Assembly (NCBI RefSeq): GCF_004924335.1
Contig: NZ_CP024633.1
Span: 3,596,001-3,660,000 of the forward strand
Source of the DNA: Mycobacteroides salmoniphilum
GTDB taxonomy: Bacteria; Actinomycetota; Actinomycetes; Mycobacteriales; Mycobacteriaceae
DNA: 64,000 bases
Direction of reading: 5' to 3'
The notes under the pieces are model-generated. The model made no database searches and had not been told where the DNA came from. It was given only the letters and a program-made list of their open reading frames with translations. This document shows, one piece after another, positions 1 to 64,000 of this stretch (within the stretch, counting starts at the first letter, position 1; every line of letters begins with the position of its first letter). Both the position numbers and the translations under genes were made by a program.

Positions 1-382
1 GCACGTCCACCTTCACGTTGTTGACGGTGAAGTGACCGTGGCTCACCAGCTGGCGGGCCATCCGGCGGGTACGGGCCAGGCCGGCCCGGTACACGACGTT
101 GTCGAGGCGGGTCTCCAGGATCTGCAGCAGCTGCTCACCGGTCTTGCCGGAGTGCCGGTTGGCCTCGGCGTAGTAGCGACGGAACTGCTTCTCCATGACG
201 CCGTAGGTGAAGCGAGCCTTCTGCTTCTCCTGCAGCTGCGTGCGGTATTCGCTCTCCTTGACCCGCGCGCGGCCATGCTGGCCGGGAGGGTAAGGACGCT
301 TCTCGTACGCGCTGGAGCCACCGACGAGGTCGACGCCCAGACGACGGGACTTGCGAGTGACGGGTCCGGTATAACGAGCCAT
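1..382 (-). CDS. rpsD: 30S ribosomal protein S4 (3' part cut by window edge)
   Basis: Binds the 5' domain of 16S rRNA early in small-subunit assembly. The visible N-terminal ~127 residues begin [16 protein letters not shown] and contain the S4 signatures YPPGQHGR and [13 protein letters not shown], followed by the start of the S4 RNA-binding fold ([12 protein letters not shown]). There is no CxxC cluster at the N-terminus, so it is a zinc-free S4. The ATG is at 380-382. The gene is last of the visible infA-rpmJ-rpsM-rpsK-rpsD string, and its C-terminus lies left of the window. Confidence 0.97.
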
Positions 383-398
383 TTAGTTCAAACCTCCC

Positions 399-815
399 TT
401 AGACCCGGCGCCGCTTGGGCGGACGGCAACCGTTGTGCGGCTGTGGAGTGACATCGGAAATCGCGCCCACTTCGAGGCCTGCGGCCTGCAGCGAACGGAT
501 GGCGGTCTCACGGCCGGAGCCGGGACCCTTGACGAACACGTCGACCTTCTTGACGCCGTGTTCCTGAGCCTTGCGAGCCGCGTTCTCGGCAGCCAGCTGC
601 GCGGCGAACGGGGTCGACTTGCGCGAGCCCTTGAAGCCGACGTGACCGGACGACGCCCAGGCGATCACGTTGCCCTGCGGGTCGGTGATCGAAACGATCG
701 TGTTGTTGAACGTGCTCTTGATATGAGCGGCGCCGAGCGGGATGTTCTTCTTTTCCCGGCGACGGGTCTTCTGCGCCTTCTTGGGGCCCGCAGCGCCCTT
801 CTTTGCTGGTGGCAT
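399..815 (-). CDS. rpsK: 30S ribosomal protein S11
   Basis: A platform protein of the 30S subunit that lies near the mRNA exit. The 138-residue product starts [13 protein letters not shown]. It has the family core ([34 protein letters not shown]) and the C-terminal signature [11 protein letters not shown]. The frame stays open for 70 more codons into rpsM, but the ATG at 813-815 gives the usual S11 length and leaves 4 bp to rpsM. Co-transcription with rpsM and rpsD is inferred from spacing. Confidence 0.97.
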
Positions 816-819
816 GGTT

Positions 820-1194
820 TTACCTGGCCTTCTTCTTGCCGGCGATGGTGCGCTTCGGGCCCTTGCGGGTACGCGCATTGGTCTTGGTCCGCTGACCGCG
901 CACCGGCAGGCCGCGACGGTGGCGCAGGCCCTGGTAGCAGCCGATCTCAATCTTGCGGCGGATGTCGGCCTGGACCTCGCGGCGCAGGTCACCCTCCACC
1001 TTGAGAGAGGCTTCGATGTATTCACGCAGCTGAGTCACCTGATCATCGGTCAGGTCCTTGCTGCGCTGCTCGGGGCTGATGCCCGTGGCGGCCAGGATCT
1101 CCTTGGAACGGGTCCGGCCAATGCCATAGATATAGGTGAGCGCGATTTCCATACGCTTATCGCGCGGTAGGTCGACGCCTACGAGACGTGCCAT
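820..1194 (-). CDS. rpsM: 30S ribosomal protein S13
   Basis: A 30S head protein that contacts S19, the 50S subunit and the P-site tRNA. The 124-residue product starts [20 protein letters not shown]. It has the IYGIGRTRS helix-two-turn-helix segment and the C-terminal signature [20 protein letters not shown] with a lysine-rich tail. The length is normal for actinobacteria. It is separated from rpmJ by 169 bp, an unusually long gap inside this operon, and that gap holds a possible hairpin. Confidence 0.97.
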
Positions 1195-1333
1195 GCGGCA
1201 GTTCCTCTTTCATTCAACGAAGGTCTGTTCCCAGTCCGCCCCCTCTAGGTTGGGGCCCCGGCCTCCGTTCCGGGGGTGTCTGGCCGGCATACCCGGTCAG
1301 TGGTTCTGGGAGGTCATCATTCAGTTTTGTAGC

Positions 1334-1366
1334 TAGTCAGCCAGGTCCTTACGGAAGTCCTGACTA
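1334..1366 (-). other. Hairpin at the end of rpmJ, possible attenuator or processing site
   Basis: The 7-bp arms TAGTCAG (1334-1340) and CTGACTA (1360-1366) are exact reverse complements, with further imperfect pairing inside. The structure overlaps the rpmJ stop codon and precedes the 167-bp rpmJ-rpsM gap. No T-run follows on the minus strand, so a strong terminator is unlikely. An attenuator or processing role is inference. Confidence 0.35.
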
Positions 1367-1477
1367 ACCCTGCCGCTGCTTGTGGCGTGGGTCCTGGCAG
1401 ATCACCATGACCCGCCCATGCCGGCGAATAACGCGGCACTTGTCGCAGATCGGCTTGACGCTCGGGTTAACCTTCAC
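1364..1477 (-). CDS. rpmJ: 50S ribosomal protein L36, zinc-binding form
   Basis: A 37-residue protein starting at a GTG (1475-1477), with sequence [14 protein letters not shown] onward. Cys11, Cys14, Cys27 and His32 form the zinc ribbon of the C+ type of L36. Mycobacteria usually also carry zinc-independent paralogues elsewhere under Zur control (established knowledge); none is seen here. The open frame runs far upstream, but only this start gives the conserved length. It lies 28 bp downstream of infA. Confidence 0.96.
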
Positions 1478-1505
1478 GTTCTTCGATCCTGTCTTGCGGT
1501 TGTAG

Positions 1506-1727
1506 TTACTTGTACCGGTAAACGATCCGACCGCGGGACAGGTCATAGGGAGACAACTCCACCACCACTCTGTCCTCGGGCAGGATGCGGATGTAGTGCT
1601 GCCGCATCTTGCCGCTGATGTGGGCGAGCACCTTGTGTCCGTTCTCCAGCTCAATGCGAAACATCGCATTGGGCAGGGGTTCGACCACCCGACCCTCGAC
1701 CTCGATGGCTCCGTCTTTCTTAGCCAT
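1506..1727 (-). CDS. infA: Translation initiation factor IF-1
   Basis: A 73-residue S1-like OB-fold protein that blocks the 30S A site during initiation. The sequence starts [20 protein letters not shown] and includes [20 protein letters not shown] and the C-terminus [12 protein letters not shown]. The ATG is at 1725-1727, preceded by a GGAGG-type ribosome site. It heads the infA-rpmJ-rpsM-rpsK-rpsD string behind its own ~200-bp leader/promoter region. In most bacteria map lies directly upstream; here the FAD monooxygenase block intervenes. Confidence 0.97.
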
Positions 1728-1869
1728 ATCCTCCGCGATTCTGATTGCCTGCTCCGGCTGTCGCCGGCATGACACGGCAAACTTTACCGACCCTCGAACG
1801 TGAGCCGGTAACAGGAAAGTCCAGGACTGGGCACGCAGATAGTCGGCACGTAAGCCGCACCGTTGGTCA

Positions 1870-1898
1870 AGGATACCCGCGTAACGCCCCCAAACCAA
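1870..1898 (-). promoter_or_regulatory. Candidate SigA-type promoter for infA-rpsD
   Basis: On the minus strand TTGGTT (1898-1893) and TATCCT (1875-1870) are separated by exactly 17 bp. This would start transcription near 1863 and leave a leader of about 135 nt before infA. Both hexamers are partial matches to consensus, so this is a candidate only. Confidence 0.45.
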
Positions 1899-1932
1899 AC
1901 CGGCGAAGGGGGCCGCCACTCCCCCGGGCACC

Positions 1933-3216
1933 TCAGGACCAGGTGACTCCCGACCTGCTGATATGCGGAATCGCCGTGGGTCGCACCAGACCCGCTGTCA
2001 GCCAGGCACCCGCGATCCAGATATGAGGCGCCGACTTGGCGGCCATCGTGCGCCTGGCCCGCATCGATACGTCCGAACCGTCGAGGACTCGCTGCGCCCG
2101 CACCGACAGCATCCGGTTACGCACCCCCGACCGGCGCCGCTCGCGAGCACTGCGGTTGATCGCCAACCAGGCCGCGGCGAGATCGCTGGACTCGCCCAGC
2201 GCCTCGGTGATGGCCTCCGCAGCCGCGACCGCGTCGGACACACCCGAGTTGAGGCTGCGGCCGCCCAGTGGGGCGAACTGATGGGCGGCCTCACCCGCGA
2301 GCAGCACCCGGCGGTTCACGTCGGTGTAGCTCGCAGCTACTCCCTGAACGGTCTGATGCACCTCGACCGACCTGATGTGGTCCGCATACCAGGCATCACC
2401 GGTGAGCGCCGTCACCCACGAGCGCACCTGCTCGGTCGTCGGTGTCTCCGCATCGTTGGACAGGAGCTGAACATCGAGGCGCAGGCCGCCCGGGTACGGC
2501 AAGCGAATGGCGTGGCGCCCGCCGAGGTCGGGGTGGTGGTACTGGATCTGCACAGGCAGATCCACCGTGACACCGTCCGGATGCGGTTCGACGTCGATCA
2601 CCACAGACGGCGGCGACGGCGGCCGCTCCGACATACCGATGCCCAGCGCCTGACGAATGGCCGACTTGGAGCCGTCGGCAGCGATGACGTAGCTCGCGCG
2701 CAGCCGGTCACCGCTGGCGAGGGTGAGCCGCGCGCCGGTGTGGTCGGTGCTGATGTCAGTGACGGCGATCCCGGAGTGGTACTCCACGCCCAGATTCAGC
2801 GCCTCGGCAAGCGTCTCATCTTCAATAGTGCGCTGCGACAGGCTCATTCCCCATGCCGCGGGGTTCCACGGACCAGGAATTCGCGACGGAGCGTACGAGG
2901 ACATGACGAACACCGGACGGCCCTGATAGAAGGTTTGGACGCCATGGACCGCGAGCGCCGATTGACGCAACCGCGCGCCCAGGTCGGGTGCCACCCGGTC
3001 ATATCGCCGTAACGTCGAGTGCCCGACGAAGGTCGCGCAGTTCCGGTGCCGCTGACGTTCTTTCGAACCGGCGGCCTCCAGCACAACCACGTGAATTCCC
3101 TGGCGTGCCAACAATGTGGCAGCGAGCAACCCGACAGGACCGCCGCCGACGATCACCACGGCATCGTCGGTGATGTCCCGACGCGCGTCCGCGGATACTG
3201 CCGCTAGGTGAGGCAC
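1933..3216 (-). CDS. FAD-dependent monooxygenase (aromatic hydroxylase type)
   Basis: Predicted flavoprotein of the PHBH-like class A monooxygenases, about 427 residues. The Rossmann GxGxxG ([15 protein letters not shown]) lies near residue 20. A DG motif ([14 protein letters not shown]) is in the middle and an FAD ribityl motif ([16 protein letters not shown]) is in the C-terminal third; the usual GD is GE here. I chose the GTG at 3214-3216 over longer upstream frames because a TACCGT -10 box ends exactly 6 nt before it and the FAD motif follows closely. Substrate unknown. It is transcribed divergently from the NfeD-like gene. Confidence 0.82.
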
Positions 3217-3222
3217 CTCATG

Positions 3223-3228
3223 ACGGTA
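3223..3228 (-). promoter_or_regulatory. -10 hexamer for a leaderless FAD monooxygenase mRNA
   Basis: TACCGT on the minus strand ends 6 nt before the GTG at 3216, the spacing expected when transcription starts on the start codon. No clear -35 is seen. Confidence 0.5.
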
Positions 3229-3346
3229 CCGCGCGCGGCCAATCAGGCGCCTGGTCAGCCCGGCAGCACGTAGCCAGCAGGACCGATTCATGGTACCTAT
3301 GTCGGTAGTGGCGAACATCGCCGTCGGCAACGGGGAGGGGGGTCGA

Positions 3347-3859
3347 GTGGACGGTCTGACGATCGGGTACCTGGCAGCCTTCGCGGTCGGCGGAATAGCG
3401 GTGCTTTCGGCACTGCTGCTCACCGATATCGGCCATGGCGACGGGATGCCATTTATCAGCCTGACCTCGGTCTCTGCCGCATTGACGGGCGCGGGCGCCG
3501 GCGGATTCGTCGGCTCGGCCCTGGGCATCGCCGTGCTGCCGACAGCAATCATCGCCGGCGTGTGCGCTGTTGCGCTGGTGTCGATCCTGCAACTTTTCTT
3601 GACGTATCTGCGACGCCAGCAGGCGAACTCGCACTCGGGGCGCACGTCCTATGTCGGCCGACTTGGCACGGTGACCCTGGAGGTGCCCGCGGGCGGCGGC
3701 TGGGGCGAAATCGCGTTCACCGACGCCGACGGCAACCGGGTGCGTTCGCGGGCGATCACCGATGAGCCCCAGGGGCTGGCCAAGAACGCCGCGGTCTACA
3801 TCGCCGACGTGGATTCCGAGTACCTGCACGTGGTCAGCATTCCCGAGGCAAGCCTCTGA
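3347..3859 (+). CDS. NfeD-like membrane protein, partner of flotillin
   Basis: About 170 residues. Three predicted membrane helices (roughly 5-25, 40-65 and 65-90) are followed by a soluble C-terminal beta-rich domain (VGRLGTVTLEVPAGGGWGEI), an OB fold as in NfeD/YuaF/YqiJ proteins. The GTG at 3347 is preceded by a strong GGGAGGGG site and is preferred to an ATG at 3290. The flotillin gene starts 61 bp downstream, the usual NfeD-flotillin pairing that organises ordered membrane domains (established for Bacillus). The substrate or partner in this organism is unknown. Confidence 0.75.
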   Translation: MDGLTIGYLAAFAVGGIAVLSALLLTDIGHGDGMPFISLTSVSAALTGAGAGGFVGSALGIAVLPTAIIAGVCAVALVSILQLFLTYLRRQQANSHSGRTSYVGRLGTVTLEVPAGGGWGEIAFTDADGNRVRSRAITDEPQGLAKNAAVYIADVDSEYLHVVSIPEASL

Positions 3860-3871
3860 TGAACCCTCCAC

Positions 3872-3910
3872 TTCACACCACTAGTTCACACCACTAGTTC
3901 TCACCACTAA
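3872..3910 (+). repeat. Three 13-bp tandem repeats between the NfeD-like and flotillin genes
   Basis: TTCACACCACTAG occurs at 3872-3884 and 3885-3897, followed by the variant TTCTCACCACTAA at 3898-3910. The array ends next to the flotillin ribosome site (AAGGA). Function unknown; copy-number variation could change the spacing between the two genes. Confidence 0.8.
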
Positions 3911-3920
3911 GGAAACCTGC

Positions 3921-5465
3921 ATGAGTTTGCTTCTCATCATCGTCACCATCGCCGTCGCGGCCCTGGTGATCTTCGTGGCGCTGCCGCTGGTCTACGTACG
4001 CAACTACATCAAGGTGCCGCCAAACGAGGTCGCGGTCTTCACGGGGCGCGGCCAGCCGAAGGTGGTGCGCGGTGGTGCCCGCTTCAAGATGCCCGGCATC
4101 GAGCGGGTGGACATCATGTCGCTCGAACCGTTCAACGTGAATATCAATCTGCAGAACGCGTTGTCCAACAACGGCGTCCCGGTCAACGTCGAGGCCGTAG
4201 GGCTGGTGCGCATCGGATCGAACGACGAGGCGGTGCAGACCGCCGTCCAGCGCTTCCTCACCGCCGATCTCAGCGAATTGCAGCGGCAGATCAACGAGAT
4301 CCTGGCGGGCAGCCTGCGCGGCATCACCGCCACGATGACCGTCGAGGACCTGAACTCCAATCGCGACTCCCTGGCGCGCAGCGTCGTCGAGGAGGCCGGC
4401 GGCGATCTCGCCCGCATCGGTATGGAGGTCGATGTCCTCAAGATCGCGGGCATCTCCGACCGCAACGGATACCTGGAGTCGCTCGGCCAGCGCCGTATCG
4501 CCGAAGTGCGCCGCGACGCGACGGTCGGCACGGCCCAGGCCGAGCGGGACGCACAGATCCAGTCGGCTCAAGCCCGGCAGGCCGGCTCCATCGCGCAGGC
4601 CGAGGCCGATACCGCGATCGCCTCCGCCAACCAGAAGCGCGACGTGGAACTGGCCCGTCTGCGCGCGCAGACGGAGGCGGAGAACGCTCAGGCCGACCAG
4701 GCCGGGCCACTCGCCCAGGCGCGTGCCGAAAAGGACGTCGGTATCGCCCGTGAGCAGGCGGAGGCCGCGCGCATGCAGGCCCGCACCGAGGTGGAGCAAC
4801 GCCGTACCGAGCAGGCCCAGGCCGCGTTGCAGGCCGATGTCATAGCCCCTGCCGAGGCGCGTCGTCAGGCCGACATCGCGATCGCGGAGGGCAGTCGGCA
4901 GGCCGCGATCCTGAAGGCGCAGGCAGATGCCGAGGCCGAGCGGCAGAAGGGTTCCGCGGAAGCCGACGCGCGCAAGGCAGCCGCGGATGCCTTCCGGATC
5001 GAGCAACAGGCCGCCGCCGACGGCACCAAGGCCAAGCTGATCGCCGAGGCGGAGGGCACCAAGGCCACGCTGATCGCCGAGGCAGACGGCATCAAGGCCA
5101 AGCTGCTGGCCGAGGCCGACGGTAAGAAGGAAGTCGCCGCGGCACTCAATGCCTACACGCCGGAGGCCGCCCGACTGCTCACGCTGCCGGACATCCTGGC
5201 GTCGGTGGTGCAGGCAACCGAGGCCGCATCGAAACCGATCGGCGAGATTGAAAGGCTGTCCATCATCGGTGGCTCCGGCGATGCCCAGGACGCGTTGGGC
5301 ACCCTTTTAGGAGTGGGCCCGCAAGCAGTAGCGAAAGTGATTGAGAGCCTCAAGGTTTCAGGAATCGATGTGGCCGACTTACTGAACCGCACCCAGCAGG
5401 TCAAGGAATCCACGTCCCCTGCCCCCGCGCCCGCGGCACATCCGGAAGAATCGGTGCAGGAATAG
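3921..5465 (+). CDS. Flotillin / SPFH-domain membrane scaffold protein
   Basis: 514 residues. One N-terminal membrane helix (about 3-25) is followed by the SPFH/Band 7 domain (about 30-190, including YIKVPPNEVAVFTGRG). A very long Ala/Glu/Gln-rich coiled coil follows (about 200-410). Near residues 368-403 the coil contains three near-identical 11-residue units of the form GTKAxLIAEAE. The Pro/Ala-rich C-terminus is disordered. This is the YqiK/FloA-like architecture; such proteins scaffold membrane microdomains. The start ATG has an AAGGA site 9 bp upstream. Confidence 0.9.
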   Translation: MSLLLIIVTIAVAALVIFVALPLVYVRNYIKVPPNEVAVFTGRGQPKVVRGGARFKMPGIERVDIMSLEPFNVNINLQNALSNNGVPVNVEAVGLVRIGSNDEAVQTAVQRFLTADLSELQRQINEILAGSLRGITATMTVEDLNSNRDSLARSVVEEAGGDLARIGMEVDVLKIAGISDRNGYLESLGQRRIAEVRRDATVGTAQAERDAQIQSAQARQAGSIAQAEADTAIASANQKRDVELARLRAQTEAENAQADQAGPLAQARAEKDVGIAREQAEAARMQARTEVEQRRTEQAQAALQADVIAPAEARRQADIAIAEGSRQAAILKAQADAEAERQKGSAEADARKAAADAFRIEQQAAADGTKAKLIAEAEGTKATLIAEADGIKAKLLAEADGKKEVAAALNAYTPEAARLLTLPDILASVVQATEAASKPIGEIERLSIIGGSGDAQDALGTLLGVGPQAVAKVIESLKVSGIDVADLLNRTQQVKESTSPAPAPAAHPEESVQE

Positions 5466-5494
5466 CGACACCTCCTGCGAAGTTGGGACGCGAC

Positions 5495-6319
5495 ATGGGC
5501 GAATCGAACCTCAACCGGTACGGAGTATGGAACGGCGGTCCGGTCACACCGGAGCAGGCCAAGGCCATCGAGGATCTCGGCTACGGCTCGGTGTGGATCG
5601 GGGGTGTGTTCACCTCAGATCTTGCGTATGTAGAGCCGCTGCTCGAAGCGACCGAGAATCTCACGGTCGCGAGCGGCATCGTGAACATCTGGACCTCCCC
5701 CGTCGACGAGATAGCCGCCGCTTTCCATCGCATCGAGGCGAGTTATCCCGGGCGGTTCCTGCTCGGCGTGGGCGCCGGGCATCCCGAAGCATCGGCCGAG
5801 TATCGCAAGCCGTACGACGCCCTTGTCGAATACTTGGATGGGCTGGATGCCGCGGGCGTGCCGAGGGAACGCCGGGCGCTGGCCGCACTGGGACCCAAGG
5901 TGCTGAGGCTGTCCGCGGATCGCACCGCCGGTGCGCACCCCTATCTGACGACACCCGAGCACACCCGGGAGGCTCGAGCGATCATCGGTCCGGACGCCCT
6001 GCTCGTTCCCGAGCACAAGGTGGTGCTCAGCACCGACCCGGAGAGCGCACGGGCGATCGGCCGACGCACCGTCGACTTCTATCTTCAGTTGAGCAACTAC
6101 GTAAACAACTGGAAGAGAATCGGTTTCAGTGACGAGGACGTCACGTCGCCGGGAAGTGACGCATTCATCGATGCCGTGGTGGCGCACGGAACCGCCGAGG
6201 AAATCGCCGCGCGTTTGCACGAACACCTAGACGCCGGCGCAGACCAGGTACTCATCCAAGTCCTGGGCGACAAGGGTTTGGTCGACACGTTGACCTCGTT
6301 GGCGGACACGCTTCGGTAA
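5495..6319 (+). CDS. LLM-class F420-dependent oxidoreductase
   Basis: About 274 residues of the luciferase-like TIM-barrel family. Motifs are the N-terminal AIEDLGYGSVWIGG, VASGIVNIW, a core RFLLGVGAGHPE typical of F420-type members, and a C-terminal GADQVLIQVLGDKG. The frame extends upstream to a TTG at 5483, but the ATG at 5495 fits the family start. rmlB lies 20 bp downstream. M. tuberculosis has the same order, Rv3463-rmlB-rmlC beside infA (established knowledge). Cofactor F420 is inferred from family; substrate unknown. Confidence 0.85.
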   Translation: MGESNLNRYGVWNGGPVTPEQAKAIEDLGYGSVWIGGVFTSDLAYVEPLLEATENLTVASGIVNIWTSPVDEIAAAFHRIEASYPGRFLLGVGAGHPEASAEYRKPYDALVEYLDGLDAAGVPRERRALAALGPKVLRLSADRTAGAHPYLTTPEHTREARAIIGPDALLVPEHKVVLSTDPESARAIGRRTVDFYLQLSNYVNNWKRIGFSDEDVTSPGSDAFIDAVVAHGTAEEIAARLHEHLDAGADQVLIQVLGDKGLVDTLTSLADTLR

Positions 6320-6330
6320 TCCCCTACTAG

Positions 6331-7335
<1,005 letters not shown>

Positions 7336-7336
7336 C

Positions 7337-7954
7337 GTGAAGATCCGAGAACTATCGGTGCCCGGCGCCTTCGAGATCACCCCGGTGCAACATCACGACA
7401 GCCGGGGCGTGTTCCTCGAATTGTTCAAAGGCACAGCACTTACCGAGGCCATTGGCCACCCGTTCGACCTGCAACAAGCCAATTGCTCGGTATCGGCGGC
7501 CGGGTCACTGCGCGGAATACACTTCGCCGACGTGCCGCCCGGACAAGCCAAGTACGTCACCTGCCTGACGGGGTCCGTGTATGACGTCGTGGTCGACATC
7601 CGCGTGGGGTCACCGACGTTCGGCGCTTGGGACGCAGTACTTCTCGATCCCCAAGACCGCCGCGCCGTGTATGTACCGGAGGGGGTCGGCCACGGGTTTC
7701 TGGCACTCGATGATGACTCGACGGTGGTCTACCTATGCTCCGCCGGATACGCCCCGGGCCGCGAGCACGGCGTCAATCCGCTGGATCCCACCGTCGGGAT
7801 CGCATGGCCGACCAGCCGGCCCGACGGCACCGAGTTGCCACTGGTTGTTTCCGAAAAAGACAGTGCTGCACCATCATTGCTCGATGCCAGGGAGTCCGGC
7901 CTACTCCCGGCCGCCAGCGACGTTGCGGCATTCCTGGAGAGCCTCTCTCACTGA
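7337..7954 (+). CDS. rmlC: dTDP-4-dehydrorhamnose 3,5-epimerase
   Basis: Third step of dTDP-L-rhamnose synthesis. About 205 residues of the RmlC cupin family, containing HHDSRGVFLELFK, GSLRGIHFADVPPGQAKYV (catalytic His in the RGIHF segment) and VYVPEGVGHGFLAL. Translation starts at GTG 7337, one base after the rmlB stop, so the two genes are probably translationally coupled. RmlA and RmlD are not in the window. Confidence 0.95.
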   Translation: MKIRELSVPGAFEITPVQHHDSRGVFLELFKGTALTEAIGHPFDLQQANCSVSAAGSLRGIHFADVPPGQAKYVTCLTGSVYDVVVDIRVGSPTFGAWDAVLLDPQDRRAVYVPEGVGHGFLALDDDSTVVYLCSAGYAPGREHGVNPLDPTVGIAWPTSRPDGTELPLVVSEKDSAAPSLLDARESGLLPAASDVAAFLESLSH

Positions 7955-7987
7955 TCGACGAATCTATCCACGCCACCGCGTGTTTGC

Positions 7988-7993
7988 TAAAGT
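7988..7993 (+). promoter_or_regulatory. -10 hexamer for a leaderless mRNA of the DUF4190-type gene
   Basis: TAAAGT ends 6 nt before the ATG at 8000, and no ribosome-binding site lies between. A leaderless transcript is predicted. Confidence 0.55.
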
Positions 7994-7999
7994 CCCTAC

Positions 8000-8875
8000 A
8001 TGACGCAACCGCCTGCCGGGCCGCCGCCCTCGGATCCCGGGCCGCCGGAGTACCCGCCGTACCCGACGCCGACTGGCCCCGGATACCCACCGGTCGGGCC
8101 GCCGCCAGCGGGCGGATATCCACCCGTTACCCCGGCCGGGCCCGCGGGCGCCGAGCCGTATCCGCCGTACCCCCAGGCTGACCCGGCGGGATACCCACCA
8201 CCCCCTCCGGGCTACCCCGTTGCGCCATACGGTTATCCCGCGCCGGGCTCCTATCCGCCCGTCGAAAGTGCGCGAAGCACCAACGGATTCGCCATTACGG
8301 CGCTGATCTTCGGCATCGTCCCCTGCCTGGGCGGCATCCTGGGCATCATCTTCGGCTTCCTGGGCCTGAACCAGATCAAACGAACCGGTCAGAGCGGCCG
8401 CGGAATGGCCATCGCGGGCATCGTGCTCGGCTCCCTGTGGGTCGTCGCATCGATTGTCGTCATCGCGGTGGGCGTCAGTAACCAGCCCAAACGCGACGAA
8501 TCCGGCCACGTCACCCAGTCCGGCGATATGGACGTCACCAAGTTGCGCGTGGGTGACTGCGTCGCCGATCTCGGCGACAAGGACTACTACACGACCACCA
8601 AGGCCATCCCGTGCGCACAGCCGCATAAGGCAGAGGTCTACGCACTGCTACCGCTGTACGGATCTTCGGTGCCCGCGCAGTCCGAGCTGGACGCAAAGGG
8701 CAATGAGGGCTGCAGCACCGCACTGGAAAGCTACTCTCCCGGCGCATTCGAGGATGACGGGGTCGAGATCACCTACCTGTACCCCACCAAACGTTCCTGG
8801 ACGCAGGGTGATCGTGCGATCGCCTGCGTGGCCGTCTTCGCCACCGACCGCACCCAATCCATCAAGGGACACTAG
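8000..8875 (+). CDS. Proline-rich DUF4190 / septum-formation-like membrane protein
   Basis: 291 residues in three parts. An N-terminal tail (about 1-90) is extremely rich in Pro, Gly and Tyr (PPYPTPTGPGYPP-type repeats). A DUF4190-type region with two membrane helices follows (about 95-155, GIVPCLGGILGIIFGFLGL). The C-terminal extracellular domain (about 180-285) has LRVGDCVADL, IPCAQPHKAEVYALLPL and paired cysteines, resembling the Septum_form family. Role at the cell envelope is likely; exact function unknown. It converges on map with a 20-bp gap. Confidence 0.75.
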   Translation: MTQPPAGPPPSDPGPPEYPPYPTPTGPGYPPVGPPPAGGYPPVTPAGPAGAEPYPPYPQADPAGYPPPPPGYPVAPYGYPAPGSYPPVESARSTNGFAITALIFGIVPCLGGILGIIFGFLGLNQIKRTGQSGRGMAIAGIVLGSLWVVASIVVIAVGVSNQPKRDESGHVTQSGDMDVTKLRVGDCVADLGDKDYYTTTKAIPCAQPHKAEVYALLPLYGSSVPAQSELDAKGNEGCSTALESYSPGAFEDDGVEITYLYPTKRSWTQGDRAIACVAVFATDRTQSIKGH

Positions 8876-8895
8876 GTAGCCGATCGAGGCTGGGC

Positions 8896-9690
8896 CTACG
8901 GGCGCGGTGTCAGGATGCGGGGGCCGTCCTCGGTGACGGCCACCGTGTGCTCCCAATGCGCGGCCCGGGATCCGTCGGTTGTCACCACGGTCCAATCGTC
9001 GGCCAGCACCCGGGTCTGCGTCGTACCCAGCGTGAGCATCGGCTCGATGGCGAGCACCGACCCCACCCCGAGAAGCGGACCCTTGCCGGGGGCCCCCTCG
9101 TTGGGCAGGAACGGGTCCAGGTGCATCGAGCGGCCGATGCCGTGGCCGCCATAGCCGTCCACGATTCCGAATGCCCGGTCGAACTGCTTCTCCGCCGCCC
9201 GGGTGCCCAGCTCGATCGCGTGGGACACATCGGTGAGCCGGTTCCCCGGGATCATGGCCGCGATACCGGCCTCCATCGACAACCGAGTGGCTTCCGACAG
9301 CGCCTCGTCGACGGGAATGACTGTCCCGACAGCGAAGGTCCACGCGGAATCCCCGTGCCACCCGTCCAGGATCGCACCGCAGTCTATGGACACCAGGTCG
9401 CCCTCAGCCAAGATCGCTGTCGCCGAAGGTATTCCATGAACCACTTGGTCATTGACCGAGGAGCAGATGGACGCCGGGAAACCGTGGTAGCCCAGGAACG
9501 AGGGCACCGCGCCGGCATCCCGGATTACGGCCTCGGCGACCTGATCCAATTCCAGCGTCGAGACACCGACCCTCGCGGCATCACGCACGGCGACCAATGC
9601 GGCGCCCACGATGGCGCCCGCAGCAGCCATCGCATCGAGCTCTCCGGTGGTGCGCTGCTCCACCGTCTTCTTGCGGCCGAACAGCCCCAC
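8896..9690 (-). CDS. map: Methionine aminopeptidase, type I
   Basis: Removes the N-terminal Met from nascent proteins using two metal ions. The 264-residue product has the pita-bread fold motifs [20 protein letters not shown] (metal-site His region), [21 protein letters not shown] (two Asp ligands), [12 protein letters not shown] and the metal-binding Glu in VLAIEPML. It lacks the long SH3-binding extension of mycobacterial MapB, so it corresponds to MapA. It is the third gene of secY-adk-map, 14 bp after adk. Confidence 0.95.
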
Positions 9691-9704
9691 TGCTACCTCG
9701 CCTA

Positions 9705-10250
9705 CTACCGGCCCAGAGCCTGCGATGTCCGCGCGAACACTTCGTCCACCGTGCCGACGGCATCGATGGTCTGCAGCACGCTCTGGTAGTACTCCAGCAG
9801 CGGTGCGGTCTCGTCGCGGTACACGTTGAGCCGATTGCGAATGATGTCCTCGGTGTCGTCGGCGCGGCCACGGCCCAGCAGTCGCTGCACGAGCTCTTCT
9901 AACGGCACCCGGAATTCCAGCACGGCGTCGATCTTGACTCCGCGAGCCTCTTCCATCGCGGCCAGCGCATCCGCCTGGTCCACGGTGCGCGGGAAACCGT
10001 CGAGAATGAAACCGTCCGCGGCGTCCGCCTCGTCGAGGCGCGCCTCGACCATCTTGTTGGTGACCTCGCTGGGCACCAGATCGCCGGCGTCCAGGTACTG
10101 CTTGGCCTGAATTCCCAGCTCGGTGCCCTCACTGATGTTCGACCGGAACAGGTCACCCGTGGAGATCTGCGGAATGCCGAACTTTTCCGAAATCAGTTGT
10201 GCCTGCGTACCTTTGCCTGCCCCTGGCGGGCCGAGTAACACCACTCTCAC
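9705..10250 (-). CDS. adk: Adenylate kinase, short-LID form
   Basis: Interconverts ATP plus AMP and two ADP. The 181-residue product has the P-loop [10 protein letters not shown] at residues 7-16, the AMP site ([17 protein letters not shown]) and [15 protein letters not shown]. It lacks the extended LID insertion and zinc cysteines, as in M. tuberculosis Adk of the same length. The start overlaps the secY stop by 4 bp (ATGA type), implying translational coupling. Confidence 0.97.
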
Positions 10251-11575
10251 TTCAGGAACCCTTCGTAGTTACGCTGCATCAACTGGCTTTCGATCTGCTT
10301 CACAGTATCGAGGCCGACGCCGATCATGATCAGCACCGCAGTTCCGCCGAATGGCAGGTTCTGCGTACCGCCGGAGTTCCCGATCTGCAGGAACAGGTTC
10401 GGCAAGATCGCGATGATACCCAGGTAGATCGAGCCTGGCCACGTGATGCGGTTGAGCACGTAACGCAGGTAGTCGGCGGTGGCCCGTCCGGGACGGATAC
10501 CGGGGATGAAGCCACCGAACTTGTTCATCTCGTCGGCGCGCTCATCGGGGTTGAAGGTGATCGACACGTAGAAGAACGTGAAGAACACGATGAGCGTGAA
10601 GTAGATCGCGACGTACCAGTAGTTGCTGGGGTCGGTCAGGTACGTGCTGACGAATCGATCCCACCAGCCGGTCTTGTCCTTCCCGCCACTGCGCACGAGC
10701 TGCGTGATGAGACCAGGGATGTACAACAGCGAGGAGGCGAAAATGACCGGGATAACACCGGCCTGGTTGACCTTCAGCGGCAAGTAGGTGGAGGTGCCGC
10801 CGTACATGCGCCGTCCCACCATGCGTTTGGCGTACTGGACGGGGATGCGGCGCTGGCCCTGTTCGACGAACACGACACCGATCACGATGAGAAGCGCAGC
10901 CACACATACCGCGGCAAAGGTGACACCGCCACGGCTGTCGAGGATGGTCTTGCCCTCGGCGGGGATCCGGGCCGCGATACCGGCGAAGATCAGCAGCGAC
11001 ATGCCGTTACCGACTCCGCGTTCGGTGACCATCTCACCGAGCCACATCACCAAGGTGGATCCGGCGGTCATGACCAGAACCATCACGGTCAGCGAGAAAA
11101 TCGACTGGTCCGAGACAATCTCGTCCTTGCGGTCACAGCCCTGCAGCAGGTTTCCGCTGGCACCGAGCGCGACGATCGAGGTGGACTGCAGCAGTGCCAG
11201 CGCGACCGACAGGTAGCGGGTGTACTGCGTCATCTTGGCCTGGCCCGACTGGCCTTCCTTGCGCAGCTGCTCGAACCGGGGAATGACCACGGTGAGCAGC
11301 TGAACGATGATGCTGGCGGTGATGTACGGCATGACGCCGACCGCGAAAACCGACAGCTGCAGCAGCGCGCCACCCGAGAACAGGTTGATCAGCGAGTAGA
11401 GCTGCGCCGAATCTCCACTGCTGACCTGCTCAACGCAGTACTTCACGTTGGCGTAGTTCACCCCGGGAGACGGCAGCGTCGCACCAAGCCGATAAATGAA
11501 CACGATCCCGATCGTGAAGAGGATCTTCCGCCTCAGGTCAGCTGTCCTGAGAGCAGAGACAAAAGCGGAAAGCAC
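10247..11575 (-). CDS. secY: Preprotein translocase subunit SecY
   Basis: The channel-forming component of the SecYEG translocon, 442 residues with ten predicted membrane helices. Motifs include [19 protein letters not shown] in helix 1, the plug region, and [21 protein letters not shown] in the C-terminal half. GTG is the start, with AGGAGG immediately upstream. In most bacteria rplO directly precedes secY; here a 9.6-kb block lies between them, so secY-adk-map probably has its own promoter in 11576-11704. I could not pin that promoter to specific hexamers. Confidence 0.96.
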
Positions 11576-11704
11576 ACATCCTCCTGCGCATCCTGCAGCT
11601 CGCCATGTGATCTGCTAGATGAATCAGCTGGTGATCCCAGCGTTGGGTAACCGTTTCGGCGGCCATCAGGGCACGCCTGGGCCGGACACGAGACTAACAG
11701 TTCG

Positions 11705-12970
11705 CTACGAACCGGTGGAGAAGACGGTGTCCTTCTGGTCGGGGACGACGGTGCCGTCGGAACGGAGCAGCGGCCCTGCGCTGCCGTCCGGGTTGGTCCG
11801 GCCGTCGGTTGCGCACAGGTACGGGTCCAGATGCTGCGGATACGGGTCGATAAACATCGGGTTGATCAACCATTTGCTGTCGGCGTTGTCGTAGGCCCGG
11901 CACATGAGCTCGGTCTTGTTCCGATTGATGACGAGGTGAGCGGCGGTGGCGTCGTCGACAAAGGTGACGTCGGTGGTCGAGTCCCCGGCGGCGAGAATCT
12001 GCCGTTTGTTGACGTCGTAGGGCTCGAAGGCGGCGGGTCCCTGCACGCCGAACACCACCTGGTTGGCCCAGCAGCGTTTGCCGTCGACATAGGTGATGAC
12101 AGTGTCGGCACCGTCAGGTTGTCCGCCGCAGCCCTTGACGTGCGGGGTCTGCCTTCCGTTGGCGTCGTAGACGCTGCGCACGCCGATCACCTGGTGTGTC
12201 GGAATCCCGATTTCCGGCGACCACACCTTGGCGACCACCTCCGAGGACGCCGAAATCACCCAGGTGCTGACACCGTGGGCCTGCAGGGTGGCAATGAGGT
12301 CCTTGATCTGCGGGTACACCCGCAGGTACCCCGGGACGGTGGTGGTGCCGATCGTCTGAGTGGCTCCGATCGGCGCGTCCAGGTTCTCGCGCTTGGCCGC
12401 CAGCGCGAATTGAGCGACCTCGTCGGCGGTGTACCCGGCGGTCAGTGCGACCGTCCATACGTAGGCGCCATTGCTCCAGCGCTGGTTGTATCCGGTGAAG
12501 GCTTCTTGTTCGTCATGGGTCTTGCCTTCGCGGACGGCCAGGATCTCGTCGGCGCAGGCCGCGTTGGTCGAGGTGGCCAGCGGCTGCCCAGCGGGGGTTG
12601 CGGTGCCACACGCCGCACGCAGCGCGGTGGCCGCCACCTCGGTGATGTGCCGGCTAGTGGCGTGCCAGTCGCCGGGCTGGCGGATCTTGTTGTGCCGCAG
12701 CATCCACGCGAGGGTGGCATCGGAGATGTCGTTCTTGACCTCGGTGTTGTCCCAGTCGAAAAGCGCGACTGCCTTGGTGGAACGTTTCCAGGTGCCGGTG
12801 CACGTGCTGTTGGTGTCGATCGCGGCCTGCAGCCGCTCCCTGACATCGCCGTACCAGGGCAACGCGGGATCCAGCTGGCGGCATCCGGGTGCGGCCTGCG
12901 CGACGGGAGCGCTCGCGTTCCAGGCCGCGACGGACAAAACGGCAACAGCAATCCACGTCATCGCCTTCAC
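11705..12970 (-). CDS. Secreted HAD-superfamily phosphatase-like protein
   Basis: 421 residues. An N-terminal signal peptide (about 1-27, ending APVAQA-AP) is followed by a HAD motif I near residue 70 (ALFDWDNTEVKND, with nucleophile and acid Asp). Later segments VSTWVISASSEVVAKVW and ILAAGDSTTDVTFVDD correspond to HAD motifs II and IV. It resembles phosphoserine-phosphatase-like exported HAD proteins; substrate unknown. Its GTG start overlaps the stop of the upstream gene by 4 bp, so the two are coupled. Eight or more cysteines suggest disulfides outside the membrane. Confidence 0.78.
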   Translation of the reverse strand: MKAMTWIAVAVLSVAAWNASAPVAQAAPGCRQLDPALPWYGDVRERLQAAIDTNSTCTGTWKRSTKAVALFDWDNTEVKNDISDATLAWMLRHNKIRQPGDWHATSRHITEVAATALRAACGTATPAGQPLATSTNAACADEILAVREGKTHDEQEAFTGYNQRWSNGAYVWTVALTAGYTADEVAQFALAAKRENLDAPIGATQTIGTTTVPGYLRVYPQIKDLIATLQAHGVSTWVISASSEVVAKVWSPEIGIPTHQVIGVRSVYDANGRQTPHVKGCGGQPDGADTVITYVDGKRCWANQVVFGVQGPAAFEPYDVNKRQILAAGDSTTDVTFVDDATAAHLVINRNKTELMCRAYDNADSKWLINPMFIDPYPQHLDPYLCATDGRTNPDGSAGPLLRSDGTVVPDQKDTVFSTGS

Positions 12971-13833
12971 CGGCCGAAATTACCACCGCGCGTCCGTGAT
13001 TCGGGGCCAGTCACCGAGCGTTCATCGGCATTTCCTGTTTGTTGAGCCCGGATCTGCGCGGCCCGCAGCCAAATGTGTTCTCGCAGTTGCGAGATATCGG
13101 CGGGATGCGGCGCGGACAAGATATCGGCTCGCGCGTGTTTCGCGATGGCGACCTCGCGGCGGTAGTTCAGGAATATCTGAATCTCGCCTTCGCGATCAGC
13201 CAGGTATTCGTAGTCCGTATCCCACGGCGCGACGATGCGCATCAGTTCGGCGTAGGTAGCCCATTGCCGCAGGGTCTGCGGGCCGCCCGCCAAAACCAGT
13301 ACCCCGCCGATCCGTTCAGCGGTCTCCCACCCGGCTGGTTCGGGTGTGTACGGATATCGCCGTTGGCCATCGGGCATGTCCCGCCATTCACGGTGTTCGG
13401 CGGCTCGGGTATCCAGGCCATGGGTGCGCCAGCGCACGGTTCCGTCGGGTTTGGTCGGCGGCTGCCCCCGCAATGCCTTCGCCGCCTGCCGGGTGAGCAC
13501 CGTCAGATGCGATGGCAGCAGCACGATCGGGTCCGCCGGCTCCGCGTCGAACGGATTCGGTGCGAGGTGCGCACGGTCGATGAGCACGAACGTGCCGGGA
13601 TGCCGCTGGTATGCCAGACCCCACAGCAGCCGTGCCAGCGTTCGGGCGCCGGCCTCATCGGAGATCACGTGCCAGGTCTCGTGAAACCGGTTGGTGGAGA
13701 ATCGCACATCGGCATCGGCGCGCAGCGTGATGACCGTGTACGACCGTCCGTCGAGCATCACGGAATGCCGATGCAGCTTCATCACGCTGTCTCCGGTGGC
13801 GGCCGTACGCGGCCGCACTTCTGTTTCGGCCAC
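12967..13833 (-). CDS. Conserved protein of unknown function coupled to the HAD gene
   Basis: About 288 residues; I do not recognise the family. It has no signal peptide or membrane helix and is rich in Arg, His and Trp (TNRFHETWHVISDEAG, RREVAIAKHARADIL). The GTG at 13833 is chosen because an AGGAGG site ends 5 bp before it; an in-frame GTG at 13839 overlaps that same site and is less likely. The 4-bp overlap with the HAD gene suggests a two-gene operon, so a cytosolic partner for a secreted enzyme is possible but unproven. Confidence 0.7.
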   Translation of the reverse strand: MAETEVRPRTAATGDSVMKLHRHSVMLDGRSYTVITLRADADVRFSTNRFHETWHVISDEAGARTLARLLWGLAYQRHPGTFVLIDRAHLAPNPFDAEPADPIVLLPSHLTVLTRQAAKALRGQPPTKPDGTVRWRTHGLDTRAAEHREWRDMPDGQRRYPYTPEPAGWETAERIGGVLVLAGGPQTLRQWATYAELMRIVAPWDTDYEYLADREGEIQIFLNYRREVAIAKHARADILSAPHPADISQLREHIWLRAAQIRAQQTGNADERSVTGPESRTRGGNFGR

Positions 13834-13997
13834 GTTCACCTCCTGATATCTCGGCCACCCTCAGCGCCCGAACAGCAAACACCTCGGTCCGGGTTGCGCG
13901 CAACTGAATTTGCGCAGGCCACGGGCCCGGGGGTGCGCAATCTCAGACCGCGGCGCACTATGGTCGGGGCACCCCGACAACCTCTCAAGGAGCCTCG

Positions 13998-14915
13998 ATG
14001 ACTCGGACCGATGACGACAGCTGGGACTTGGCCTCAAGCGTCGGAGCGACGGCGACGATGGTGGCCGCGCAGCGTGCCTTGGCCAGCCATGTGCCCAATG
14101 CCTTGATCAACGATCCCTACGCGGAGCCCCTGGTGCGTGCGGTCGGCATCGAGTACTTCACCAAACTGGCCTCGGGCGATTTCGACCCCGAGCAGATGGC
14201 AGGTCTGGTGCAGTTGGGCTTCACCGCCGACGGCATGGCCAATGGGATGGCAAGCCGCACCTGGTACTACGACACCGCCTTCGAGGCCGCCACTGCTGCG
14301 GGGGTACGCCAGGTCGTCATCCTCGCGTCGGGACTCGACACCCGGGCCTACCGCCTGAATTGGCCGGCCGGCACCACTGTGTACGAGCTCGACCAGCCGG
14401 ATGTGATCGCGTTCAAGACCGACACCCTGGCCGGGCTGGGAGCCTCGCCGAGCGCCGACCGGCGGACCGTGGCGATCGACTTACGCGATGACTGGCCAAC
14501 CGCCTTGAAAGCGGCCGGTTTCGACCCTGGACAACCGACGGTGTGGTCCGCCGAGGGACTGCTGATCTATCTGCCCGCGGAGGCACAGGATCGGTTGTTC
14601 GCATCGGTCACCGAGCTCAGCGCACCGGGCAGTCGCCTCGTATGTGAGCAGGTTCCCGGCCTGGAGACTGCCGACTTTTCCAAGGTGCGCGAACTCACCC
14701 GTCAATTCGCTGGGGACACACTGGATTTGGACATGGAGTCGCTCGTCTACGCCGAAGAGCGCCAAATGGCCGCGGACTGGCTGTCCGAACACGGCTGGTC
14801 AGTGGTCACCGAAGAAAACGACGCACTCTACGCACGGCTCAATCTTGAGCCACCGAACCCATTGCTGCGCACGATATTCCCCAACATCGTGTACGTCGAC
14901 GCGACGCTGGGTTAG
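13998..14915 (+). CDS. Class I SAM-dependent methyltransferase (TIGR00027/LCM type)
   Basis: 305 residues of the family that is strongly expanded in mycobacteria. Motifs are DSWDLASSVGATATMVAAQRA at the N-terminus, the SAM-binding segment VVILASGLDTRAYRL, TTVYELDQPDVI with the acidic ribose-binding residues, and VWSAEGLLIYLP. The ATG has an AAGGAG site. Related genes (Rv0725c/Rv0726c) lie between rplO and secY in M. tuberculosis too, so the position is conserved (established knowledge). The methyl acceptor is unknown. Its stop overlaps that of the convergent AI-2E family gene by 4 bp. Confidence 0.88.
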   Translation: MTRTDDDSWDLASSVGATATMVAAQRALASHVPNALINDPYAEPLVRAVGIEYFTKLASGDFDPEQMAGLVQLGFTADGMANGMASRTWYYDTAFEAATAAGVRQVVILASGLDTRAYRLNWPAGTTVYELDQPDVIAFKTDTLAGLGASPSADRRTVAIDLRDDWPTALKAAGFDPGQPTVWSAEGLLIYLPAEAQDRLFASVTELSAPGSRLVCEQVPGLETADFSKVRELTRQFAGDTLDLDMESLVYAEERQMAADWLSEHGWSVVTEENDALYARLNLEPPNPLLRTIFPNIVYVDATLG

Positions 14916-16051
14916 CTCGCCACGCGCGAACGTCCCCATTTCCACCAGGGCGGCCTCGGCACCTGGGGCTCGTCGGTATCGGAGTCCCCAAACGGAACCC
15001 CTTTATAGACAGCGAGATACATATCGATCGTGGTCACGATGACGATCATCAACACCGGACCCAGCACGATTCCCCAGAATCCGAAGGCCGCGATCCCCGA
15101 GAAGACCGCCAGGAGCATCAACGCAGGGTCCAGGCGTGCGCCGCGCGGTACGAGGAAGGGGCGCAGCACATTGTCGATATTGGACACCACCAGGAGGTGC
15201 CATCCGATGACAAACAGTCCACCGACGGGGTGGCCGAAGAGGATCATGCCGATGCCGAACGGAATCGTCACGATGCCGCCCCCCAGCGGGATGATCGACA
15301 ACGCGGTCAGCACTATCGCAAAGAAGAAGAAACCCTGCTGGAAGCCTGCGACGTAGATCGACGCGGCGCCCGCGACACCCTGCGCCATCGCAATCACGAA
15401 CTGCCCCTTGACCGTTCCACGCACCATTGCACCAATCTTGTCGAGATACAGATCGGTGATCTCCTCCCCCAGCGGATTGAGCTGTCGCAGCAGGGTGAGC
15501 ACCTTGTCCTGTTTGACCAGGAGTGAGACAAACACGTACAGGAAGATGATGCACGCCGCGACCGCCGCGGCAACACTGCCGACGGCACTCTGTAGCACCT
15601 GCAGAAGCCCCTGCCCAACGTTCTCTGCCAACGACGCGATCGACTGCCGCAAGGTGTCCGGCGTCAACTGGACATGCACGAATGGGATCCGGGCCAAGAC
15701 GTCGTTGACCACCGCGAACGCCCGCTGGCCGAGTGTGGTCATATCGGTGTCCCCCACCCAGGTCGAGACACTGTCGACCATGCGGGTGATCTGAACCGTC
15801 GCAACGTAAACCAGCGCACCGACCGGAACCACCACCGATCCCAGCGCGCACAGCAACGTCAGCGTCGCGGCCATACCCGATCCGAATCGCCGTCCCAGAC
15901 GCCGATACAGCGGCGTGAACAGATACGCGGCCACCGCCGCGACGACGATCAGGATGAAGTAGCCGCGCAGAAAATAGATGCCGACGGCGATGCCCACACC
16001 GGTGAGGACGGCGAGCACACGTTTCTGAAATACGGTCAGTTCGGTGTTCAC
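14912..16051 (-). CDS. AI-2E family (TqsA/PerM-like) membrane transporter
   Basis: About 379 residues with eight predicted membrane helices. The N-terminal pair is GIAVGIYFLRGYFILIV, and a conserved late segment is GGGIVTIPFGIGMILFGHP. The C-terminus is hydrophilic and basic (PRPPWWKWGRSR). The GTG at 16051 has a GGAAGGG site and is preferred to the start at 16078. The family was named for autoinducer-2 export, but many members are sodium/proton antiporters or uncharacterised, so the name does not prove quorum sensing. Confidence 0.82.
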   Translation of the reverse strand: MNTELTVFQKRVLAVLTGVGIAVGIYFLRGYFILIVVAAVAAYLFTPLYRRLGRRFGSGMAATLTLLCALGSVVVPVGALVYVATVQITRMVDSVSTWVGDTDMTTLGQRAFAVVNDVLARIPFVHVQLTPDTLRQSIASLAENVGQGLLQVLQSAVGSVAAAVAACIIFLYVFVSLLVKQDKVLTLLRQLNPLGEEITDLYLDKIGAMVRGTVKGQFVIAMAQGVAGAASIYVAGFQQGFFFFAIVLTALSIIPLGGGIVTIPFGIGMILFGHPVGGLFVIGWHLLVVSNIDNVLRPFLVPRGARLDPALMLLAVFSGIAAFGFWGIVLGPVLMIVIVTTIDMYLAVYKGVPFGDSDTDEPQVPRPPWWKWGRSRVAS

Positions 16052-16135
16052 GCCACGCCCTTCCGCCGGCAGCTGCACCCCATACGTTAGTCGGTGTCAG
16101 CCCCGGTCCCGGCGAAACATGCTGGTGCCGAGCGA

Positions 16136-17887
16136 CTAGAAGCGGTAGTCGCCCATCATCATGGTCTGCGCGCTGCCGATCGACCGCTGGGCGCGCTGCA
16201 CCGTCTCCATGGCCAGCTGCGCCACCCGCCCCAGCACCGCATCGGTCACGGCCGCGGCGGCGGGCTGCGACGACGCGCGCTGCCGCAGCATCGAGCTGAG
16301 CGGTGAGCTCGGGAAGCTCGCGATCCGAACGTCGTCGTCGGCATCGATGTCCGCGAGCTCCTTCGCTTTGGCCACCGCGTCACGGAATCCGCCGAGCTCA
16401 TCGACGAGGCCGTGCTCCAGCGCATCCCTGCCCGACCAGATCCTGCCCTGCGCAACCGCTTTCACGGCATCGACGGTGAGGTTTCGCCCGTCGGCGACCC
16501 GCTGCACGAAATCGTTGTAATGCATGTCTATCTCGGCCTCGACGAGATCGACCTGCTCGTCGGTGAAGGGCTCATTACTCGACCACGCATCGGCGTTTGC
16601 GTTGGTGCGCAGCGTCGCCGACGCGACACCGAGCTTCTCCTTGAGTCCCCGAGTGATGAACTTTCCGGTGATCACCCCGATGGACCCGGTGATGGTTCCC
16701 GGATTGGCGATGATCGCGTCCGCACCCATAGCGACGTAGTAGCCACCCGACCCCGCGACAGCACCCATGGACGCCACCACTGGCTTACCCGCCTCACGCG
16801 CCCGGATCACTTCTCGCCAAATGGTTTCCGAACCATTGACCGAGCCGCCGGGACTGTCTACGCGCAACACGATGGCGGCCACCGAATCGTCAGCGACGGC
16901 ATCGCGCAGTGCCTCGGCGATCACGTCGCCTCCGCTGGCCGGCCCCGGCGGAAAGAGCCGGGGCCCGCTGCGGCCGCTCACGATCGGTCCGGCCAGGGTG
17001 ACCACGCCGATGGTCCGTCGCGACGGACGGCCGGGCAGGGCAGGCAGGCCCGGCACCTGTGGCCGGGTGGCCCGGGCGTAGCGCGCCAGATACAGCAGCG
17101 GGGGCTCCTTACCGGCCTGTACGCCGGTCACTTCGGCGATGCGGGCATACGCCTCGTCGCGATATCCGATGCGATCCACCAATCCGGCGTCCACCGCATC
17201 GGTGCGCCGCAGTGGCGCCCGGTCTGTCAAGGCGTCCACATCCGCCGGTTCGAGCTTGCGCGATGCGGCCACGCCGTCGCGAACCTGTTCGGACAGGCTC
17301 TCCAGCAGTCGCCCATCGGCTTCCCGCTGGGCCTCGGTATAGCCGTCCTCCGTGAAAAGGTTTGCCGCCGACTTATATTGACCTCGAGCGAGGAACTGCG
17401 CCTCCACCCCGGCCTTGTCGAGAGCACCGCGCAGGAAGGTCCCGTTGGCCGCGAATCCGATGAGTCCCACTGTGCCGGAGGGCTGCATCCACACCTCACC
17501 GAAGGCCGATGCCAGGTAGTACGCGAGGGTGCCCGGGTAGGTCTCGGCCCACGCCACGCTCGGCTTGACGGCGCTGAACGCCTCGATGGCGGCCCGCAGC
17601 TCTTGGACGGCTCCGGCGGCGGCAGGCGGGATCTGCACACGGGCGATGAGACCGGCCACCCGCGGATCGTCAATCGCCCGGTGGATGGCTGCGATGGTGT
17701 GCCGCAGTGACAGCGGCCTACTCGCCCCGGAGAACACGAGACCCAGCGGATCGAAGCTGACGGTTTCCGGCGGGACGTCCAGCAGGTCGAGCTCCAGGAT
17801 GCTGTCCCGCGGCACACCTCGGTGACGCGCGGTGTCGACCTTGGTCAGCAGATCGTGGACGTCCGTGGGCGTGGTGAAAGCGAACAT
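16136..17887 (-). CDS. sppA: Signal peptide peptidase SppA, 67K type
   Basis: A 583-residue membrane-associated serine protease that clears signal peptides, with two tandem S49 domains. The N-terminal domain supplies the likely general-base Lys ([16 protein letters not shown]). The C-terminal domain supplies the nucleophile Ser ([16 protein letters not shown]). The N-terminus lacks a clear membrane anchor. The position between rplO and secY is shared with M. tuberculosis Rv0724 (established knowledge). A TACGCT box ends 6 nt before the ATG, so the mRNA is probably leaderless. The AI-2E family gene follows 84 bp downstream on the same strand. Confidence 0.92.
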
Positions 17888-17893
17888 GCCTTG

Positions 17894-17899
17894 AGCGTA
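17894..17899 (-). promoter_or_regulatory. -10 hexamer for a leaderless sppA mRNA
   Basis: TACGCT on the minus strand ends 6 nt before the ATG at 17887. No Shine-Dalgarno sequence is possible in the 6-nt gap. Confidence 0.55.
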
Positions 17900-17992
17900 C
17901 CGACGAATGCGGCAATGCTCCCGGCCACAAATCCGTGCTGCCGTTCTGCTCGGCGCGTAGGGTCGAATCCATTCGCTGGCGGAGGGGCAACG

Positions 17993-19579
17993 ATGACACG
18001 TGCGCGGAAGACGACGGCCAAAAAGGTATTGGCCCAGGTCGCTGCGCTACTCGCGGTGACCGTGGCACCTGGGGTATCCGGGTGTATCGATACATCCGGG
18101 TCACGCGACCTCACACCGTCGCCATCGACGTCACCGACAGCGGCAGCACCCACCCGCAGCTACCCCGGTTTGTTTCCCGAATACCGCGGTAAATTCCATC
18201 CCAACCACACCGATCTGGGTGGGCGGAGCAACGCTGAGCTCGCCAGCCTGCTGCCGGTAGAGGCCGACTTCCCCGCGCAGGGAGCGACCCGACCGCCCGA
18301 TATCGCCGCCGACGACGGTTCCGGGCTGGGCGTGCACGGCCAAACTGACGGTGAAACTCGTCCGCCCGAATGTCTGTACACGCCCTTCGGGAAGTCCTTT
18401 TCCAGGACACCCGACGGCTCGGACTGGAACTTGTACTACGTGGCCTCGACATTCCACGAGGCGGACCCGGACGGTAACCACATCATCGTCACGGTGAATC
18501 GTGAACGCGACAACGCCGACGTCTTCGCGTTGACCAGCACCTGGATCAAGAAATGTGGCCAGTACGACAAGGCGTTTCCGACATTCGCCCAGCCGGAGGT
18601 GCGTAACCGGCACGTCACCGACACCTTCGCACCCGGTCCGACTGTCGACGGCGTGCAAACCTACGTGTACACCAGTGCGAGCACCGACCTGGATGACACA
18701 TCTGCCAGTAAACAGCCGTCGGGAGTACGTGGACAGCGCATTCTGCTCGCCAGGGTGCGCTCGGTCGTGGTCGAGGTGGAAGGAACCGACCAGGTGGACG
18801 CCGGCCTGCTGGATCAGCTGATGGCCACCACCATCGCCAACGCCAAGCACGCCCCGCCACCCCCCGACCAGAACGCCGGGCGATTGGCCGCACTTCCCAC
18901 CTGCGACACCGCCCCGACCCAGCCCGGAAATCCGCAAGCGGATCCGGCGCTCGACTGCACGATCCGTACCTCGGACGGCAGCGGTGTCATCTTCGAAGTA
19001 CTGGGCACCCCCGCCGGGACCGTCCGCGTGTTCAATGGCAATGGCACACAGTCGCAGTCCATTCGCGTACCTCACCCGATCTTCCAGCAGCGCCTTCCCT
19101 TTCTGCAGGATTTGGATCAGGACAAGCGTGAAGAGCTGTTGGTGGTCACGGCGACCGGAGACCCTGCCGGGGACCTCATGGACGTGTGGCGCTCACGGCC
19201 GAACTCCGATCAATTCGACATGACCGGAACGATTTTCGGGGTCCCAAGATTCTGGATGACCTCCGATCGATTCATCGGAATCTTCTCGCGCAACGGCGCC
19301 GACGCCGGGGTGGCAGCGCTGTTCCGGTTCGTCGACAATAAGTTGGCGGTGCTGGCACTGCTGGATACTGAAAGACGTATCGACAACAAGCCTCTCGATC
19401 CGAAGTGGCGCCTCAACGCCAATGTCAAATGCGCGCTGAACACCTCCGATGATCCGCCGGGAGCACTTGGGGCACGGACGGACGCGTTGCGTGCCGCCGG
19501 TGTCGACCCGGCCACGGCCGAAGAGCATTTCTGTCTGCAGCCCTGGGTAGCGACGTTGTACCGGCAGGGCGCACGGTGA
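17993..19579 (+). CDS. Large lipoprotein with a C-terminal FG-GAP-like domain
   Basis: 528 residues. The signal peptide ends in a lipobox-like VSGC, followed by a Ser/Thr/Pro linker. A unique middle domain (about 60-300) has paired cysteines. The C-terminal ~230 residues are clearly homologous to the next gene: both have an N-terminal Cys, a DPALDC motif, FEVLGTP, an Asp-rich DLDxDxxxEL segment (calcium-binding FG-GAP/VCBS style) and a terminal FCxQxWVAxxYR. The ATG at 17993 has a GGAGGGG site; the longer frame from 17822 would bury the signal peptide. Function unknown. Confidence 0.78.
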
Positions 19580-19586
19580 GGCCCGC

Positions 19587-20390
19587 ATGACAAAGTGGCG
19601 TGCCATTGCACTTTTCGTCACGGGGATGACTCTGGCGGCATGCGGTCACGGCGGTATTCATCGCGCCGGAACGCCGACGACCTCGGCGCCCAGCCGCCTC
19701 GACGGGCTGCCGCTGTGCTCGTCGATCAAGCCGCAAGCGATCGAACCGGATCCAGACCCGGCCCTGGACTGCGTGTTGCGGTCCAAGGATTCGGCGAAGC
19801 TGACGTTCGAGGTGCTGGGCACACCCCCCGTCACCATCAAGGTGTACGAGCCCAATGGGACTGAGCGGCAGACCTTTACCGTTCCCGTCAACAAACCCGA
19901 ACGAACGCCGCCGCTTCTCGCCGACTTGGATCGTGACGGCCGCGATGAGCTGGTAGTGGTGAACACCGTCGGCTCCGACGGCGATGTTCTGGATGCGTGG
20001 CGGGTCAACAAGGACTCGGGGAAGTTCTCTTCGGCGGGACAGGTAGTCGGCTATCCGGATTTTCGGACTACCGAGGAACACTTCACCGCGTTCTACGCCA
20101 GTACCGGCGCCGGATCGGGACGGGTTTCCCTCTACCGATTCGTCAACGACAAGGTAGTGGGGCTCGGTTCCCTCTTCGTGCAGGCGGCAGACTGGCCGGA
20201 TCCCCCGGATCCCGCCCGCACCTGGTACACCAACGGAAACACGTTGTGCTCCTTCAACTACGACGACGTTCCCCCGGGGCAAGCCGAGAAGACAAACCAG
20301 GCCTTGACGGAAGCGGGCGTGGACCCACCCTCCGCACAGGACCGATTCTGCAAGCAGGCCTGGGTCGCCGATATCTACCGGAAGCGCTAG
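19587..20390 (+). CDS. Lipoprotein paralogous to the C-terminal half of the preceding gene
   Basis: 267 residues. The N-terminal signal peptide ends in a canonical lipobox (LAAC at about 17-20). The mature protein aligns along its length with the last ~230 residues of the upstream lipoprotein: DPALDC, FEVLGTPP, DLDRDGRDELVVV and FCKQAWVADIYR. The aspartate-rich segment looks like one FG-GAP/calcium-binding repeat. It starts 7 bp after the upstream stop, so the pair forms one operon from partial gene duplication. Function unknown; surface exposure is inferred. Confidence 0.78.
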   Translation: MTKWRAIALFVTGMTLAACGHGGIHRAGTPTTSAPSRLDGLPLCSSIKPQAIEPDPDPALDCVLRSKDSAKLTFEVLGTPPVTIKVYEPNGTERQTFTVPVNKPERTPPLLADLDRDGRDELVVVNTVGSDGDVLDAWRVNKDSGKFSSAGQVVGYPDFRTTEEHFTAFYASTGAGSGRVSLYRFVNDKVVGLGSLFVQAADWPDPPDPARTWYTNGNTLCSFNYDDVPPGQAEKTNQALTEAGVDPPSAQDRFCKQAWVADIYRKR

Positions 20391-20397
20391 CCGGACG

Positions 20398-20403
20398 TAC
20401 CGT
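20398..20403 (+). promoter_or_regulatory. -10 hexamer for a leaderless LLM oxidoreductase mRNA
   Basis: TACCGT ends 6 nt before the ATG at 20410. The intervening GGTGGG is too close to the start to act as a normal ribosome site. Confidence 0.5.
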
Positions 20404-20409
20404 GGTGGG

Positions 20410-21336
20410 ATGCGGTTCTCGATCTCCATTCCCCAGTTCGACACCGACAGCTTCGATGCCGAGGGCGTCCGGGCCTATCTGAGACGCGCCGAGGAGCTTG
20501 GCTTCGAGGGCGGCTGGACCCTGGAACAGACCATCGGCTCTTCACCGATCATCGCTCCGCTGGAGCTACTGGCGTACGCGGCCGCGTGCACCACGCGCTT
20601 GCGCCTTGGCGTCGCGGTGCTCGTTGCCTCACAACACGATCCGCTACAGCTGGCCTCCGCCATCACCGCGGTGGACCGTCTCAGTCACGGGCGTCTGGAC
20701 ATCGGAGTCGCTCCGGGCGGCGGTTTCCGCAACTTCGCGGCGTTCGGTGTGGACAAGGCGACCTTCATCGCGAGCTTCACCGAGGGACTCGATCTAATGA
20801 AGCTGGCGTGGTCGGACCACGAGCGCATCACCTTTCATGGGCGCTTCCGAAATGTCGACGATCTGGCAATCCAGCCCAAGCCCGTACAACGTCCGCATCC
20901 GCCCATCTGGTTCGGCGGGCATGCGCCCGCCGCACTCGCCCGCGCGGTGCGCCACGGCGATGCGTTCCTCGGCGCAGGTTCCTCTACCACGGCCGCCTTC
21001 GCCGAGGAGGTCACGCAGCTCCACACTGCGTTGCAGAGCCAGGGGAAAGACGCGGCCGGATTCCCGATCGGCAAGCGCGTCTACCTGATGATCGACGACG
21101 ATCGGGACCTCGCCCACACGCGCGTCCAGGCGGGGCTGCGCCGAATCTATGGCGAGATGAACGGCATTGACGCCGTGCCGGTGTGGGGCACTCCCGACGA
21201 GGTCGTCGCCGGTCTGCGTGAGGTGGCCGACGCGGGTGCAGAGATGATCCTGCTCAATCCCGTCGGCGACAATGTAGCGGCCGATCGCGAGCAGATGGAG
21301 CGTCTTGCCGCCGAGGTTATCCCGCGGCTGACCTGA
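20410..21336 (+). CDS. LLM-class flavin- or F420-dependent oxidoreductase
   Basis: 308 residues, luciferase-like TIM barrel. It starts MRFSISIPQFDTDSFDAEG. Motifs include AEELGFEGGWTLEQ, LRLGVAVLVASQHDPLQLA, the phosphate-binding RLDIGVAPGGGFRNF, and HPPIWFGGHAPAALARAVRHGDAF late in the barrel. FMN versus F420 cannot be decided by eye. The start is supported by the adjacent -10 box. It converges on rplO across a 114-bp spacer with two inverted repeats. Confidence 0.85.
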   Translation: MRFSISIPQFDTDSFDAEGVRAYLRRAEELGFEGGWTLEQTIGSSPIIAPLELLAYAAACTTRLRLGVAVLVASQHDPLQLASAITAVDRLSHGRLDIGVAPGGGFRNFAAFGVDKATFIASFTEGLDLMKLAWSDHERITFHGRFRNVDDLAIQPKPVQRPHPPIWFGGHAPAALARAVRHGDAFLGAGSSTTAAFAEEVTQLHTALQSQGKDAAGFPIGKRVYLMIDDDRDLAHTRVQAGLRRIYGEMNGIDAVPVWGTPDEVVAGLREVADAGAEMILLNPVGDNVAADREQMERLAAEVIPRLT

Positions 21337-21398
21337 CGCCGAGTGTGAAGCCAGGGCGGAAAATCGGCCGCATTGTCGCCTTGGCTTCACGCTCGGCG
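21337..21398. repeat. 22-bp-arm inverted repeat, REP-like element
   Basis: The arms 21337-21358 and 21377-21398 are reverse complements at 20 of 22 positions (core CGAGTGTGAAGCC against GGCTTCACGCTCG) around an 18-bp loop. It starts on the base after the stop of the LLM oxidoreductase and lies between convergent genes. A bidirectional terminator or a small dispersed palindromic element is likely. Confidence 0.75.
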
Positions 21399-21406
21399 AA
21401 ACAGAA

Positions 21407-21434
21407 AGGGCGCCCACCCGAAGGTGGACGCCCT
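21407..21434 (-). terminator. Terminator hairpin downstream of rplO
   Basis: The 12-bp arms 21407-21418 and 21423-21434 pair with one mismatch around a 4-nt CGAA loop. On the minus strand the stem is followed by the T-rich TTCTGTTTCG. It lies 17 bp past the rplO stop and would end the rpsH-rplO transcript. Confidence 0.75.
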
Positions 21435-21450
21435 CTGCAGAAAACGGTTA

Positions 21451-21891
21451 CTACGCCTCGTTGACCGATCCGCCTGCGGCGGTGATCTTCTCGCGAGCCG
21501 CATCGCTGAACTTGTTGGCAGTCACCGACACCTTGACCTTGAGGTCGCCGTTGCCGAGCACCTTCACCAGCTCGTTCTTGCGCACCGCACCCTTGGCAAC
21601 CAGGGCCTCGATGGTGACGTCGCCACCCTCGGGGAACAGCCGCTCGATGTCGGCCACGTTCACCACCTGGTACTCAGTGCGGAAGCGGTTCTTGAAGCCC
21701 TTGAGCTTCGGGAGCCGCATGTGGATGGGCATCTGCCCACCCTCGAAGGTCACCGGCACGTTCTTGCGTGCCTTGGTGCCCTTGGTACCGCGACCCGCGG
21801 TCTTACCCTTGGACCCCTCACCACGACCGACGCGGGTGCGCTCGGTCTTGGAGCCCGGGGCCGGGCGTAGATGATGCAATTTGATGGTCAT
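21451..21891 (-). CDS. rplO: 50S ribosomal protein L15
   Basis: A late-assembly 50S protein of 146 residues. It starts [20 protein letters not shown] and continues with the Gly-rich [19 protein letters not shown] and [19 protein letters not shown]. It directly follows rpmD (21892) with no gap and ends the spc segment at a hairpin terminator. In the ancestral order secY would follow; here convergent accessory genes do. Confidence 0.96.
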
Positions 21892-22074
21892 TTACTTCAC
21901 GTCCTCGACGGTGACCAGGTGGCGAACCACCTGGAGCAGGCCGCGGGTCTGCGCGTTGTCCTCACGGACAACGGTCTGGCGAATCTTGCGCAGACCCAGT
22001 GTCTTCAACGATTCGCGCTGCTTCCACCGGGATCCGATGGTGCTGCGCACCTGGGTGATCAACAGATCAGCCAT
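21892..22074 (-). CDS. rpmD: 50S ribosomal protein L30
   Basis: 60 residues, starting [20 protein letters not shown] and containing the L30 core [20 protein letters not shown]. The ATG at 22072-22074 overlaps the rpsE stop by 8 bp, so translation is coupled. The frame runs upstream antisense to nothing else, but only this start gives the family length. Confidence 0.96.
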
Positions 22075-22729
22075 GGCTGCCTCCCTGTGCTGCCGCAGCT
22101 GCGAACTCTGCACGTGCCCGGAGCATGCCGGCCGGTGCCACATCTTCGATGGGCAGACCGCGGCGAGCCGCAACCTCTTCGGGGCGCTGCAGCTGCTTGA
22201 GCGCCGCGACGGTTGCATGGACCACGTTGATGGCGTTGTCGCTACCCAGCGACTTGGCCAGGATGTCGTGCACACCGGCGCATTCGAGCACCGCGCGGGC
22301 AGCGCCACCGGCGATCACACCGGTACCGGCCGAGGCCGGACGCAGCATGACGACACCGGCGGAATCCTCGCCCTGAACGGGGTGAACGATGGTGCCGCCG
22401 ATGAGCGGAACGCGGAAGAAGTTCTTGCGAGCCTCGTCCACACCCTTGGCAATGGCAGCCGGAACTTCCTTGGCCTTGCCGTAGCCAACGCCCACCAGGC
22501 CGTTGCCGTCGCCGACGATCACCAGCGCGGTGAAGCTGAACCGGCGACCACCCTTGACGACCTTGGAGACGCGGTTGATGGTGACAACGCGCTCCAGGTA
22601 GTTGCTCTTCTCGGCGTTGTCACGCCCACCACGACGGTCGTCGCGGTTGTCACGGCGTCCACGACCGCCATCGCGACCCTCGTTGGCGCCGCCCGCATTG
22701 TCGGGAGCGCCAGTATTGCGCTGCGCCAT
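22067..22729 (-). CDS. rpsE: 30S ribosomal protein S5
   Basis: Helps translational accuracy and lines the mRNA entry channel. 220 residues, with a Gly/Arg/Asp-rich N-terminal extension of about 40 residues as in other mycobacteria. The S5 double-stranded-RNA-binding domain follows ([20 protein letters not shown]), then the C-terminal domain ([19 protein letters not shown]). Two adjacent ATG codons exist; the second (22727-22729) has better spacing to the GGAAGGA site. Confidence 0.95.
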
Positions 22730-22760
22730 CATGCATTCCTTCCGTTGAAAGTCACGAACA

Positions 22761-23168
22761 TCAGAACACCAGCCCGTTCTCGCGGGCGGCGTCGGCGAGT
22801 GCGGCAATCCGGCCACCGTAGGTGTAGCCACCGCGGTCGAACACCACGGTGTCCACGCCGGCAGCCTTCGCACGCTCGGCGATCAGCTGACCGACCCGAG
22901 CACTGCGTGCCTTCTTGTCGCCGTCCACTGCCTGCACGTCGGGCTCGATGGACGAGGCCGCCGCCAGGGTGGTGCCGGTGAGATCGTTGACCAGCTGCAC
23001 GTGGATGTGGCGGGCCGAACGGTTGACGACCAAACGCGGCCGCGCATCCGTACCGGACACCTTCTTGCGCAGACGTGCGTGGCGGCGCAGACGCGAGATG
23101 CGACGCGCCTCCGAAACACTCTTGCCGACGGGCTCGTGCTGCTTCGCTTCTGTCTTCGTTTGAGCCAT
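22761..23168 (-). CDS. rplR: 50S ribosomal protein L18
   Basis: Binds 5S rRNA. 135 residues starting [13 protein letters not shown], with [38 protein letters not shown] and the C-terminal [20 protein letters not shown]. The ATG at 23168 is preferred to an in-frame GTG at 23174, which overlaps the rplF stop. Spacing suits the AGGTAA ribosome site inside rplF. Confidence 0.96.
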
Positions 23169-23170
23169 GG

Positions 23171-23710
23171 TCACTTACCTGTCTTTCCGACCTTGCGGCG
23201 GATCTGCTCACCCTCGTAGCGAATGCCCTTGCCCTTATAGGGGTCGGGGCGACGCAGGCGGCGGATGTTGGCCGAGATCTGGCCAACCTTCTGCTTGTCG
23301 ATTCCGCTGACCGAGAACTTGGTGGGGGTCTCGACCGCGAACGTGATGCCCTCGGGCGCCTCGATCAGCACGGGGTGGCTGTAACCGAGCGCGAACTCCA
23401 GGTTCGAGCCCTTGGCGACGACGCGGTAACCCACGCCGAAGATCTCCATCTTGGTGGTGTAACCCTGCGTCACACCGGTCACCAGGTTGGCGATCAGGGT
23501 GCGAGACAGTCCGTGGAGCGAGCGGTTGCGCCGCTCGTCATCGGGACGGGTGACCACGATGGCGCCATCGTCGTTGCGCGACACCGAAATCGGCTCGCTC
23601 ACTGTCAGTTCGAGTGTGCCCTTGGAACCCTTGACCGAAACGTTCTGGCCGTCGATGTTGACGTCCACTCCGGCGGGAACCAGCACTGGCTGCTTTCCAA
23701 TACGCGACAT
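23171..23710 (-). CDS. rplF: 50S ribosomal protein L6
   Basis: 179 residues starting [18 protein letters not shown], with two duplicated L6 domains. The second carries the signature [14 protein letters not shown] near the C-terminus, which contacts the sarcin-ricin loop region of 23S rRNA. Codon spacing to rpsH (15 bp) and rplR (2 bp) is operon-like. Confidence 0.97.
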
Positions 23711-23725
23711 GTTTGTTGTCCTCCC

Positions 23726-24124
23726 CTACCAGACGTACGCGAGGACTTCGCCGCCCACGCCCTGTCGGGACGCCTGACGGTCGGTGAGCAGGCCAGTGGA
23801 CGTGGAGATGATCGCCACGCCGAGGCCACCGAGAACCTTGGGCAGATTGGTGGATTTTGCGTACACACGCAGGCCGGGCTTCGACACGCGTCGCAGGCCG
23901 GCGATGCTGCGCTCACGGCTGGGGCCGTACTTGAGCGAGACAACCAGGCTCTTGCCCACGCGGGCGTCCTCGGTGCGGTAATCGGTGATGTAGCCCTCGC
24001 GCTTGAGGATCTCGGCGATATTGGCCTTGATCTTCGAATGCGGCAGGGTCACCTCATCGTGGTATGCCGAGTTGGCATTGCGCAGACGTGTCAGAAAGTC
24101 TGCGATCGGATCAGTCATAGTCAT
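23726..24124 (-). CDS. rpsH: 30S ribosomal protein S8
   Basis: Central-domain 16S rRNA binder. 132 residues starting [20 protein letters not shown], with [14 protein letters not shown] and the C-terminal [20 protein letters not shown]. The ATG at 24124 is chosen from several nearby; MTDPIAD at 24118 is the alternative. It heads the rpsH-rplO segment. rpsN, its usual upstream neighbour, is 6.9 kb away, so a separate promoter in 24125-24388 is expected. Confidence 0.95.
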
Positions 24125-24237
24125 GACAGAGTCCATCAACCTTTCTCGCTGCGGTTCCCATACAGCACGCTCGTACTGGTTCCCGTGAGGGCCTGGTACA
24201 TCCCGTGGTGGGCCTACTGCGAAGTGATCTTCCGTAT

Positions 24238-24255
24238 CTGACCGGGTTCGGTCAG
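24238..24255 (-). promoter_or_regulatory. Hairpin in the rpsH leader region (24125-24388)
   Basis: CTGACCG (24238-24244) and CGGTCAG (24249-24255) are perfect 7-bp arms around a GGTT loop. They lie about 115 bp upstream of rpsH. A second loose pair, GCCCAGGC (24325-24332) and GCCTGGGC (24352-24359), could terminate the upstream gene. No convincing -35/-10 pair was found in this 264-bp gap. A regulatory role is inference. Confidence 0.35.
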
Positions 24256-24388
24256 GGGTCGTGCATCGGTAGTGCTATCCATAGAACCCGAAAGCACATG
24301 CCGACCGGCCATGGGCGAGACACAGCCCAGGCAACCGGTCAAGTGTAGGTGGCCTGGGCGTACGGACCAAATCGGTGCCGCCGGCCGG

Positions 24389-24880
24389 TCAATCGGTGGG
24401 TGTCAGCGTGAACGGCAGCCAGTAGGTGCCCGGTCCATCGTCCGGACATCCCGGTGCGCTGACCGTGAATGTGCGCTCCCCCGCAAAGCTGCCGTCGCCG
24501 TTCGGCACCAGGAAGTCGGACCTGGCCGCGATCACCGCGCTGCCGTCGCTGCAGTGAAACGGATAGTCCGCGGCCGATTCCCACCGGTCACCGTTCCACC
24601 GGTAGTCGAACAGCGCGGGTGCGTCGGGATTGTCGGCAAGCTCGGCCAGTCGCAACCAATGCGCCACGCATCCCTGCGTGCCGCAGGTGGTGGTGAAGCT
24701 TGCCGCCTGCGTTGAGGGTTCCGAGGCGTCCGGCCTGCCCTCGAAGGTCTGCCGTGAATGATCCAGGTAGGTGTCGTAGGTGCCGTACAGCGGCACCGGC
24801 TCTGGCCGGTCGGCGCGGGCCGCCCCGGCACCAGACAATGCCGTGATGACCGCGAGCGCCAACCCGCTGTACCTGCGCAT
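24389..24880 (-). CDS. Small secreted protein of unknown function
   Basis: 163 residues beginning MRRYSGLALAVITALSGAGA, a signal peptide with cleavage near ARA-DRPEP. The mature part has four cysteines (TTTCGTQGC, FHCSDGSA, APGCPDDG), probably two disulfides, and several Trp/Tyr residues (HWLRLAEL, FDYRWNGDRWES). The frame extends 76 codons upstream, but the ATG at 24880 places the signal peptide at the N-terminus. It resembles small exported mycobacterial proteins; I assign no function. Confidence 0.7.
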   Translation of the reverse strand: MRRYSGLALAVITALSGAGAARADRPEPVPLYGTYDTYLDHSRQTFEGRPDASEPSTQAASFTTTCGTQGCVAHWLRLAELADNPDAPALFDYRWNGDRWESAADYPFHCSDGSAVIAARSDFLVPNGDGSFAGERTFTVSAPGCPDDGPGTYWLPFTLTPTD

Positions 24881-24936
24881 ATGCCACTGATAACACAGCA
24901 CGCACACGACCGGAGCCGAACGATCGAACACGATCC

Positions 24937-26319
<1,383 letters not shown>

Positions 26320-26346
26320 CTAACGACGCGGTATCAGACCCCGAGG

Positions 26347-26886
26347 CTACGCGGCGGGCGCGGGCGCGATGGCCAGTGCGTTGCCCTTGATGGTGTAGAA
26401 GAACGTGCCCTGCTCGGTATCCGTCTTGATCAGGCCGGGTCCGGCAGGCTCCGGATGCCCGTCGACGACGCCGACGCGGGACAGTTTGGGGTTGCTGCCC
26501 GCGGCATGCCAGATCGCCCATTTCCCGTCCTTGACGCGCGCGTCCACCTGAACGAGCAGATCGTCACGGCCGTCCTGATCGATGTCGCGCAACTCGACCT
26601 CCGCGCCGTTGAGCCAGCCCTTGAAGGGTTCGGAGATCGTCTGCACAACCTTGCCGTCGCCGGCGCGCACCGTGATGGTGGTGGTTGCCCCCTCCGGCTG
26701 AGGTGTGCTGGTCTTCTCGAACCGCAGGCCGAGCTGATCAGTGGACTGCAGTACGTCGGGGTCTGCGCTGGCCACACCGGGAAGTGCCACAAGGGCGAGC
26801 GCTGTGAGCGCTGCCACGCCGGTTGTGCGCAACCGCACCTTGGTGATTTCTCGTCGACCCTGCGAGACCTGCATCGGTGTGTCCAT
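26347..26886 (-). CDS. Secreted protein with FG-GAP/VCBS-like motif
   Basis: 179 residues from the ATG at 26886; a GTG at 26838 would give a more typical signal peptide (RTTGVAALTALALVALPGV, cleavage near ASA-DPD). The mature part includes TTTITVRAGDGKVVQTI and the Asp-rich DIDQDGRDDLLVQVD, the same type of calcium-binding loop as in the lipoproteins at 17993-20390. It ends IKGNALAIAPAPAA. It may be a distant relative of those two genes. Function unknown. Confidence 0.7.
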   Translation of the reverse strand: MDTPMQVSQGRREITKVRLRTTGVAALTALALVALPGVASADPDVLQSTDQLGLRFEKTSTPQPEGATTTITVRAGDGKVVQTISEPFKGWLNGAEVELRDIDQDGRDDLLVQVDARVKDGKWAIWHAAGSNPKLSRVGVVDGHPEPAGPGLIKTDTEQGTFFYTIKGNALAIAPAPAA

Positions 26887-27286
26887 TCGTCATAATTTGC
26901 TCAGACATGATTTCTTCGACCCCTGTCGCTGCACGACCCTCCAGATCAGCGAGTTTGTCGAGCCACTGCCGGACTATCAGCAATGCGGCATCACAAAGGT
27001 ATACCAGCCGGACCACCGTCGCTAACTCAGCGGTTCGTTGCGAGATGCACAACACTGCGCAGAGAACTCCAGCCCAGGCCACAGCCCCAGAACGTTCCCC
27101 ACCTGAGAACACACGCACCGCGCCGAGTCAACAGCAAAGTGTCCGATCACACGAGCCGGAATTGATGCGGGCGTCGGCCTCGGTCCGCGGGAACGCTCCG
27201 GCACAGCAGAGAAGGTTGCTGACTCGGGATCGGGCGGACCGGCGAGGTGGTGCCGGAATACCGCGTGTGATGCCATGCTCGTCGAC
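26887..27286. other. 400-bp stretch with no supported gene
   Basis: Both neighbours are on the minus strand. Several overlapping open frames exist on both strands, but none has a ribosome site, a plausible start or family-like composition. It probably holds the promoter of the 26886 gene and the 3' end of the acyltransferase transcript. I see no repeat or strong hairpin. Confidence 0.5.
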
Positions 27287-29305
27287 TCACGCGCGGGCGC
27301 GTTCAGCGATGAGACGCGTGAATTCCGGCTGGAGCCGTTGAGCTTCGCCCACGGTGATGTGCCCACCGTCGCGCGCCACCCATCGCGAACCGATATTGGT
27401 GCGGCATACGCCGTCCGGACACATCCCTGGACCCAGATCAACGGTGGACACCCCGGGCAGGCCAGCGGCGGCACGCTGCTCGGCCGCCATGGCGATGTCC
27501 TGCTGCCGCTGAACGTCAGCCAACGCGATGATGCGGCCGCAGCGGGAAGGCGATGCCCAGACCTCGTAACCCGGGCATTTGTACAGATCCCAGTTCACGA
27601 AATGCGGCAAGGTATGCACGACGACCACGGGGACGCGTGCCGCCGACAGCTTCTGCAGCACCGCAGCCATCCCCTGTTGCCACAACCGGCCCTTGGCGGC
27701 ATCGTCGTCGTCGACCCATTCCTGCGCGTACGGGAGCCGGAAGCGGACATGTTGATCGGCCAGGAAGTAATCGCTTGATGCGGAAGCGATCACTACCAAT
27801 CCCGGCCGGGCGGTCGCCAGCGCGCTCGTCCAGCGCCGCACGAAGTCGATGCAGCCAGGCGGTGACGGGTCGAGGACGAGTTCGACGAAGGGGCACGCGG
27901 CGTTTGTCGCGAGGATCATCGTCCGGTTTTGCTGTGTCGCCGCCGGAATGAGCGCCTCGGCGAACTGTCCGGCATTGGAATCGCCGACAAGAACGACCGA
28001 CCGCGAATCGACGTCTCCCCCTCCGGGCCATAGGCAGTCCCGACGGGTCTTCTCGTCATCCGGCATGTTGCCGATGCATCCTCTGACGACATCCATATGG
28101 GCCGCTCGCTGCGCACGCGCATCGCGAATCGCGGGTGTGGCTATCTGTGCGGCACCGAATGTCACGGCCGAAACGAGCACCGCCAATCCGACAGAGGTCG
28201 CCGCGAGCCGTGGCGCGCGAAGATCGGCCAGTTTTCGCCCCGTCCGAATCGGGTCTTCGACGTAGCGCTTCGACAACCAGGCCGGAAGCAGCGAGAGCAC
28301 TCCGATGCAGGGCACCACCCACTGATACTCGGCACTCAGCAGATTGTTGGCGAAAACGATGAGCGGCCAATGCCACAGATACCAGCTATAGGACAGGTCC
28401 CCGATCCACTGCATCGGTGCCGACGACAGCACCCAGCCAACGGGCTGCTGTGTCGATACGGTCCCCGCGATGATCAGTAGGCCCGAGCCCAGCACCGGGA
28501 CCAGGGCATTGATTCCCGGAAAGGGATCTGTCGCGGATATCGCAACGGCGCCCCAGACGACTCCGGCCACACCCAGAACCGCGATCGGCAACGCCGCCCC
28601 ACCGCTCCATCGGCGTATCCGGCCCTCCCCCAGCGCGATCAACGCACCGACACCGAATTCCCATGCGCGCGTGGGCGAGCTGTAAAACGAGAAGGCCGCA
28701 TTGTGCGCATGAAAAGGGAGACCATCGCTGGTCGTCAGGTAGATCGCGAGCAGCAGCGATGCGACCGACAGCACGAGAAGCAGCCAGAACGTGACGACGA
28801 GCCGACTGGCCCGCCGCCGGGTCGCCACATAGGCGGCCAGCACCATCAGGCCCGGGAACATCAGATAGAACTGCTCCTCGACTGCCAGCGACCAGGTGTG
28901 CAAGAACGGATTCATCGCCGCCGGCGCGGCGAAGTAACCCGAGGGCTCCAGGAAAAGCACCGCGTTCGAGACGAACAGTGCCGCGGCGGCGGCGGTTCGC
29001 GCCGCCACCTGCATTGACCCCAGCGGACTTTGAATGACGGCGGTCACCGGGAGCACCACGACAATCAGGAGGGCGAGCGCGGGCAGCAGACGCCGCACCC
29101 GGCGCGCATAGAAGCGACGCACGTTGATGCGCCCCGCCCGGTCGGTTTCACGCAGCAGTAGTCGGGTGATCACGAATCCGGAGATGACGAAGAAGACGTC
29201 GACACCGATGAATCCGCCGGAGACGGGCAGACCGCTGTGATAGGCGACTACCAGCAGAACGGCTACCGCCCGCAACCCTTGAATGTCGCGACGGCGGTCA
29301 ACCAC
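27287..29305 (-). CDS. AT3-SGNH acyltransferase (OafA/YrhL-like)
   Basis: 672 residues. The N-terminal acyltransferase-3 domain (about 1-360) has ten or so membrane helices, with RRRDIQGLRAVAVLLVVAYH at the start, GVDVFFVISGFVITRLL, and HTWSLAVEEQFYLMFPGLM. The extracellular C-terminal SGNH domain (about 430-670) has the nucleophile segment VVLVGDSNAGQFAE and the late DGGHITVGEAQRL with the Asp/His pair. Such enzymes O-acetylate or O-acylate envelope glycans. GTG at 29305 is supported by a TAGAAT box 6 nt upstream. Confidence 0.9.
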   Translation of the reverse strand: MVDRRRDIQGLRAVAVLLVVAYHSGLPVSGGFIGVDVFFVISGFVITRLLLRETDRAGRINVRRFYARRVRRLLPALALLIVVVLPVTAVIQSPLGSMQVAARTAAAAALFVSNAVLFLEPSGYFAAPAAMNPFLHTWSLAVEEQFYLMFPGLMVLAAYVATRRRASRLVVTFWLLLVLSVASLLLAIYLTTSDGLPFHAHNAAFSFYSSPTRAWEFGVGALIALGEGRIRRWSGGAALPIAVLGVAGVVWGAVAISATDPFPGINALVPVLGSGLLIIAGTVSTQQPVGWVLSSAPMQWIGDLSYSWYLWHWPLIVFANNLLSAEYQWVVPCIGVLSLLPAWLSKRYVEDPIRTGRKLADLRAPRLAATSVGLAVLVSAVTFGAAQIATPAIRDARAQRAAHMDVVRGCIGNMPDDEKTRRDCLWPGGGDVDSRSVVLVGDSNAGQFAEALIPAATQQNRTMILATNAACPFVELVLDPSPPGCIDFVRRWTSALATARPGLVVIASASSDYFLADQHVRFRLPYAQEWVDDDDAAKGRLWQQGMAAVLQKLSAARVPVVVVHTLPHFVNWDLYKCPGYEVWASPSRCGRIIALADVQRQQDIAMAAEQRAAAGLPGVSTVDLGPGMCPDGVCRTNIGSRWVARDGGHITVGEAQRLQPEFTRLIAERARA

Positions 29306-29311
29306 CGGCTG

Positions 29312-29317
29312 ATTCTA
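29312..29317 (-). promoter_or_regulatory. -10 hexamer for a leaderless acyltransferase mRNA
   Basis: TAGAAT (5 of 6 to TATAAT) on the minus strand ends 6 nt before GTG 29305. The gap CAGCCG contains no ribosome site. Confidence 0.6.
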
Positions 29318-29353
29318 GATGACGAGCGTTTCCAGATTTTCCTGGAACGGCGG

Positions 29354-30892
29354 CTAGTGCCAGTAGCCGCACTGATGGGTGTTCGCGAAGCCTTCCACTG
29401 GCTGTGGCGTCGGCGGCGCCAGGCGCAGGAACGCTCCTCCGGGTAGATATTTGGGCCATTCTGGTTGGCCGTCGCCGTTCGGATTTCCGGTCTTCACGAA
29501 CTGTGTCCAGTACTGGATCATTCGCGTGGACAGGGCAGCGGATTCCTGACTCAACGACCTGGACAGATCAAACAGATATCCCAGTTCCGAACCGTGCGAG
29601 GCTCCCAAGGGCAACGGCGCGTCCCGATACTGCTGCTCTACCGGCGCGGCAGGGTCGGCGAATTCATACGCATACACCGGCGTCTTTCTGACCAACGCCT
29701 CCGCCAGACCGAGGGTGGGGCACGCGTAGCTGGTATCGGTGTCGATCGCCGCGAGCGCGGCGAGCACATTTCCACCGAACGCGGATAGGGGATATCGCCG
29801 ACCGAGTTCGGTGGCCCTGTCCGCGTACTTGCTTTCGAGCACGCCCTGATATTCCTCGGCGGTGCTCGGCACGGGCTTGTGCTGGTACTGCTGGGCCTCA
29901 AACACCGTGGCCTCGTTGGCATTGCTGCCGATCAGGACAGGGACGGGCGAGGCCAAGCCGCTGGTGAACGCATCCACTGGCGGCGCCGGAAGCTCTGGCG
30001 TACCGGTCACCGGGCTCACCGGTAGCCCGATGCCGGTGAACTGCGGCGAATCGCGCAGCGCGTCGACCGACAATGCCCGCAAGCAGCCGGCGACTTCGGG
30101 GCCGGCCGGGCAACCCACCTCGGCCGCATAGGCCGCGCTATCGCGGACGGCAGAGGAGACGGGGGCCTGCGCCTGGCACGGAGCGCTCTCCATGATGGCG
30201 GACCGGAACAGCCCGGAGGCGCTCGGCGCCACCATCAGGTCGCACACCGATACACCGCCCGCCGACTGACCGCCGATGGTGACCTGCCCGGGATCGCCAC
30301 CGAAGGCGGCGATGTTGTCGCGCACCCACCGCAACGCCGCCTCCTGATCCAGTAGCCCGTAGTTGCCGATCACCTCGGACAGGCCCGGTGTGGCCAAGAA
30401 CCCCAGCGTCCCCAATCGGTAGTTGATGGTGACGACGGCGATTCCACCCTGGGCGGCAAGCTTTCGCGCGTTGTAGCCGACACCATTGCCGGAGATGAAG
30501 GCGCCGCCGTGAATCCACACCAACACCGGCACTTTCCCCTGGGTATGCCGCGGCATGGTGACGTTGAGGACCAGACAGTCCTCGTTCTGGGTGAGATCGC
30601 TCTCGGCTCCCGGCTGCGGGCATTCGACGCCGGGGCCCGTCGCATCACGGGTATCCGACCACGGCGCGACAGGCTCCGGCTCGGTGAATCGTCGCGGGCC
30701 GACCGGCGGCGCGGCATAAGGAATGGCGGTGAAGACACGCACCTCGTCGTCGATGTTCCCACGCACCGCGCCCGCGCGGGTGTTCACGATCGTTGGGTCC
30801 GCGGCCGTGGTGGGGCTGCACGACGCCACAGCGGCCACGAGAACAACCAGCGCAACCAACAACCGCCGCGTCACATCACGCTTCACTGGCAC
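29354..30892 (-). CDS. Type-B carboxylesterase, predicted lipoprotein
   Basis: About 512 residues. The signal peptide ends in VASC, a lipobox-like site near residue 25. The esterase fold has the oxyanion segment VLVWIHGGAFISGNG, nucleophile Ser in TIGGQSAGGVSV, a probable acid in SNANEATVFEA and catalytic His in GASHGSELGYLF. It also has the family motif EDCLVLNVTMP. Substrate unknown; such enzymes act on p-nitrobenzyl or cholesteryl-type esters. I chose GTG 30892 because TACGCT lies 7 nt upstream; GTG 30886 is the alternative. It is followed 48 bp later by the acyltransferase. Confidence 0.88.
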   Translation of the reverse strand: MPVKRDVTRRLLVALVVLVAAVASCSPTTAADPTIVNTRAGAVRGNIDDEVRVFTAIPYAAPPVGPRRFTEPEPVAPWSDTRDATGPGVECPQPGAESDLTQNEDCLVLNVTMPRHTQGKVPVLVWIHGGAFISGNGVGYNARKLAAQGGIAVVTINYRLGTLGFLATPGLSEVIGNYGLLDQEAALRWVRDNIAAFGGDPGQVTIGGQSAGGVSVCDLMVAPSASGLFRSAIMESAPCQAQAPVSSAVRDSAAYAAEVGCPAGPEVAGCLRALSVDALRDSPQFTGIGLPVSPVTGTPELPAPPVDAFTSGLASPVPVLIGSNANEATVFEAQQYQHKPVPSTAEEYQGVLESKYADRATELGRRYPLSAFGGNVLAALAAIDTDTSYACPTLGLAEALVRKTPVYAYEFADPAAPVEQQYRDAPLPLGASHGSELGYLFDLSRSLSQESAALSTRMIQYWTQFVKTGNPNGDGQPEWPKYLPGGAFLRLAPPTPQPVEGFANTHQCGYWH

Positions 30893-30899
30893 GGCCGCA

Positions 30900-30905
30900 A
30901 GCGTA
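30900..30905 (-). promoter_or_regulatory. -10 hexamer for a leaderless esterase mRNA
   Basis: TACGCT on the minus strand ends 7 nt before GTG 30892. No Shine-Dalgarno sequence lies in between. Confidence 0.5.
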
Positions 30906-30949
30906 ATGGCCGTGGAACCTGACAGGGCTCCACGACAGCGGAGAGACGC

Positions 30950-30983
30950 CAATAGGCCGGGACTCGAAAGTCCCGGCCTATTG
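30950..30983 (-). terminator. Hairpin terminator downstream of rpsN
   Basis: Perfect 15-bp arms (30950-30964 and 30969-30983, core AATAGGCCGGGACT) around a CGAA loop start 9 bp past the rpsN stop. No T-run follows on the minus strand, as is common for mycobacterial terminators. It would end the rplN-rplX-rplE-rpsN transcript. Confidence 0.85.
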
Positions 30984-30992
30984 TGCAGAGGT

Positions 30993-31178
30993 TTACCAGC
31001 TGCTCTTGCGGATGCCGGGCAGCTCGCCGGCGTGTGCCATCTCCCGCAAGCAGATTCGGCACAGGCCGAACTTGCGGAACACGGCGTGCGGGCGTCCACA
31101 CCGGTTGCACCGGGTGTACCCGCGCACCGCGAACTTAGGCTTCTTGTTGGCCTTATTGACCAGCGCAGTCTTCGCCAT
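30993..31178 (-). CDS. rpsN: 30S ribosomal protein S14, type Z (zinc-binding)
   Basis: 61 residues with the zinc-binding pairs C24-x2-C27 and C40-x2-C43 ([21 protein letters not shown]). This is the short C+ S14 of Gram-positives and actinobacteria. A zinc-independent paralogue under Zur control usually exists elsewhere (established knowledge) and is not seen here. It starts directly after rplE and ends the four-gene rplN segment. Confidence 0.97.
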
Positions 31179-31760
31179 CTACTTCTTCGCTCCCTGCTCA
31201 AGTTCTTTGAAGGGGAAGCCGAGTTGCCGCAGCAGTGCCCGCCCCTCGTCGTCGGTGGTCGCCGAGGTGACCACGGTGATATCCATGCCCCGCGGGCGGT
31301 CGATGGAGTCCACGTCGATCTCGTGGAACATCGACTGCTCGGTGAGACCGAAGGTGTAGTTGCCCTTGCCGTCGAACTGCTTGGGCGACAGGCCGCGGAA
31401 GTCGCGGATACGCGGCAGTGCGATGGACACGAGGCGGTCCAGGAACTCCCACATGCGGTCTCCGCGCAGCGTCACGCGGGCACCGATCGGCATGCCTTCA
31501 CGCAGCTTGAACTGCGCGATGGACTTGCGAGCCTTGCGGATCTCCGGCTTCTGGCCCGTGATCGCGGCCAGGTCGGTGACGGCGCCGTTGATGAGCTTGG
31601 CGTCACGCGCGGCGTCGCCCACACCCATGTTGACGACGACCTTCACGACGCCCGGGATCTGCATCACGTTGGCGTACTTGAACTCTTCGTTCAGCGCGGT
31701 CTTGATCTCTTCGCGGTAGCGAGTCTTCAGACGGGGCTGAGCATTCTCGGTGGTGGTCAT
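31179..31760 (-). CDS. rplE: 50S ribosomal protein L5
   Basis: Binds 5S rRNA and P-site tRNA. 193 residues starting [20 protein letters not shown], with [39 protein letters not shown] and [20 protein letters not shown]. The ATG overlaps the rplX stop by one base. The N-terminal extension is typical for mycobacteria. Confidence 0.97.
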
Positions 31761-32077
31761 CAGATGTCCTTCCCGTTGCGGCGGGAGATACGGACCTTCT
31801 TGCCGGTCTCTTCGTCGATGCGGTAGCCGATGCGGGTCGGCGTGCCGTCGGAGTCGATCACCATCACGTTCGACACGTGGATGGCGGCCTCCTGGGTAAC
31901 GATCCCGCCGGACTGCGCGCCGCGCTCATTGGCCGACTGCGCGGTGTGCTTCTTGATACGGTTCACGCCCTCGACGAGGACACGGTTGCGCTCCGGGTAG
32001 GCCGCGATGACCTTGCCCTTGGCGCCCTTGTCCTTGCCTGCGATGACGAGAACGGTGTCGCCCTTGTGCACCTTCAT
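31760..32077 (-). CDS. rplX: 50S ribosomal protein L24
   Basis: An early 50S assembly initiator. 105 residues starting [20 protein letters not shown], the KOW motif that binds 23S rRNA, then [16 protein letters not shown] and [20 protein letters not shown]. It abuts rplN (32078) without a gap. Confidence 0.97.
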
Positions 32078-32446
32078 TTACAGCACCTCCGGTGCGAGCG
32101 AAACGATCTTCATGAACTTCTTGTCGCGAAGCTCGCGGCCAACGGGCCCGAAGATGCGGGTACCACGCGGGTCATTGTCGGCCTTGATGATGACGGCGGC
32201 GTTCTCATCGAACTTGATGTAGCTGCCGTCCGGGCGGCGACGCTCTTTGACGGTACGGACTATGACGGCCTTGACGACGTCACCACGCTTGACGGTGCCT
32301 CCGGGGACGGCGTCCTTGACGGTCGCCACAATGATGTCCCCGATCCCGGCGTAGCGTCGCGACGAGCCACCGAGCACGCGGATGCACAAGATTTCCTTGG
32401 CACCGGTGTTGTCGGCGACCTTCAGCCGTGACTCCTGCTGAATCAC
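32078..32446 (-). CDS. rplN: 50S ribosomal protein L14
   Basis: 122 residues starting [20 protein letters not shown], with [20 protein letters not shown] and [20 protein letters not shown]. It lies at the 30S-50S interface. It is the first gene of rplN-rplX-rplE-rpsN, cut off from rpsQ by the transporter-cutinase-hydrolase block, so it must rely on the promoter in the 226-bp region upstream. Confidence 0.97.
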
Positions 32447-32602
32447 TGGTCTCTCCTACGTGACCTGGAAGTGGATGTGTGGCGGATTCCGACCCGACAC
32501 ACGTGGTCATGTTGTCTCCAGGGCACGCGTCACCCCCGGTTTTCACCTGGTGGGAATGCCTACCTGCCCCCGGGCGCCAAGCACCCACAAGACAACCGCC
32601 CT

Positions 32603-32632
32603 AGTGTAGGCGAAACCGCAGGTCGGATACAA
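32603..32632 (-). promoter_or_regulatory. Candidate promoter for rplN-rpsN
   Basis: On the minus strand TTGTAT (32632-32627) and TACACT (32608-32603) are separated by 18 bp, about 155 nt upstream of rplN. The match is moderate. The 226-bp gap shows no other feature I can support. Confidence 0.4.
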
Positions 32633-32672
32633 ATCCACGCCGCCGCGCCCACTCTCTTCGCCGAACACTCCG

Positions 32673-34019
32673 CTATCGGTGAAACGCCGAGCCCTGCTCG
32701 CGGTCCAGATAGGTCTCTGACTTGTTGGTGAGGAAGAACAGGTAGACCACGAGGGAAATCGCGATGCACACCGTGACGTACCCGATGAACAGCGGCACCT
32801 GACCGTGCTCCTTGAGTGTCTGGTAGATCAGCGGCGCCGTCCCGCCGAACACCGAGTTCGCCAGCGCGTAGCCCACACCTACACCGAGCGCCCGCACATG
32901 CGACGGAAACAGCTCGGACTTAACCAGCGCATTGATCGAGGTGTATCCGGTCAAGATCACGTAGGCGCCCGCGACCAACAGAAAGGATGCGATCGGCGAC
33001 CGCGTCTGGGGCAGATACGTGACGAGGACATACGTGTAGACCAGTCCCCCGAAGCCGAACCACAGCAGCAGCGGCCTGCGCCCCACCTTGTCGCTGATGA
33101 TCCCGCCGATGGGTTGCAGCAGCATCAGGAAGATGAGCCCCGCCAGGTTGATCCAGGTGGCGGTCATGGCCTGGTCCTTGTAGGCGGTCTTGACCATCGC
33201 CGGTGCATTGACACTGTAGGTGTAGAACGCGAGGGTGCCACCCATCGTGATGAGGAAGCACAGCACCAGCGGTCTCCAGTACCGAGTGAGCAGCTCGCGC
33301 ATCGACCCGGCGCTGGTGTCTTCACCGGCCTTAATGGCCGCCAGCTGTTCCTCGCTGAGCGATTCGTCCATGGTGCGCCGCAACCAGTACACGACGATCG
33401 CGGCCACGCCTCCGACGGCAAAGGCTATGCGCCAACCGAATTCGTGAACCTGCTCCTTGTCGAAGACCGTCAGAATGATCAGCAGCGTGAACTGGGCGAG
33501 CACATGGCCGCCGACCAGCGTCACGTACTGGAACGACGAGAAGAAGCCCCGCCGCTCACGGGTGGCGGCCTCGGACATGTAGGTGGCCGAGGTGCCGTAC
33601 TCGCCACCGGTCGCGAAACCCTGAACGAGTCTGCACAGGATCAGCACGATGGGTGCGGCCATCCCGATGCTGGTGCGCGAGGGCACCAGGGCGATCACCA
33701 TGGAGCAGGCCGCCATCAACGAGACGCTGATGGTCAGCGCGGCACGGCGACCGTGCCGGTCGGCGAACCTGCCGAAGAACCACGATCCCACGGGCCGGGT
33801 GATGAACGTGACCGCGAAGATCGCGTACACGTAGACCGTCGAGTTCTGGTCGGCCTCATCGAAGAATTGCTTCTCGAAGTACATGGCGAAGACGGTGTAG
33901 ACGTAGACGTCGTACCACTCGACGAGGTTGCCGGACGACCCTCTGATCGTGTTCCAGATGGCGCGGCGAGTGTCGGCACGGCCCGCAGGAGTTGGCGTGT
34001 CAGCAGTCGAAATGGTCAT
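32673..34019 (-). CDS. MFS transporter, metabolite:H+ symporter type
   Basis: 448 residues with twelve predicted helices. The motif NLVEWYDVYVYTVFAMYF in helix 1 and the loop signature GRFADRHGRRAAL are those of the MHS subfamily (KgtP, ShiA, ProP relatives). These import organic acids, shikimate or osmolytes with protons; the substrate cannot be read from the sequence. It starts 6 bp after the cutinase stop on the same strand, so the two probably share a transcript. Confidence 0.88.
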   Translation of the reverse strand: MTISTADTPTPAGRADTRRAIWNTIRGSSGNLVEWYDVYVYTVFAMYFEKQFFDEADQNSTVYVYAIFAVTFITRPVGSWFFGRFADRHGRRAALTISVSLMAACSMVIALVPSRTSIGMAAPIVLILCRLVQGFATGGEYGTSATYMSEAATRERRGFFSSFQYVTLVGGHVLAQFTLLIILTVFDKEQVHEFGWRIAFAVGGVAAIVVYWLRRTMDESLSEEQLAAIKAGEDTSAGSMRELLTRYWRPLVLCFLITMGGTLAFYTYSVNAPAMVKTAYKDQAMTATWINLAGLIFLMLLQPIGGIISDKVGRRPLLLWFGFGGLVYTYVLVTYLPQTRSPIASFLLVAGAYVILTGYTSINALVKSELFPSHVRALGVGVGYALANSVFGGTAPLIYQTLKEHGQVPLFIGYVTVCIAISLVVYLFFLTNKSETYLDREQGSAFHR

Positions 34020-34025
34020 ACAGGC

Positions 34026-35030
34026 TTACTGACCGCCGGATGCCGGACCCGGCGGTGGGCCGTGCCGGCCCGGATCGGGCGCAGTGATGCTGCTGGTCGA
34101 TGCCACTGCCGCAGGAGCATCGGGTGCCGCACCCTCGGTCGCCGGCATCATCCACGCCGGCGCCTTTCGCGTCGGTGTCGCCGCCGCGGGCTTTGGTGTG
34201 GACGACGAGGGTTGCGGTGCTGCGGACGAGGTGGGCGGCGTCGCCGTTCCGCTCAACGGCTGGGCACTCTTGGACTTTGAGGCTGGGGTGCCGGAAGTGC
34301 TCGTGGAACTGCTGCTGGAGGCGGCCGCCGCGCTACTGCTGGCAGCGACGGCGGTCAGGCGGTTGGCGACGAAGTCGGCGGCACGATCGGCCGATCCGTC
34401 CGACTTGTACTGCATGTGCGGGCCCAGGCCGCCACCTGCGGGATCGCAGATCCCGTCACCGGGGTTGCAAATGTCGACGACCTTGCCGCGCTGGTCATCC
34501 CTGATCTCCAGGTCCAGGTTCATGCCGGCAACCTGCCAGTTCTTGGGATTCCCGATCAATACGATTGCGGCGACCCGCTTTTCAAGATCGGCCGGAAGCG
34601 GGTTATTGAAGGTGAGCCCTGTCCCGTTCTTGCCGAACAGCACATCCACGACTGCCGCACCCTGGGAAAAGCCCCCGAGTACGAACTGGGTGTTCGGGCA
34701 GTTCCGCGCCACTTCCTGGACGTGGAAGCTCATGTCATTGGCTCCGTCGCCGGCCCGAACCCAGTCGAAACTGGCCGGATAGTTGACCGCGTAGATCTCG
34801 ACGTTCTTGCCGGGGAGTCGATCGACGATTTCGTCGGTGACCGCCTTCCCGACGTCGCCGAGCCCGGGTGTGTCGTTGGTCCCGCGCGCGAAGGACACAT
34901 CCACATCGGGACAGCCCGCCGCATGGGCAGTTGGAGAGCTTTCCGTGTGTGTGGCGAGCACCGCGGCCGCCGCCGCGGACACCGCCAAAATCGAAACCCC
35001 GACCGATCCACGCTTCACGTATCGGTTCAT
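34026..35030 (-). CDS. Secreted cutinase-family esterase with long Ser/Pro/Ala tail
   Basis: 334 residues. The signal peptide (about 1-38, ending AHA-AGCPDV) is followed by the cutinase domain (about 40-225). The nucleophile Ser is in FVLGGFSQGAAVV, and the Asp and His are in NPGDGICDPAGG and GLGPHMQYKSDG, with paired cysteines as in mycobacterial Culp proteins. Residues ~230-334 are a low-complexity tail rich in Ser, Thr, Pro and Ala, probably a cell-wall-spanning spacer. Lipid ester or phospholipid substrates are typical. The leaderless start is supported by TACGCT 6 nt upstream. Confidence 0.92.
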   Translation of the reverse strand: MNRYVKRGSVGVSILAVSAAAAAVLATHTESSPTAHAAGCPDVDVSFARGTNDTPGLGDVGKAVTDEIVDRLPGKNVEIYAVNYPASFDWVRAGDGANDMSFHVQEVARNCPNTQFVLGGFSQGAAVVDVLFGKNGTGLTFNNPLPADLEKRVAAIVLIGNPKNWQVAGMNLDLEIRDDQRGKVVDICNPGDGICDPAGGGLGPHMQYKSDGSADRAADFVANRLTAVAASSSAAAASSSSSTSTSGTPASKSKSAQPLSGTATPPTSSAAPQPSSSTPKPAAATPTRKAPAWMMPATEGAAPDAPAAVASTSSITAPDPGRHGPPPGPASGGQ

Positions 35031-35036
35031 TCATCC

Positions 35037-35042
35037 AGCGTA
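35037..35042 (-). promoter_or_regulatory. -10 hexamer for a leaderless cutinase mRNA
   Basis: TACGCT on the minus strand ends 6 nt before the ATG at 35030. The gap reads GGATGA, too close to the start to act as a Shine-Dalgarno sequence. Confidence 0.55.
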
Positions 35043-35191
35043 GACAGGTCTGCCCGCACATTGACAGAGGTTGGCAGCATCCGAAAACGACTCTTACCGG
35101 GCCCTTACTCACACCTAATCCGCATACCGGCGCCCGCGTGCGTCCTACCCACTCAGCGGACACCGCCGTCACCCGAAACTGAAACACGTTC

Positions 35192-35197
35192 TACTCT
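35192..35197 (+). promoter_or_regulatory. -10 hexamer for a leaderless alpha/beta hydrolase mRNA
   Basis: TACTCT ends 6 nt before the GTG at 35204. The divergent cutinase -10 lies 150 bp to the left, so the 173-bp gap serves both genes. Confidence 0.55.
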
Positions 35198-35203
35198 TAT
35201 CTG

Positions 35204-36064
35204 GTGGACGTGACATACGAGGGCACCAAGAAAGAACTGGCCACCGATCAGGGGACGCTGCGCTACCACGAAGCGGGCACGGCCGGTGAGGGCGTGCCGC
35301 TGATCTTGCTGCACGGCTCCGGCCCCGGCGTGACGGGATGGCGTAACTACCGCGGGAACCTCGAGGTCTTCGCCAAGCACTTCCATACCTACGTCCTGGA
35401 GTTTCCCGGATTCGGCGTCAGCGACGCCGTGCAGGGACACCCCGTCCTGACGGCCGGCGCCTCGGTGATCCGGTTCATGGACGGCCTCGGCATCGAGTCC
35501 GCCGCCATCGTCGGGAATTCGATGGGCGGGGTCGTCGGCATCAATCTGGCGATCAAGCACCCCGACCGCATCACCAAGCTGGTGACCATCGGCGGTGTCG
35601 GGCCGAACATCTTCAGCCCGAGCCCCAGCGAGGGCCTGCGCCTGCTACAGGAGTTCACCGACAACCCCGACCGCGACAAGCTGGTCCGCTGGCTCAACTC
35701 GATGGTGTGGAATCCCGCCGTCGTCACCGAGGAGCTCATCGAGGAGCGTTGGGAAGCAGCGATCAACCCGGACGCGCACAAGACCGCGCAGCTGATGTAC
35801 GGCTCCAAAGCCTTTGCGATGCAACAGCAGTTCCTGGCGAACGCCGATATCGCGCCGTACTGGGCGATGATGCACAAGATCAAGTGCCCGACCCTGCTCA
35901 CCTGGGGTCGCGACGACAGGGTCAGCCCGCCCGACATGGCGATCGTGCCGATGCGTCTCATCCCCAACGCCGAACTGCACATCTTCCCCAATAGCGGCCA
36001 CTGGGTGATGATCGAAGCCAAGCAGGCCTTCGAGCAGACCGTCGTGGACTTCCTGCGGCGCTAG
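35204..36064 (+). CDS. Alpha/beta hydrolase of the meta-cleavage product hydrolase type
   Basis: 286 residues. The oxyanion motif LLHGSGPGVTGWRNYRGN is characteristic of C-C hydrolases such as HsaD and BphD. The triad is Ser in AIVGNSMGGVVGIN, Asp in LTWGRDDRVSP and His in FPNSGHWVMIE. A role in cleaving ring-fission products of aromatic or steroid compounds fits the motif, but no dioxygenase lies nearby, so the substrate is unknown. GTG 35204 is the start; a second GTG two codons later is possible. Confidence 0.85.
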   Translation: MDVTYEGTKKELATDQGTLRYHEAGTAGEGVPLILLHGSGPGVTGWRNYRGNLEVFAKHFHTYVLEFPGFGVSDAVQGHPVLTAGASVIRFMDGLGIESAAIVGNSMGGVVGINLAIKHPDRITKLVTIGGVGPNIFSPSPSEGLRLLQEFTDNPDRDKLVRWLNSMVWNPAVVTEELIEERWEAAINPDAHKTAQLMYGSKAFAMQQQFLANADIAPYWAMMHKIKCPTLLTWGRDDRVSPPDMAIVPMRLIPNAELHIFPNSGHWVMIEAKQAFEQTVVDFLRR

Positions 36065-36088
36065 CCACCGCACACTCCCCCACAACGC

Positions 36089-36125
36089 AAAAGCGCGCCG
36101 CCCCTTTCGGGAACGGCGCGCTTTT
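36089..36125. terminator. Bidirectional hairpin terminator between the hydrolase and rpsQ
   Basis: The arms AAAAGCGCGCCG (36089-36100) and CGGCGCGCTTTT (36114-36125) pair perfectly. The arms provide a T-run on both strands, and the loop has extra CCC/GGG pairing. It lies between convergent genes and would end both the hydrolase and the S10-operon transcript. Confidence 0.9.
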
Positions 36126-36147
36126 TGGGCTTGACGTGAAGCAGCCT

Positions 36148-36453
36148 TTACTTGGCCTTCTCGAGGACCTCGACCAGGCGCCACCGCTTGGTGGCCGACG
36201 TCGGACGAGTCTCCATCAGCGAGACGCGGTCGCCGACACCGGCGTCACCGTTCTCGTCGTGGGCCTTGACCTTCGACGTAGTGCGGATGATCTTGCCGTA
36301 CAGCGCGTGCCGTGCACGGGACTCGAGCTCGACCACGATGGTCTTCTGCATCTTGTCCGAGACGACATAACCGATGGCGGTCTTACGACGCCCACGCGGC
36401 TGCTCGGTGGCCGGGGTGTGCTTAGGCCCGGCGGCCTTCTTGGTCTCACTCAC
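36148..36453 (-). CDS. rpsQ: 30S ribosomal protein S17
   Basis: 101 residues from a GTG start, with a mycobacterial N-terminal extension (about 20 residues rich in Lys, Pro and Thr). The S17 core follows: [20 protein letters not shown] and [20 protein letters not shown]. The start overlaps the rpmC stop by 4 bp. Last gene of the S10 segment, followed by a strong terminator. Confidence 0.96.
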
Positions 36454-36686
36454 TTGCTGTCCTCGCTATCGGGTCCTGCGGCCAATCCGAGCTCGCGCTC
36501 ACGCATCACCGTGTAGATGCGCGCGATCTCCTGGCGCACCGCACGCAGCCGACGGTTGTTGGCGAGCTGACCGGTGGCCATCTGGAAGCGCAGATTGAAC
36601 AGCTCTTCCTTGGACTCACGCAGCTTGGTGATCAGCTCGTCTTCGGTGCTTTCCCGCAGTTCGCCAGCGGAAATTCCCACTGCCAT
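36450..36686 (-). CDS. rpmC: 50S ribosomal protein L29
   Basis: 78 residues, [18 protein letters not shown] onward, two long helices with [20 protein letters not shown] and the [15 protein letters not shown] motif. It sits at the peptide exit tunnel next to L23, where trigger factor and SRP dock. The ATG shares one base with the rplP stop; the frame upstream is a shadow of rplP. Confidence 0.96.
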
Positions 36687-37102
36687 CAGAACTGCTCCTC
36701 TCGTGTGATGATGCGCGCCTTGATCGGCAGCTTGTGGATCGCGCGCGTCAATGCTTCGCGCGCGGTCTCCTCGTTCGGGTAGCTCAACTCGAACAGCACG
36801 CGACCGGGCTTGACGTTCGCAACCCACCACTCCGGCGAACCCTTACCGGAACCCATGCGGGTTTCGGCGGGCTTCTTGGTCAGCGGGCGGTCCGGGAAGA
36901 TGTTGATCCAGACCTTGCCGCCACGCTTGATGTGCCGGTTGATGGCGATACGAGCGGACTCGATCTGCCGGTTCGTGATGTATGCATGGCCCAGCGCCTG
37001 GATGCCGTAGTCACCGAAGGCAACGGTGGTACCGCCCGAGGCGGTGCCCTTCTTCTTCGGGTGATGCTGCTTGCGGTGCTTGACCTTACGGGGAATCAGC
37101 AT
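36686..37102 (-). CDS. rplP: 50S ribosomal protein L16
   Basis: 138 residues starting [20 protein letters not shown]. It contains [20 protein letters not shown] and the signature [20 protein letters not shown]. It lies near the A site and is a known site of resistance to orthosomycins in other bacteria. It begins 2 bp after rpsC. Confidence 0.97.
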
Positions 37103-37104
37103 GT

Positions 37105-38401
<1,297 letters not shown>

Positions 38402-38402
<1 letters not shown>

Positions 38403-38683
38403 TAGCGCCGCTTGCTCTTTCGGTCGTCCTTGATATGACCCTTGAAGGTCCGCGTCGGGGCGAACTCGCCCAGCTTGTGACCGACCATCGCTTCGGTGAC
38501 GAAGACGGGAACGTGCTTGCGCCCGTCATGCACCGCGAAGGTGTGGCCGATGAAGTCGGGGATGATGGTCGACCGACGCGACCAGGTCTTGATGACCTGC
38601 TTGGTGTTCTTCTCGTTCTGAACGTCGACCTTCTTGAGCAGATGGTCGTCGATGAACGGGCCCTTCTTGAGGCTGCGTGGCAT
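38402..38683 (-). CDS. rpsS: 30S ribosomal protein S19
   Basis: 93 residues starting [20 protein letters not shown], with [20 protein letters not shown] and [20 protein letters not shown]. It contacts S13 in the 30S head. It lies 9 bp after rplB and shares one base with rplV. Confidence 0.97.
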
Positions 38684-38692
38684 CGCTTACTC

Positions 38693-39529
38693 CTAGCGCT
38701 TCTTGCCGGTGCGCCGGCGACGGACGATGAGCTTGTCGCTCGCCTTGTTGGGCTTGCGGGTACGGCCTTCGGGCTTGCCCCACGGGCTCACCGGGTGACG
38801 ACCACCAGAGGTCTTACCTTCACCACCACCGTGCGGGTGGTCGACCGGGTTCATCACGACACCACGGACGGTGGGGCGCTTGCCCTTCCACCGCATACGG
38901 CCGGCCTTACCCCAGTTGATGTTGCCCTGCTCGGCGTTGCCGACCTCGCCGACGGTGGCGCGGCAGCGCACGTCGACACGGCGGATCTCACCGCTGGGCA
39001 TACGCAGGGAGGCGTAAGCGCCCTCCTTGCCCAGCAGCTGGATACCGGCACCGGCAGAGCGGGCCATCTTGGCTCCACCACCGGGACGCAGCTCGACGGC
39101 GTGCACGGTGGTACCCGTCGGGATGTTGCGCAACGGCAGGTTGTTACCCGGCTTGATGTCGGCGTTGGCGCCCGACTCCACCACGTCACCCTGCGAAAGC
39201 CCGACCGGCGCGATGATGTAACGCTTCTCGCCATCCAGGAAGTGCAGCAGCGCGATGCGCGCGGTGCGGTTGGGGTCGTACTCGATGTGCGCGACCTTGG
39301 CGTTGACGCCGTCCTTGTCGTGGCGACGGAAATCAATCAGCCGGTAGGCACGCTTGTGGCCACCACCCTTGTGACGAGTGGTGATGCGGCCGTGGGCGTT
39401 ACGACCACCGGTGCCGTGCAGCGGGCGAATCAGCGACTTCTCGGGAGTCGAGCGAGTGATCTCCGAGAAATCGGCGACGCTCGAGCCGCGGCGACCGGGG
39501 GTCGTCGGCTTGTACTTGCGAATAGCCAT
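38693..39529 (-). CDS. rplB: 50S ribosomal protein L2
   Basis: 278 residues starting [40 protein letters not shown] lies in the N-terminal half. The catalytic-centre-proximal segment [20 protein letters not shown] contains the conserved His needed for peptidyl transfer. Normal length. Confidence 0.98.
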
Positions 39530-39555
39530 GTCTTCTCTAGTCCTCTACTCCCCGA

Positions 39556-39858
39556 CTACGCGGGGGCTCCAAACAGGTCGATCGGCTTGCTACCCGGTGC
39601 CAAGGTGACGATGGCGCGCTTGGTGCTCTTGCGCTGTCCGAAACCGGTGCGGGTGCGCTTGCGCTTGCCCTGCCGGTTGGCGGTGTTCACCGAGGTGACC
39701 TTGACGCTGAAGATCTGCTCGATGGCGATCTTGATCTGCGTCTTGTTCGAGTCCGGGTGGACGACGAAGGTGTACACGTTGTCTTCGATCAACGAGTACG
39801 ACTTCTCCGAGATCACCGGGGCCAGGATGATGTCGCGGGGGTCAGCGATAGTTGCCAT
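39556..39858 (-). CDS. rplW: 50S ribosomal protein L23
   Basis: 100 residues, [20 protein letters not shown] onward, with [20 protein letters not shown] and the extended loop [20 protein letters not shown]. It forms the docking site for trigger factor and SRP at the tunnel exit. One-base overlap with the rplD stop. Confidence 0.97.
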
Positions 39859-40514
39859 CAGGCCGACACCTCCTCTTTCTTCTTGGCGTTGATGAAGCCG
39901 TTGAGGGCCTCGACGCTGAACACCAGGTCATCGGCCTTCAGCACGTCATAGGTGTTGAGCTGGTCGTAGGCCAGCACATGCACATTCGGCAGGTTCCGGA
40001 CGCTCTTCACCGCGGCCAGATCGTCGCGGCCCAGCACCAGTAGCAGTTGCTTGCGGTCGCTGATCTCAGCCAGGAACGCCTTGGCGCTCTTGGTCGAGGG
40101 CTCCTGCCCGGCAACCAGTTCGGTGACGGCGTGGATGCGGCCGTTGCGGGCCCGGTCCGACAGCGCACCGCGCAGCGCAGCGGCGATCATCTTCTTGGGC
40201 GTCCGCTGGCTGTAGTCACGCGGCTGCGGGCCGTGTACGACGCCACCACCGGTGAACTGCGGGGCACGGGTCGAGCCCTGACGAGCGCGGCCGGTTCCCT
40301 TCTGCCGGTACGGCTTCCTGCCACCACCGGACACCTCGCCACGACGCTTCGTGGAGTGCGTGCCCTGGCGGCCGGCCGCCAACTGAGCGGTCACCACCTG
40401 GTGCAGCAGCGAGATATTGGCTGGGGCGTCGAACAACTCGGCGGGCAGCTCGATGGAGCCGTCCGTCTTGCCACCCGGAGCCTTGACCGTGATTGTCAAA
40501 AGATTCTCAGACAC
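39858..40514 (-). CDS. rplD: 50S ribosomal protein L4
   Basis: 218 residues, starting [20 protein letters not shown]. The tunnel loop is [20 protein letters not shown] followed by [16 protein letters not shown]. In E. coli L4 also represses the S10 operon through its leader; whether this happens here is unknown. One-base overlap with rplC. Confidence 0.97.
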
Positions 40515-41167
40515 TACTTCTCACCTCGCTTGACAGCGGTGCGGACCACAACCAGGCCACCCTTACGTCCGGGGATGGCACCCTTGATCAGCAGCACGCC
40601 ATTTTCGGCATCCACCTTGTGCACCACCAGGTTCTGGGTGGTGACGCGGTCACTACCCATGCGTCCCGACATCCGGGTGCCCTTGAAGACACGGCCCGGG
40701 GTGGCACAGCCACCGATCGAGCCGGGACGACGGTGCACGGCCTGTGCACCGTGGCTCGCGCCCTGACCGCTGAAGCCGTGACGCTTCATGGTTCCGGCGA
40801 AGCCCTTGCCCTTCGAGGTTCCGGTGACGTCGACGTAGGCGCCGTCACTGAAGATCTCCGCGGTCAGCTCTTGGCCGACCTCGTACTCGGCGGCAGCAGC
40901 CTCGTCGTCCAGACGCAGCTCGGCCAGGTGTCGACGCGGGTTGATACCCGCAGCACTGAACTGACCGGTGACCGGCTTGGTCACCTTGCGCGGGCTGATC
41001 TCACCGAATGCGAGCTGGATGGCGCTGTAGCCGTCCTGCTCCTGGGTGCGGATGCGGGTCACCACATTGGGTCCGGCCTTGACGACGGTCACCGGGACAA
41101 CCCGGTTGTTGTCGTCGAACACCTGTGTCATACCCAGCTTGGTGCCCAGAATTCCTTTTCTTGCCAT
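40514..41167 (-). CDS. rplC: 50S ribosomal protein L3
   Basis: 217 residues starting [20 protein letters not shown]. The signature [20 protein letters not shown] and the loop [20 protein letters not shown] reach the peptidyl-transferase centre. The C154-equivalent Cys in [10 protein letters not shown] is the position linked to linezolid resistance in M. tuberculosis; it is the wild-type residue here. Confidence 0.97.
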
Positions 41168-41181
41168 GGTTTCTGGTTCTC

Positions 41182-41487
41182 CTACTGGATGTTCACGTCG
41201 ACGCTGGCCGGCAGGTCGATGCGCATGAGCGCGTCAACCGTCTTGGGCGTCGGGTCGAGGATGTCGATGAGCCGCTTGTGGGTACGCATCTCGAAATGCT
41301 CGCGCGAATCCTTGTACTTGTGCGGCGACCGAATAACGCAATACACGTTCTTCTCGGTTGGCAGCGGCACAGGTCCAACGACACTCGCGCCGGTACGGGT
41401 CACCGTCTCAACAATCTTGCGCGCAGAGGCATCAATGGCCTCATGGTCGTAGGCCTTGAGCCTGATGCGGATCTTCTGTCCCGCCAC
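41182..41487 (-). CDS. rpsJ: 30S ribosomal protein S10 / NusE
   Basis: 101 residues from a GTG at 41485-41487 with TAGGAAG upstream. It starts [20 protein letters not shown] and contains [20 protein letters not shown] and [20 protein letters not shown]. It is a 30S head protein and, as NusE, couples ribosomes to transcription with NusG. First gene of the S10 operon. Longer upstream frames are spurious. Confidence 0.97.
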
Positions 41488-41727
41488 GCTTCCTACCTCT
41501 ACTATCACTGGTCCGGAGCACGCCGAAGCGCACAAACCGATACCGCCGCTGTTTACCTGTCGTAGTTCACCGACCCCCGCGGTCGGGCGTGTCGCCCTCA
41601 CGCGCAGTCGTCCGCGTCGAAAATTCTCGTCGCTTGGACTGGGCCGACGCGCCCGTAAGGGCGCTGTAGTTCGCCGTCCCCGTTCGCGCGCCACAAAGAG
41701 CGTCGCAACCGGTTCACGGCAACCCGA

Positions 41728-41758
41728 ACAGTATGCCTTATCCCGCGGCTGCGGCCAA
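41728..41758 (-). promoter_or_regulatory. Candidate S10 operon promoter with a ~230-nt leader
   Basis: On the minus strand TTGGCC (41758-41753) and TACTGT (41733-41728) are spaced by 19 bp, one or two longer than ideal. This would give a leader of about 230 nt before rpsJ. The whole 372-bp interval 41488-41859 between rpsJ and the divergent oxidase gene has no other supported gene. Confidence 0.35.
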
Positions 41759-41859
41759 ATCCCTGGTGTACCCACCCCGCGGCGACAACGGGGAGCCCCT
41801 GACCTGTGAAACCGAGGACCTCTGGAACGCTAGTACAAGGGCCGTCGAGGAGGTTGCAC

Positions 41860-42528
41860 GTGCGCTGGTCGGAAGCCGACGGAGGGCGTTCATTTCTGCG
41901 GGCACTGCCCGTCCTGTCCGGCAGTGCTCCACCCTTTGACATCGGCGATGCTCCCGCCGAACCGCTCCCCTTGTTCGTCGAATGGATCGAGCAGGCTGCG
42001 CGGGCCGGCGTACCGGAGCCGCATGCCATGACGATCTCGACGGTCGATGCCCAGGGTGCACCGCGCGCACGAGTGCTGATTTTGAAGGCCATCGACGAGA
42101 CTGGTTGGCATTTCGCGGCGAGCTCGGTGAGCCAGAAGGGGCGGGACCTCTCCGCTCACCCCGTTGCCGCGCTGACTTTCCATTGGCCGGCGGTCGTCCG
42201 GCAGGTACGGGTGGTGGGCCCGGTCGTCGACGACGGTGCGCAGGCGAGCGCGGAGGACTTCCTGGGCAGGCCCATCGGATCCCGGGCGATGGCACTGACG
42301 CTGCGGCAGAGCCAGCCGCTGGTGGATGCCGCGGAAATCGACGCCGAGATCGAGAAGGCGCACCGGAAGCTCAGGGACGATCCCGACCTCGTACCCGATG
42401 AGTGGGTGTCGTATGCGGTGCAGCCGGCGCAGATCGAGTTCTGGCAGGGCTCCCCCGACCGCAAGCACCTGCGTCTCGGCTATCAGCGGGTCGAGGAGGG
42501 GTGGGAGCGTACGCAGCTCTGGCCATGA
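41860..42528 (+). CDS. Pyridoxamine-5'-phosphate-oxidase-family flavoprotein (PdxH/PhzG-like)
   Basis: 222 residues. The FMN-binding region has HAMTISTVDAQGAPRARVLI and LKAIDETGWHFAAS. The PdxH-type C-terminal dimerisation segment is EFWQGSPDRKHLRLGYQR. This fits PNPOx enzymes that make pyridoxal phosphate, or PhzG-like relatives; the motif RKHLR differs from the usual RLHDR, so PLP synthesis is not certain. The GTG at 41860 has a perfect GAGGAGG site; the ATG at 41806 is inferior. Confidence 0.82.
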   Translation: MRWSEADGGRSFLRALPVLSGSAPPFDIGDAPAEPLPLFVEWIEQAARAGVPEPHAMTISTVDAQGAPRARVLILKAIDETGWHFAASSVSQKGRDLSAHPVAALTFHWPAVVRQVRVVGPVVDDGAQASAEDFLGRPIGSRAMALTLRQSQPLVDAAEIDAEIEKAHRKLRDDPDLVPDEWVSYAVQPAQIEFWQGSPDRKHLRLGYQRVEEGWERTQLWP

Positions 42529-42563
42529 TCGGGGAACTGCTTGGCATGTGCGTTCGACGTCAT

Positions 42564-42581
42564 CTTACTTTCGAGTAAGGT
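42564..42581 (+). promoter_or_regulatory. Operator-like palindrome overlapping a -10 box
   Basis: CTTACT (42564-42569) and AGTAAG (42574-42579) are perfect arms around TTCG. The right arm overlaps TAAGGT (42576-42581), a -10 hexamer ending 7 nt before GTG 42589. The arrangement predicts a leaderless mRNA under a dimeric repressor, TetR-type by size. The regulator is not identified. Confidence 0.6.
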
Positions 42582-42588
42582 ACGTGAC

Positions 42589-43059
42589 GTGAGTGCATCT
42601 CCGACCTACAAGATCTGGCAGCGTCTGCAGAACAAGCCCGGCGGCTCCGCCCTGTTCTCCGCCGCCATGATGGCCCGCGTCCCCTACTTCGCCTCGGTGG
42701 TGCCGCACGTGCACCGGATGGAACCGGGCTATTGCGAGGTAACCGCCCCCAAGTGGTACTTCGTCTACAACCACCTCAAGACCTTCCACGCGATCGCCGC
42801 GTGCAACCTGGCCGAGGTCGCGATGGGGATGCTGATGGAGGCCACCACCCCGTCCTCGCATCGCTGGATCCCCAAGGCGATGAATGTTCAGTACCTCGGC
42901 AAGGCCACCACCTCACTACGCGCGGTCGCCAAGCTGGAGGGCCTCGACTTCGCCTCGATCACCGAGGGCACCGATGTCGTGGTGCCGATCAGCATCACCG
43001 ACCGTGACGGCAAGGAAGTGGTGAAGGCAGAGATCACCACCTGGGTGACCCCCGCCTAG
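42589..43059 (+). CDS. Hotdog-fold DUF4442 protein (thioesterase-like)
   Basis: About 156 residues. It resembles DUF4442/PaaI-like hotdog proteins: FSAAMMARVPYFASVVPHVH, the substrate-cavity helix HLKTFHAIAACNLAEVAMGM, and the strands IPKAMNVQYLGKATTSLRAV. Such proteins usually hydrolyse or bind acyl-CoA thioesters. The GTG at 42589 fits the -10 box; the frame opens 48 bp upstream, inside the palindrome. The P450 gene follows 43 bp later. Confidence 0.75.
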   Translation: MSASPTYKIWQRLQNKPGGSALFSAAMMARVPYFASVVPHVHRMEPGYCEVTAPKWYFVYNHLKTFHAIAACNLAEVAMGMLMEATTPSSHRWIPKAMNVQYLGKATTSLRAVAKLEGLDFASITEGTDVVVPISITDRDGKEVVKAEITTWVTPA

Positions 43060-43089
43060 CGCCCGCGACCGGCGGTCAAATTCAGCCGT

Positions 43090-43095
43090 TACGGT
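43090..43095 (+). promoter_or_regulatory. -10 hexamer for the cytochrome P450 gene
   Basis: TACGGT ends 7 nt before the ATG at 43103, compatible with a leaderless mRNA. GGTCAAAT occurs here and 18 bp upstream as a direct repeat of unknown meaning. Confidence 0.4.
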
Positions 43096-43102
43096 CAAAT
43101 CT

Positions 43103-44386
43103 ATGGTGCGCCACGCGCACACTCCGGCTATGGCGACTGCACTATCCGAAATCGAAGACGCCGGCCGACTATTGGCCGATCCGTCCGCGTACGCAGACGA
43201 GCCCCGTCTGCACGATGCGCTGACCCTGCTACGGCGTGAACAGCCCGTGACGAAGGTCGTTACTGACAACTACCGACCGTTCTGGGCGATCACCAAGCAC
43301 GACGACATCATGGACGTTGAGCGCGACAACGCACTCTGGATCAACGAACCGCGTCCGCTGCTGATGAACCTCGAGCAGGAGGCCGAGCTGGACCGGCAGG
43401 CGGCGATGGGCATCGAGCTCAAAACCCTTGTCCATATCGACGACCCCAAACACCGCGTGCTGCGCGCCATCGGAGCCGACTGGTTCCGGCCAAAGGCCAT
43501 GCGGGACATGAAAATCCGCACCGACGAGCTGGCCGCCAGATACGTGAACAAGTTGATGGAGGCCGGCGGAACCTGCGACTTCGCCCAGGACGTGGCCGTG
43601 CACTTTCCCCTGTACGTCATCATGTCGCTGCTCGGCATTCCCGAGTCGGATTTCGACCGCATGCTCAAGCTCACCCAGGAACTCTTCGGCGGCGACGACA
43701 CCGAATTCCAGCGCGGCGCGACTCCGGAGGAGCAGCTGCTGGCGCTGCTGGACTTCTTCGGATACTTCAGCGGGCTCACCGCATCCCGGCGCGAAAACCC
43801 CACCCGCGACCTGGCATCGACCATCGCGAATGCCAAGGTCGATGGCGAGCCACTCTCCGATGTCGACATCGCGTCGTACTACACGATCATCGCCACCGCC
43901 GGACACGACACCACCAGCGCCACGATTGCCGGTGGCCTGGAAGCACTTCTGGAGCACCCGCACCAGCTCGCGCGACTACGCAAAAACCCCGACCTCATGC
44001 CCTTGGCGGTCGACGAGATGATCCGCTGGGTGACACCGGTCAAGGAATTCATGCGAACAGCGACCGCGGACACCGAGATTCGCGGAGTACCCATCGCCGA
44101 AGGCGAATCGGTTCTGCTGTCCTACCCGTCGGGTAACCGCGACGAAGACACCTTCGCCAATCCGTTCACCTTCGATGTGGGACGAGACCCCAATAAACAC
44201 TTGGCATTCGGGTTCGGTGTGCACTTCTGTTTAGGAGCGGCACTGGCACGAATGGAGGTCAACAGCTTCTTCTCGGCACTACTCCCCCGGCTGGAGTCCA
44301 TCGAGATCGACGGGAATGTCGAGCGGACGTCGACCATATTCGTCGGCGGTATCAAACACCTGCCGATCCGCTACGCCCTGCGGTGA
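43103..44386 (+). CDS. Cytochrome P450
   Basis: 427 residues, soluble bacterial class I type. The oxygen-binding I-helix motif AGHDTTSATIAGG is near residue 267. The ExxR motif is in LAVDEMIRWVTP. The haem-binding loop FGFGVHFCLGAALAR has the axial Cys at residue 376. It needs ferredoxin and ferredoxin reductase, which are not adjacent (a reductase lies at 57018-58223). Substrate and CYP family number cannot be set by eye. An alternative ATG lies nine codons downstream. Confidence 0.93.
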   Translation: MVRHAHTPAMATALSEIEDAGRLLADPSAYADEPRLHDALTLLRREQPVTKVVTDNYRPFWAITKHDDIMDVERDNALWINEPRPLLMNLEQEAELDRQAAMGIELKTLVHIDDPKHRVLRAIGADWFRPKAMRDMKIRTDELAARYVNKLMEAGGTCDFAQDVAVHFPLYVIMSLLGIPESDFDRMLKLTQELFGGDDTEFQRGATPEEQLLALLDFFGYFSGLTASRRENPTRDLASTIANAKVDGEPLSDVDIASYYTIIATAGHDTTSATIAGGLEALLEHPHQLARLRKNPDLMPLAVDEMIRWVTPVKEFMRTATADTEIRGVPIAEGESVLLSYPSGNRDEDTFANPFTFDVGRDPNKHLAFGFGVHFCLGAALARMEVNSFFSALLPRLESIEIDGNVERTSTIFVGGIKHLPIRYALR

Positions 44387-44395
44387 CGGCGGCGA

Positions 44396-45898
44396 TCAGG
44401 TGAGCCGCGCGGAACCATCCGCCGCGACTTCGATTGACGCACCGGCGATATCGGTGTCCGCGATCTGCGCCGCCGCAGCGCGGTCGTCGATCTTGGCGAA
44501 GGTACGCGCCCCGGTGGGGGTACGCACGCTCACGAATGTCTGGAATGGCGATCCGTCTCGTCCATAGTTGACGGTCCAGGCCTCGACGGTTGCCGCGCCC
44601 GAATACCCATCGGCCGCCGCGGTTCTGGGCTCCCGATCGACGTCGGACTGCACGTCCTCGTACCTGAAGCCGGATGTGGGCGGCTCGGTTCCGTAGATTC
44701 CGAATGCGTGCTTGGTGAGGTATCCGCCATTGGCTGTGATCAGCCCCTTAGCACCGGGACGCTCACGCAGCCGCTCGGCCATGGTGGCAATGGAATGGGT
44801 CACGTAGTTGCACCAGGGGCCACCGGCGAACGTGAGTCCACCGGTGACCGTGAGCGGCCGCGCCGGGTCATCGAGCGCCACTCCCAGCTCGGTGGCCGCG
44901 ACCTGCACCGCCGAGGGGAAACACGAATAGATGTCGATCAGGTCCACGTCATCGGTTCCCAGACCGGCGATATCGAATGCGCGCTTGCCCGCAAGGCGGA
45001 TGGCCGGAGACCGATGCAGCTCGTCGCGTTCACTGAGCGCGAAGGTGTCGTTGGCCTGGCTGCCAGCGAGCGGAAATATCCAGCGGTCCTTAGGAATTCG
45101 GAGCCGTCGCGCTGTCTCTAGTGAGGTGAGCAGCAGCACCGCCCCCTGCTCGACCATGTTGTTGGAGTTCATCAGCTTGGTGTACGGCGAGCTGATCCAC
45201 CGATTGTCGGGACCGGGTGTGGCGATCTGCTCGGCGGTGTACGCATCGTTGGACCAGGCATGCACGTTGTTCACGGCCACGGCGTTGAAGCGCTGCCACA
45301 GCTGAGAAATCGCGGCGCGATGGTCGGCGACGGACACACCGTTGGCGACCCGAATCGCCTGCTCGAACAGCGGATACACATGGCCGGGAGAGATCAGGCC
45401 AATGGTGGTCTCGGCACCGCCCACCTGATCCATGCGGCCGCCGAGAATGGCTGGTTCGGCAATGGATTCGTCTTGCGTGGTCCACGTGGGCTGGACACCG
45501 GTGGCCATCATCTTGTTGCGCGACCGCCACATCTCCGCCCCGCCGATGAGAACCACCTCGGCATCCCCGGCGAGAATGTCCGCGGCCGCATGGTTGACCA
45601 ACAGCTGCGGCGAGTTGCCGCTGGGCCCGGTGTAGAACGTGCGCTTGGGCGCCGAACCCAGGCGTTCACCGAGCAGCACGCCGGGGTCGCGATACTTCCA
45701 CGAGAAGATGTTCGCCACGGACACCGTGTCGATCGCGGTGAGCAACTCGGCCGCCCCCGCATCCTCGGCCGCCAGCCGGGCCGCTCGCTCCATAAGATCG
45801 AGGGGTTCGGGGATCTCGGAGAACGGACAATCGGCATCCGTCCGCTGGTTGACCTGTCCGGTACCGACGAGGACCGGCGTGCGAGGGTCGAGGGCCAT
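44396..45898 (-). CDS. Thiolase-superfamily protein (acetyl-CoA acetyltransferase-like)
   Basis: 500 residues. Thiolase-like features are RTPVLVGTGQVNQR, VVLIGGAEMWRSRNKMMATG, the late segment DLIDIYSCFPSAVQVAATEL and LTFAGGPWCNYVTHSIATMA. The usual catalytic Cys of degradative thiolases is not obvious near residue 90, so it may be a diverged, non-thiolytic member such as the Rv1867-type proteins. The ATG at 45898 has TACCAT 6 nt upstream and an adjacent palindrome, so it has its own promoter although it lies 47 bp after eutC. Confidence 0.8.
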   Translation of the reverse strand: MALDPRTPVLVGTGQVNQRTDADCPFSEIPEPLDLMERAARLAAEDAGAAELLTAIDTVSVANIFSWKYRDPGVLLGERLGSAPKRTFYTGPSGNSPQLLVNHAAADILAGDAEVVLIGGAEMWRSRNKMMATGVQPTWTTQDESIAEPAILGGRMDQVGGAETTIGLISPGHVYPLFEQAIRVANGVSVADHRAAISQLWQRFNAVAVNNVHAWSNDAYTAEQIATPGPDNRWISSPYTKLMNSNNMVEQGAVLLLTSLETARRLRIPKDRWIFPLAGSQANDTFALSERDELHRSPAIRLAGKRAFDIAGLGTDDVDLIDIYSCFPSAVQVAATELGVALDDPARPLTVTGGLTFAGGPWCNYVTHSIATMAERLRERPGAKGLITANGGYLTKHAFGIYGTEPPTSGFRYEDVQSDVDREPRTAAADGYSGAATVEAWTVNYGRDGSPFQTFVSVRTPTGARTFAKIDDRAAAAQIADTDIAGASIEVAADGSARLT

Positions 45899-45904
45899 GA
45901 GCCG

Positions 45905-45928
45905 ATGGTAACCAACCACCCGGTTGGT
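45905..45928 (-). promoter_or_regulatory. Palindromic operator beside a -10 box for the thiolase-like gene
   Basis: ACCAACC (45911-45917) and GGTTGGT (45922-45928) are perfect 7-bp arms with a 4-bp centre. Directly downstream on the minus strand, TACCAT (45910-45905) ends 6 nt before the ATG at 45898. A repressor bound between -35 and -10 would block the promoter. The pattern is TetR-like; the regulator is unknown. Confidence 0.65.
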
Positions 45929-45945
45929 CCCGGAGGGCCATCCCG

Positions 45946-46731
45946 CTACGTGGTGAGAGCGGGCCCGGACCCCTCGATCTGACTACCCGCGCCCGTCATG
46001 TCCTTGAGGGCGACGCCTGATCGACCGATCTCACGTGCGCCCGCCACCAGGGCGGCAACGACCTGCGCCGCCTGGTCGTAGCCCAACCCTTCCGGCGGAT
46101 GGATGTTGGACACGCAATTACGTTGTGCATCACTGCATCCGACAACAGGATTGTGTGTGAGGTATATCCCGACGCTGTCGGCGACGGACAGGCCGGGACG
46201 TTCCCCGATGAGTACCAGGACAGTGTCGACGCCAAGTGCGACGCCGATGTGGTCACCCAGGGCCACCCGCGCCTGTGTCGCGATGACGAGCGGCGCGATC
46301 GAATATCCGTGAAGCCGCTGGTGTAGCGCCTGTAATAGCGGGACCCCGTGGTCGTCGAGGGCGCGCGGAGACAAACCGTCAGCCAGCACGATGCCGATAT
46401 CGGCGGCGGAATCCGACAGCACATCCAGCGCGCCATCGGCGGGAGCCCGACCCAGGTCCGGGCGGCGTAAATACTCGGATCGATCGCCCGCCCGGCTGGT
46501 CACCCGCAGCGGCGTACCCAATCCGAGACCGTCGATACGGCCGGCCAGGGCGCGTGCGTCCAGCGGCGTGTGCACCGCGTCGCGAGCGGCAGCGTGTGCG
46601 GTCCCGAACTCCAGCACTCGACTGGTGGGCAACGCATCCCCACTGCGCCCCAACCCGATTCGTGACTGCGTGGAACGGCGTAACGTATCCCAGATATCCT
46701 CCGCCGCTCCGTTGTTCGCGACATCACTCAT
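45946..46731 (-). CDS. eutC: Ethanolamine ammonia-lyase small subunit
   Basis: 261 residues. It has the EutC core QSRIGLGRSGDALPTSRVLE, DIGIVLADGLSPRALDDHGV, LIGERPGLSVADSVGIYLTH and CSDAQRNCVSNIHPPEGLGY. With EutB it forms the adenosylcobalamin enzyme that splits ethanolamine into acetaldehyde and ammonia. The start overlaps the eutB stop by 4 bp. It lacks the long N-terminal targeting sequence of microcompartment-associated EutC. Confidence 0.95.
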   Translation of the reverse strand: MSDVANNGAAEDIWDTLRRSTQSRIGLGRSGDALPTSRVLEFGTAHAAARDAVHTPLDARALAGRIDGLGLGTPLRVTSRAGDRSEYLRRPDLGRAPADGALDVLSDSAADIGIVLADGLSPRALDDHGVPLLQALHQRLHGYSIAPLVIATQARVALGDHIGVALGVDTVLVLIGERPGLSVADSVGIYLTHNPVVGCSDAQRNCVSNIHPPEGLGYDQAAQVVAALVAGAREIGRSGVALKDMTGAGSQIEGSGPALTT

Positions 46732-48131
46732 AACAGCGCCCGCAACGGCGAGTCGTTGACCGCAATTTCACGCAGCCCCCCATCGCGGTCCAGCATGCCC
46801 ATGCGCTCAAGCCAGTCGTTGAACTCCGGGGCCGGCCGCAAGCCGAAGGTGCGACGCGCGAACAGCGCATCGTGGAAGGACAGACTCTGGTATCCGAGCA
46901 TGACGTCGTCGGCCCCGGGCACCGCGATGACAAACGCAACCCCCGCGGCCGTGAGCACGGTGAGCAGGACGTCCATATCATCCGAATCAGCCTCGGCATG
47001 ATTGGTGTAGCAGACATCCACCCCCATCGGGAGCCCCAGAAGCTTGCCGCAGAAGTGATCCTCCAGGCCAGCCCTGATGATCTGCTTCCCGTCGTAAAGG
47101 TATTCCGGCCCAATGAATCCCACAACGGTATTGACCAGGAGTGGTTCCACCTCCCGCGCGACCGCATAGGCCCGGGCCTCTAGCGTCTGCTGATCTACCG
47201 CGACGCCACCCACCCCGAGATGCGCCCCAGCCGAGAGCGCCGATCCCTGGCCCGTCTCCAGGTACATGACGTTATTACCCACGGTGCCCCGCGCCAGCGA
47301 ACGCCCGGCCTCATTCGCCTCACGCAGGAGCGCCAGGTTGACCCCAAAGCTCTCGTTGGCACCCTCGGTACCGGCGATCGACTGAAAAACCAAGTCCACC
47401 GGTAGATTTCGCTCGATGAGCTCCATGGTGGTGGTGACGTGCGCGAGCACGCACGACTGTGTGGGGATGTCGAATCTCAGGCGAATGTCGTCGATGAGAC
47501 GCAGCAGGTCGGCCGCGGCATGTGGGGAATCGGTCGCCGGATTGATGCCGATGACGGCGTCGCCGCAACCCAGTAGCAGACCGTCGAGGGTGGCAGCGGC
47601 GATACCGCGCGCGTCGTCGGTGGGATGGTTGGGCTGCAATCGGGTCGCCAACGTGCCCGGCAGTCCGATGGTCGTACGAAAAGCACTATGGTTGCGCACC
47701 GCGGCACCGACGGCAATGAGGTCCTGATTGCGCATCAGCTTGCTGACAGCAGCCACCATCTCCGGAGTCAATCCGAGCGAAATATCCCTGAGCGACTGCG
47801 CCCCATGGGGTTTGGTGATGGTCTCCAGTAACCAGTCGCGGAAATCGCCGACGGTGAGATGCGAGATCACCGCGAAGGCCTCCGCATCATGGCTGTCAAT
47901 GATCAGCCGGGTGACCTCGTCGGTGTCGTACGGGACGATCTCCTCGGACAGGAAGTCCGCGAGCGGTACCTCGGCGAGTACCCACCGTGCGGCGGCCCGC
48001 TCGGCGTCCGACTGCGCCGCGCAGCCCGCGAGCTCGTCACCGGACCGAGGCGGCGAGGCCTTCGCGAGAACTTCGGCGAGCGACCTGAACTGGTACGTGA
48101 CCGGCCCGACAATGTGGCGAAAAGTGCTCAT
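46728..48131 (-). CDS. eutB: Ethanolamine ammonia-lyase large subunit
   Basis: 467 residues, TIM-barrel subunit that binds ethanolamine and the B12 cofactor. Motifs are YDTDEVTRLIIDSHDAEAFA, GLPGTLATRLQPNHPTDDAR, GINPATDSPHAAADLLRLID, FQSIAGTEGANESFGVNLAL (substrate Glu) and the late PMGVDVCYTNHAEADSDDMD. It starts 7 bp after the permease. No microcompartment shell, EutA reactivase, EutD or EutE lies in the window, so the acetaldehyde is not obviously sequestered. Confidence 0.96.
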   Translation of the reverse strand: MSTFRHIVGPVTYQFRSLAEVLAKASPPRSGDELAGCAAQSDAERAAARWVLAEVPLADFLSEEIVPYDTDEVTRLIIDSHDAEAFAVISHLTVGDFRDWLLETITKPHGAQSLRDISLGLTPEMVAAVSKLMRNQDLIAVGAAVRNHSAFRTTIGLPGTLATRLQPNHPTDDARGIAAATLDGLLLGCGDAVIGINPATDSPHAAADLLRLIDDIRLRFDIPTQSCVLAHVTTTMELIERNLPVDLVFQSIAGTEGANESFGVNLALLREANEAGRSLARGTVGNNVMYLETGQGSALSAGAHLGVGGVAVDQQTLEARAYAVAREVEPLLVNTVVGFIGPEYLYDGKQIIRAGLEDHFCGKLLGLPMGVDVCYTNHAEADSDDMDVLLTVLTAAGVAFVIAVPGADDVMLGYQSLSFHDALFARRTFGLRPAPEFNDWLERMGMLDRDGGLREIAVNDSPLRALL

Positions 48132-48138
48132 AATGTGC

Positions 48139-49602
48139 CTATTTCAGTTCGTTCTCGGCTTCTGCAAGCGCCGCGAACTCCTCGTCCGGGGAGTTCGCGA
48201 CCAAACGGTGACGGCTATACAACCCAAAATACGCCATAAACAGGATGAATACGCCGAACGTGGCGAAAGCCGCGGTGGTATCGACGATGAATGTCGCCAC
48301 CACCGCAGCACAGGCGATCACGAGCGCGAACCCGCTGGTGGCGATGCCACCCGGGGTGCGGTACGGCCGCGGCATCTCCGGCTCGCGAATGCGCAGCACA
48401 ATGTGGCTCACCATCATCAGCACATAGCTCAGTGCCGCACCGAACACCGCCATGTTGAGCAGCATCGCCCCTTTACCGCTGAGCGACAACAGGAATCCGA
48501 TGATTCCGGGCACGATCAGCGCCAGCACGGGAGCCTTCCTACTGTTGGTGACCGACAACCCGGTCGGTAGGTAGCCTGCCCGGGACAACGCGAAGGTCTG
48601 CCGACTGTAGGCGTAGACAATGGAGAAGAAGCTAGCGATGAGTCCGGCCAGCCCGATGTAATTGACCGCCTTGGCCACCGTGGTGGTGCCCAGCGCCTCT
48701 ACCAAGGGATTCCCGGACTGCCCCATCGCTTCGGCGCCGCCCGCTCCGGGCACCAGGATCAGCACGGCCGTACCGGTGACGACAAGCACCAGCATCGCCA
48801 TCACAATGCCGCGCGGGATGTTCTTGGCGGGATCGCGGGCTTCCTCGGCGGCCAGCGGCACGCCCTCGATCGCCAGGAACAACCAGATCGCAAACGGCAC
48901 CGCTGCCCAGATTCCCAAATATCCGTTGGGTAGGAATGCCGATGCACCCGTTGCCGTTTCATCGACGGGAATGTTGGTGAGGTTCTTCGCGTCGAATCGG
49001 CCGACGGCTCCGATGGCGAAGGTGATGAGGCCGACGAGCGCGATCCCCGTGATGATGAACATCGTCCTGAGTGCCTCACCCGCACCGCTGAGGTGGATGC
49101 CGATGAAGATCGCGTACACCGCCAGATAGATCCACCACCCGTCCTTGAGGCCGAACAGGTGCAGTGATTCGACATAACTTCCGATGAAGGTGGCGATGGC
49201 GGCCGGCGCGATCGCGTACTCAATGAGAATTGCGGTCCCCGTGGCGAATCCGCCCCAGGGGCCCATCGCGCGCCGGGCAAAGGTGTACCCGCCGCCCGCG
49301 GTGGGTAATGCCGACGACATCTCCGCCATGCTGAGCACCATGGACAGATACATCGCGGCGATGACGACGGCCGCGATGGCCATCCCGCCGAAACCGCCCT
49401 TGCTCAGGCCGGTGTTCCAGCCGGCGTAGTCTCCGGAAATCACGTAGCTCACGCCGAGCCCCGCCAGCAGCACCCAGCCCGCGGTACCCGATCTCAGCTG
49501 CCGCCGGGCGAGGTAGTCGGCACCTTCGAGGTGCGATTGGACGCCGGCATGATCAAGCGGCGCCTCGGCACGTGAACTGACGGCGTCATCGGGAGTCGAC
49601 AT
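48139..49602 (-). CDS. eat: Ethanolamine permease, APC superfamily
   Basis: 487 residues with twelve predicted helices. The N-terminus has GTAGWVLLAGLGVSYVISGD and YAGWNTGLSKGGFGG, a signature of ethanolamine permeases, then MAEMSSALPTAGGGYTFARR. Assignment to ethanolamine is strengthened by the eutB-eutC genes directly downstream. The ATG at 49602 is chosen over a frame start at 49692 that lies inside mftG. It begins 61 bp after mftG on the same strand; CACAAT upstream is only a weak -10. Confidence 0.9.
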   Translation of the reverse strand: MSTPDDAVSSRAEAPLDHAGVQSHLEGADYLARRQLRSGTAGWVLLAGLGVSYVISGDYAGWNTGLSKGGFGGMAIAAVVIAAMYLSMVLSMAEMSSALPTAGGGYTFARRAMGPWGGFATGTAILIEYAIAPAAIATFIGSYVESLHLFGLKDGWWIYLAVYAIFIGIHLSGAGEALRTMFIITGIALVGLITFAIGAVGRFDAKNLTNIPVDETATGASAFLPNGYLGIWAAVPFAIWLFLAIEGVPLAAEEARDPAKNIPRGIVMAMLVLVVTGTAVLILVPGAGGAEAMGQSGNPLVEALGTTTVAKAVNYIGLAGLIASFFSIVYAYSRQTFALSRAGYLPTGLSVTNSRKAPVLALIVPGIIGFLLSLSGKGAMLLNMAVFGAALSYVLMMVSHIVLRIREPEMPRPYRTPGGIATSGFALVIACAAVVATFIVDTTAAFATFGVFILFMAYFGLYSRHRLVANSPDEEFAALAEAENELK

Positions 49603-49663
49603 CGTCCAATTGTGCGACCGATGGCGTGCGCGCGTGCGGTAGACGCCAAGATTCGCACTCCTG

Positions 49664-51148
49664 TTACGACCACGCAACAAACTGGGCCGCACGATGCCCG
49701 ATCATCGCGATCGTGGCCGCTGGTCCCCGGCTCGGAATGGTCGGCATGATCGACCCGTCGATCACGAACAGCCCATCGATTCCCCTGACACGACAGTACT
49801 TGTCGACGACCGCATGCTTGTCCTCGTCATTGCCCATCGGGGCGGTCGCGCACAGATGCTGCGAGGTGGACCACCGCGGACCACCGAACCGTCGTCCATA
49901 CAGTTCGGTCACCAGACGCACTCCGTCGCGCAAGCGATCCATGTCTGCCGTCTCGCTGTCGTACCGCAAGTCGATGTATACGGGCGCCGCGGGATCGGTC
50001 GAACGCAGTTCAAGCCGGCCGCGACACCTCGGCGTCATCAACGCGACACCGATCTGCCGCGGATCCGCACCGCTCACCGCCACCCCCGCCATGGCTGCGA
50101 ATCCGGTTGTATACGGCCGTATCTCGATACCCATCTGACGATCGGTGTGCAACACAGTGTCCAGAACGGGATAGCCCTGCTGCCCCTCGTCGCCCGTGTC
50201 CAACACCCATTCCGCGTGGTCCATCACCCGGGTACCGACACCGGGCAGGTCGACAACGGGCTCAACGCCCACCGCGCGTAAGTCATCCGCGGGCCCTATC
50301 CCGGACAGCAACAGCAGCTTCGCCGTCTCAATCGCTCCCGCACTCAAAATGATTCGATCGGCGGTCAGCGTACGCACCGAGTTCCCCACCGCCACCTGCA
50401 CACCGGTCGCACGCCCGCCGCCGCAGAGCACCCGCAGCACACGGGTACCTGAGTACACCGCGAGATTTGGGCGCCAACCCGCCCCCTCCAGATATGCGCG
50501 CGCGGGCCCAACTCGCATCCCGCTGTCGATATTGAGCGGCACCAGTCCCACCCCGACACCGGCCTTGCCATTGAGATCCGCCACCACCGAATACCCGCCT
50601 TTGACTGCGAGCTCGGCCAATTCCTTTCCAGCGCTACTCTGTTCGTGCTTTCGGCCGATCGGTATGGGCCCCGACGACCCATGTAACGGGTCATCCCGAA
50701 AGTCACGGTCCGTCTCCATCGCCCGGAAGTGATCGCGAACATCTGCCCAGGCCCATCCCGGCACCGACCATCCGTCAAAATCCGCGGGCCGGCCACGCAC
50801 GAAGTAGCCGCCGTTGATTGCGCCGGAGCCGCCCACCACCGATCCTCGCACCAACTCTGCCTGATCGCCCGTGGACGTCAGCGTCGCCCAGTAGTACGTG
50901 GCTATCTGGCTGTCCGGCCCAATCGGCAGTCGGTACCCGTCGCGTACGCCGTCCTCGTCCGCGGAGGATGCCGGGCCGGCCTCGACAAGCACCACCCGGA
51001 ACGATGGGTCCCCGGAAAGGCGCCCTGCCAGAATCGATCCCGCGCTGCCCGCGCCCACGATGAGCGCATCCGCATGGATCGGCCTGCTCAGGGCCGTAGT
51101 TCCGGTCGGAGCGCACCGAGATCGCGCTCCTGCACAATCCCGGACCAC
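49664..51148 (-). CDS. mftG: Mycofactocin system GMC oxidoreductase
   Basis: FAD-dependent GMC-family dehydrogenase that passes electrons from reduced mycofactocin to respiration (established in M. smegmatis on ethanol). Motifs are the FAD site [60 protein letters not shown], the catalytic-His region [13 protein letters not shown] and [19 protein letters not shown]. The start is problematic: the only standard codon before the FAD motif is GTG 51148, which overlaps mftF by 61 bp. A CTG at 51091 overlaps the mftF stop by 4 bp and may be real. Confidence 0.92.
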
Positions 51149-52536
51149 AGGCCAATCCCATAGGCGATGTCGTCGAGGCGCTTCAGCAGTACGTACTCGA
51201 GCAGACCGATGCGATCATCGGGAGAGGCCGAATTGTCGTTGCGCTTCATCCAATCCACCACGCCGTCGACAATCGCGGCCACAACGAGCACCTGGCGGCT
51301 GCGCCGGGACAGCGCGGCCGCCACCAACGCCAACGGCCAGTAGTGGCGGCAGAGCGCGGACGCGATCTGCAACGCCGCACCGCCCACACCTTGGGCGGCT
51401 ACCCGAACGACGTCCCGTGGCGGGGTATCGACTCCCCGGAGTGTCCTCGCGACGCGCCCCGCCGCGAGCGCGGCCATGCCTGCCGCGGCCAGATAGCCCA
51501 TCCCCGAACCCACCGCTACGAGAATCCACACCAGCAGCGTCCACCGCGAGATGACCATCGGCGCCACCTTGTCGGGATGACGCGTCGACAGCGGCGCCGC
51601 ACTCTTTCCATAGAATGTCTTGCGCGCGAACCATTCTCGAAGAGTAAGCCTGTGGTCATGGGCCACCTGGGACACCGGCTCGTACCGAAGCCGCGACCCC
51701 GCCTCGATGAGCCGCCAGCACAGATCCACGTCCTCGCCGCACTGCAGTGACTCGTCGAAGCCGCCAATCTCGTCGATGGCGACCCGCCTCACCACGATGG
51801 CGGCACTGGGGACGTACGACACCGGGCCGTACGGTACGACCGGCGCCTCACGAAGGCCGAGATCCAACGAGGACCTGACTGCTTCATACCGAGCAATCGC
51901 ATTGTCGCTCAACACTAATCCAACAATCCGCGGAGCAACCAGAGCCACCGCGGGATCGCTGAAGTGCCCCAGCAGTCCCTCCAGCCAACCGCGCCTGGGC
52001 ACCACATCCGAATCAAGGAACGCGACGAAGTCCGTGGTCGCCAGCTTCAGCCCGGTGTTGCGGGCCGCCGCCGGACCCTGACTGTCGGTGTGCCGCACCA
52101 CCCGCACGTCACAGTGCATACCCTCCAGCTCGCACTCCACGATCGGAATGGTGGAACCGTCGTCGATAACGATCACGCGCATTCCGCGCAGTGCCCGCAG
52201 CAGTCGACGTAATCCAAAACCATTGTTACGGCATGGAATAACGACAGTCACGTCCCGATAGCCCGGACCACTCGTGGGGCGCGGGTGGGCGACGGTCGCA
52301 TCGAGCAGCGTCCGGGCCAGCTGAGCGCTCGTCGCATCGCGTACCTCAAGCCGCCCGCCGGAAAGCAGCGTCCGCGCGGCAGGCGCCAGTCGCAGGAGCC
52401 GAGTCGGCGACCCACCCAGCAGCGCCGACCCCTCGTCGAGCACGCGAACCCGTCGATCCACCTGAACCGCGAATCCATCGGGTAGCCGTCCGTGTGATGC
52501 GGACATGCCCTGCACCGCGTCGTCGCTCGTCGTCAT
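51088..52536 (-). CDS. mftF: Mycofactocin glycosyltransferase
   Basis: 482-residue family-2 glycosyltransferase that adds an oligoglucose chain to premycofactocin. GT2 motifs are [49 protein letters not shown] with the following SDV (DxD metal site), and [19 protein letters not shown] (acceptor-side Glu-Asp). The C-terminal part has several membrane segments ([18 protein letters not shown]). The ATG overlaps the mftE stop by 4 bp. Confidence 0.94.
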
Positions 52537-53255
52537 ACCAGCCGCCCGTCGGCATCAGGTAACCAACGGCGCACCGCGTTGGCGCATCGTCGGGTCATCG
52601 TCGCGAGCATCCGCGCGCCGTCCTGGCTGCTGGCGGTCGTCGGATCTCCGAGCACACCGATCGCGCTGACCGCCGCTACGCCGCCCGCACGCATCGGCGC
52701 CATCAGCTCGTGCAGCGGTGCCGAGTTTCCGGCGAGCACTTCCTCGTGGCGCACTGCATCCGGTGAAATATGTAGCAGCAGAGATGTTTCCGCATGTCCA
52801 GCGTGCGCGTCACCGCCTTCGACCGCGCACGCCCACCACGCGATATCGCGGCCCTCCGAACGCAGGAGCCGCACCGCGGAGACCGTCGCCTCGATGTTGC
52901 CGCCGTGACCGTTCACGAACACGATGCGTCGGCACCACTGCGTGGCCGACCTGCCGTACTCCACGAGGACCTGGGTCAGCGCCGCGGTACCGATCGAGAT
53001 CGTTCCAGCGAAGGATTGATGTTCTCCGCTGGATCCGTACGCGAGGGCAGGGGCGAGAGCCGTCCGGCCGGCGCCCGCATCGGAGGCCAGCATCTCGGCC
53101 GCAGCGGTAGCCACAGCATCGGCAATCCGGGTGTCGGTATCCAACGGCAAGTGCGGCCCGTGTTGCTCGGTTGAGCCGAGCGGGGTGAACAGCGTGATGG
53201 CCTCGTCTGCGAGCTCCGGAGAGATGGCGGTGCTCAAGACAGTCGGTACAGCCAC
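52533..53255 (-). CDS. mftE: Mycofactocin precursor peptidase (creatininase family)
   Basis: 240 residues. Metal-ligand motifs of the creatininase fold are [35 protein letters not shown] and [19 protein letters not shown]. MftE cuts the modified MftA peptide to release the C-terminal Val-Tyr-derived AHDP core. The GTG at 53255 has TACCAT 6 nt upstream, so this gene may have its own leaderless start inside the operon, after a 181-bp gap from mftD. The longer frame from 53309 is not supported. Confidence 0.93.
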
Positions 53256-53261
53256 CCGCCG

Positions 53262-53267
53262 ATGGTA
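53262..53267 (-). promoter_or_regulatory. Internal -10 hexamer upstream of mftE
   Basis: TACCAT on the minus strand ends 6 nt before GTG 53255. It lies in the only large gap (181 bp, 53256-53436) of the mft cluster. No -35 match was found. Confidence 0.45.
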
Positions 53268-53436
53268 GGCCGAATTCACGCCAAATGCATCCAAAGTTGG
53301 CCCACCCAATTGAGGTCTTTACATCCTTGCTGGCCGTCGGCTTAGGTGCTGGGCGCTATTTCGCACCGATTGTCACGCCAGCCCCTGCCGCCACATCGAC
53401 CCTGCCGACACCGTGTTCAATTCCCGATGCGCTGAA

Positions 53437-54615
53437 CTAGTGCCGTCCGAGGCCCCGGGCAAATCCGTCAGGGACGAGAAGATCATCTGGGGATAGTTCG
53501 TGCACAGATTTCTTGCCGAGCCCCATCAGTGCCGAATCGATGCCGCCGCGCATGATGTCCAGAACATTTTCGACGCCGGCCTGACCCGAGGCCGCCAGGC
53601 CCCAGAGATACGCCCGTCCGATCATCACCGCACGCGCTCCAAGTGCCAATGCCTTGACGACATCGCTACCCCGCCGAATGCCGCCATCCAGCAGCACCTC
53701 GACGTCACCACCGACAGCCTGTGCGATGCCCGGCAACGCACGGATCGACGCGGGCGTTCCATCGAGATTGTTACCGCCGTGATTCGACACCGAAATCGCC
53801 GAAACTCCGCAATCTACAGCCCTTTTGGCATCATCAATGCGCATGACGCCCTTGAGCATGAATGGACCGTCCCATTGCTCACGCATCCATTGAACGTCAT
53901 CCCATGTCGGCGCCGGAGTTCCCATCCACTGCCCGTAGGCATCGAAGAAGGGCGGCCCGGCCTCGCCGCGAGCAGCCTGGTTGGGCACCCGCAAATCCGG
54001 AATGTTCATCTTCTTCCCGAACGACCACAGCCAGCCGGGCTTGGTGACCACTTCCGGCGCCAGCCGGATCATCGACCGCAAGTTCATCTTCTCGGGTATG
54101 GAAGGGCTGCCCCAATCACGACCGTGCGAAAAGCTCCAGTCAAGCGTGGCGATAAGACCCACTGCACCAGCATCTTTCGCACGCTGAATGCGCTGGGCAA
54201 CATCGTCACGCCCGCCTAGCCAGTAAATCTGGAAGTGCGTCTTCGGATTCGCGGCCACCACATCCTCGATGGGCTTACTCGCGAAGGAGGACAATCCCAT
54301 GGCGGTTCCACGTGCGGCGGCGGCCCGGGCCACCGCCACCTCACCGTCGGGATCAACGGCCTGAACCCCGGTCGGAGAGATCATCACCGGTAACGAGATC
54401 TCTTGCCCTAGAACAGTTGTCGACAGTTCACGGTCCGGCTGAATGCCGACGACGTGAGGCTCGAATCCGAGCTCTGCGAACGCCTCGACATTGTCACTGA
54501 CGGTCAGCCCCTTTTCACTGGCGGAGATCAGCGAGCTGTAGACGGACCTCGGCAGTCGCTTCTTGGCCCGTTGCTGGGCAATCGCGACCGTCTCGAACCA
54601 TGTGTTGCGGGCCAT
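53437..54615 (-). CDS. mftD: Mycofactocin system FMN-dependent dehydrogenase
   Basis: 392 residues of the alpha-hydroxy-acid oxidase/LldD family with an FMN TIM barrel. Motifs are LPVMISPTGVQAVDPDGEVA, ATLDWSFSHGRDWG, the active-site AISVSNHGGNNLDGTPAS (catalytic His) and EVLLDGGIRRGSDVVKALAL. In mycofactocin biosynthesis it oxidatively deaminates AHDP to pre-mycofactocin, creating the redox-active alpha-keto amide. The ATG immediately follows the mftC stop (1-bp step). Confidence 0.95.
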   Translation of the reverse strand: MARNTWFETVAIAQQRAKKRLPRSVYSSLISASEKGLTVSDNVEAFAELGFEPHVVGIQPDRELSTTVLGQEISLPVMISPTGVQAVDPDGEVAVARAAAARGTAMGLSSFASKPIEDVVAANPKTHFQIYWLGGRDDVAQRIQRAKDAGAVGLIATLDWSFSHGRDWGSPSIPEKMNLRSMIRLAPEVVTKPGWLWSFGKKMNIPDLRVPNQAARGEAGPPFFDAYGQWMGTPAPTWDDVQWMREQWDGPFMLKGVMRIDDAKRAVDCGVSAISVSNHGGNNLDGTPASIRALPGIAQAVGGDVEVLLDGGIRRGSDVVKALALGARAVMIGRAYLWGLAASGQAGVENVLDIMRGGIDSALMGLGKKSVHELSPDDLLVPDGFARGLGRH

Positions 54616-55890
54616 CTACCGTCCTGCTCGTACATTGGAAATGGGGTTCTCATCGCATGCGCGCGAGGGTGGCCGACGCGTCAGAGTCAGGGCAACGGGG
54701 CCCCCGGACGGTCCGCGCTTGCCCTTCGAATGCGAGTGGTCGCCACTGGGTTTGGGCACCACTCGATCGGCGGCCAGGGCCGCCTCGCCATAGCCCTGCA
54801 CGCACTCCGGGTCGGGCCCGTCCATCGGCAACCCGGTGAAGAACTTGGCCGCCATGCAGCCGCCCCGGCAGCTGTCGTAATGCCCGCAACTGCCGCATGC
54901 ACCCGCGGACTGCGGCTCACGTAACTCGGTGAACAGCTGCGAGTGCTTCCAGACCGTGTCAAATCCACCGTCGGACAACACATTTCCGGCACGGAATCGG
55001 TCATGGATGGCAAACGGGCAGGCATAGACATCGCCCACCGGATCGATCAGGCACACCACCCGCCCGGCGCCGCACATGTTCAGGCCCGGCAAACCCCCGG
55101 ACCCGTCGCCGTAGGCCGATAGGTGGAAGAAGGAATCGCCCGTGAGTACCCGCTCGCCATTGGGCACCAGCCAGTCGTACAGCTGACGCTGCTGGGCGGG
55201 GGTGGGATGGAGCTCGTCCCACACATCGGCGCCACGACCGGAGGGACGCAGTCGCGTAATCCGCAGTGTGGCACCGTATTTTGCGGCCAGATCCGCGAAC
55301 TCATCGAGCTGGTCCACATTGTGGCGGGTAACCACCACCGAGATCTTGGCGTCCTTGAATCCGGCGGCGGCCAGGTTCTCCAGCGCGCGCACCGCCATGG
55401 CGAACGATCCCACACCGCGCACGGCGTCGTTGACCTCCGCGGTCGCGCCATCCAGTGAGATCTGTACATCGACGTAGTCGCTCGCGGCCAGTCGCGCCGC
55501 CACCTCCTCGGTGATACGCACGCCGTTGGTCGAGAATTTGACCCCTACGTGATGCTCGGTCGCGTAATCAACGAGCTCCCAAAAGTCTGATCGCACAGTG
55601 GGTTCGCCGCCGCCGATGTTCACGTAGAACACCTGCATGCGTTCGAGCTCGTCGATGATGTCCTTGCACTGCCTGGTGGACAGCTCACGTGGATCGCGCT
55701 TGCCCGATGACGAGAGGCAATGCACACAGGACAGATTGCAGGCGTAGGTCAGCTCCCAGGTAAGGCAGATGGGAGCATCCAGCCCCTGCTCGAACTGATC
55801 CACGAGTCTCGGAGCCGCGACGCCGGCGACATCCAGTCTCGGAGCCGCGACGCCGGCGACATTCGGGCGGGGTACTGCGGGAGCGCTCAT
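54616..55890 (-). CDS. mftC: Mycofactocin radical SAM maturase
   Basis: 424 residues. The radical SAM cluster is C51-x3-C55-x2-C58 in YACNLSCVHCLSS, followed by VNIGGGEPTVRSDF. C-terminal SPASM auxiliary-cluster cysteines are in NMCGAGRVVCLIDPVGDVYA and ACGSCGHYDSCRGGCMAAKF. It decarboxylates and crosslinks the C-terminal Val-Tyr of MftA. The N-terminus holds a tandem 10-residue duplication (VAGVAAPRLD twice). A ~45-residue polar C-terminal tail extends beyond the usual end. One-base overlap with mftB. Confidence 0.97.
   Translation of the reverse strand: MSAPAVPRPNVAGVAAPRLDVAGVAAPRLVDQFEQGLDAPICLTWELTYACNLSCVHCLSSSGKRDPRELSTRQCKDIIDELERMQVFYVNIGGGEPTVRSDFWELVDYATEHHVGVKFSTNGVRITEEVAARLAASDYVDVQISLDGATAEVNDAVRGVGSFAMAVRALENLAAAGFKDAKISVVVTRHNVDQLDEFADLAAKYGATLRITRLRPSGRGADVWDELHPTPAQQRQLYDWLVPNGERVLTGDSFFHLSAYGDGSGGLPGLNMCGAGRVVCLIDPVGDVYACPFAIHDRFRAGNVLSDGGFDTVWKHSQLFTELREPQSAGACGSCGHYDSCRGGCMAAKFFTGLPMDGPDPECVQGYGEAALAADRVVPKPSGDHSHSKGKRGPSGGPVALTLTRRPPSRACDENPISNVRAGR
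55806..55865 (-). repeat. 30-bp in-frame tandem duplication in the mftC N-terminus
   Basis: Units 55806-55835 and 55836-55865 are identical over the first 27 bp. They encode residues ~11-30 as two copies of VAGVAAPRLD-like sequence. The region precedes the radical SAM fold, so it is probably a flexible tail. Confidence 0.9.
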
Positions 55891-56192
55891 CAGGCGTCCT
55901 CTCGGGTCACGATCATCTTTGAATCTGCCAGTACCGCCAGGGCCCGCTGGTACGCGGCAACCTGACCGTCCTCGACACCAGCGGCCCGCCAAGCATTCTC
56001 GGCACTGCTGTGGTCGGTAAGGGATTGCACGATCTGCAACAGGGTGCGGTTCTTCAGGAAGGACAGCTTGCGGGTGCCGAAGTGGTAGAGCAGCGCCCCG
56101 AACGGCTCCGGACGCAACGACACCTGGGGGTGTAACTGCCAGGGCCGGGTCCAGTCGAAACCGGCGGGCGCCTCGTCAATCATGGCGCTCAT
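55890..56192 (-). CDS. mftB: Mycofactocin precursor chaperone (RRE protein)
   Basis: 100 residues of the PqqD-like RiPP recognition element family. It has LHPQVSLRPEPFGALLYHFG and RKLSFLKNRTLLQIVQSLTD, typical for MftB, which binds the MftA leader and delivers it to MftC. The ATG at 56192 is chosen; an ATG three codons later (56183) is possible, and the frame from 56222 overlaps mftA. It lies 14 bp after mftA. Confidence 0.95.
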   Translation of the reverse strand: MSAMIDEAPAGFDWTRPWQLHPQVSLRPEPFGALLYHFGTRKLSFLKNRTLLQIVQSLTDHSSAENAWRAAGVEDGQVAAYQRALAVLADSKMIVTREDA

Positions 56193-56206
56193 CGAGACCG
56201 GGCGTC

Positions 56207-56311
56207 TCAGTAGACGCCGCACATCCCGTCGATCGATACCTCTTCGACCAGCGATTCCTGCACCAGTTCGGTGTCGGTGGTCTGTCCGGCGACAGTGGTG
56301 GGCTCGGCCAT
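56207..56311 (-). CDS. mftA: Mycofactocin precursor peptide
   Basis: 34 residues starting [20 protein letters not shown] and ending IDGMCGVY. The conserved terminal Val-Tyr is the pair converted into the cofactor core; the acidic leader is bound by MftB. It is too short for normal gene finders, but the AAAGGAG ribosome site 7 bp before the ATG, the neighbours and the C-terminus make it certain. Lysines are absent, as is usual. First gene of the mft operon, divergent from mftR. Confidence 0.97.
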
Positions 56312-56414
56312 CTGTTCACTCCTTTGTGAGTCTGGACTGTGGCAACGATCACGATAATAATGGCATCGAGTGCAGAAAGGGAAGAGGGTGTCAGGAAATG
56401 GTGGAGTTCTCGAC
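56312..56414. promoter_or_regulatory. mftA-mftR divergent promoter/operator region
   Basis: 103 bp between divergent starts. For mftA, TATTAT (56359-56354, minus strand, 5 of 6 to consensus) would start transcription about 36 nt before the ATG, ahead of an AAAGGAG site. A -35 is poor. MftR, the TetR protein encoded on the other side, is known in M. smegmatis to repress the cluster; a clear long palindrome was not found by eye. Confidence 0.6.
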
Positions 56415-57011
56415 ATGAATGCGCAGCCGACGCGCGTAGGACGACGCCCTTCCACAACCCGGGACGAGATCACCGCGGTTGCCATGGCGCTGTTCACGCA
56501 GCGCAGCTTCGACGACGTCAGCGTCGATGACATCGCCGCGGCAGCCGGCATCGCCCGGCGCACGGTGTTTCGGTACTACAGCTCTAAGAACGCAATCGTG
56601 TGGGGCGACTTCGATTCTCACCTGGAGGTGATGCGTGCGCTGTTGGATGAGACTCCGGACACCGTGGACATCAGCACCGCACTGCGCCAGGCGCTGTTGA
56701 CATTCAACAACTTTCCGGTCGACGAAGCCCCGCGACACCGCATGCGGATGAGACTGATCCTGGAGATCCCGGCGCTACAGGCATATTCGATGCTGATGTA
56801 CACCGGCTGGCGTGACGTCATCGCACAGTTCGTGGCCAAACGCAGCGGGGCGGATCCCACTGCCCTCTTGCCGCAGACCGTCGGCTGGACACTGCTCGGC
56901 GTGGCGCTCGCCGCCTACGAACAATGGCTCGCCGACGAATCGTCGGCGCTTACCGCGCTACTCGGCAAGGGCTTCGACGCCGCCGAGGCGGGGCTGCGAG
57001 CCCTCGGCTAA
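56415..57011 (+). CDS. mftR: Mycofactocin system TetR-family repressor
   Basis: 198 residues. The N-terminal helix-turn-helix is [20 protein letters not shown] and [19 protein letters not shown], with the TetR signature FxxYSSK. The C-terminal ligand domain is all-helical. MftR is reported to sense long-chain acyl-CoA and repress mft genes (established for M. smegmatis). The ATG at 56415 has a GGTGGAG site 8 bp upstream and is preferred to a GTG at 56370. It converges on the ferredoxin reductase gene. Confidence 0.92.
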
Positions 57012-57017
57012 ATCTCG

Positions 57018-58223
57018 CTACTCCAGTACCTCGGCGATGGGCGTCCCCGCTGCGATCTTGGCCCGCATCTTCATCACCGGGCCGGCCATCCCGCAGCCGA
57101 CGACTCCGGTCAGCACACCATCGCGCTCCAGGTAGGCCAGGAACCTACGACCGTCATCGGAGACGAGATGCACGGTGTCCGAGCCTCCCAGATGGCCGAG
57201 CGACTGAATCTTCACGTCGTACTGATCACTCCAAAAGTACGGCACGGCAGCAGCACTGGCGGAAGGCTCCTGCCCAAGCAACGCTGGTACAAGCGCACGA
57301 ACCTGCTCGGCGACATTGCTCCAGTGCTCCACACGGCTGGGAAGCCCGGCGGCATCTGCCCATGCGGCAACATCACCCAGCGCCCAGACATGCGGGGTGC
57401 CGGTGCGGCCGACGGCATCGCACACCACGCCGTTGTCCACCTCGACGCCGGATCCGACCAGCCAGTCCGTCGCGGGCCGGCTCCCAATCCCCAGCACGAC
57501 GAGATCGGCGTCCAGCCTCGTGCCATCCGACAGCGTGACGGACCGGACTCGCCCCTCGCCTTCCACGGCGTCCACTCCGACACCCACGCGAACATCGACA
57601 CCCTCGTTGCGGTGCAGACGGGCGACCAGGTCACCGAGCTGCTGACCGATTGCAGCCAGCAGCGGGGCCGGTTGCGGTTCGACCAGAACCACATCAACCC
57701 CGTTGGCCCGCAATGTTGATGCGACCTCGCATCCAATGAATCCGGCTCCCACAATCACCGCGCGGCGCGCATTCGCGGCGTCTCCCCGCAAGGCGAAGCT
57801 ATCGTCGGCGGTCCGCAGCACGTGGATGCCGTCCAGGTTGGGGAATGCGGAAATACGCCGGGGAACGAGGCCGGTCGCGATGATGACCTCCCCGTACTGC
57901 ACCGTGCTTCCGTCATCCAGAGCGACCGTGCGGCCGGCGGGGTCCAATGCCACTACCCTCGCGCCGAGTCGCAGCTCAATCTGCTTCTCGTCATAGAACT
58001 CTCGCGGCTTGAGCACGACCGCGTCGATGGTCTTCTCCGCGTCACGCAGCACATCCTTGGACAGCGGCGGGCGATCGTAGGGCAGATGAGCCTCGCCACT
58101 CACAATGGTGATCGGCCCGGTGAACTCCGCGCGGCGCAGCTGCTCGGCGGTTCGCACCGCGCCCAGCCCACCACCGATGATCAGGACACCCTGCTCCGCG
58201 TCGCTCCCAGTCGCATCACTCAC
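57018..58223 (-). CDS. FAD/NAD(P)-dependent ferredoxin (rubredoxin) reductase
   Basis: 401 residues with two Rossmann motifs: FAD site VLIIGGGLGAVRTAEQLRR near residue 13 and NAD site AVIVGAGFIGCEVASTLRAN near residue 155. It also has the FAD-distal VWALGDVAAWADAAGLPSR and the DRPPLSKD motif near residue 50. This is the HcaD/CamA type that feeds electrons to P450s or dioxygenases through ferredoxin. M. tuberculosis Rv0688, near its mft locus, is the apparent counterpart. The partner here is unknown; the P450 at 43103 is a candidate. It starts at GTG. Confidence 0.87.
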   Translation of the reverse strand: MSDATGSDAEQGVLIIGGGLGAVRTAEQLRRAEFTGPITIVSGEAHLPYDRPPLSKDVLRDAEKTIDAVVLKPREFYDEKQIELRLGARVVALDPAGRTVALDDGSTVQYGEVIIATGLVPRRISAFPNLDGIHVLRTADDSFALRGDAANARRAVIVGAGFIGCEVASTLRANGVDVVLVEPQPAPLLAAIGQQLGDLVARLHRNEGVDVRVGVGVDAVEGEGRVRSVTLSDGTRLDADLVVLGIGSRPATDWLVGSGVEVDNGVVCDAVGRTGTPHVWALGDVAAWADAAGLPSRVEHWSNVAEQVRALVPALLGQEPSASAAAVPYFWSDQYDVKIQSLGHLGGSDTVHLVSDDGRRFLAYLERDGVLTGVVGCGMAGPVMKMRAKIAAGTPIAEVLE

Positions 58224-58279
58224 GGTCTACTTCATACACGACTGGACATGCGCGGTGTCACGCCTATCGCCCGAGCCTC

Positions 58280-58732
58280 CTACCCCTGGACCTGCGCTCG
58301 GTCCACCAGGTTGGAGAGCACCACAATGCTCTCGGTGCGGTCGATGTCCCCACTGGCACGGATGCGTTCCAGCGCGCGCTCGAGGTGCTGAATATCGCGA
58401 GCCAGCACACGCAACATCGCGTCGGAGGTTCCGGTCACCGTCGCGGCGCTCACCACCTCGGGAATATCGATCCACGCCCGCCGCAGGGCTTCCGGGGTGA
58501 TGGTGCCCTGGCAGTAGACCTGAACGTAGGCCTCGGTGTTCCATCCGACCGCGGCGCGATCCACCACGGTGGTGAAGCCCTTGATCACCCCCGTCGCGAC
58601 CAGGCGATCGACACGACGCTTGACCGCGGGGGCCGACAGGTTCACCTCCTCGCCGATCTCGGCGAACGTCGCTCGAGCATTACGCATCAACAGCGTCACG
58701 ATCCGCTCATCGGTGGCATCGAGCTCGGCCAT
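58280..58732 (-). CDS. Lrp/AsnC-family transcriptional regulator
   Basis: 150 residues. N-terminal winged helix (LDATDERIVTLLMRNARATF, NLSAPAVKRRVDRLVATGVI) and C-terminal RAM/AsnC ligand domain (EAYVQVYCQGTITPEALRRA, VVSAATVTGTSDAMLRVLAR). AGGAGG precedes the ATG. Divergent from the DDAH-rocD-permease operon, which it probably controls in response to an amino acid such as arginine or ornithine. M. tuberculosis has the same arrangement (Rv2324 beside Rv2323c-rocD-rocE; established knowledge). Confidence 0.9.
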   Translation of the reverse strand: MAELDATDERIVTLLMRNARATFAEIGEEVNLSAPAVKRRVDRLVATGVIKGFTTVVDRAAVGWNTEAYVQVYCQGTITPEALRRAWIDIPEVVSAATVTGTSDAMLRVLARDIQHLERALERIRASGDIDRTESIVVLSNLVDRAQVQG

Positions 58733-58832
58733 TCACGATCCTCCTCCGGCAATCCCATCCATTCCTGCAACAGAATGCCAAATTTGCCGTCTAGACGCAA
58801 TGAATCATGATCGACCAGACAACGTATGGAGA

Positions 58833-58861
58833 TTGATTGCAGTAATCACCTCTCATACGCT
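58833..58861 (+). promoter_or_regulatory. Promoter and Lrp-box-like site for the arginine/ornithine operon
   Basis: TTGATT (58833-58838) and TACGCT (58856-58861) are spaced by exactly 17 bp. The -10 ends 6 nt before ATG 58868, predicting a leaderless mRNA. The -35 overlaps TGATTgcagtAATCA (58834-58848), a 15-bp palindrome with perfect 5-bp arms, the size of an Lrp box. A second palindrome CAAATTTG is at 58779-58786, nearer the regulator gene. Confidence 0.7.
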
Positions 58862-58867
58862 CACCAC

Positions 58868-59725
58868 ATGACCGTTGTGCACGAGGGTGGACACCCGGCC
58901 GGCTCCCCCATCCAGCAACCAGACAGAACACCGACGACGCGTCACTACGTGATGGTGCCGCCGACGTACTACACAGTCGAATACGCGATCAATCCCTGGA
59001 TGGACGTATCCAATCCCGTCGACCCGACACTCGCCGTCGCGCAATGGGATGCATTGCGCGACACCTACGAACGTCTCGGGCACACGGTGGACATCCTGCC
59101 CCCCGTGGCCGGACTGCCGGACATGGTCTACGCCGCAAACGGCGGAATCGTGTTGCGGGGAAAGGCTGTTGTCGCGCGATTCACGCATGCCGAGCGCGCG
59201 GGTGAATCTGCCGCACACGCCGGATGGATGCGTGCGCATGGATTGCGCCCCATGCACTCGCGCTACACCAACGAGGGGCAGGGTGACTTTCTGCTAGCGG
59301 GCAACATCATGTTGGCGGGCACGGGTTTTCGCACCGATGTCAGGTCGCACGTCGAGGTGGCACAGATGCTCGACATTCCCGTCGTCACGCTGGAGCTCGT
59401 CGATCCGCGTTTCTACCATCTGGATACGGCGCTGGCCGTGCTGGATCCGCAGACCGTGGCGTACTACCCGCAGGCGTTCAGTGAGGCCTCACAAGCCAGG
59501 CTGCGGCTCATGTACCCCAACGCGATCATTGCCAGCTCCAAAGACGCCTACGTACTTGGGATGAATGCGGTCTCCGACGGTCGCCACGTCATGCTGCCCG
59601 CAGCGGCGACCGGATTCGCCGAACAGCTCCGTGCCGCCGGGTTCGAACCGGTCGGCATCGACCTTTCCGAACTACTCAAGGGTGGCGGATCGGTGAAATG
59701 CTGCACACTGGAGCTGCACTCGTGA
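58868..59725 (+). CDS. Amidinotransferase-family hydrolase (DDAH or arginine dihydrolase-like)
   Basis: 285 residues of the five-bladed guanidino-modifying fold. Candidate catalytic residues are Glu136/Asp140 (TNEGQGDFLLAGN), His184 (RFYHLDTALAVL) and Cys278 or Cys279 (SVKCCTLELH). Asn91 in PDMVYAANGG sits in the substrate-binding loop. Substrate may be dimethylarginine or arginine; ornithine as product would feed rocD next door. Similar to M. tuberculosis Rv2323c. The ATG at 58868 is fixed by the promoter spacing. The stop overlaps the rocD start. Confidence 0.85.
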   Translation: MTVVHEGGHPAGSPIQQPDRTPTTRHYVMVPPTYYTVEYAINPWMDVSNPVDPTLAVAQWDALRDTYERLGHTVDILPPVAGLPDMVYAANGGIVLRGKAVVARFTHAERAGESAAHAGWMRAHGLRPMHSRYTNEGQGDFLLAGNIMLAGTGFRTDVRSHVEVAQMLDIPVVTLELVDPRFYHLDTALAVLDPQTVAYYPQAFSEASQARLRLMYPNAIIASSKDAYVLGMNAVSDGRHVMLPAAATGFAEQLRAAGFEPVGIDLSELLKGGGSVKCCTLELHS

Positions 59726-61002
59726 CTGCGATGAGCCACGTGGGCGAAGAGAGTCACGCACTGACGGAACAGGCTCCCCGTATGTCACCCGATTCCTACA
59801 AGAGTTCTGAATACATCGAGTTGGCCGAGCTGTACGGCGCACACAACTATGCGCCGTTACCGGTCGTCGCTCACCGCGCCGAGGGTGCCTGGATCGAGGA
59901 TGTGGACGGCAAGCGGTATCTCGATTGCCTGGCTGCCTACTCGGCGGTGAACTTCGGCCACGGGAACCCCGAGATCCTCGCGGCCGCACACGCACAGCTC
60001 GACACGGTGACCCTGGTGAGCAGGGCGTTTCATTCCGATCGTCTCGGCAGGTTCTGCCGCGATCTCGCCCGCCTCTGCGGCAAGGGCATGGTGCTGCCGA
60101 TGAACACCGGGGCCGAGGCCGTGGAGAGCGGCATCAAGGTCGCGCGCAAGTGGGGTACCGATGTCAAGGGAGTGCCTGCGGGACAAGCCAATATCGTGGT
60201 AGCACATAACAATTTCCACGGACGCACCATCAGCATCGTCAGCTTCTCCTCCGACGAGACGGCGCGCGGCGGGTTCGGCCCGTTCACTCCCGGGTTCCGC
60301 GTCGTGCCGTTCGGCGATATCGCCGCCCTGGCACGGGCGATCGACGACAACACCGTCGCAGTCCTGCTCGAGCCTATTCAGGGTGAGGCCGGCATCGTCA
60401 TCCCCCCCGACGATTACCTGCCCGCGGTCCGCACAATGTGCACCGAGAACAATGTCCTGTTCATCGCCGATGAGATTCAGGCCGGGCTCGCGCGTACCGG
60501 CAGGATCTTTGCGTGCGACCACTGGAACGTGGTCCCGGATGTGTACCTGCTGGGCAAGGCACTCGGTGGCGGCGTGGTCCCGGTCTCGGCCGTGGTCGCC
60601 GATACCGATGTGCTCGGCGTGCTGCATCCGGGCGAGCACGGTTCCACCTTCGGCGGTAATCCATTGGCCGCGGCTATCGGATCCACCGTCGTGGCAATCC
60701 TGGAGCGCGGTGAGTTCCAGCGCCGGGCAGCCGTTCTGGGCAGACACCTGCGAAGCCGTCTCGACGCCCTGATCGGCCATGGCGTCACCGAGGTGCGTTC
60801 GCTGGGGCTGTGGGCCGGGGTCGACATCGATCCGAATGTGGCAACCGGAAGACAAATCAGTCTGCGCATGGCAGAGTGTGGCGTCTTAGTGAAGGACACG
60901 CATGGCGCGACTCTCCGATTTGCACCACCCCTTGTCATCACCGAGGACGAAATCGATTGGGCGATAGACCAGTTCGCTGATGCGCTGGCCAATAGCCGAT
61001 AG
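59722..61002 (+). CDS. rocD: Ornithine aminotransferase, full length
   Basis: 426-residue class III PLP aminotransferase that converts ornithine and 2-oxoglutarate to glutamate semialdehyde and glutamate. Motifs are SAVNFGHGNPEILAAAHAQL, MNTGAEAVESGIKVARKWG, FIADEIQAGLARTG and the PLP-Lys segment VYLLGKALGGGVVPVSAV, then GEHGSTFGGNPLAAA. It is one intact frame, whereas M. tuberculosis H37Rv has it split as rocD1/rocD2. GTG 59722 overlaps the previous stop (GTGA). ATGs at 59731 and 59782 are alternatives. Confidence 0.94.
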   Translation: MTAMSHVGEESHALTEQAPRMSPDSYKSSEYIELAELYGAHNYAPLPVVAHRAEGAWIEDVDGKRYLDCLAAYSAVNFGHGNPEILAAAHAQLDTVTLVSRAFHSDRLGRFCRDLARLCGKGMVLPMNTGAEAVESGIKVARKWGTDVKGVPAGQANIVVAHNNFHGRTISIVSFSSDETARGGFGPFTPGFRVVPFGDIAALARAIDDNTVAVLLEPIQGEAGIVIPPDDYLPAVRTMCTENNVLFIADEIQAGLARTGRIFACDHWNVVPDVYLLGKALGGGVVPVSAVVADTDVLGVLHPGEHGSTFGGNPLAAAIGSTVVAILERGEFQRRAAVLGRHLRSRLDALIGHGVTEVRSLGLWAGVDIDPNVATGRQISLRMAECGVLVKDTHGATLRFAPPLVITEDEIDWAIDQFADALANSR

Positions 61003-61027
61003 GTTTCGCCCGGTCACAGGAGGCACT

Positions 61028-62503
61028 ATGGCACCCTCGTCACCCAGTCTTGCCCAGCAGCTGCTGCGCCGCCGTCCCACGTCCGGGGCGCCCACCGCGC
61101 ACGGCGCCGGTGGGCATCTGAGGCAGTCGATGGGAACATTCCAGCTGACCATGATCGGCGTCGGCGCCACGGTGGGCACCGGCATCTTCTTCATCCTGGC
61201 CGAATCCGTGCCCAAAGCGGGCCCCGCGGTGATGGTCTCATTCCTTGTCGCGGGTCTCGCCGCAGGACTCGCCGCACTCTGTTACGCCGAGTTGGCCTCC
61301 GCGGTACCGGTATCGGGATCCTCGTTCTCCTACGCGTACACCACCTTGGGCGAGCTGGCGGCGATGGTGGTGGCCGCCTGTCTGCTGCTGGAGTACGGCG
61401 TGTCAGCGGCCGCGGTAGCGGTGGGCTGGAGCCAGTATCTCGACAAGCTTTTGGTCAACGTCTTCGGAACACATCTGCCGCATGCGATCAGCGCCGCCCC
61501 CTGGGATAACGCCGATCCGGGGATGCCGCATGCCTGGCTCAACCTGCCCGCGGTGGTCCTCATCGTCATGTGCGCAATCCTTCTCATCCGCGGGACAAGT
61601 GAGTCCGCACTGGTGAACACGGTCATGGTGCTGCTCAAACTCGCCGTACTGACGGTGTTCGCGATCATCGCGTTCACCGCGTTTCAGGCGGGTAACTTCT
61701 CCGACTTCGCGCCGTTCGGCGTCAGCGGCATCGGCGCCGCGGCCGGGACAATCTTCTTCACCTATGTCGGGTTGGACACCGTGTCCACCGCCGGCGAGGA
61801 AGTGAAAGACCCGCAGCGGACCATGCCGCGCGCGCTCATCGCCGCGCTCCTGATTGTCACTGTCTTCTACCTCGTGGTGGCCCTGGCCGCATTGGGCGCA
61901 CAGCCGTGGAGGGAGTTCGAGGGTCAGTCCGCGGGCCTTGCCCTGATTCTGGATAAGGTCACCGGAAGCACCTCCGCCAGTACGTTCCTCGCGTTGGGGG
62001 CGGTCATTTCAATCTTCTCGATCACCCTCGTGTCGATGTACGGTCAAACCCGCATTCTCTTCGCCATCGGCCGCGACGGCCTGCTGCCTTCGGTCTTCGC
62101 GCAGGTCAACCCCCGCACGCTCACTCCGGTGAACAACACGATCATCGTCGCGATCGTCGTGGGCCTCATGGCCGCCTTCGTCCCCTTGAACAGCCTGGCG
62201 AACATGGTGTCGATCGGCACTCTCACGGCATTCATCGTGGTGTCCATCGGCGTCATCATTTTGCGGGTGCGAGAGCCCGAACTGCCGCGAGCCTTTCGTG
62301 TTCCCGGCTACCCGGTTACACCGGTCCTGTCCGTCATCGCCTGCGGCTACATTCTGTTCAGCCTGCCCTGGATCACCTGGATCGCATTCGGATCCTGGGT
62401 GGTCGTGGTGCTGGCGTTCTACCTGGTGTGGGGCCGACACCACAGCGCGCTGAACGACTCACCCAGCGACCCAGCCGAATTGATTGAGGAGCCGGTGCGA
62501 TGA
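61028..62503 (+). CDS. rocE: APC-family amino acid permease (RocE/CAT-like)
   Basis: 491 residues with twelve or more predicted helices. The N-terminus has LRQSMGTFQLTMIGVGATVG and TGIFFILAES, the helix-1 substrate loop of cationic amino acid transporters. FFTYVGLDTVSTAGEEVKDP is in the middle. Import of arginine or ornithine is inferred from the operon with rocD. The ATG at 61028 has AGGAGG 6 bp upstream; the earlier frame start lacks a ribosome site. Symbol by operon context; specificity unproven. Confidence 0.85.
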   Translation: MAPSSPSLAQQLLRRRPTSGAPTAHGAGGHLRQSMGTFQLTMIGVGATVGTGIFFILAESVPKAGPAVMVSFLVAGLAAGLAALCYAELASAVPVSGSSFSYAYTTLGELAAMVVAACLLLEYGVSAAAVAVGWSQYLDKLLVNVFGTHLPHAISAAPWDNADPGMPHAWLNLPAVVLIVMCAILLIRGTSESALVNTVMVLLKLAVLTVFAIIAFTAFQAGNFSDFAPFGVSGIGAAAGTIFFTYVGLDTVSTAGEEVKDPQRTMPRALIAALLIVTVFYLVVALAALGAQPWREFEGQSAGLALILDKVTGSTSASTFLALGAVISIFSITLVSMYGQTRILFAIGRDGLLPSVFAQVNPRTLTPVNNTIIVAIVVGLMAAFVPLNSLANMVSIGTLTAFIVVSIGVIILRVREPELPRAFRVPGYPVTPVLSVIACGYILFSLPWITWIAFGSWVVVVLAFYLVWGRHHSALNDSPSDPAELIEEPVR

Positions 62504-62552
62504 GGCCCCCACGTGTGGGTGGTACCCCCCGCTTGCGCGAAGAGCGTCAGAT

Positions 62553-64000
<1,448 letters not shown>

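Follow-up and report, generated by a model that had tools for sequence, protein, structure and literature searches.

An ethanolamine permease and ammonia-lyase gene set lies directly behind the mycofactocin cluster in Mycobacteroides salmoniphilum and its relatives

Mycofactocin is known for alcohol oxidation. In the window, a stretch of 64,000 nucleotides from Mycobacteroides salmoniphilum that was analysed as a whole, the mycofactocin genes run into genes for ethanolamine use. The original prediction had given the order as mftABCDEFG, a gap of 61 bp, eat, eutB and eutC, all on the minus strand, and this order is exact, with the start of mftA at 56311 and the stop of eutC at 45946 as its ends. 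The features are as follows (family scores in bits, each against the family cut-off):

56370..57011, plus strand: mftR, TetR-type regulator of mft, divergent from mftA (TIGR03968, 294 vs 225)
56312..56369, no strand: mftA-mftR intergenic region, with TATTAT conserved in 9/9 aligned genomes
56207..56311, minus strand: mftA, mycofactocin precursor peptide with C-terminal MCGVY (TIGR03969, 51.3 vs 25)
55890..56192, minus strand: mftB, chaperone (TIGR03967, 116 vs 33); the open frame extends to 56222, the likely ATG is at 56192
54616..55890, minus strand: mftC, radical SAM maturase (TIGR03962, 666 vs 265)
53437..54615, minus strand: mftD, pre-mycofactocin synthase (TIGR03966, 720 vs 471)
52533..53309, minus strand: mftE, peptidase, start uncertain (TIGR03964, 356 vs 172)
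51088..52536, minus strand: mftF, glycosyltransferase (TIGR03965, 604 vs 280)
49664..51148, minus strand: mftG, mycofactocin dehydrogenase (TIGR03970, 545 vs 387); start uncertain, the frame overlaps mftF
49603..49663, minus strand: mftG-eat gap, 61 bp from the mftG stop to the eat ATG
48139..49602, minus strand: eat, ethanolamine permease, mft-linked copy (TIGR00908 equivalog, 513.9 vs 381.75)
46728..48131, minus strand: eutB, ethanolamine ammonia-lyase large subunit, mft-linked (PF06751, 692; NF011649, 694 vs 554)
45946..46731, minus strand: eutC, ethanolamine ammonia-lyase small subunit (NF003971, 298 vs 230)
44396..45919, minus strand: thiolase-like gene (NF006103, 846 vs 757)

As can be seen from the scores, mftA to mftF and MftG each exceed their own NCBIfam equivalog cut-off, and both subunits of the mft-linked lyase exceed theirs. 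The thiolase-like gene, missed by the original prediction, begins 26 bp 3' of eutC, is present behind eutC at the loci of 11/11 genomes of the Mycobacteroides (chelonae-abscessus) clade, and is a possible last gene of the unit. No aldehyde dehydrogenase gene was found within the mft-linked eut unit when the locus was read in the window and in the clade genomes. In the window, a P450 gene on the opposite strand faces the thiolase-like gene.

The mftG-eat junction is kept intact in 10 genomes. The 61-bp gap holds no promoter- or terminator-like match, TANNNT is absent from it in 10/10 genomes, and the 14 bp that immediately precede the eat ATG do not vary among the ten. Considering that the gap is short and free of signals and that the junction is conserved, co-expression of mft and eut is plausible, and co-transcription of the mft genes with eat-eutBC appears likely from the sequence of the locus. 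The mftA-mftR region, with TATTAT read as a -10 element, is the likely promoter of the unit. A Mycobacterium smegmatis-type MftR operator at mftA was dropped as a candidate, as the palindrome described for that species (PMC8728441, accessible part) has no match near mftA at up to one mismatch.

We then compared the distance between EutB and MftG across the genus. Among 248 genomes, EutB was matched in 97 (96 above the cut-off) and MftG in 240 (E 1e-90); 94 of the 96 EutB genomes that were placed had a listed MftG, and 61 carried both genes on one contig, a count that leaves out G123 (an EutB fragment) and further EutB pieces of G089. The two genes lie within 5 kb of each other in 9 of these 61 genomes, 39.9 kb apart in one, 71-211 kb in 27, 308-441 kb in 14 and more than 1.7 Mb in 10, so that among the 52 genomes outside the clade the nearest pair is the one at 39.9 kb. 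All nine close cases have two EutB genes and the same locus; one is Mycobacteroides franklinii, and we place the others in the same group from protein identities of 83-100% at the locus. A DNA search of 396 genus genomes with a 1,100-bp probe spanning the mftG-eat junction, in which the two best candidates were scored in each genome, recovered the whole probe in 10 and added two linked genomes, G656 and G666, both with the full gene order. In G220, which matches the mftG part alone, eat has been lost from the locus and eutB still lies behind mftG. The adjacency, which might have been a peculiarity of one strain, is thus found as eutB behind mftG in 11 clade genomes. The mftA-G clusters reported for other mycobacteria share all seven genes and mftR, of the same families (PMC11778925, PMC6529628 and PMC3023750, each in its accessible part), whereas four mft loci read in other Mycobacterium genomes (L024-L027) differ from the window in having no eut gene beside mftG. 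At one of these, L026, a P450 gene directly faces mftG.

The genome from which the window is taken (one contig, 4.78 Mb) contains two EutB genes. The second belongs to an operon that the original prediction had missed, located ∼1.1 Mb from the mft locus (C1:2523657-2530302) and arranged as regulator, aldehyde dehydrogenase, eat, eutB and eutC. Its permease and lyase are of the same families as those of the mft-linked set, but this native operon differs in carrying its own regulator and ExaC and in the tree branch to which its permease and lyase belong. At 951 vs 900, its aldehyde dehydrogenase is above the cut-off of the equivalog family for ExaC acetaldehyde dehydrogenase. Since the second operon already provides ExaC together with eat-eutBC, the mft-linked genes constitute an additional set that lacks an aldehyde dehydrogenase of its own. 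The complete second operon occurs elsewhere in 9/9 clade genomes read, and a further ExaC relative of 74-75% identity in 11/11. As for the two genomes added by the junction search, G666 has the second permease with a 98% ExaC beside it; G656 is missing both the second permease and a near-identical ExaC, retains the linked set and the 74% ExaC relative, and for this reason appears to carry the linked set only. The regulator of the second operon had been labelled by eye as a GAF regulator, a label we rejected on finding no Pfam match at E up to 10; its R. maanshanensis homologue likewise gave nothing significant in Pfam, the two regulators matched a DhaR-like NCBIfam model weakly (47 and 64 bits vs a cut-off of 551), and a PDB search with the regulator returned weak matches only.

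A second linkage, differently arranged, was found in relatives outside the genus. Among 80 named EutB loci, 5 of the 7 from Rhodococcus (L050, L058, L068, L069 and L071) have mft genes upstream of eut and in the same orientation; L060, from R. coprophilus, shows no mft, and L046 spans just 4.9 kb. Of 401 genomes searched in the family, 245 contain EutB, and 224 of these are outside the genus Mycobacterium. MftF was searched in the 136 of these for which the place of EutB was listed, the other 88 being left out, and was present in 133. With a limit of 15 kb, mft and eut are linked in 66 of the 136, at 1.7 to 11.6 kb, and without exception mft is the upstream partner and shares the strand of eut. 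The linked genomes fall in five genera (g6, 32/33; g24, 22/23; g10, 5/5; g22, 4/6; g28, 3/6), which we label the Rhodococcus group because its named members, among them R. maanshanensis (g22) and Rhodococcus sp. UNC23MFCrub1.1 (g6), are Rhodococcus. Linkage was seen in 0/23 genomes of g9, where only 6 have both genes on one contig, in 0/23 of g23, where only 8 do, and in 0/17 of eight smaller genera. The 70 non-linked genomes comprise 20 with both genes on one contig, at least 295 kb apart, and 50 that have no mft-eut distance, the genes being on different contigs or mft absent.

Twenty of the 66 linked loci were read. Homologues of the second-operon regulator and of ExaC stand between mft and eut in 19, and an Eat homologue in 15; in two (L130 and L131) no mftG was seen. 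The R. maanshanensis locus has in addition a DUF779 gene between ExaC and eat. The exception is G311, in which mftG is followed directly by eutB and eutC, with the regulator and ExaC at another place. Linkage of mft and eut is above chance, given the 11 clade genomes and the different arrangement in 66 of 136 genomes outside Mycobacterium, although 66 does not count independent events since the linked genomes are related. At the same time, the many relatives that lack the link (g9, g23 and the 52 Mycobacterium genomes) indicate that it is dispensable.

One explanation for the arrangement in the window is regulatory. M. smegmatis MftR is reported to bind long-chain acyl-CoA, and mft expression in that species goes up with oleic acid (PMC8728441, accessible part). 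If MftR frees the mft promoter in the same way here, the linked eut genes would be induced during use of phosphatidylethanolamine, the acyl chains being the signal and the head group the source of ethanolamine, while the other operon, with its own regulator, would answer other signals. The divergent mftR, which is above its family cut-off, fits this explanation, and two eut sets with different neighbours would fit two signals. However, the missing operator palindrome speaks against it, and it leaves the Rhodococcus-group link unexplained, as a separate regulator stands between mft and eut in that group. We consider it unlikely as the reason for the linkage.

In order to trace the linked copy, EutB trees were built that leave out most proteobacterial rows, L001, L002, L045, L056, L068, L069 (copies), G656 and G666. 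The mft-linked copies form one clade (100/100) on a long branch, and the second copies nest inside the native mycobacterial group (100/99). In a first tree the linked EutB stood apart from the Rhodococcus proteins and weakly beside Kitasatospora; in a more careful one it grouped with G311 and a Tsukamurella plasmid (96/78), this assemblage lying beside the native mycobacterial group (88/95, not starred). In a quick permease tree, calculated without bootstrap, linked eat grouped with sequences of Rhodococcus, Nocardia, Tsukamurella, Kitasatospora and a single member of the Propionibacteriaceae (SH-aLRT 96), and the second copy fell among the mycobacteria (91); L010 has no Eat. Duplication of the native eut operon within the clade was rejected, narrowly for EutB (linked and native copies forced together, p-AU 0.028) and by the separate placement of the permease in the quick tree.

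Since the linked copy is on a branch separate from the native one, it was probably acquired; in the simplest reading, to which the trees lend modest support, eat-eutBC came from outside Mycobacterium and was inserted behind mftG. A single mft-eut block inherited together with the Rhodococcus group is unsupported: gene order differs, since in the clade eat follows mftG without an intervening regulator or ExaC and a thiolase stands behind eutC, and the linked EutB is set apart in the first tree. Gene order and trees thus argue for two origins of the link without proving them. The grouping with G311 and the Tsukamurella plasmid may reflect a common donor for the linked EutB of the clade and of G311; the plasmid itself was rejected as a near donor, with just 77% DNA identity over the permease gene.

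The separate branch, and the many relatives without linkage, would also suit a passenger module that came by chance to lie downstream of an active promoter and was kept for ethanolamine use, with no metabolic tie to mycofactocin. Against this stand the occurrence of the link in two gene orders and two groups, always with mft preceding eut in the same orientation, and the direct mftG-eutB-eutC arrangement of G311. A mere passenger of this kind seems to us quite unlikely.

The mft-linked eut genes are under purifying selection. Comparison of the window with L004 gave dN/dS values of 0.030 for eutB (0.031 against L007), 0.055 for eutC and 0.050 for eat, next to 0.069 for mftG and 0.092 for the thiolase-like gene. 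Aligned to E. coli EutB (3abo) and counted by eye, the linked EutB keeps R160, Q162, N193, E287, F329 and D362, taken here as active-site residues of the E. coli enzyme. The absence of a microcompartment, claimed originally for the window, extends to whole genomes: the shell family PF00936 was found in 0/11 clade genomes. Shell proteins were also found in 0/6 Rhodococcus-group genomes, and in one (G021) of two other Mycobacterium genomes; a microcompartment has been suggested for M. smegmatis in a paper that describes the eut genes of this species and of M. marinum (PMC4428469, accessible part). The short eut operon of Acinetobacter baumannii likewise serves ethanolamine use without shell proteins. 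As described in the accessible text of PMC9426561, this putative four-gene operon includes a co-transcribed aldehyde dehydrogenase, unlike the mft-linked set, and its EutBC needed neither EutA nor EutE nor a shell to function in Salmonella; its regulator is a sigma54 activator, and that text makes no mention of mycofactocin.

How, then, might the two modules be connected? Zinc alcohol dehydrogenases of the mycofactocin type (TIGR03989) are above cut-off in 17/17 genomes searched, which favours working mycofactocin enzymes. The NDMA-dependent methanol dehydrogenase family TIGR04266, of which M. smegmatis MSMEG_6242 is presumably a member, gave no match in 10 genomes (nine of the clade and G311), in a search run without a mycobacterial positive control. 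In M. smegmatis, acetaldehyde is reported to rescue partially the growth of an mftC mutant in ethanol and to correct an MSMEG_6242 mutant (PMC6529628, accessible part), and the MftG study states that its own data rule out a requirement of mftG for assimilating acetaldehyde and acetate (PMC11778925, accessible part). Simultaneous rise of eutB and two alcohol dehydrogenases in the cold in Rhodococcus sp. JG3 (PMC6080646, accessible part) is a weak pointer to joint use of eut and alcohol dehydrogenases.

These mutants bear on the original proposal that mycofactocin-linked redox enzymes take up ethanolamine-derived acetaldehyde directly, in place of a compartment. The adjacency, the lack of detectable shell genes and the presence of mycofactocin-type alcohol dehydrogenases all speak for it. 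However, according to the accessible parts of both studies, the requirement for mycofactocin precedes acetaldehyde and mftG is dispensable for acetaldehyde or acetate use (PMC6529628, PMC11778925), and ExaC or an ExaC relative is present in 11/11 clade genomes. With its own ExaC and the 75% relative, the genome needs no special route for acetaldehyde; we regard direct handling as highly improbable, and the proposal is not supported in this form. A variant is that mycofactocin replaces the internal cofactor recycling of a microcompartment, a diffusible redox buffer in exchange for a shell, for which two lineages would have been selected. Nicotinoprotein dehydrogenases would turn the excess of acetaldehyde that unconfined EutBC releases into a store of ethanol, and mycofactocin and MftG would later re-oxidise this ethanol and pass the electrons to respiration. 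This, too, we hold to be very unlikely.

Since mycofactocin acts before acetaldehyde, which is the point where ethanolamine enters, both modules would feed one pool that ExaC drains. We therefore favour, at slightly better than even, a model in which an acquired eat-eutBC set behind mftG is read from the mft promoter, and mycofactocin and eut act as parallel feeders of this pool, with ExaC supplied in trans. The ancestor of the Mycobacteroides clade would have gained the set from outside Mycobacterium and fixed it directly behind mftG, where it would most likely be read from the mft promoter. Eat would bring ethanolamine into the cell, where EutBC with adenosylcobalamin is predicted to convert it to ammonia and acetaldehyde in the open cytosol. 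We infer that acetaldehyde would then flow to acetate through the NAD-type ExaC acetaldehyde dehydrogenase encoded in trans, and the same step should clear the acetaldehyde that mycofactocin-dependent alcohol dehydrogenases form from ethanol. Mycofactocin and eut would thus supply the pool side by side, and may benefit from joint expression, instead of following one another as steps of one route. Loci of the Rhodococcus group would lay out this scheme in a single place, with mft, the regulator, the ExaC homologue, DUF779 (where read), eat, eutB and eutC in succession. What speaks against the model is that the mft-linked unit itself lacks an aldehyde dehydrogenase, that TIGR04266 was not matched in the 10 genomes searched, and that many relatives are unlinked. 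Pseudomonas clusters for PQQ-dependent ethanol oxidation carry exaC; as proposed here, a redox-cofactor pathway for ethanol shares an ExaC-family acetaldehyde dehydrogenase, although the cofactor differs.

The original suggestion that this combination may be undescribed stands for the literature within reach, subscription papers (two on R. jostii) aside: we found no account of an mft-eut link there, including the accessible parts of PMC3023750, PMC4428469, PMC11166783, PMC7176365 and PMC6080646. Where mycofactocin and ethanolamine were mentioned together, the ethanolamine was a corrosion inhibitor.

Taken as a recurrent link in two groups and two gene orders, the arrangement suggests joint use of the two pathways by way of acetaldehyde, the product that they share, and points to a wider role of mycofactocin around the acetaldehyde node. 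The Mycobacteroides clade includes opportunistic pathogens. In this clade and in Rhodococcus, the mft-eut link would be a natural case of coping with ethanolamine-derived acetaldehyde without a microcompartment.

The 14 bp ahead of the start codon of the ethanolamine permease gene eat (positions 49603–49616) are invariant in 10 of 10 Mycobacteroides-clade genomes, and the remainder of the mftG–eat gap is variable, raising the possibility that this stretch is a control element or a translation signal. A single clade member, G220, has no permease gene between mftG and eutB (locus L010, about 7523–7693); eutB, eutC and the thiolase gene are retained there despite this loss.

In the Mycobacterium assembly G121, for which contamination is 5%, a 4,077-base contig (locus L028) carries an eat–eutB–eutC set that is nearly that of Pseudomonas psychrophila, and this contig is probably a contaminant. 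On contig C12 of G089, EutB is divided between two frames at two mirrored sites, reflecting either a broken gene or an assembly artefact.

Among Rhodococcus-group mft clusters, inspection by eye located large flavin-oxidoreductase-like genes between mftD and mftE at loci L126 and L133, accompanied at L126 by an SDR-like gene. In G311, mftG, eutB and eutC are followed on the same strand by what was judged by eye to be an AMP-ligase-like gene (L127), and ExaC adjoins its regulator homologue at a second locus with no eut genes (L148).

HAD-type hydrolase genes adjoin eut at two loci:

L139, 2188–3549: HAD-type hydrolase, R. maanshanensis
L044, 10726–11988: HAD-type hydrolase, Tsukamurella plasmid

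These hydrolases might release ethanolamine from phosphoethanolamine.
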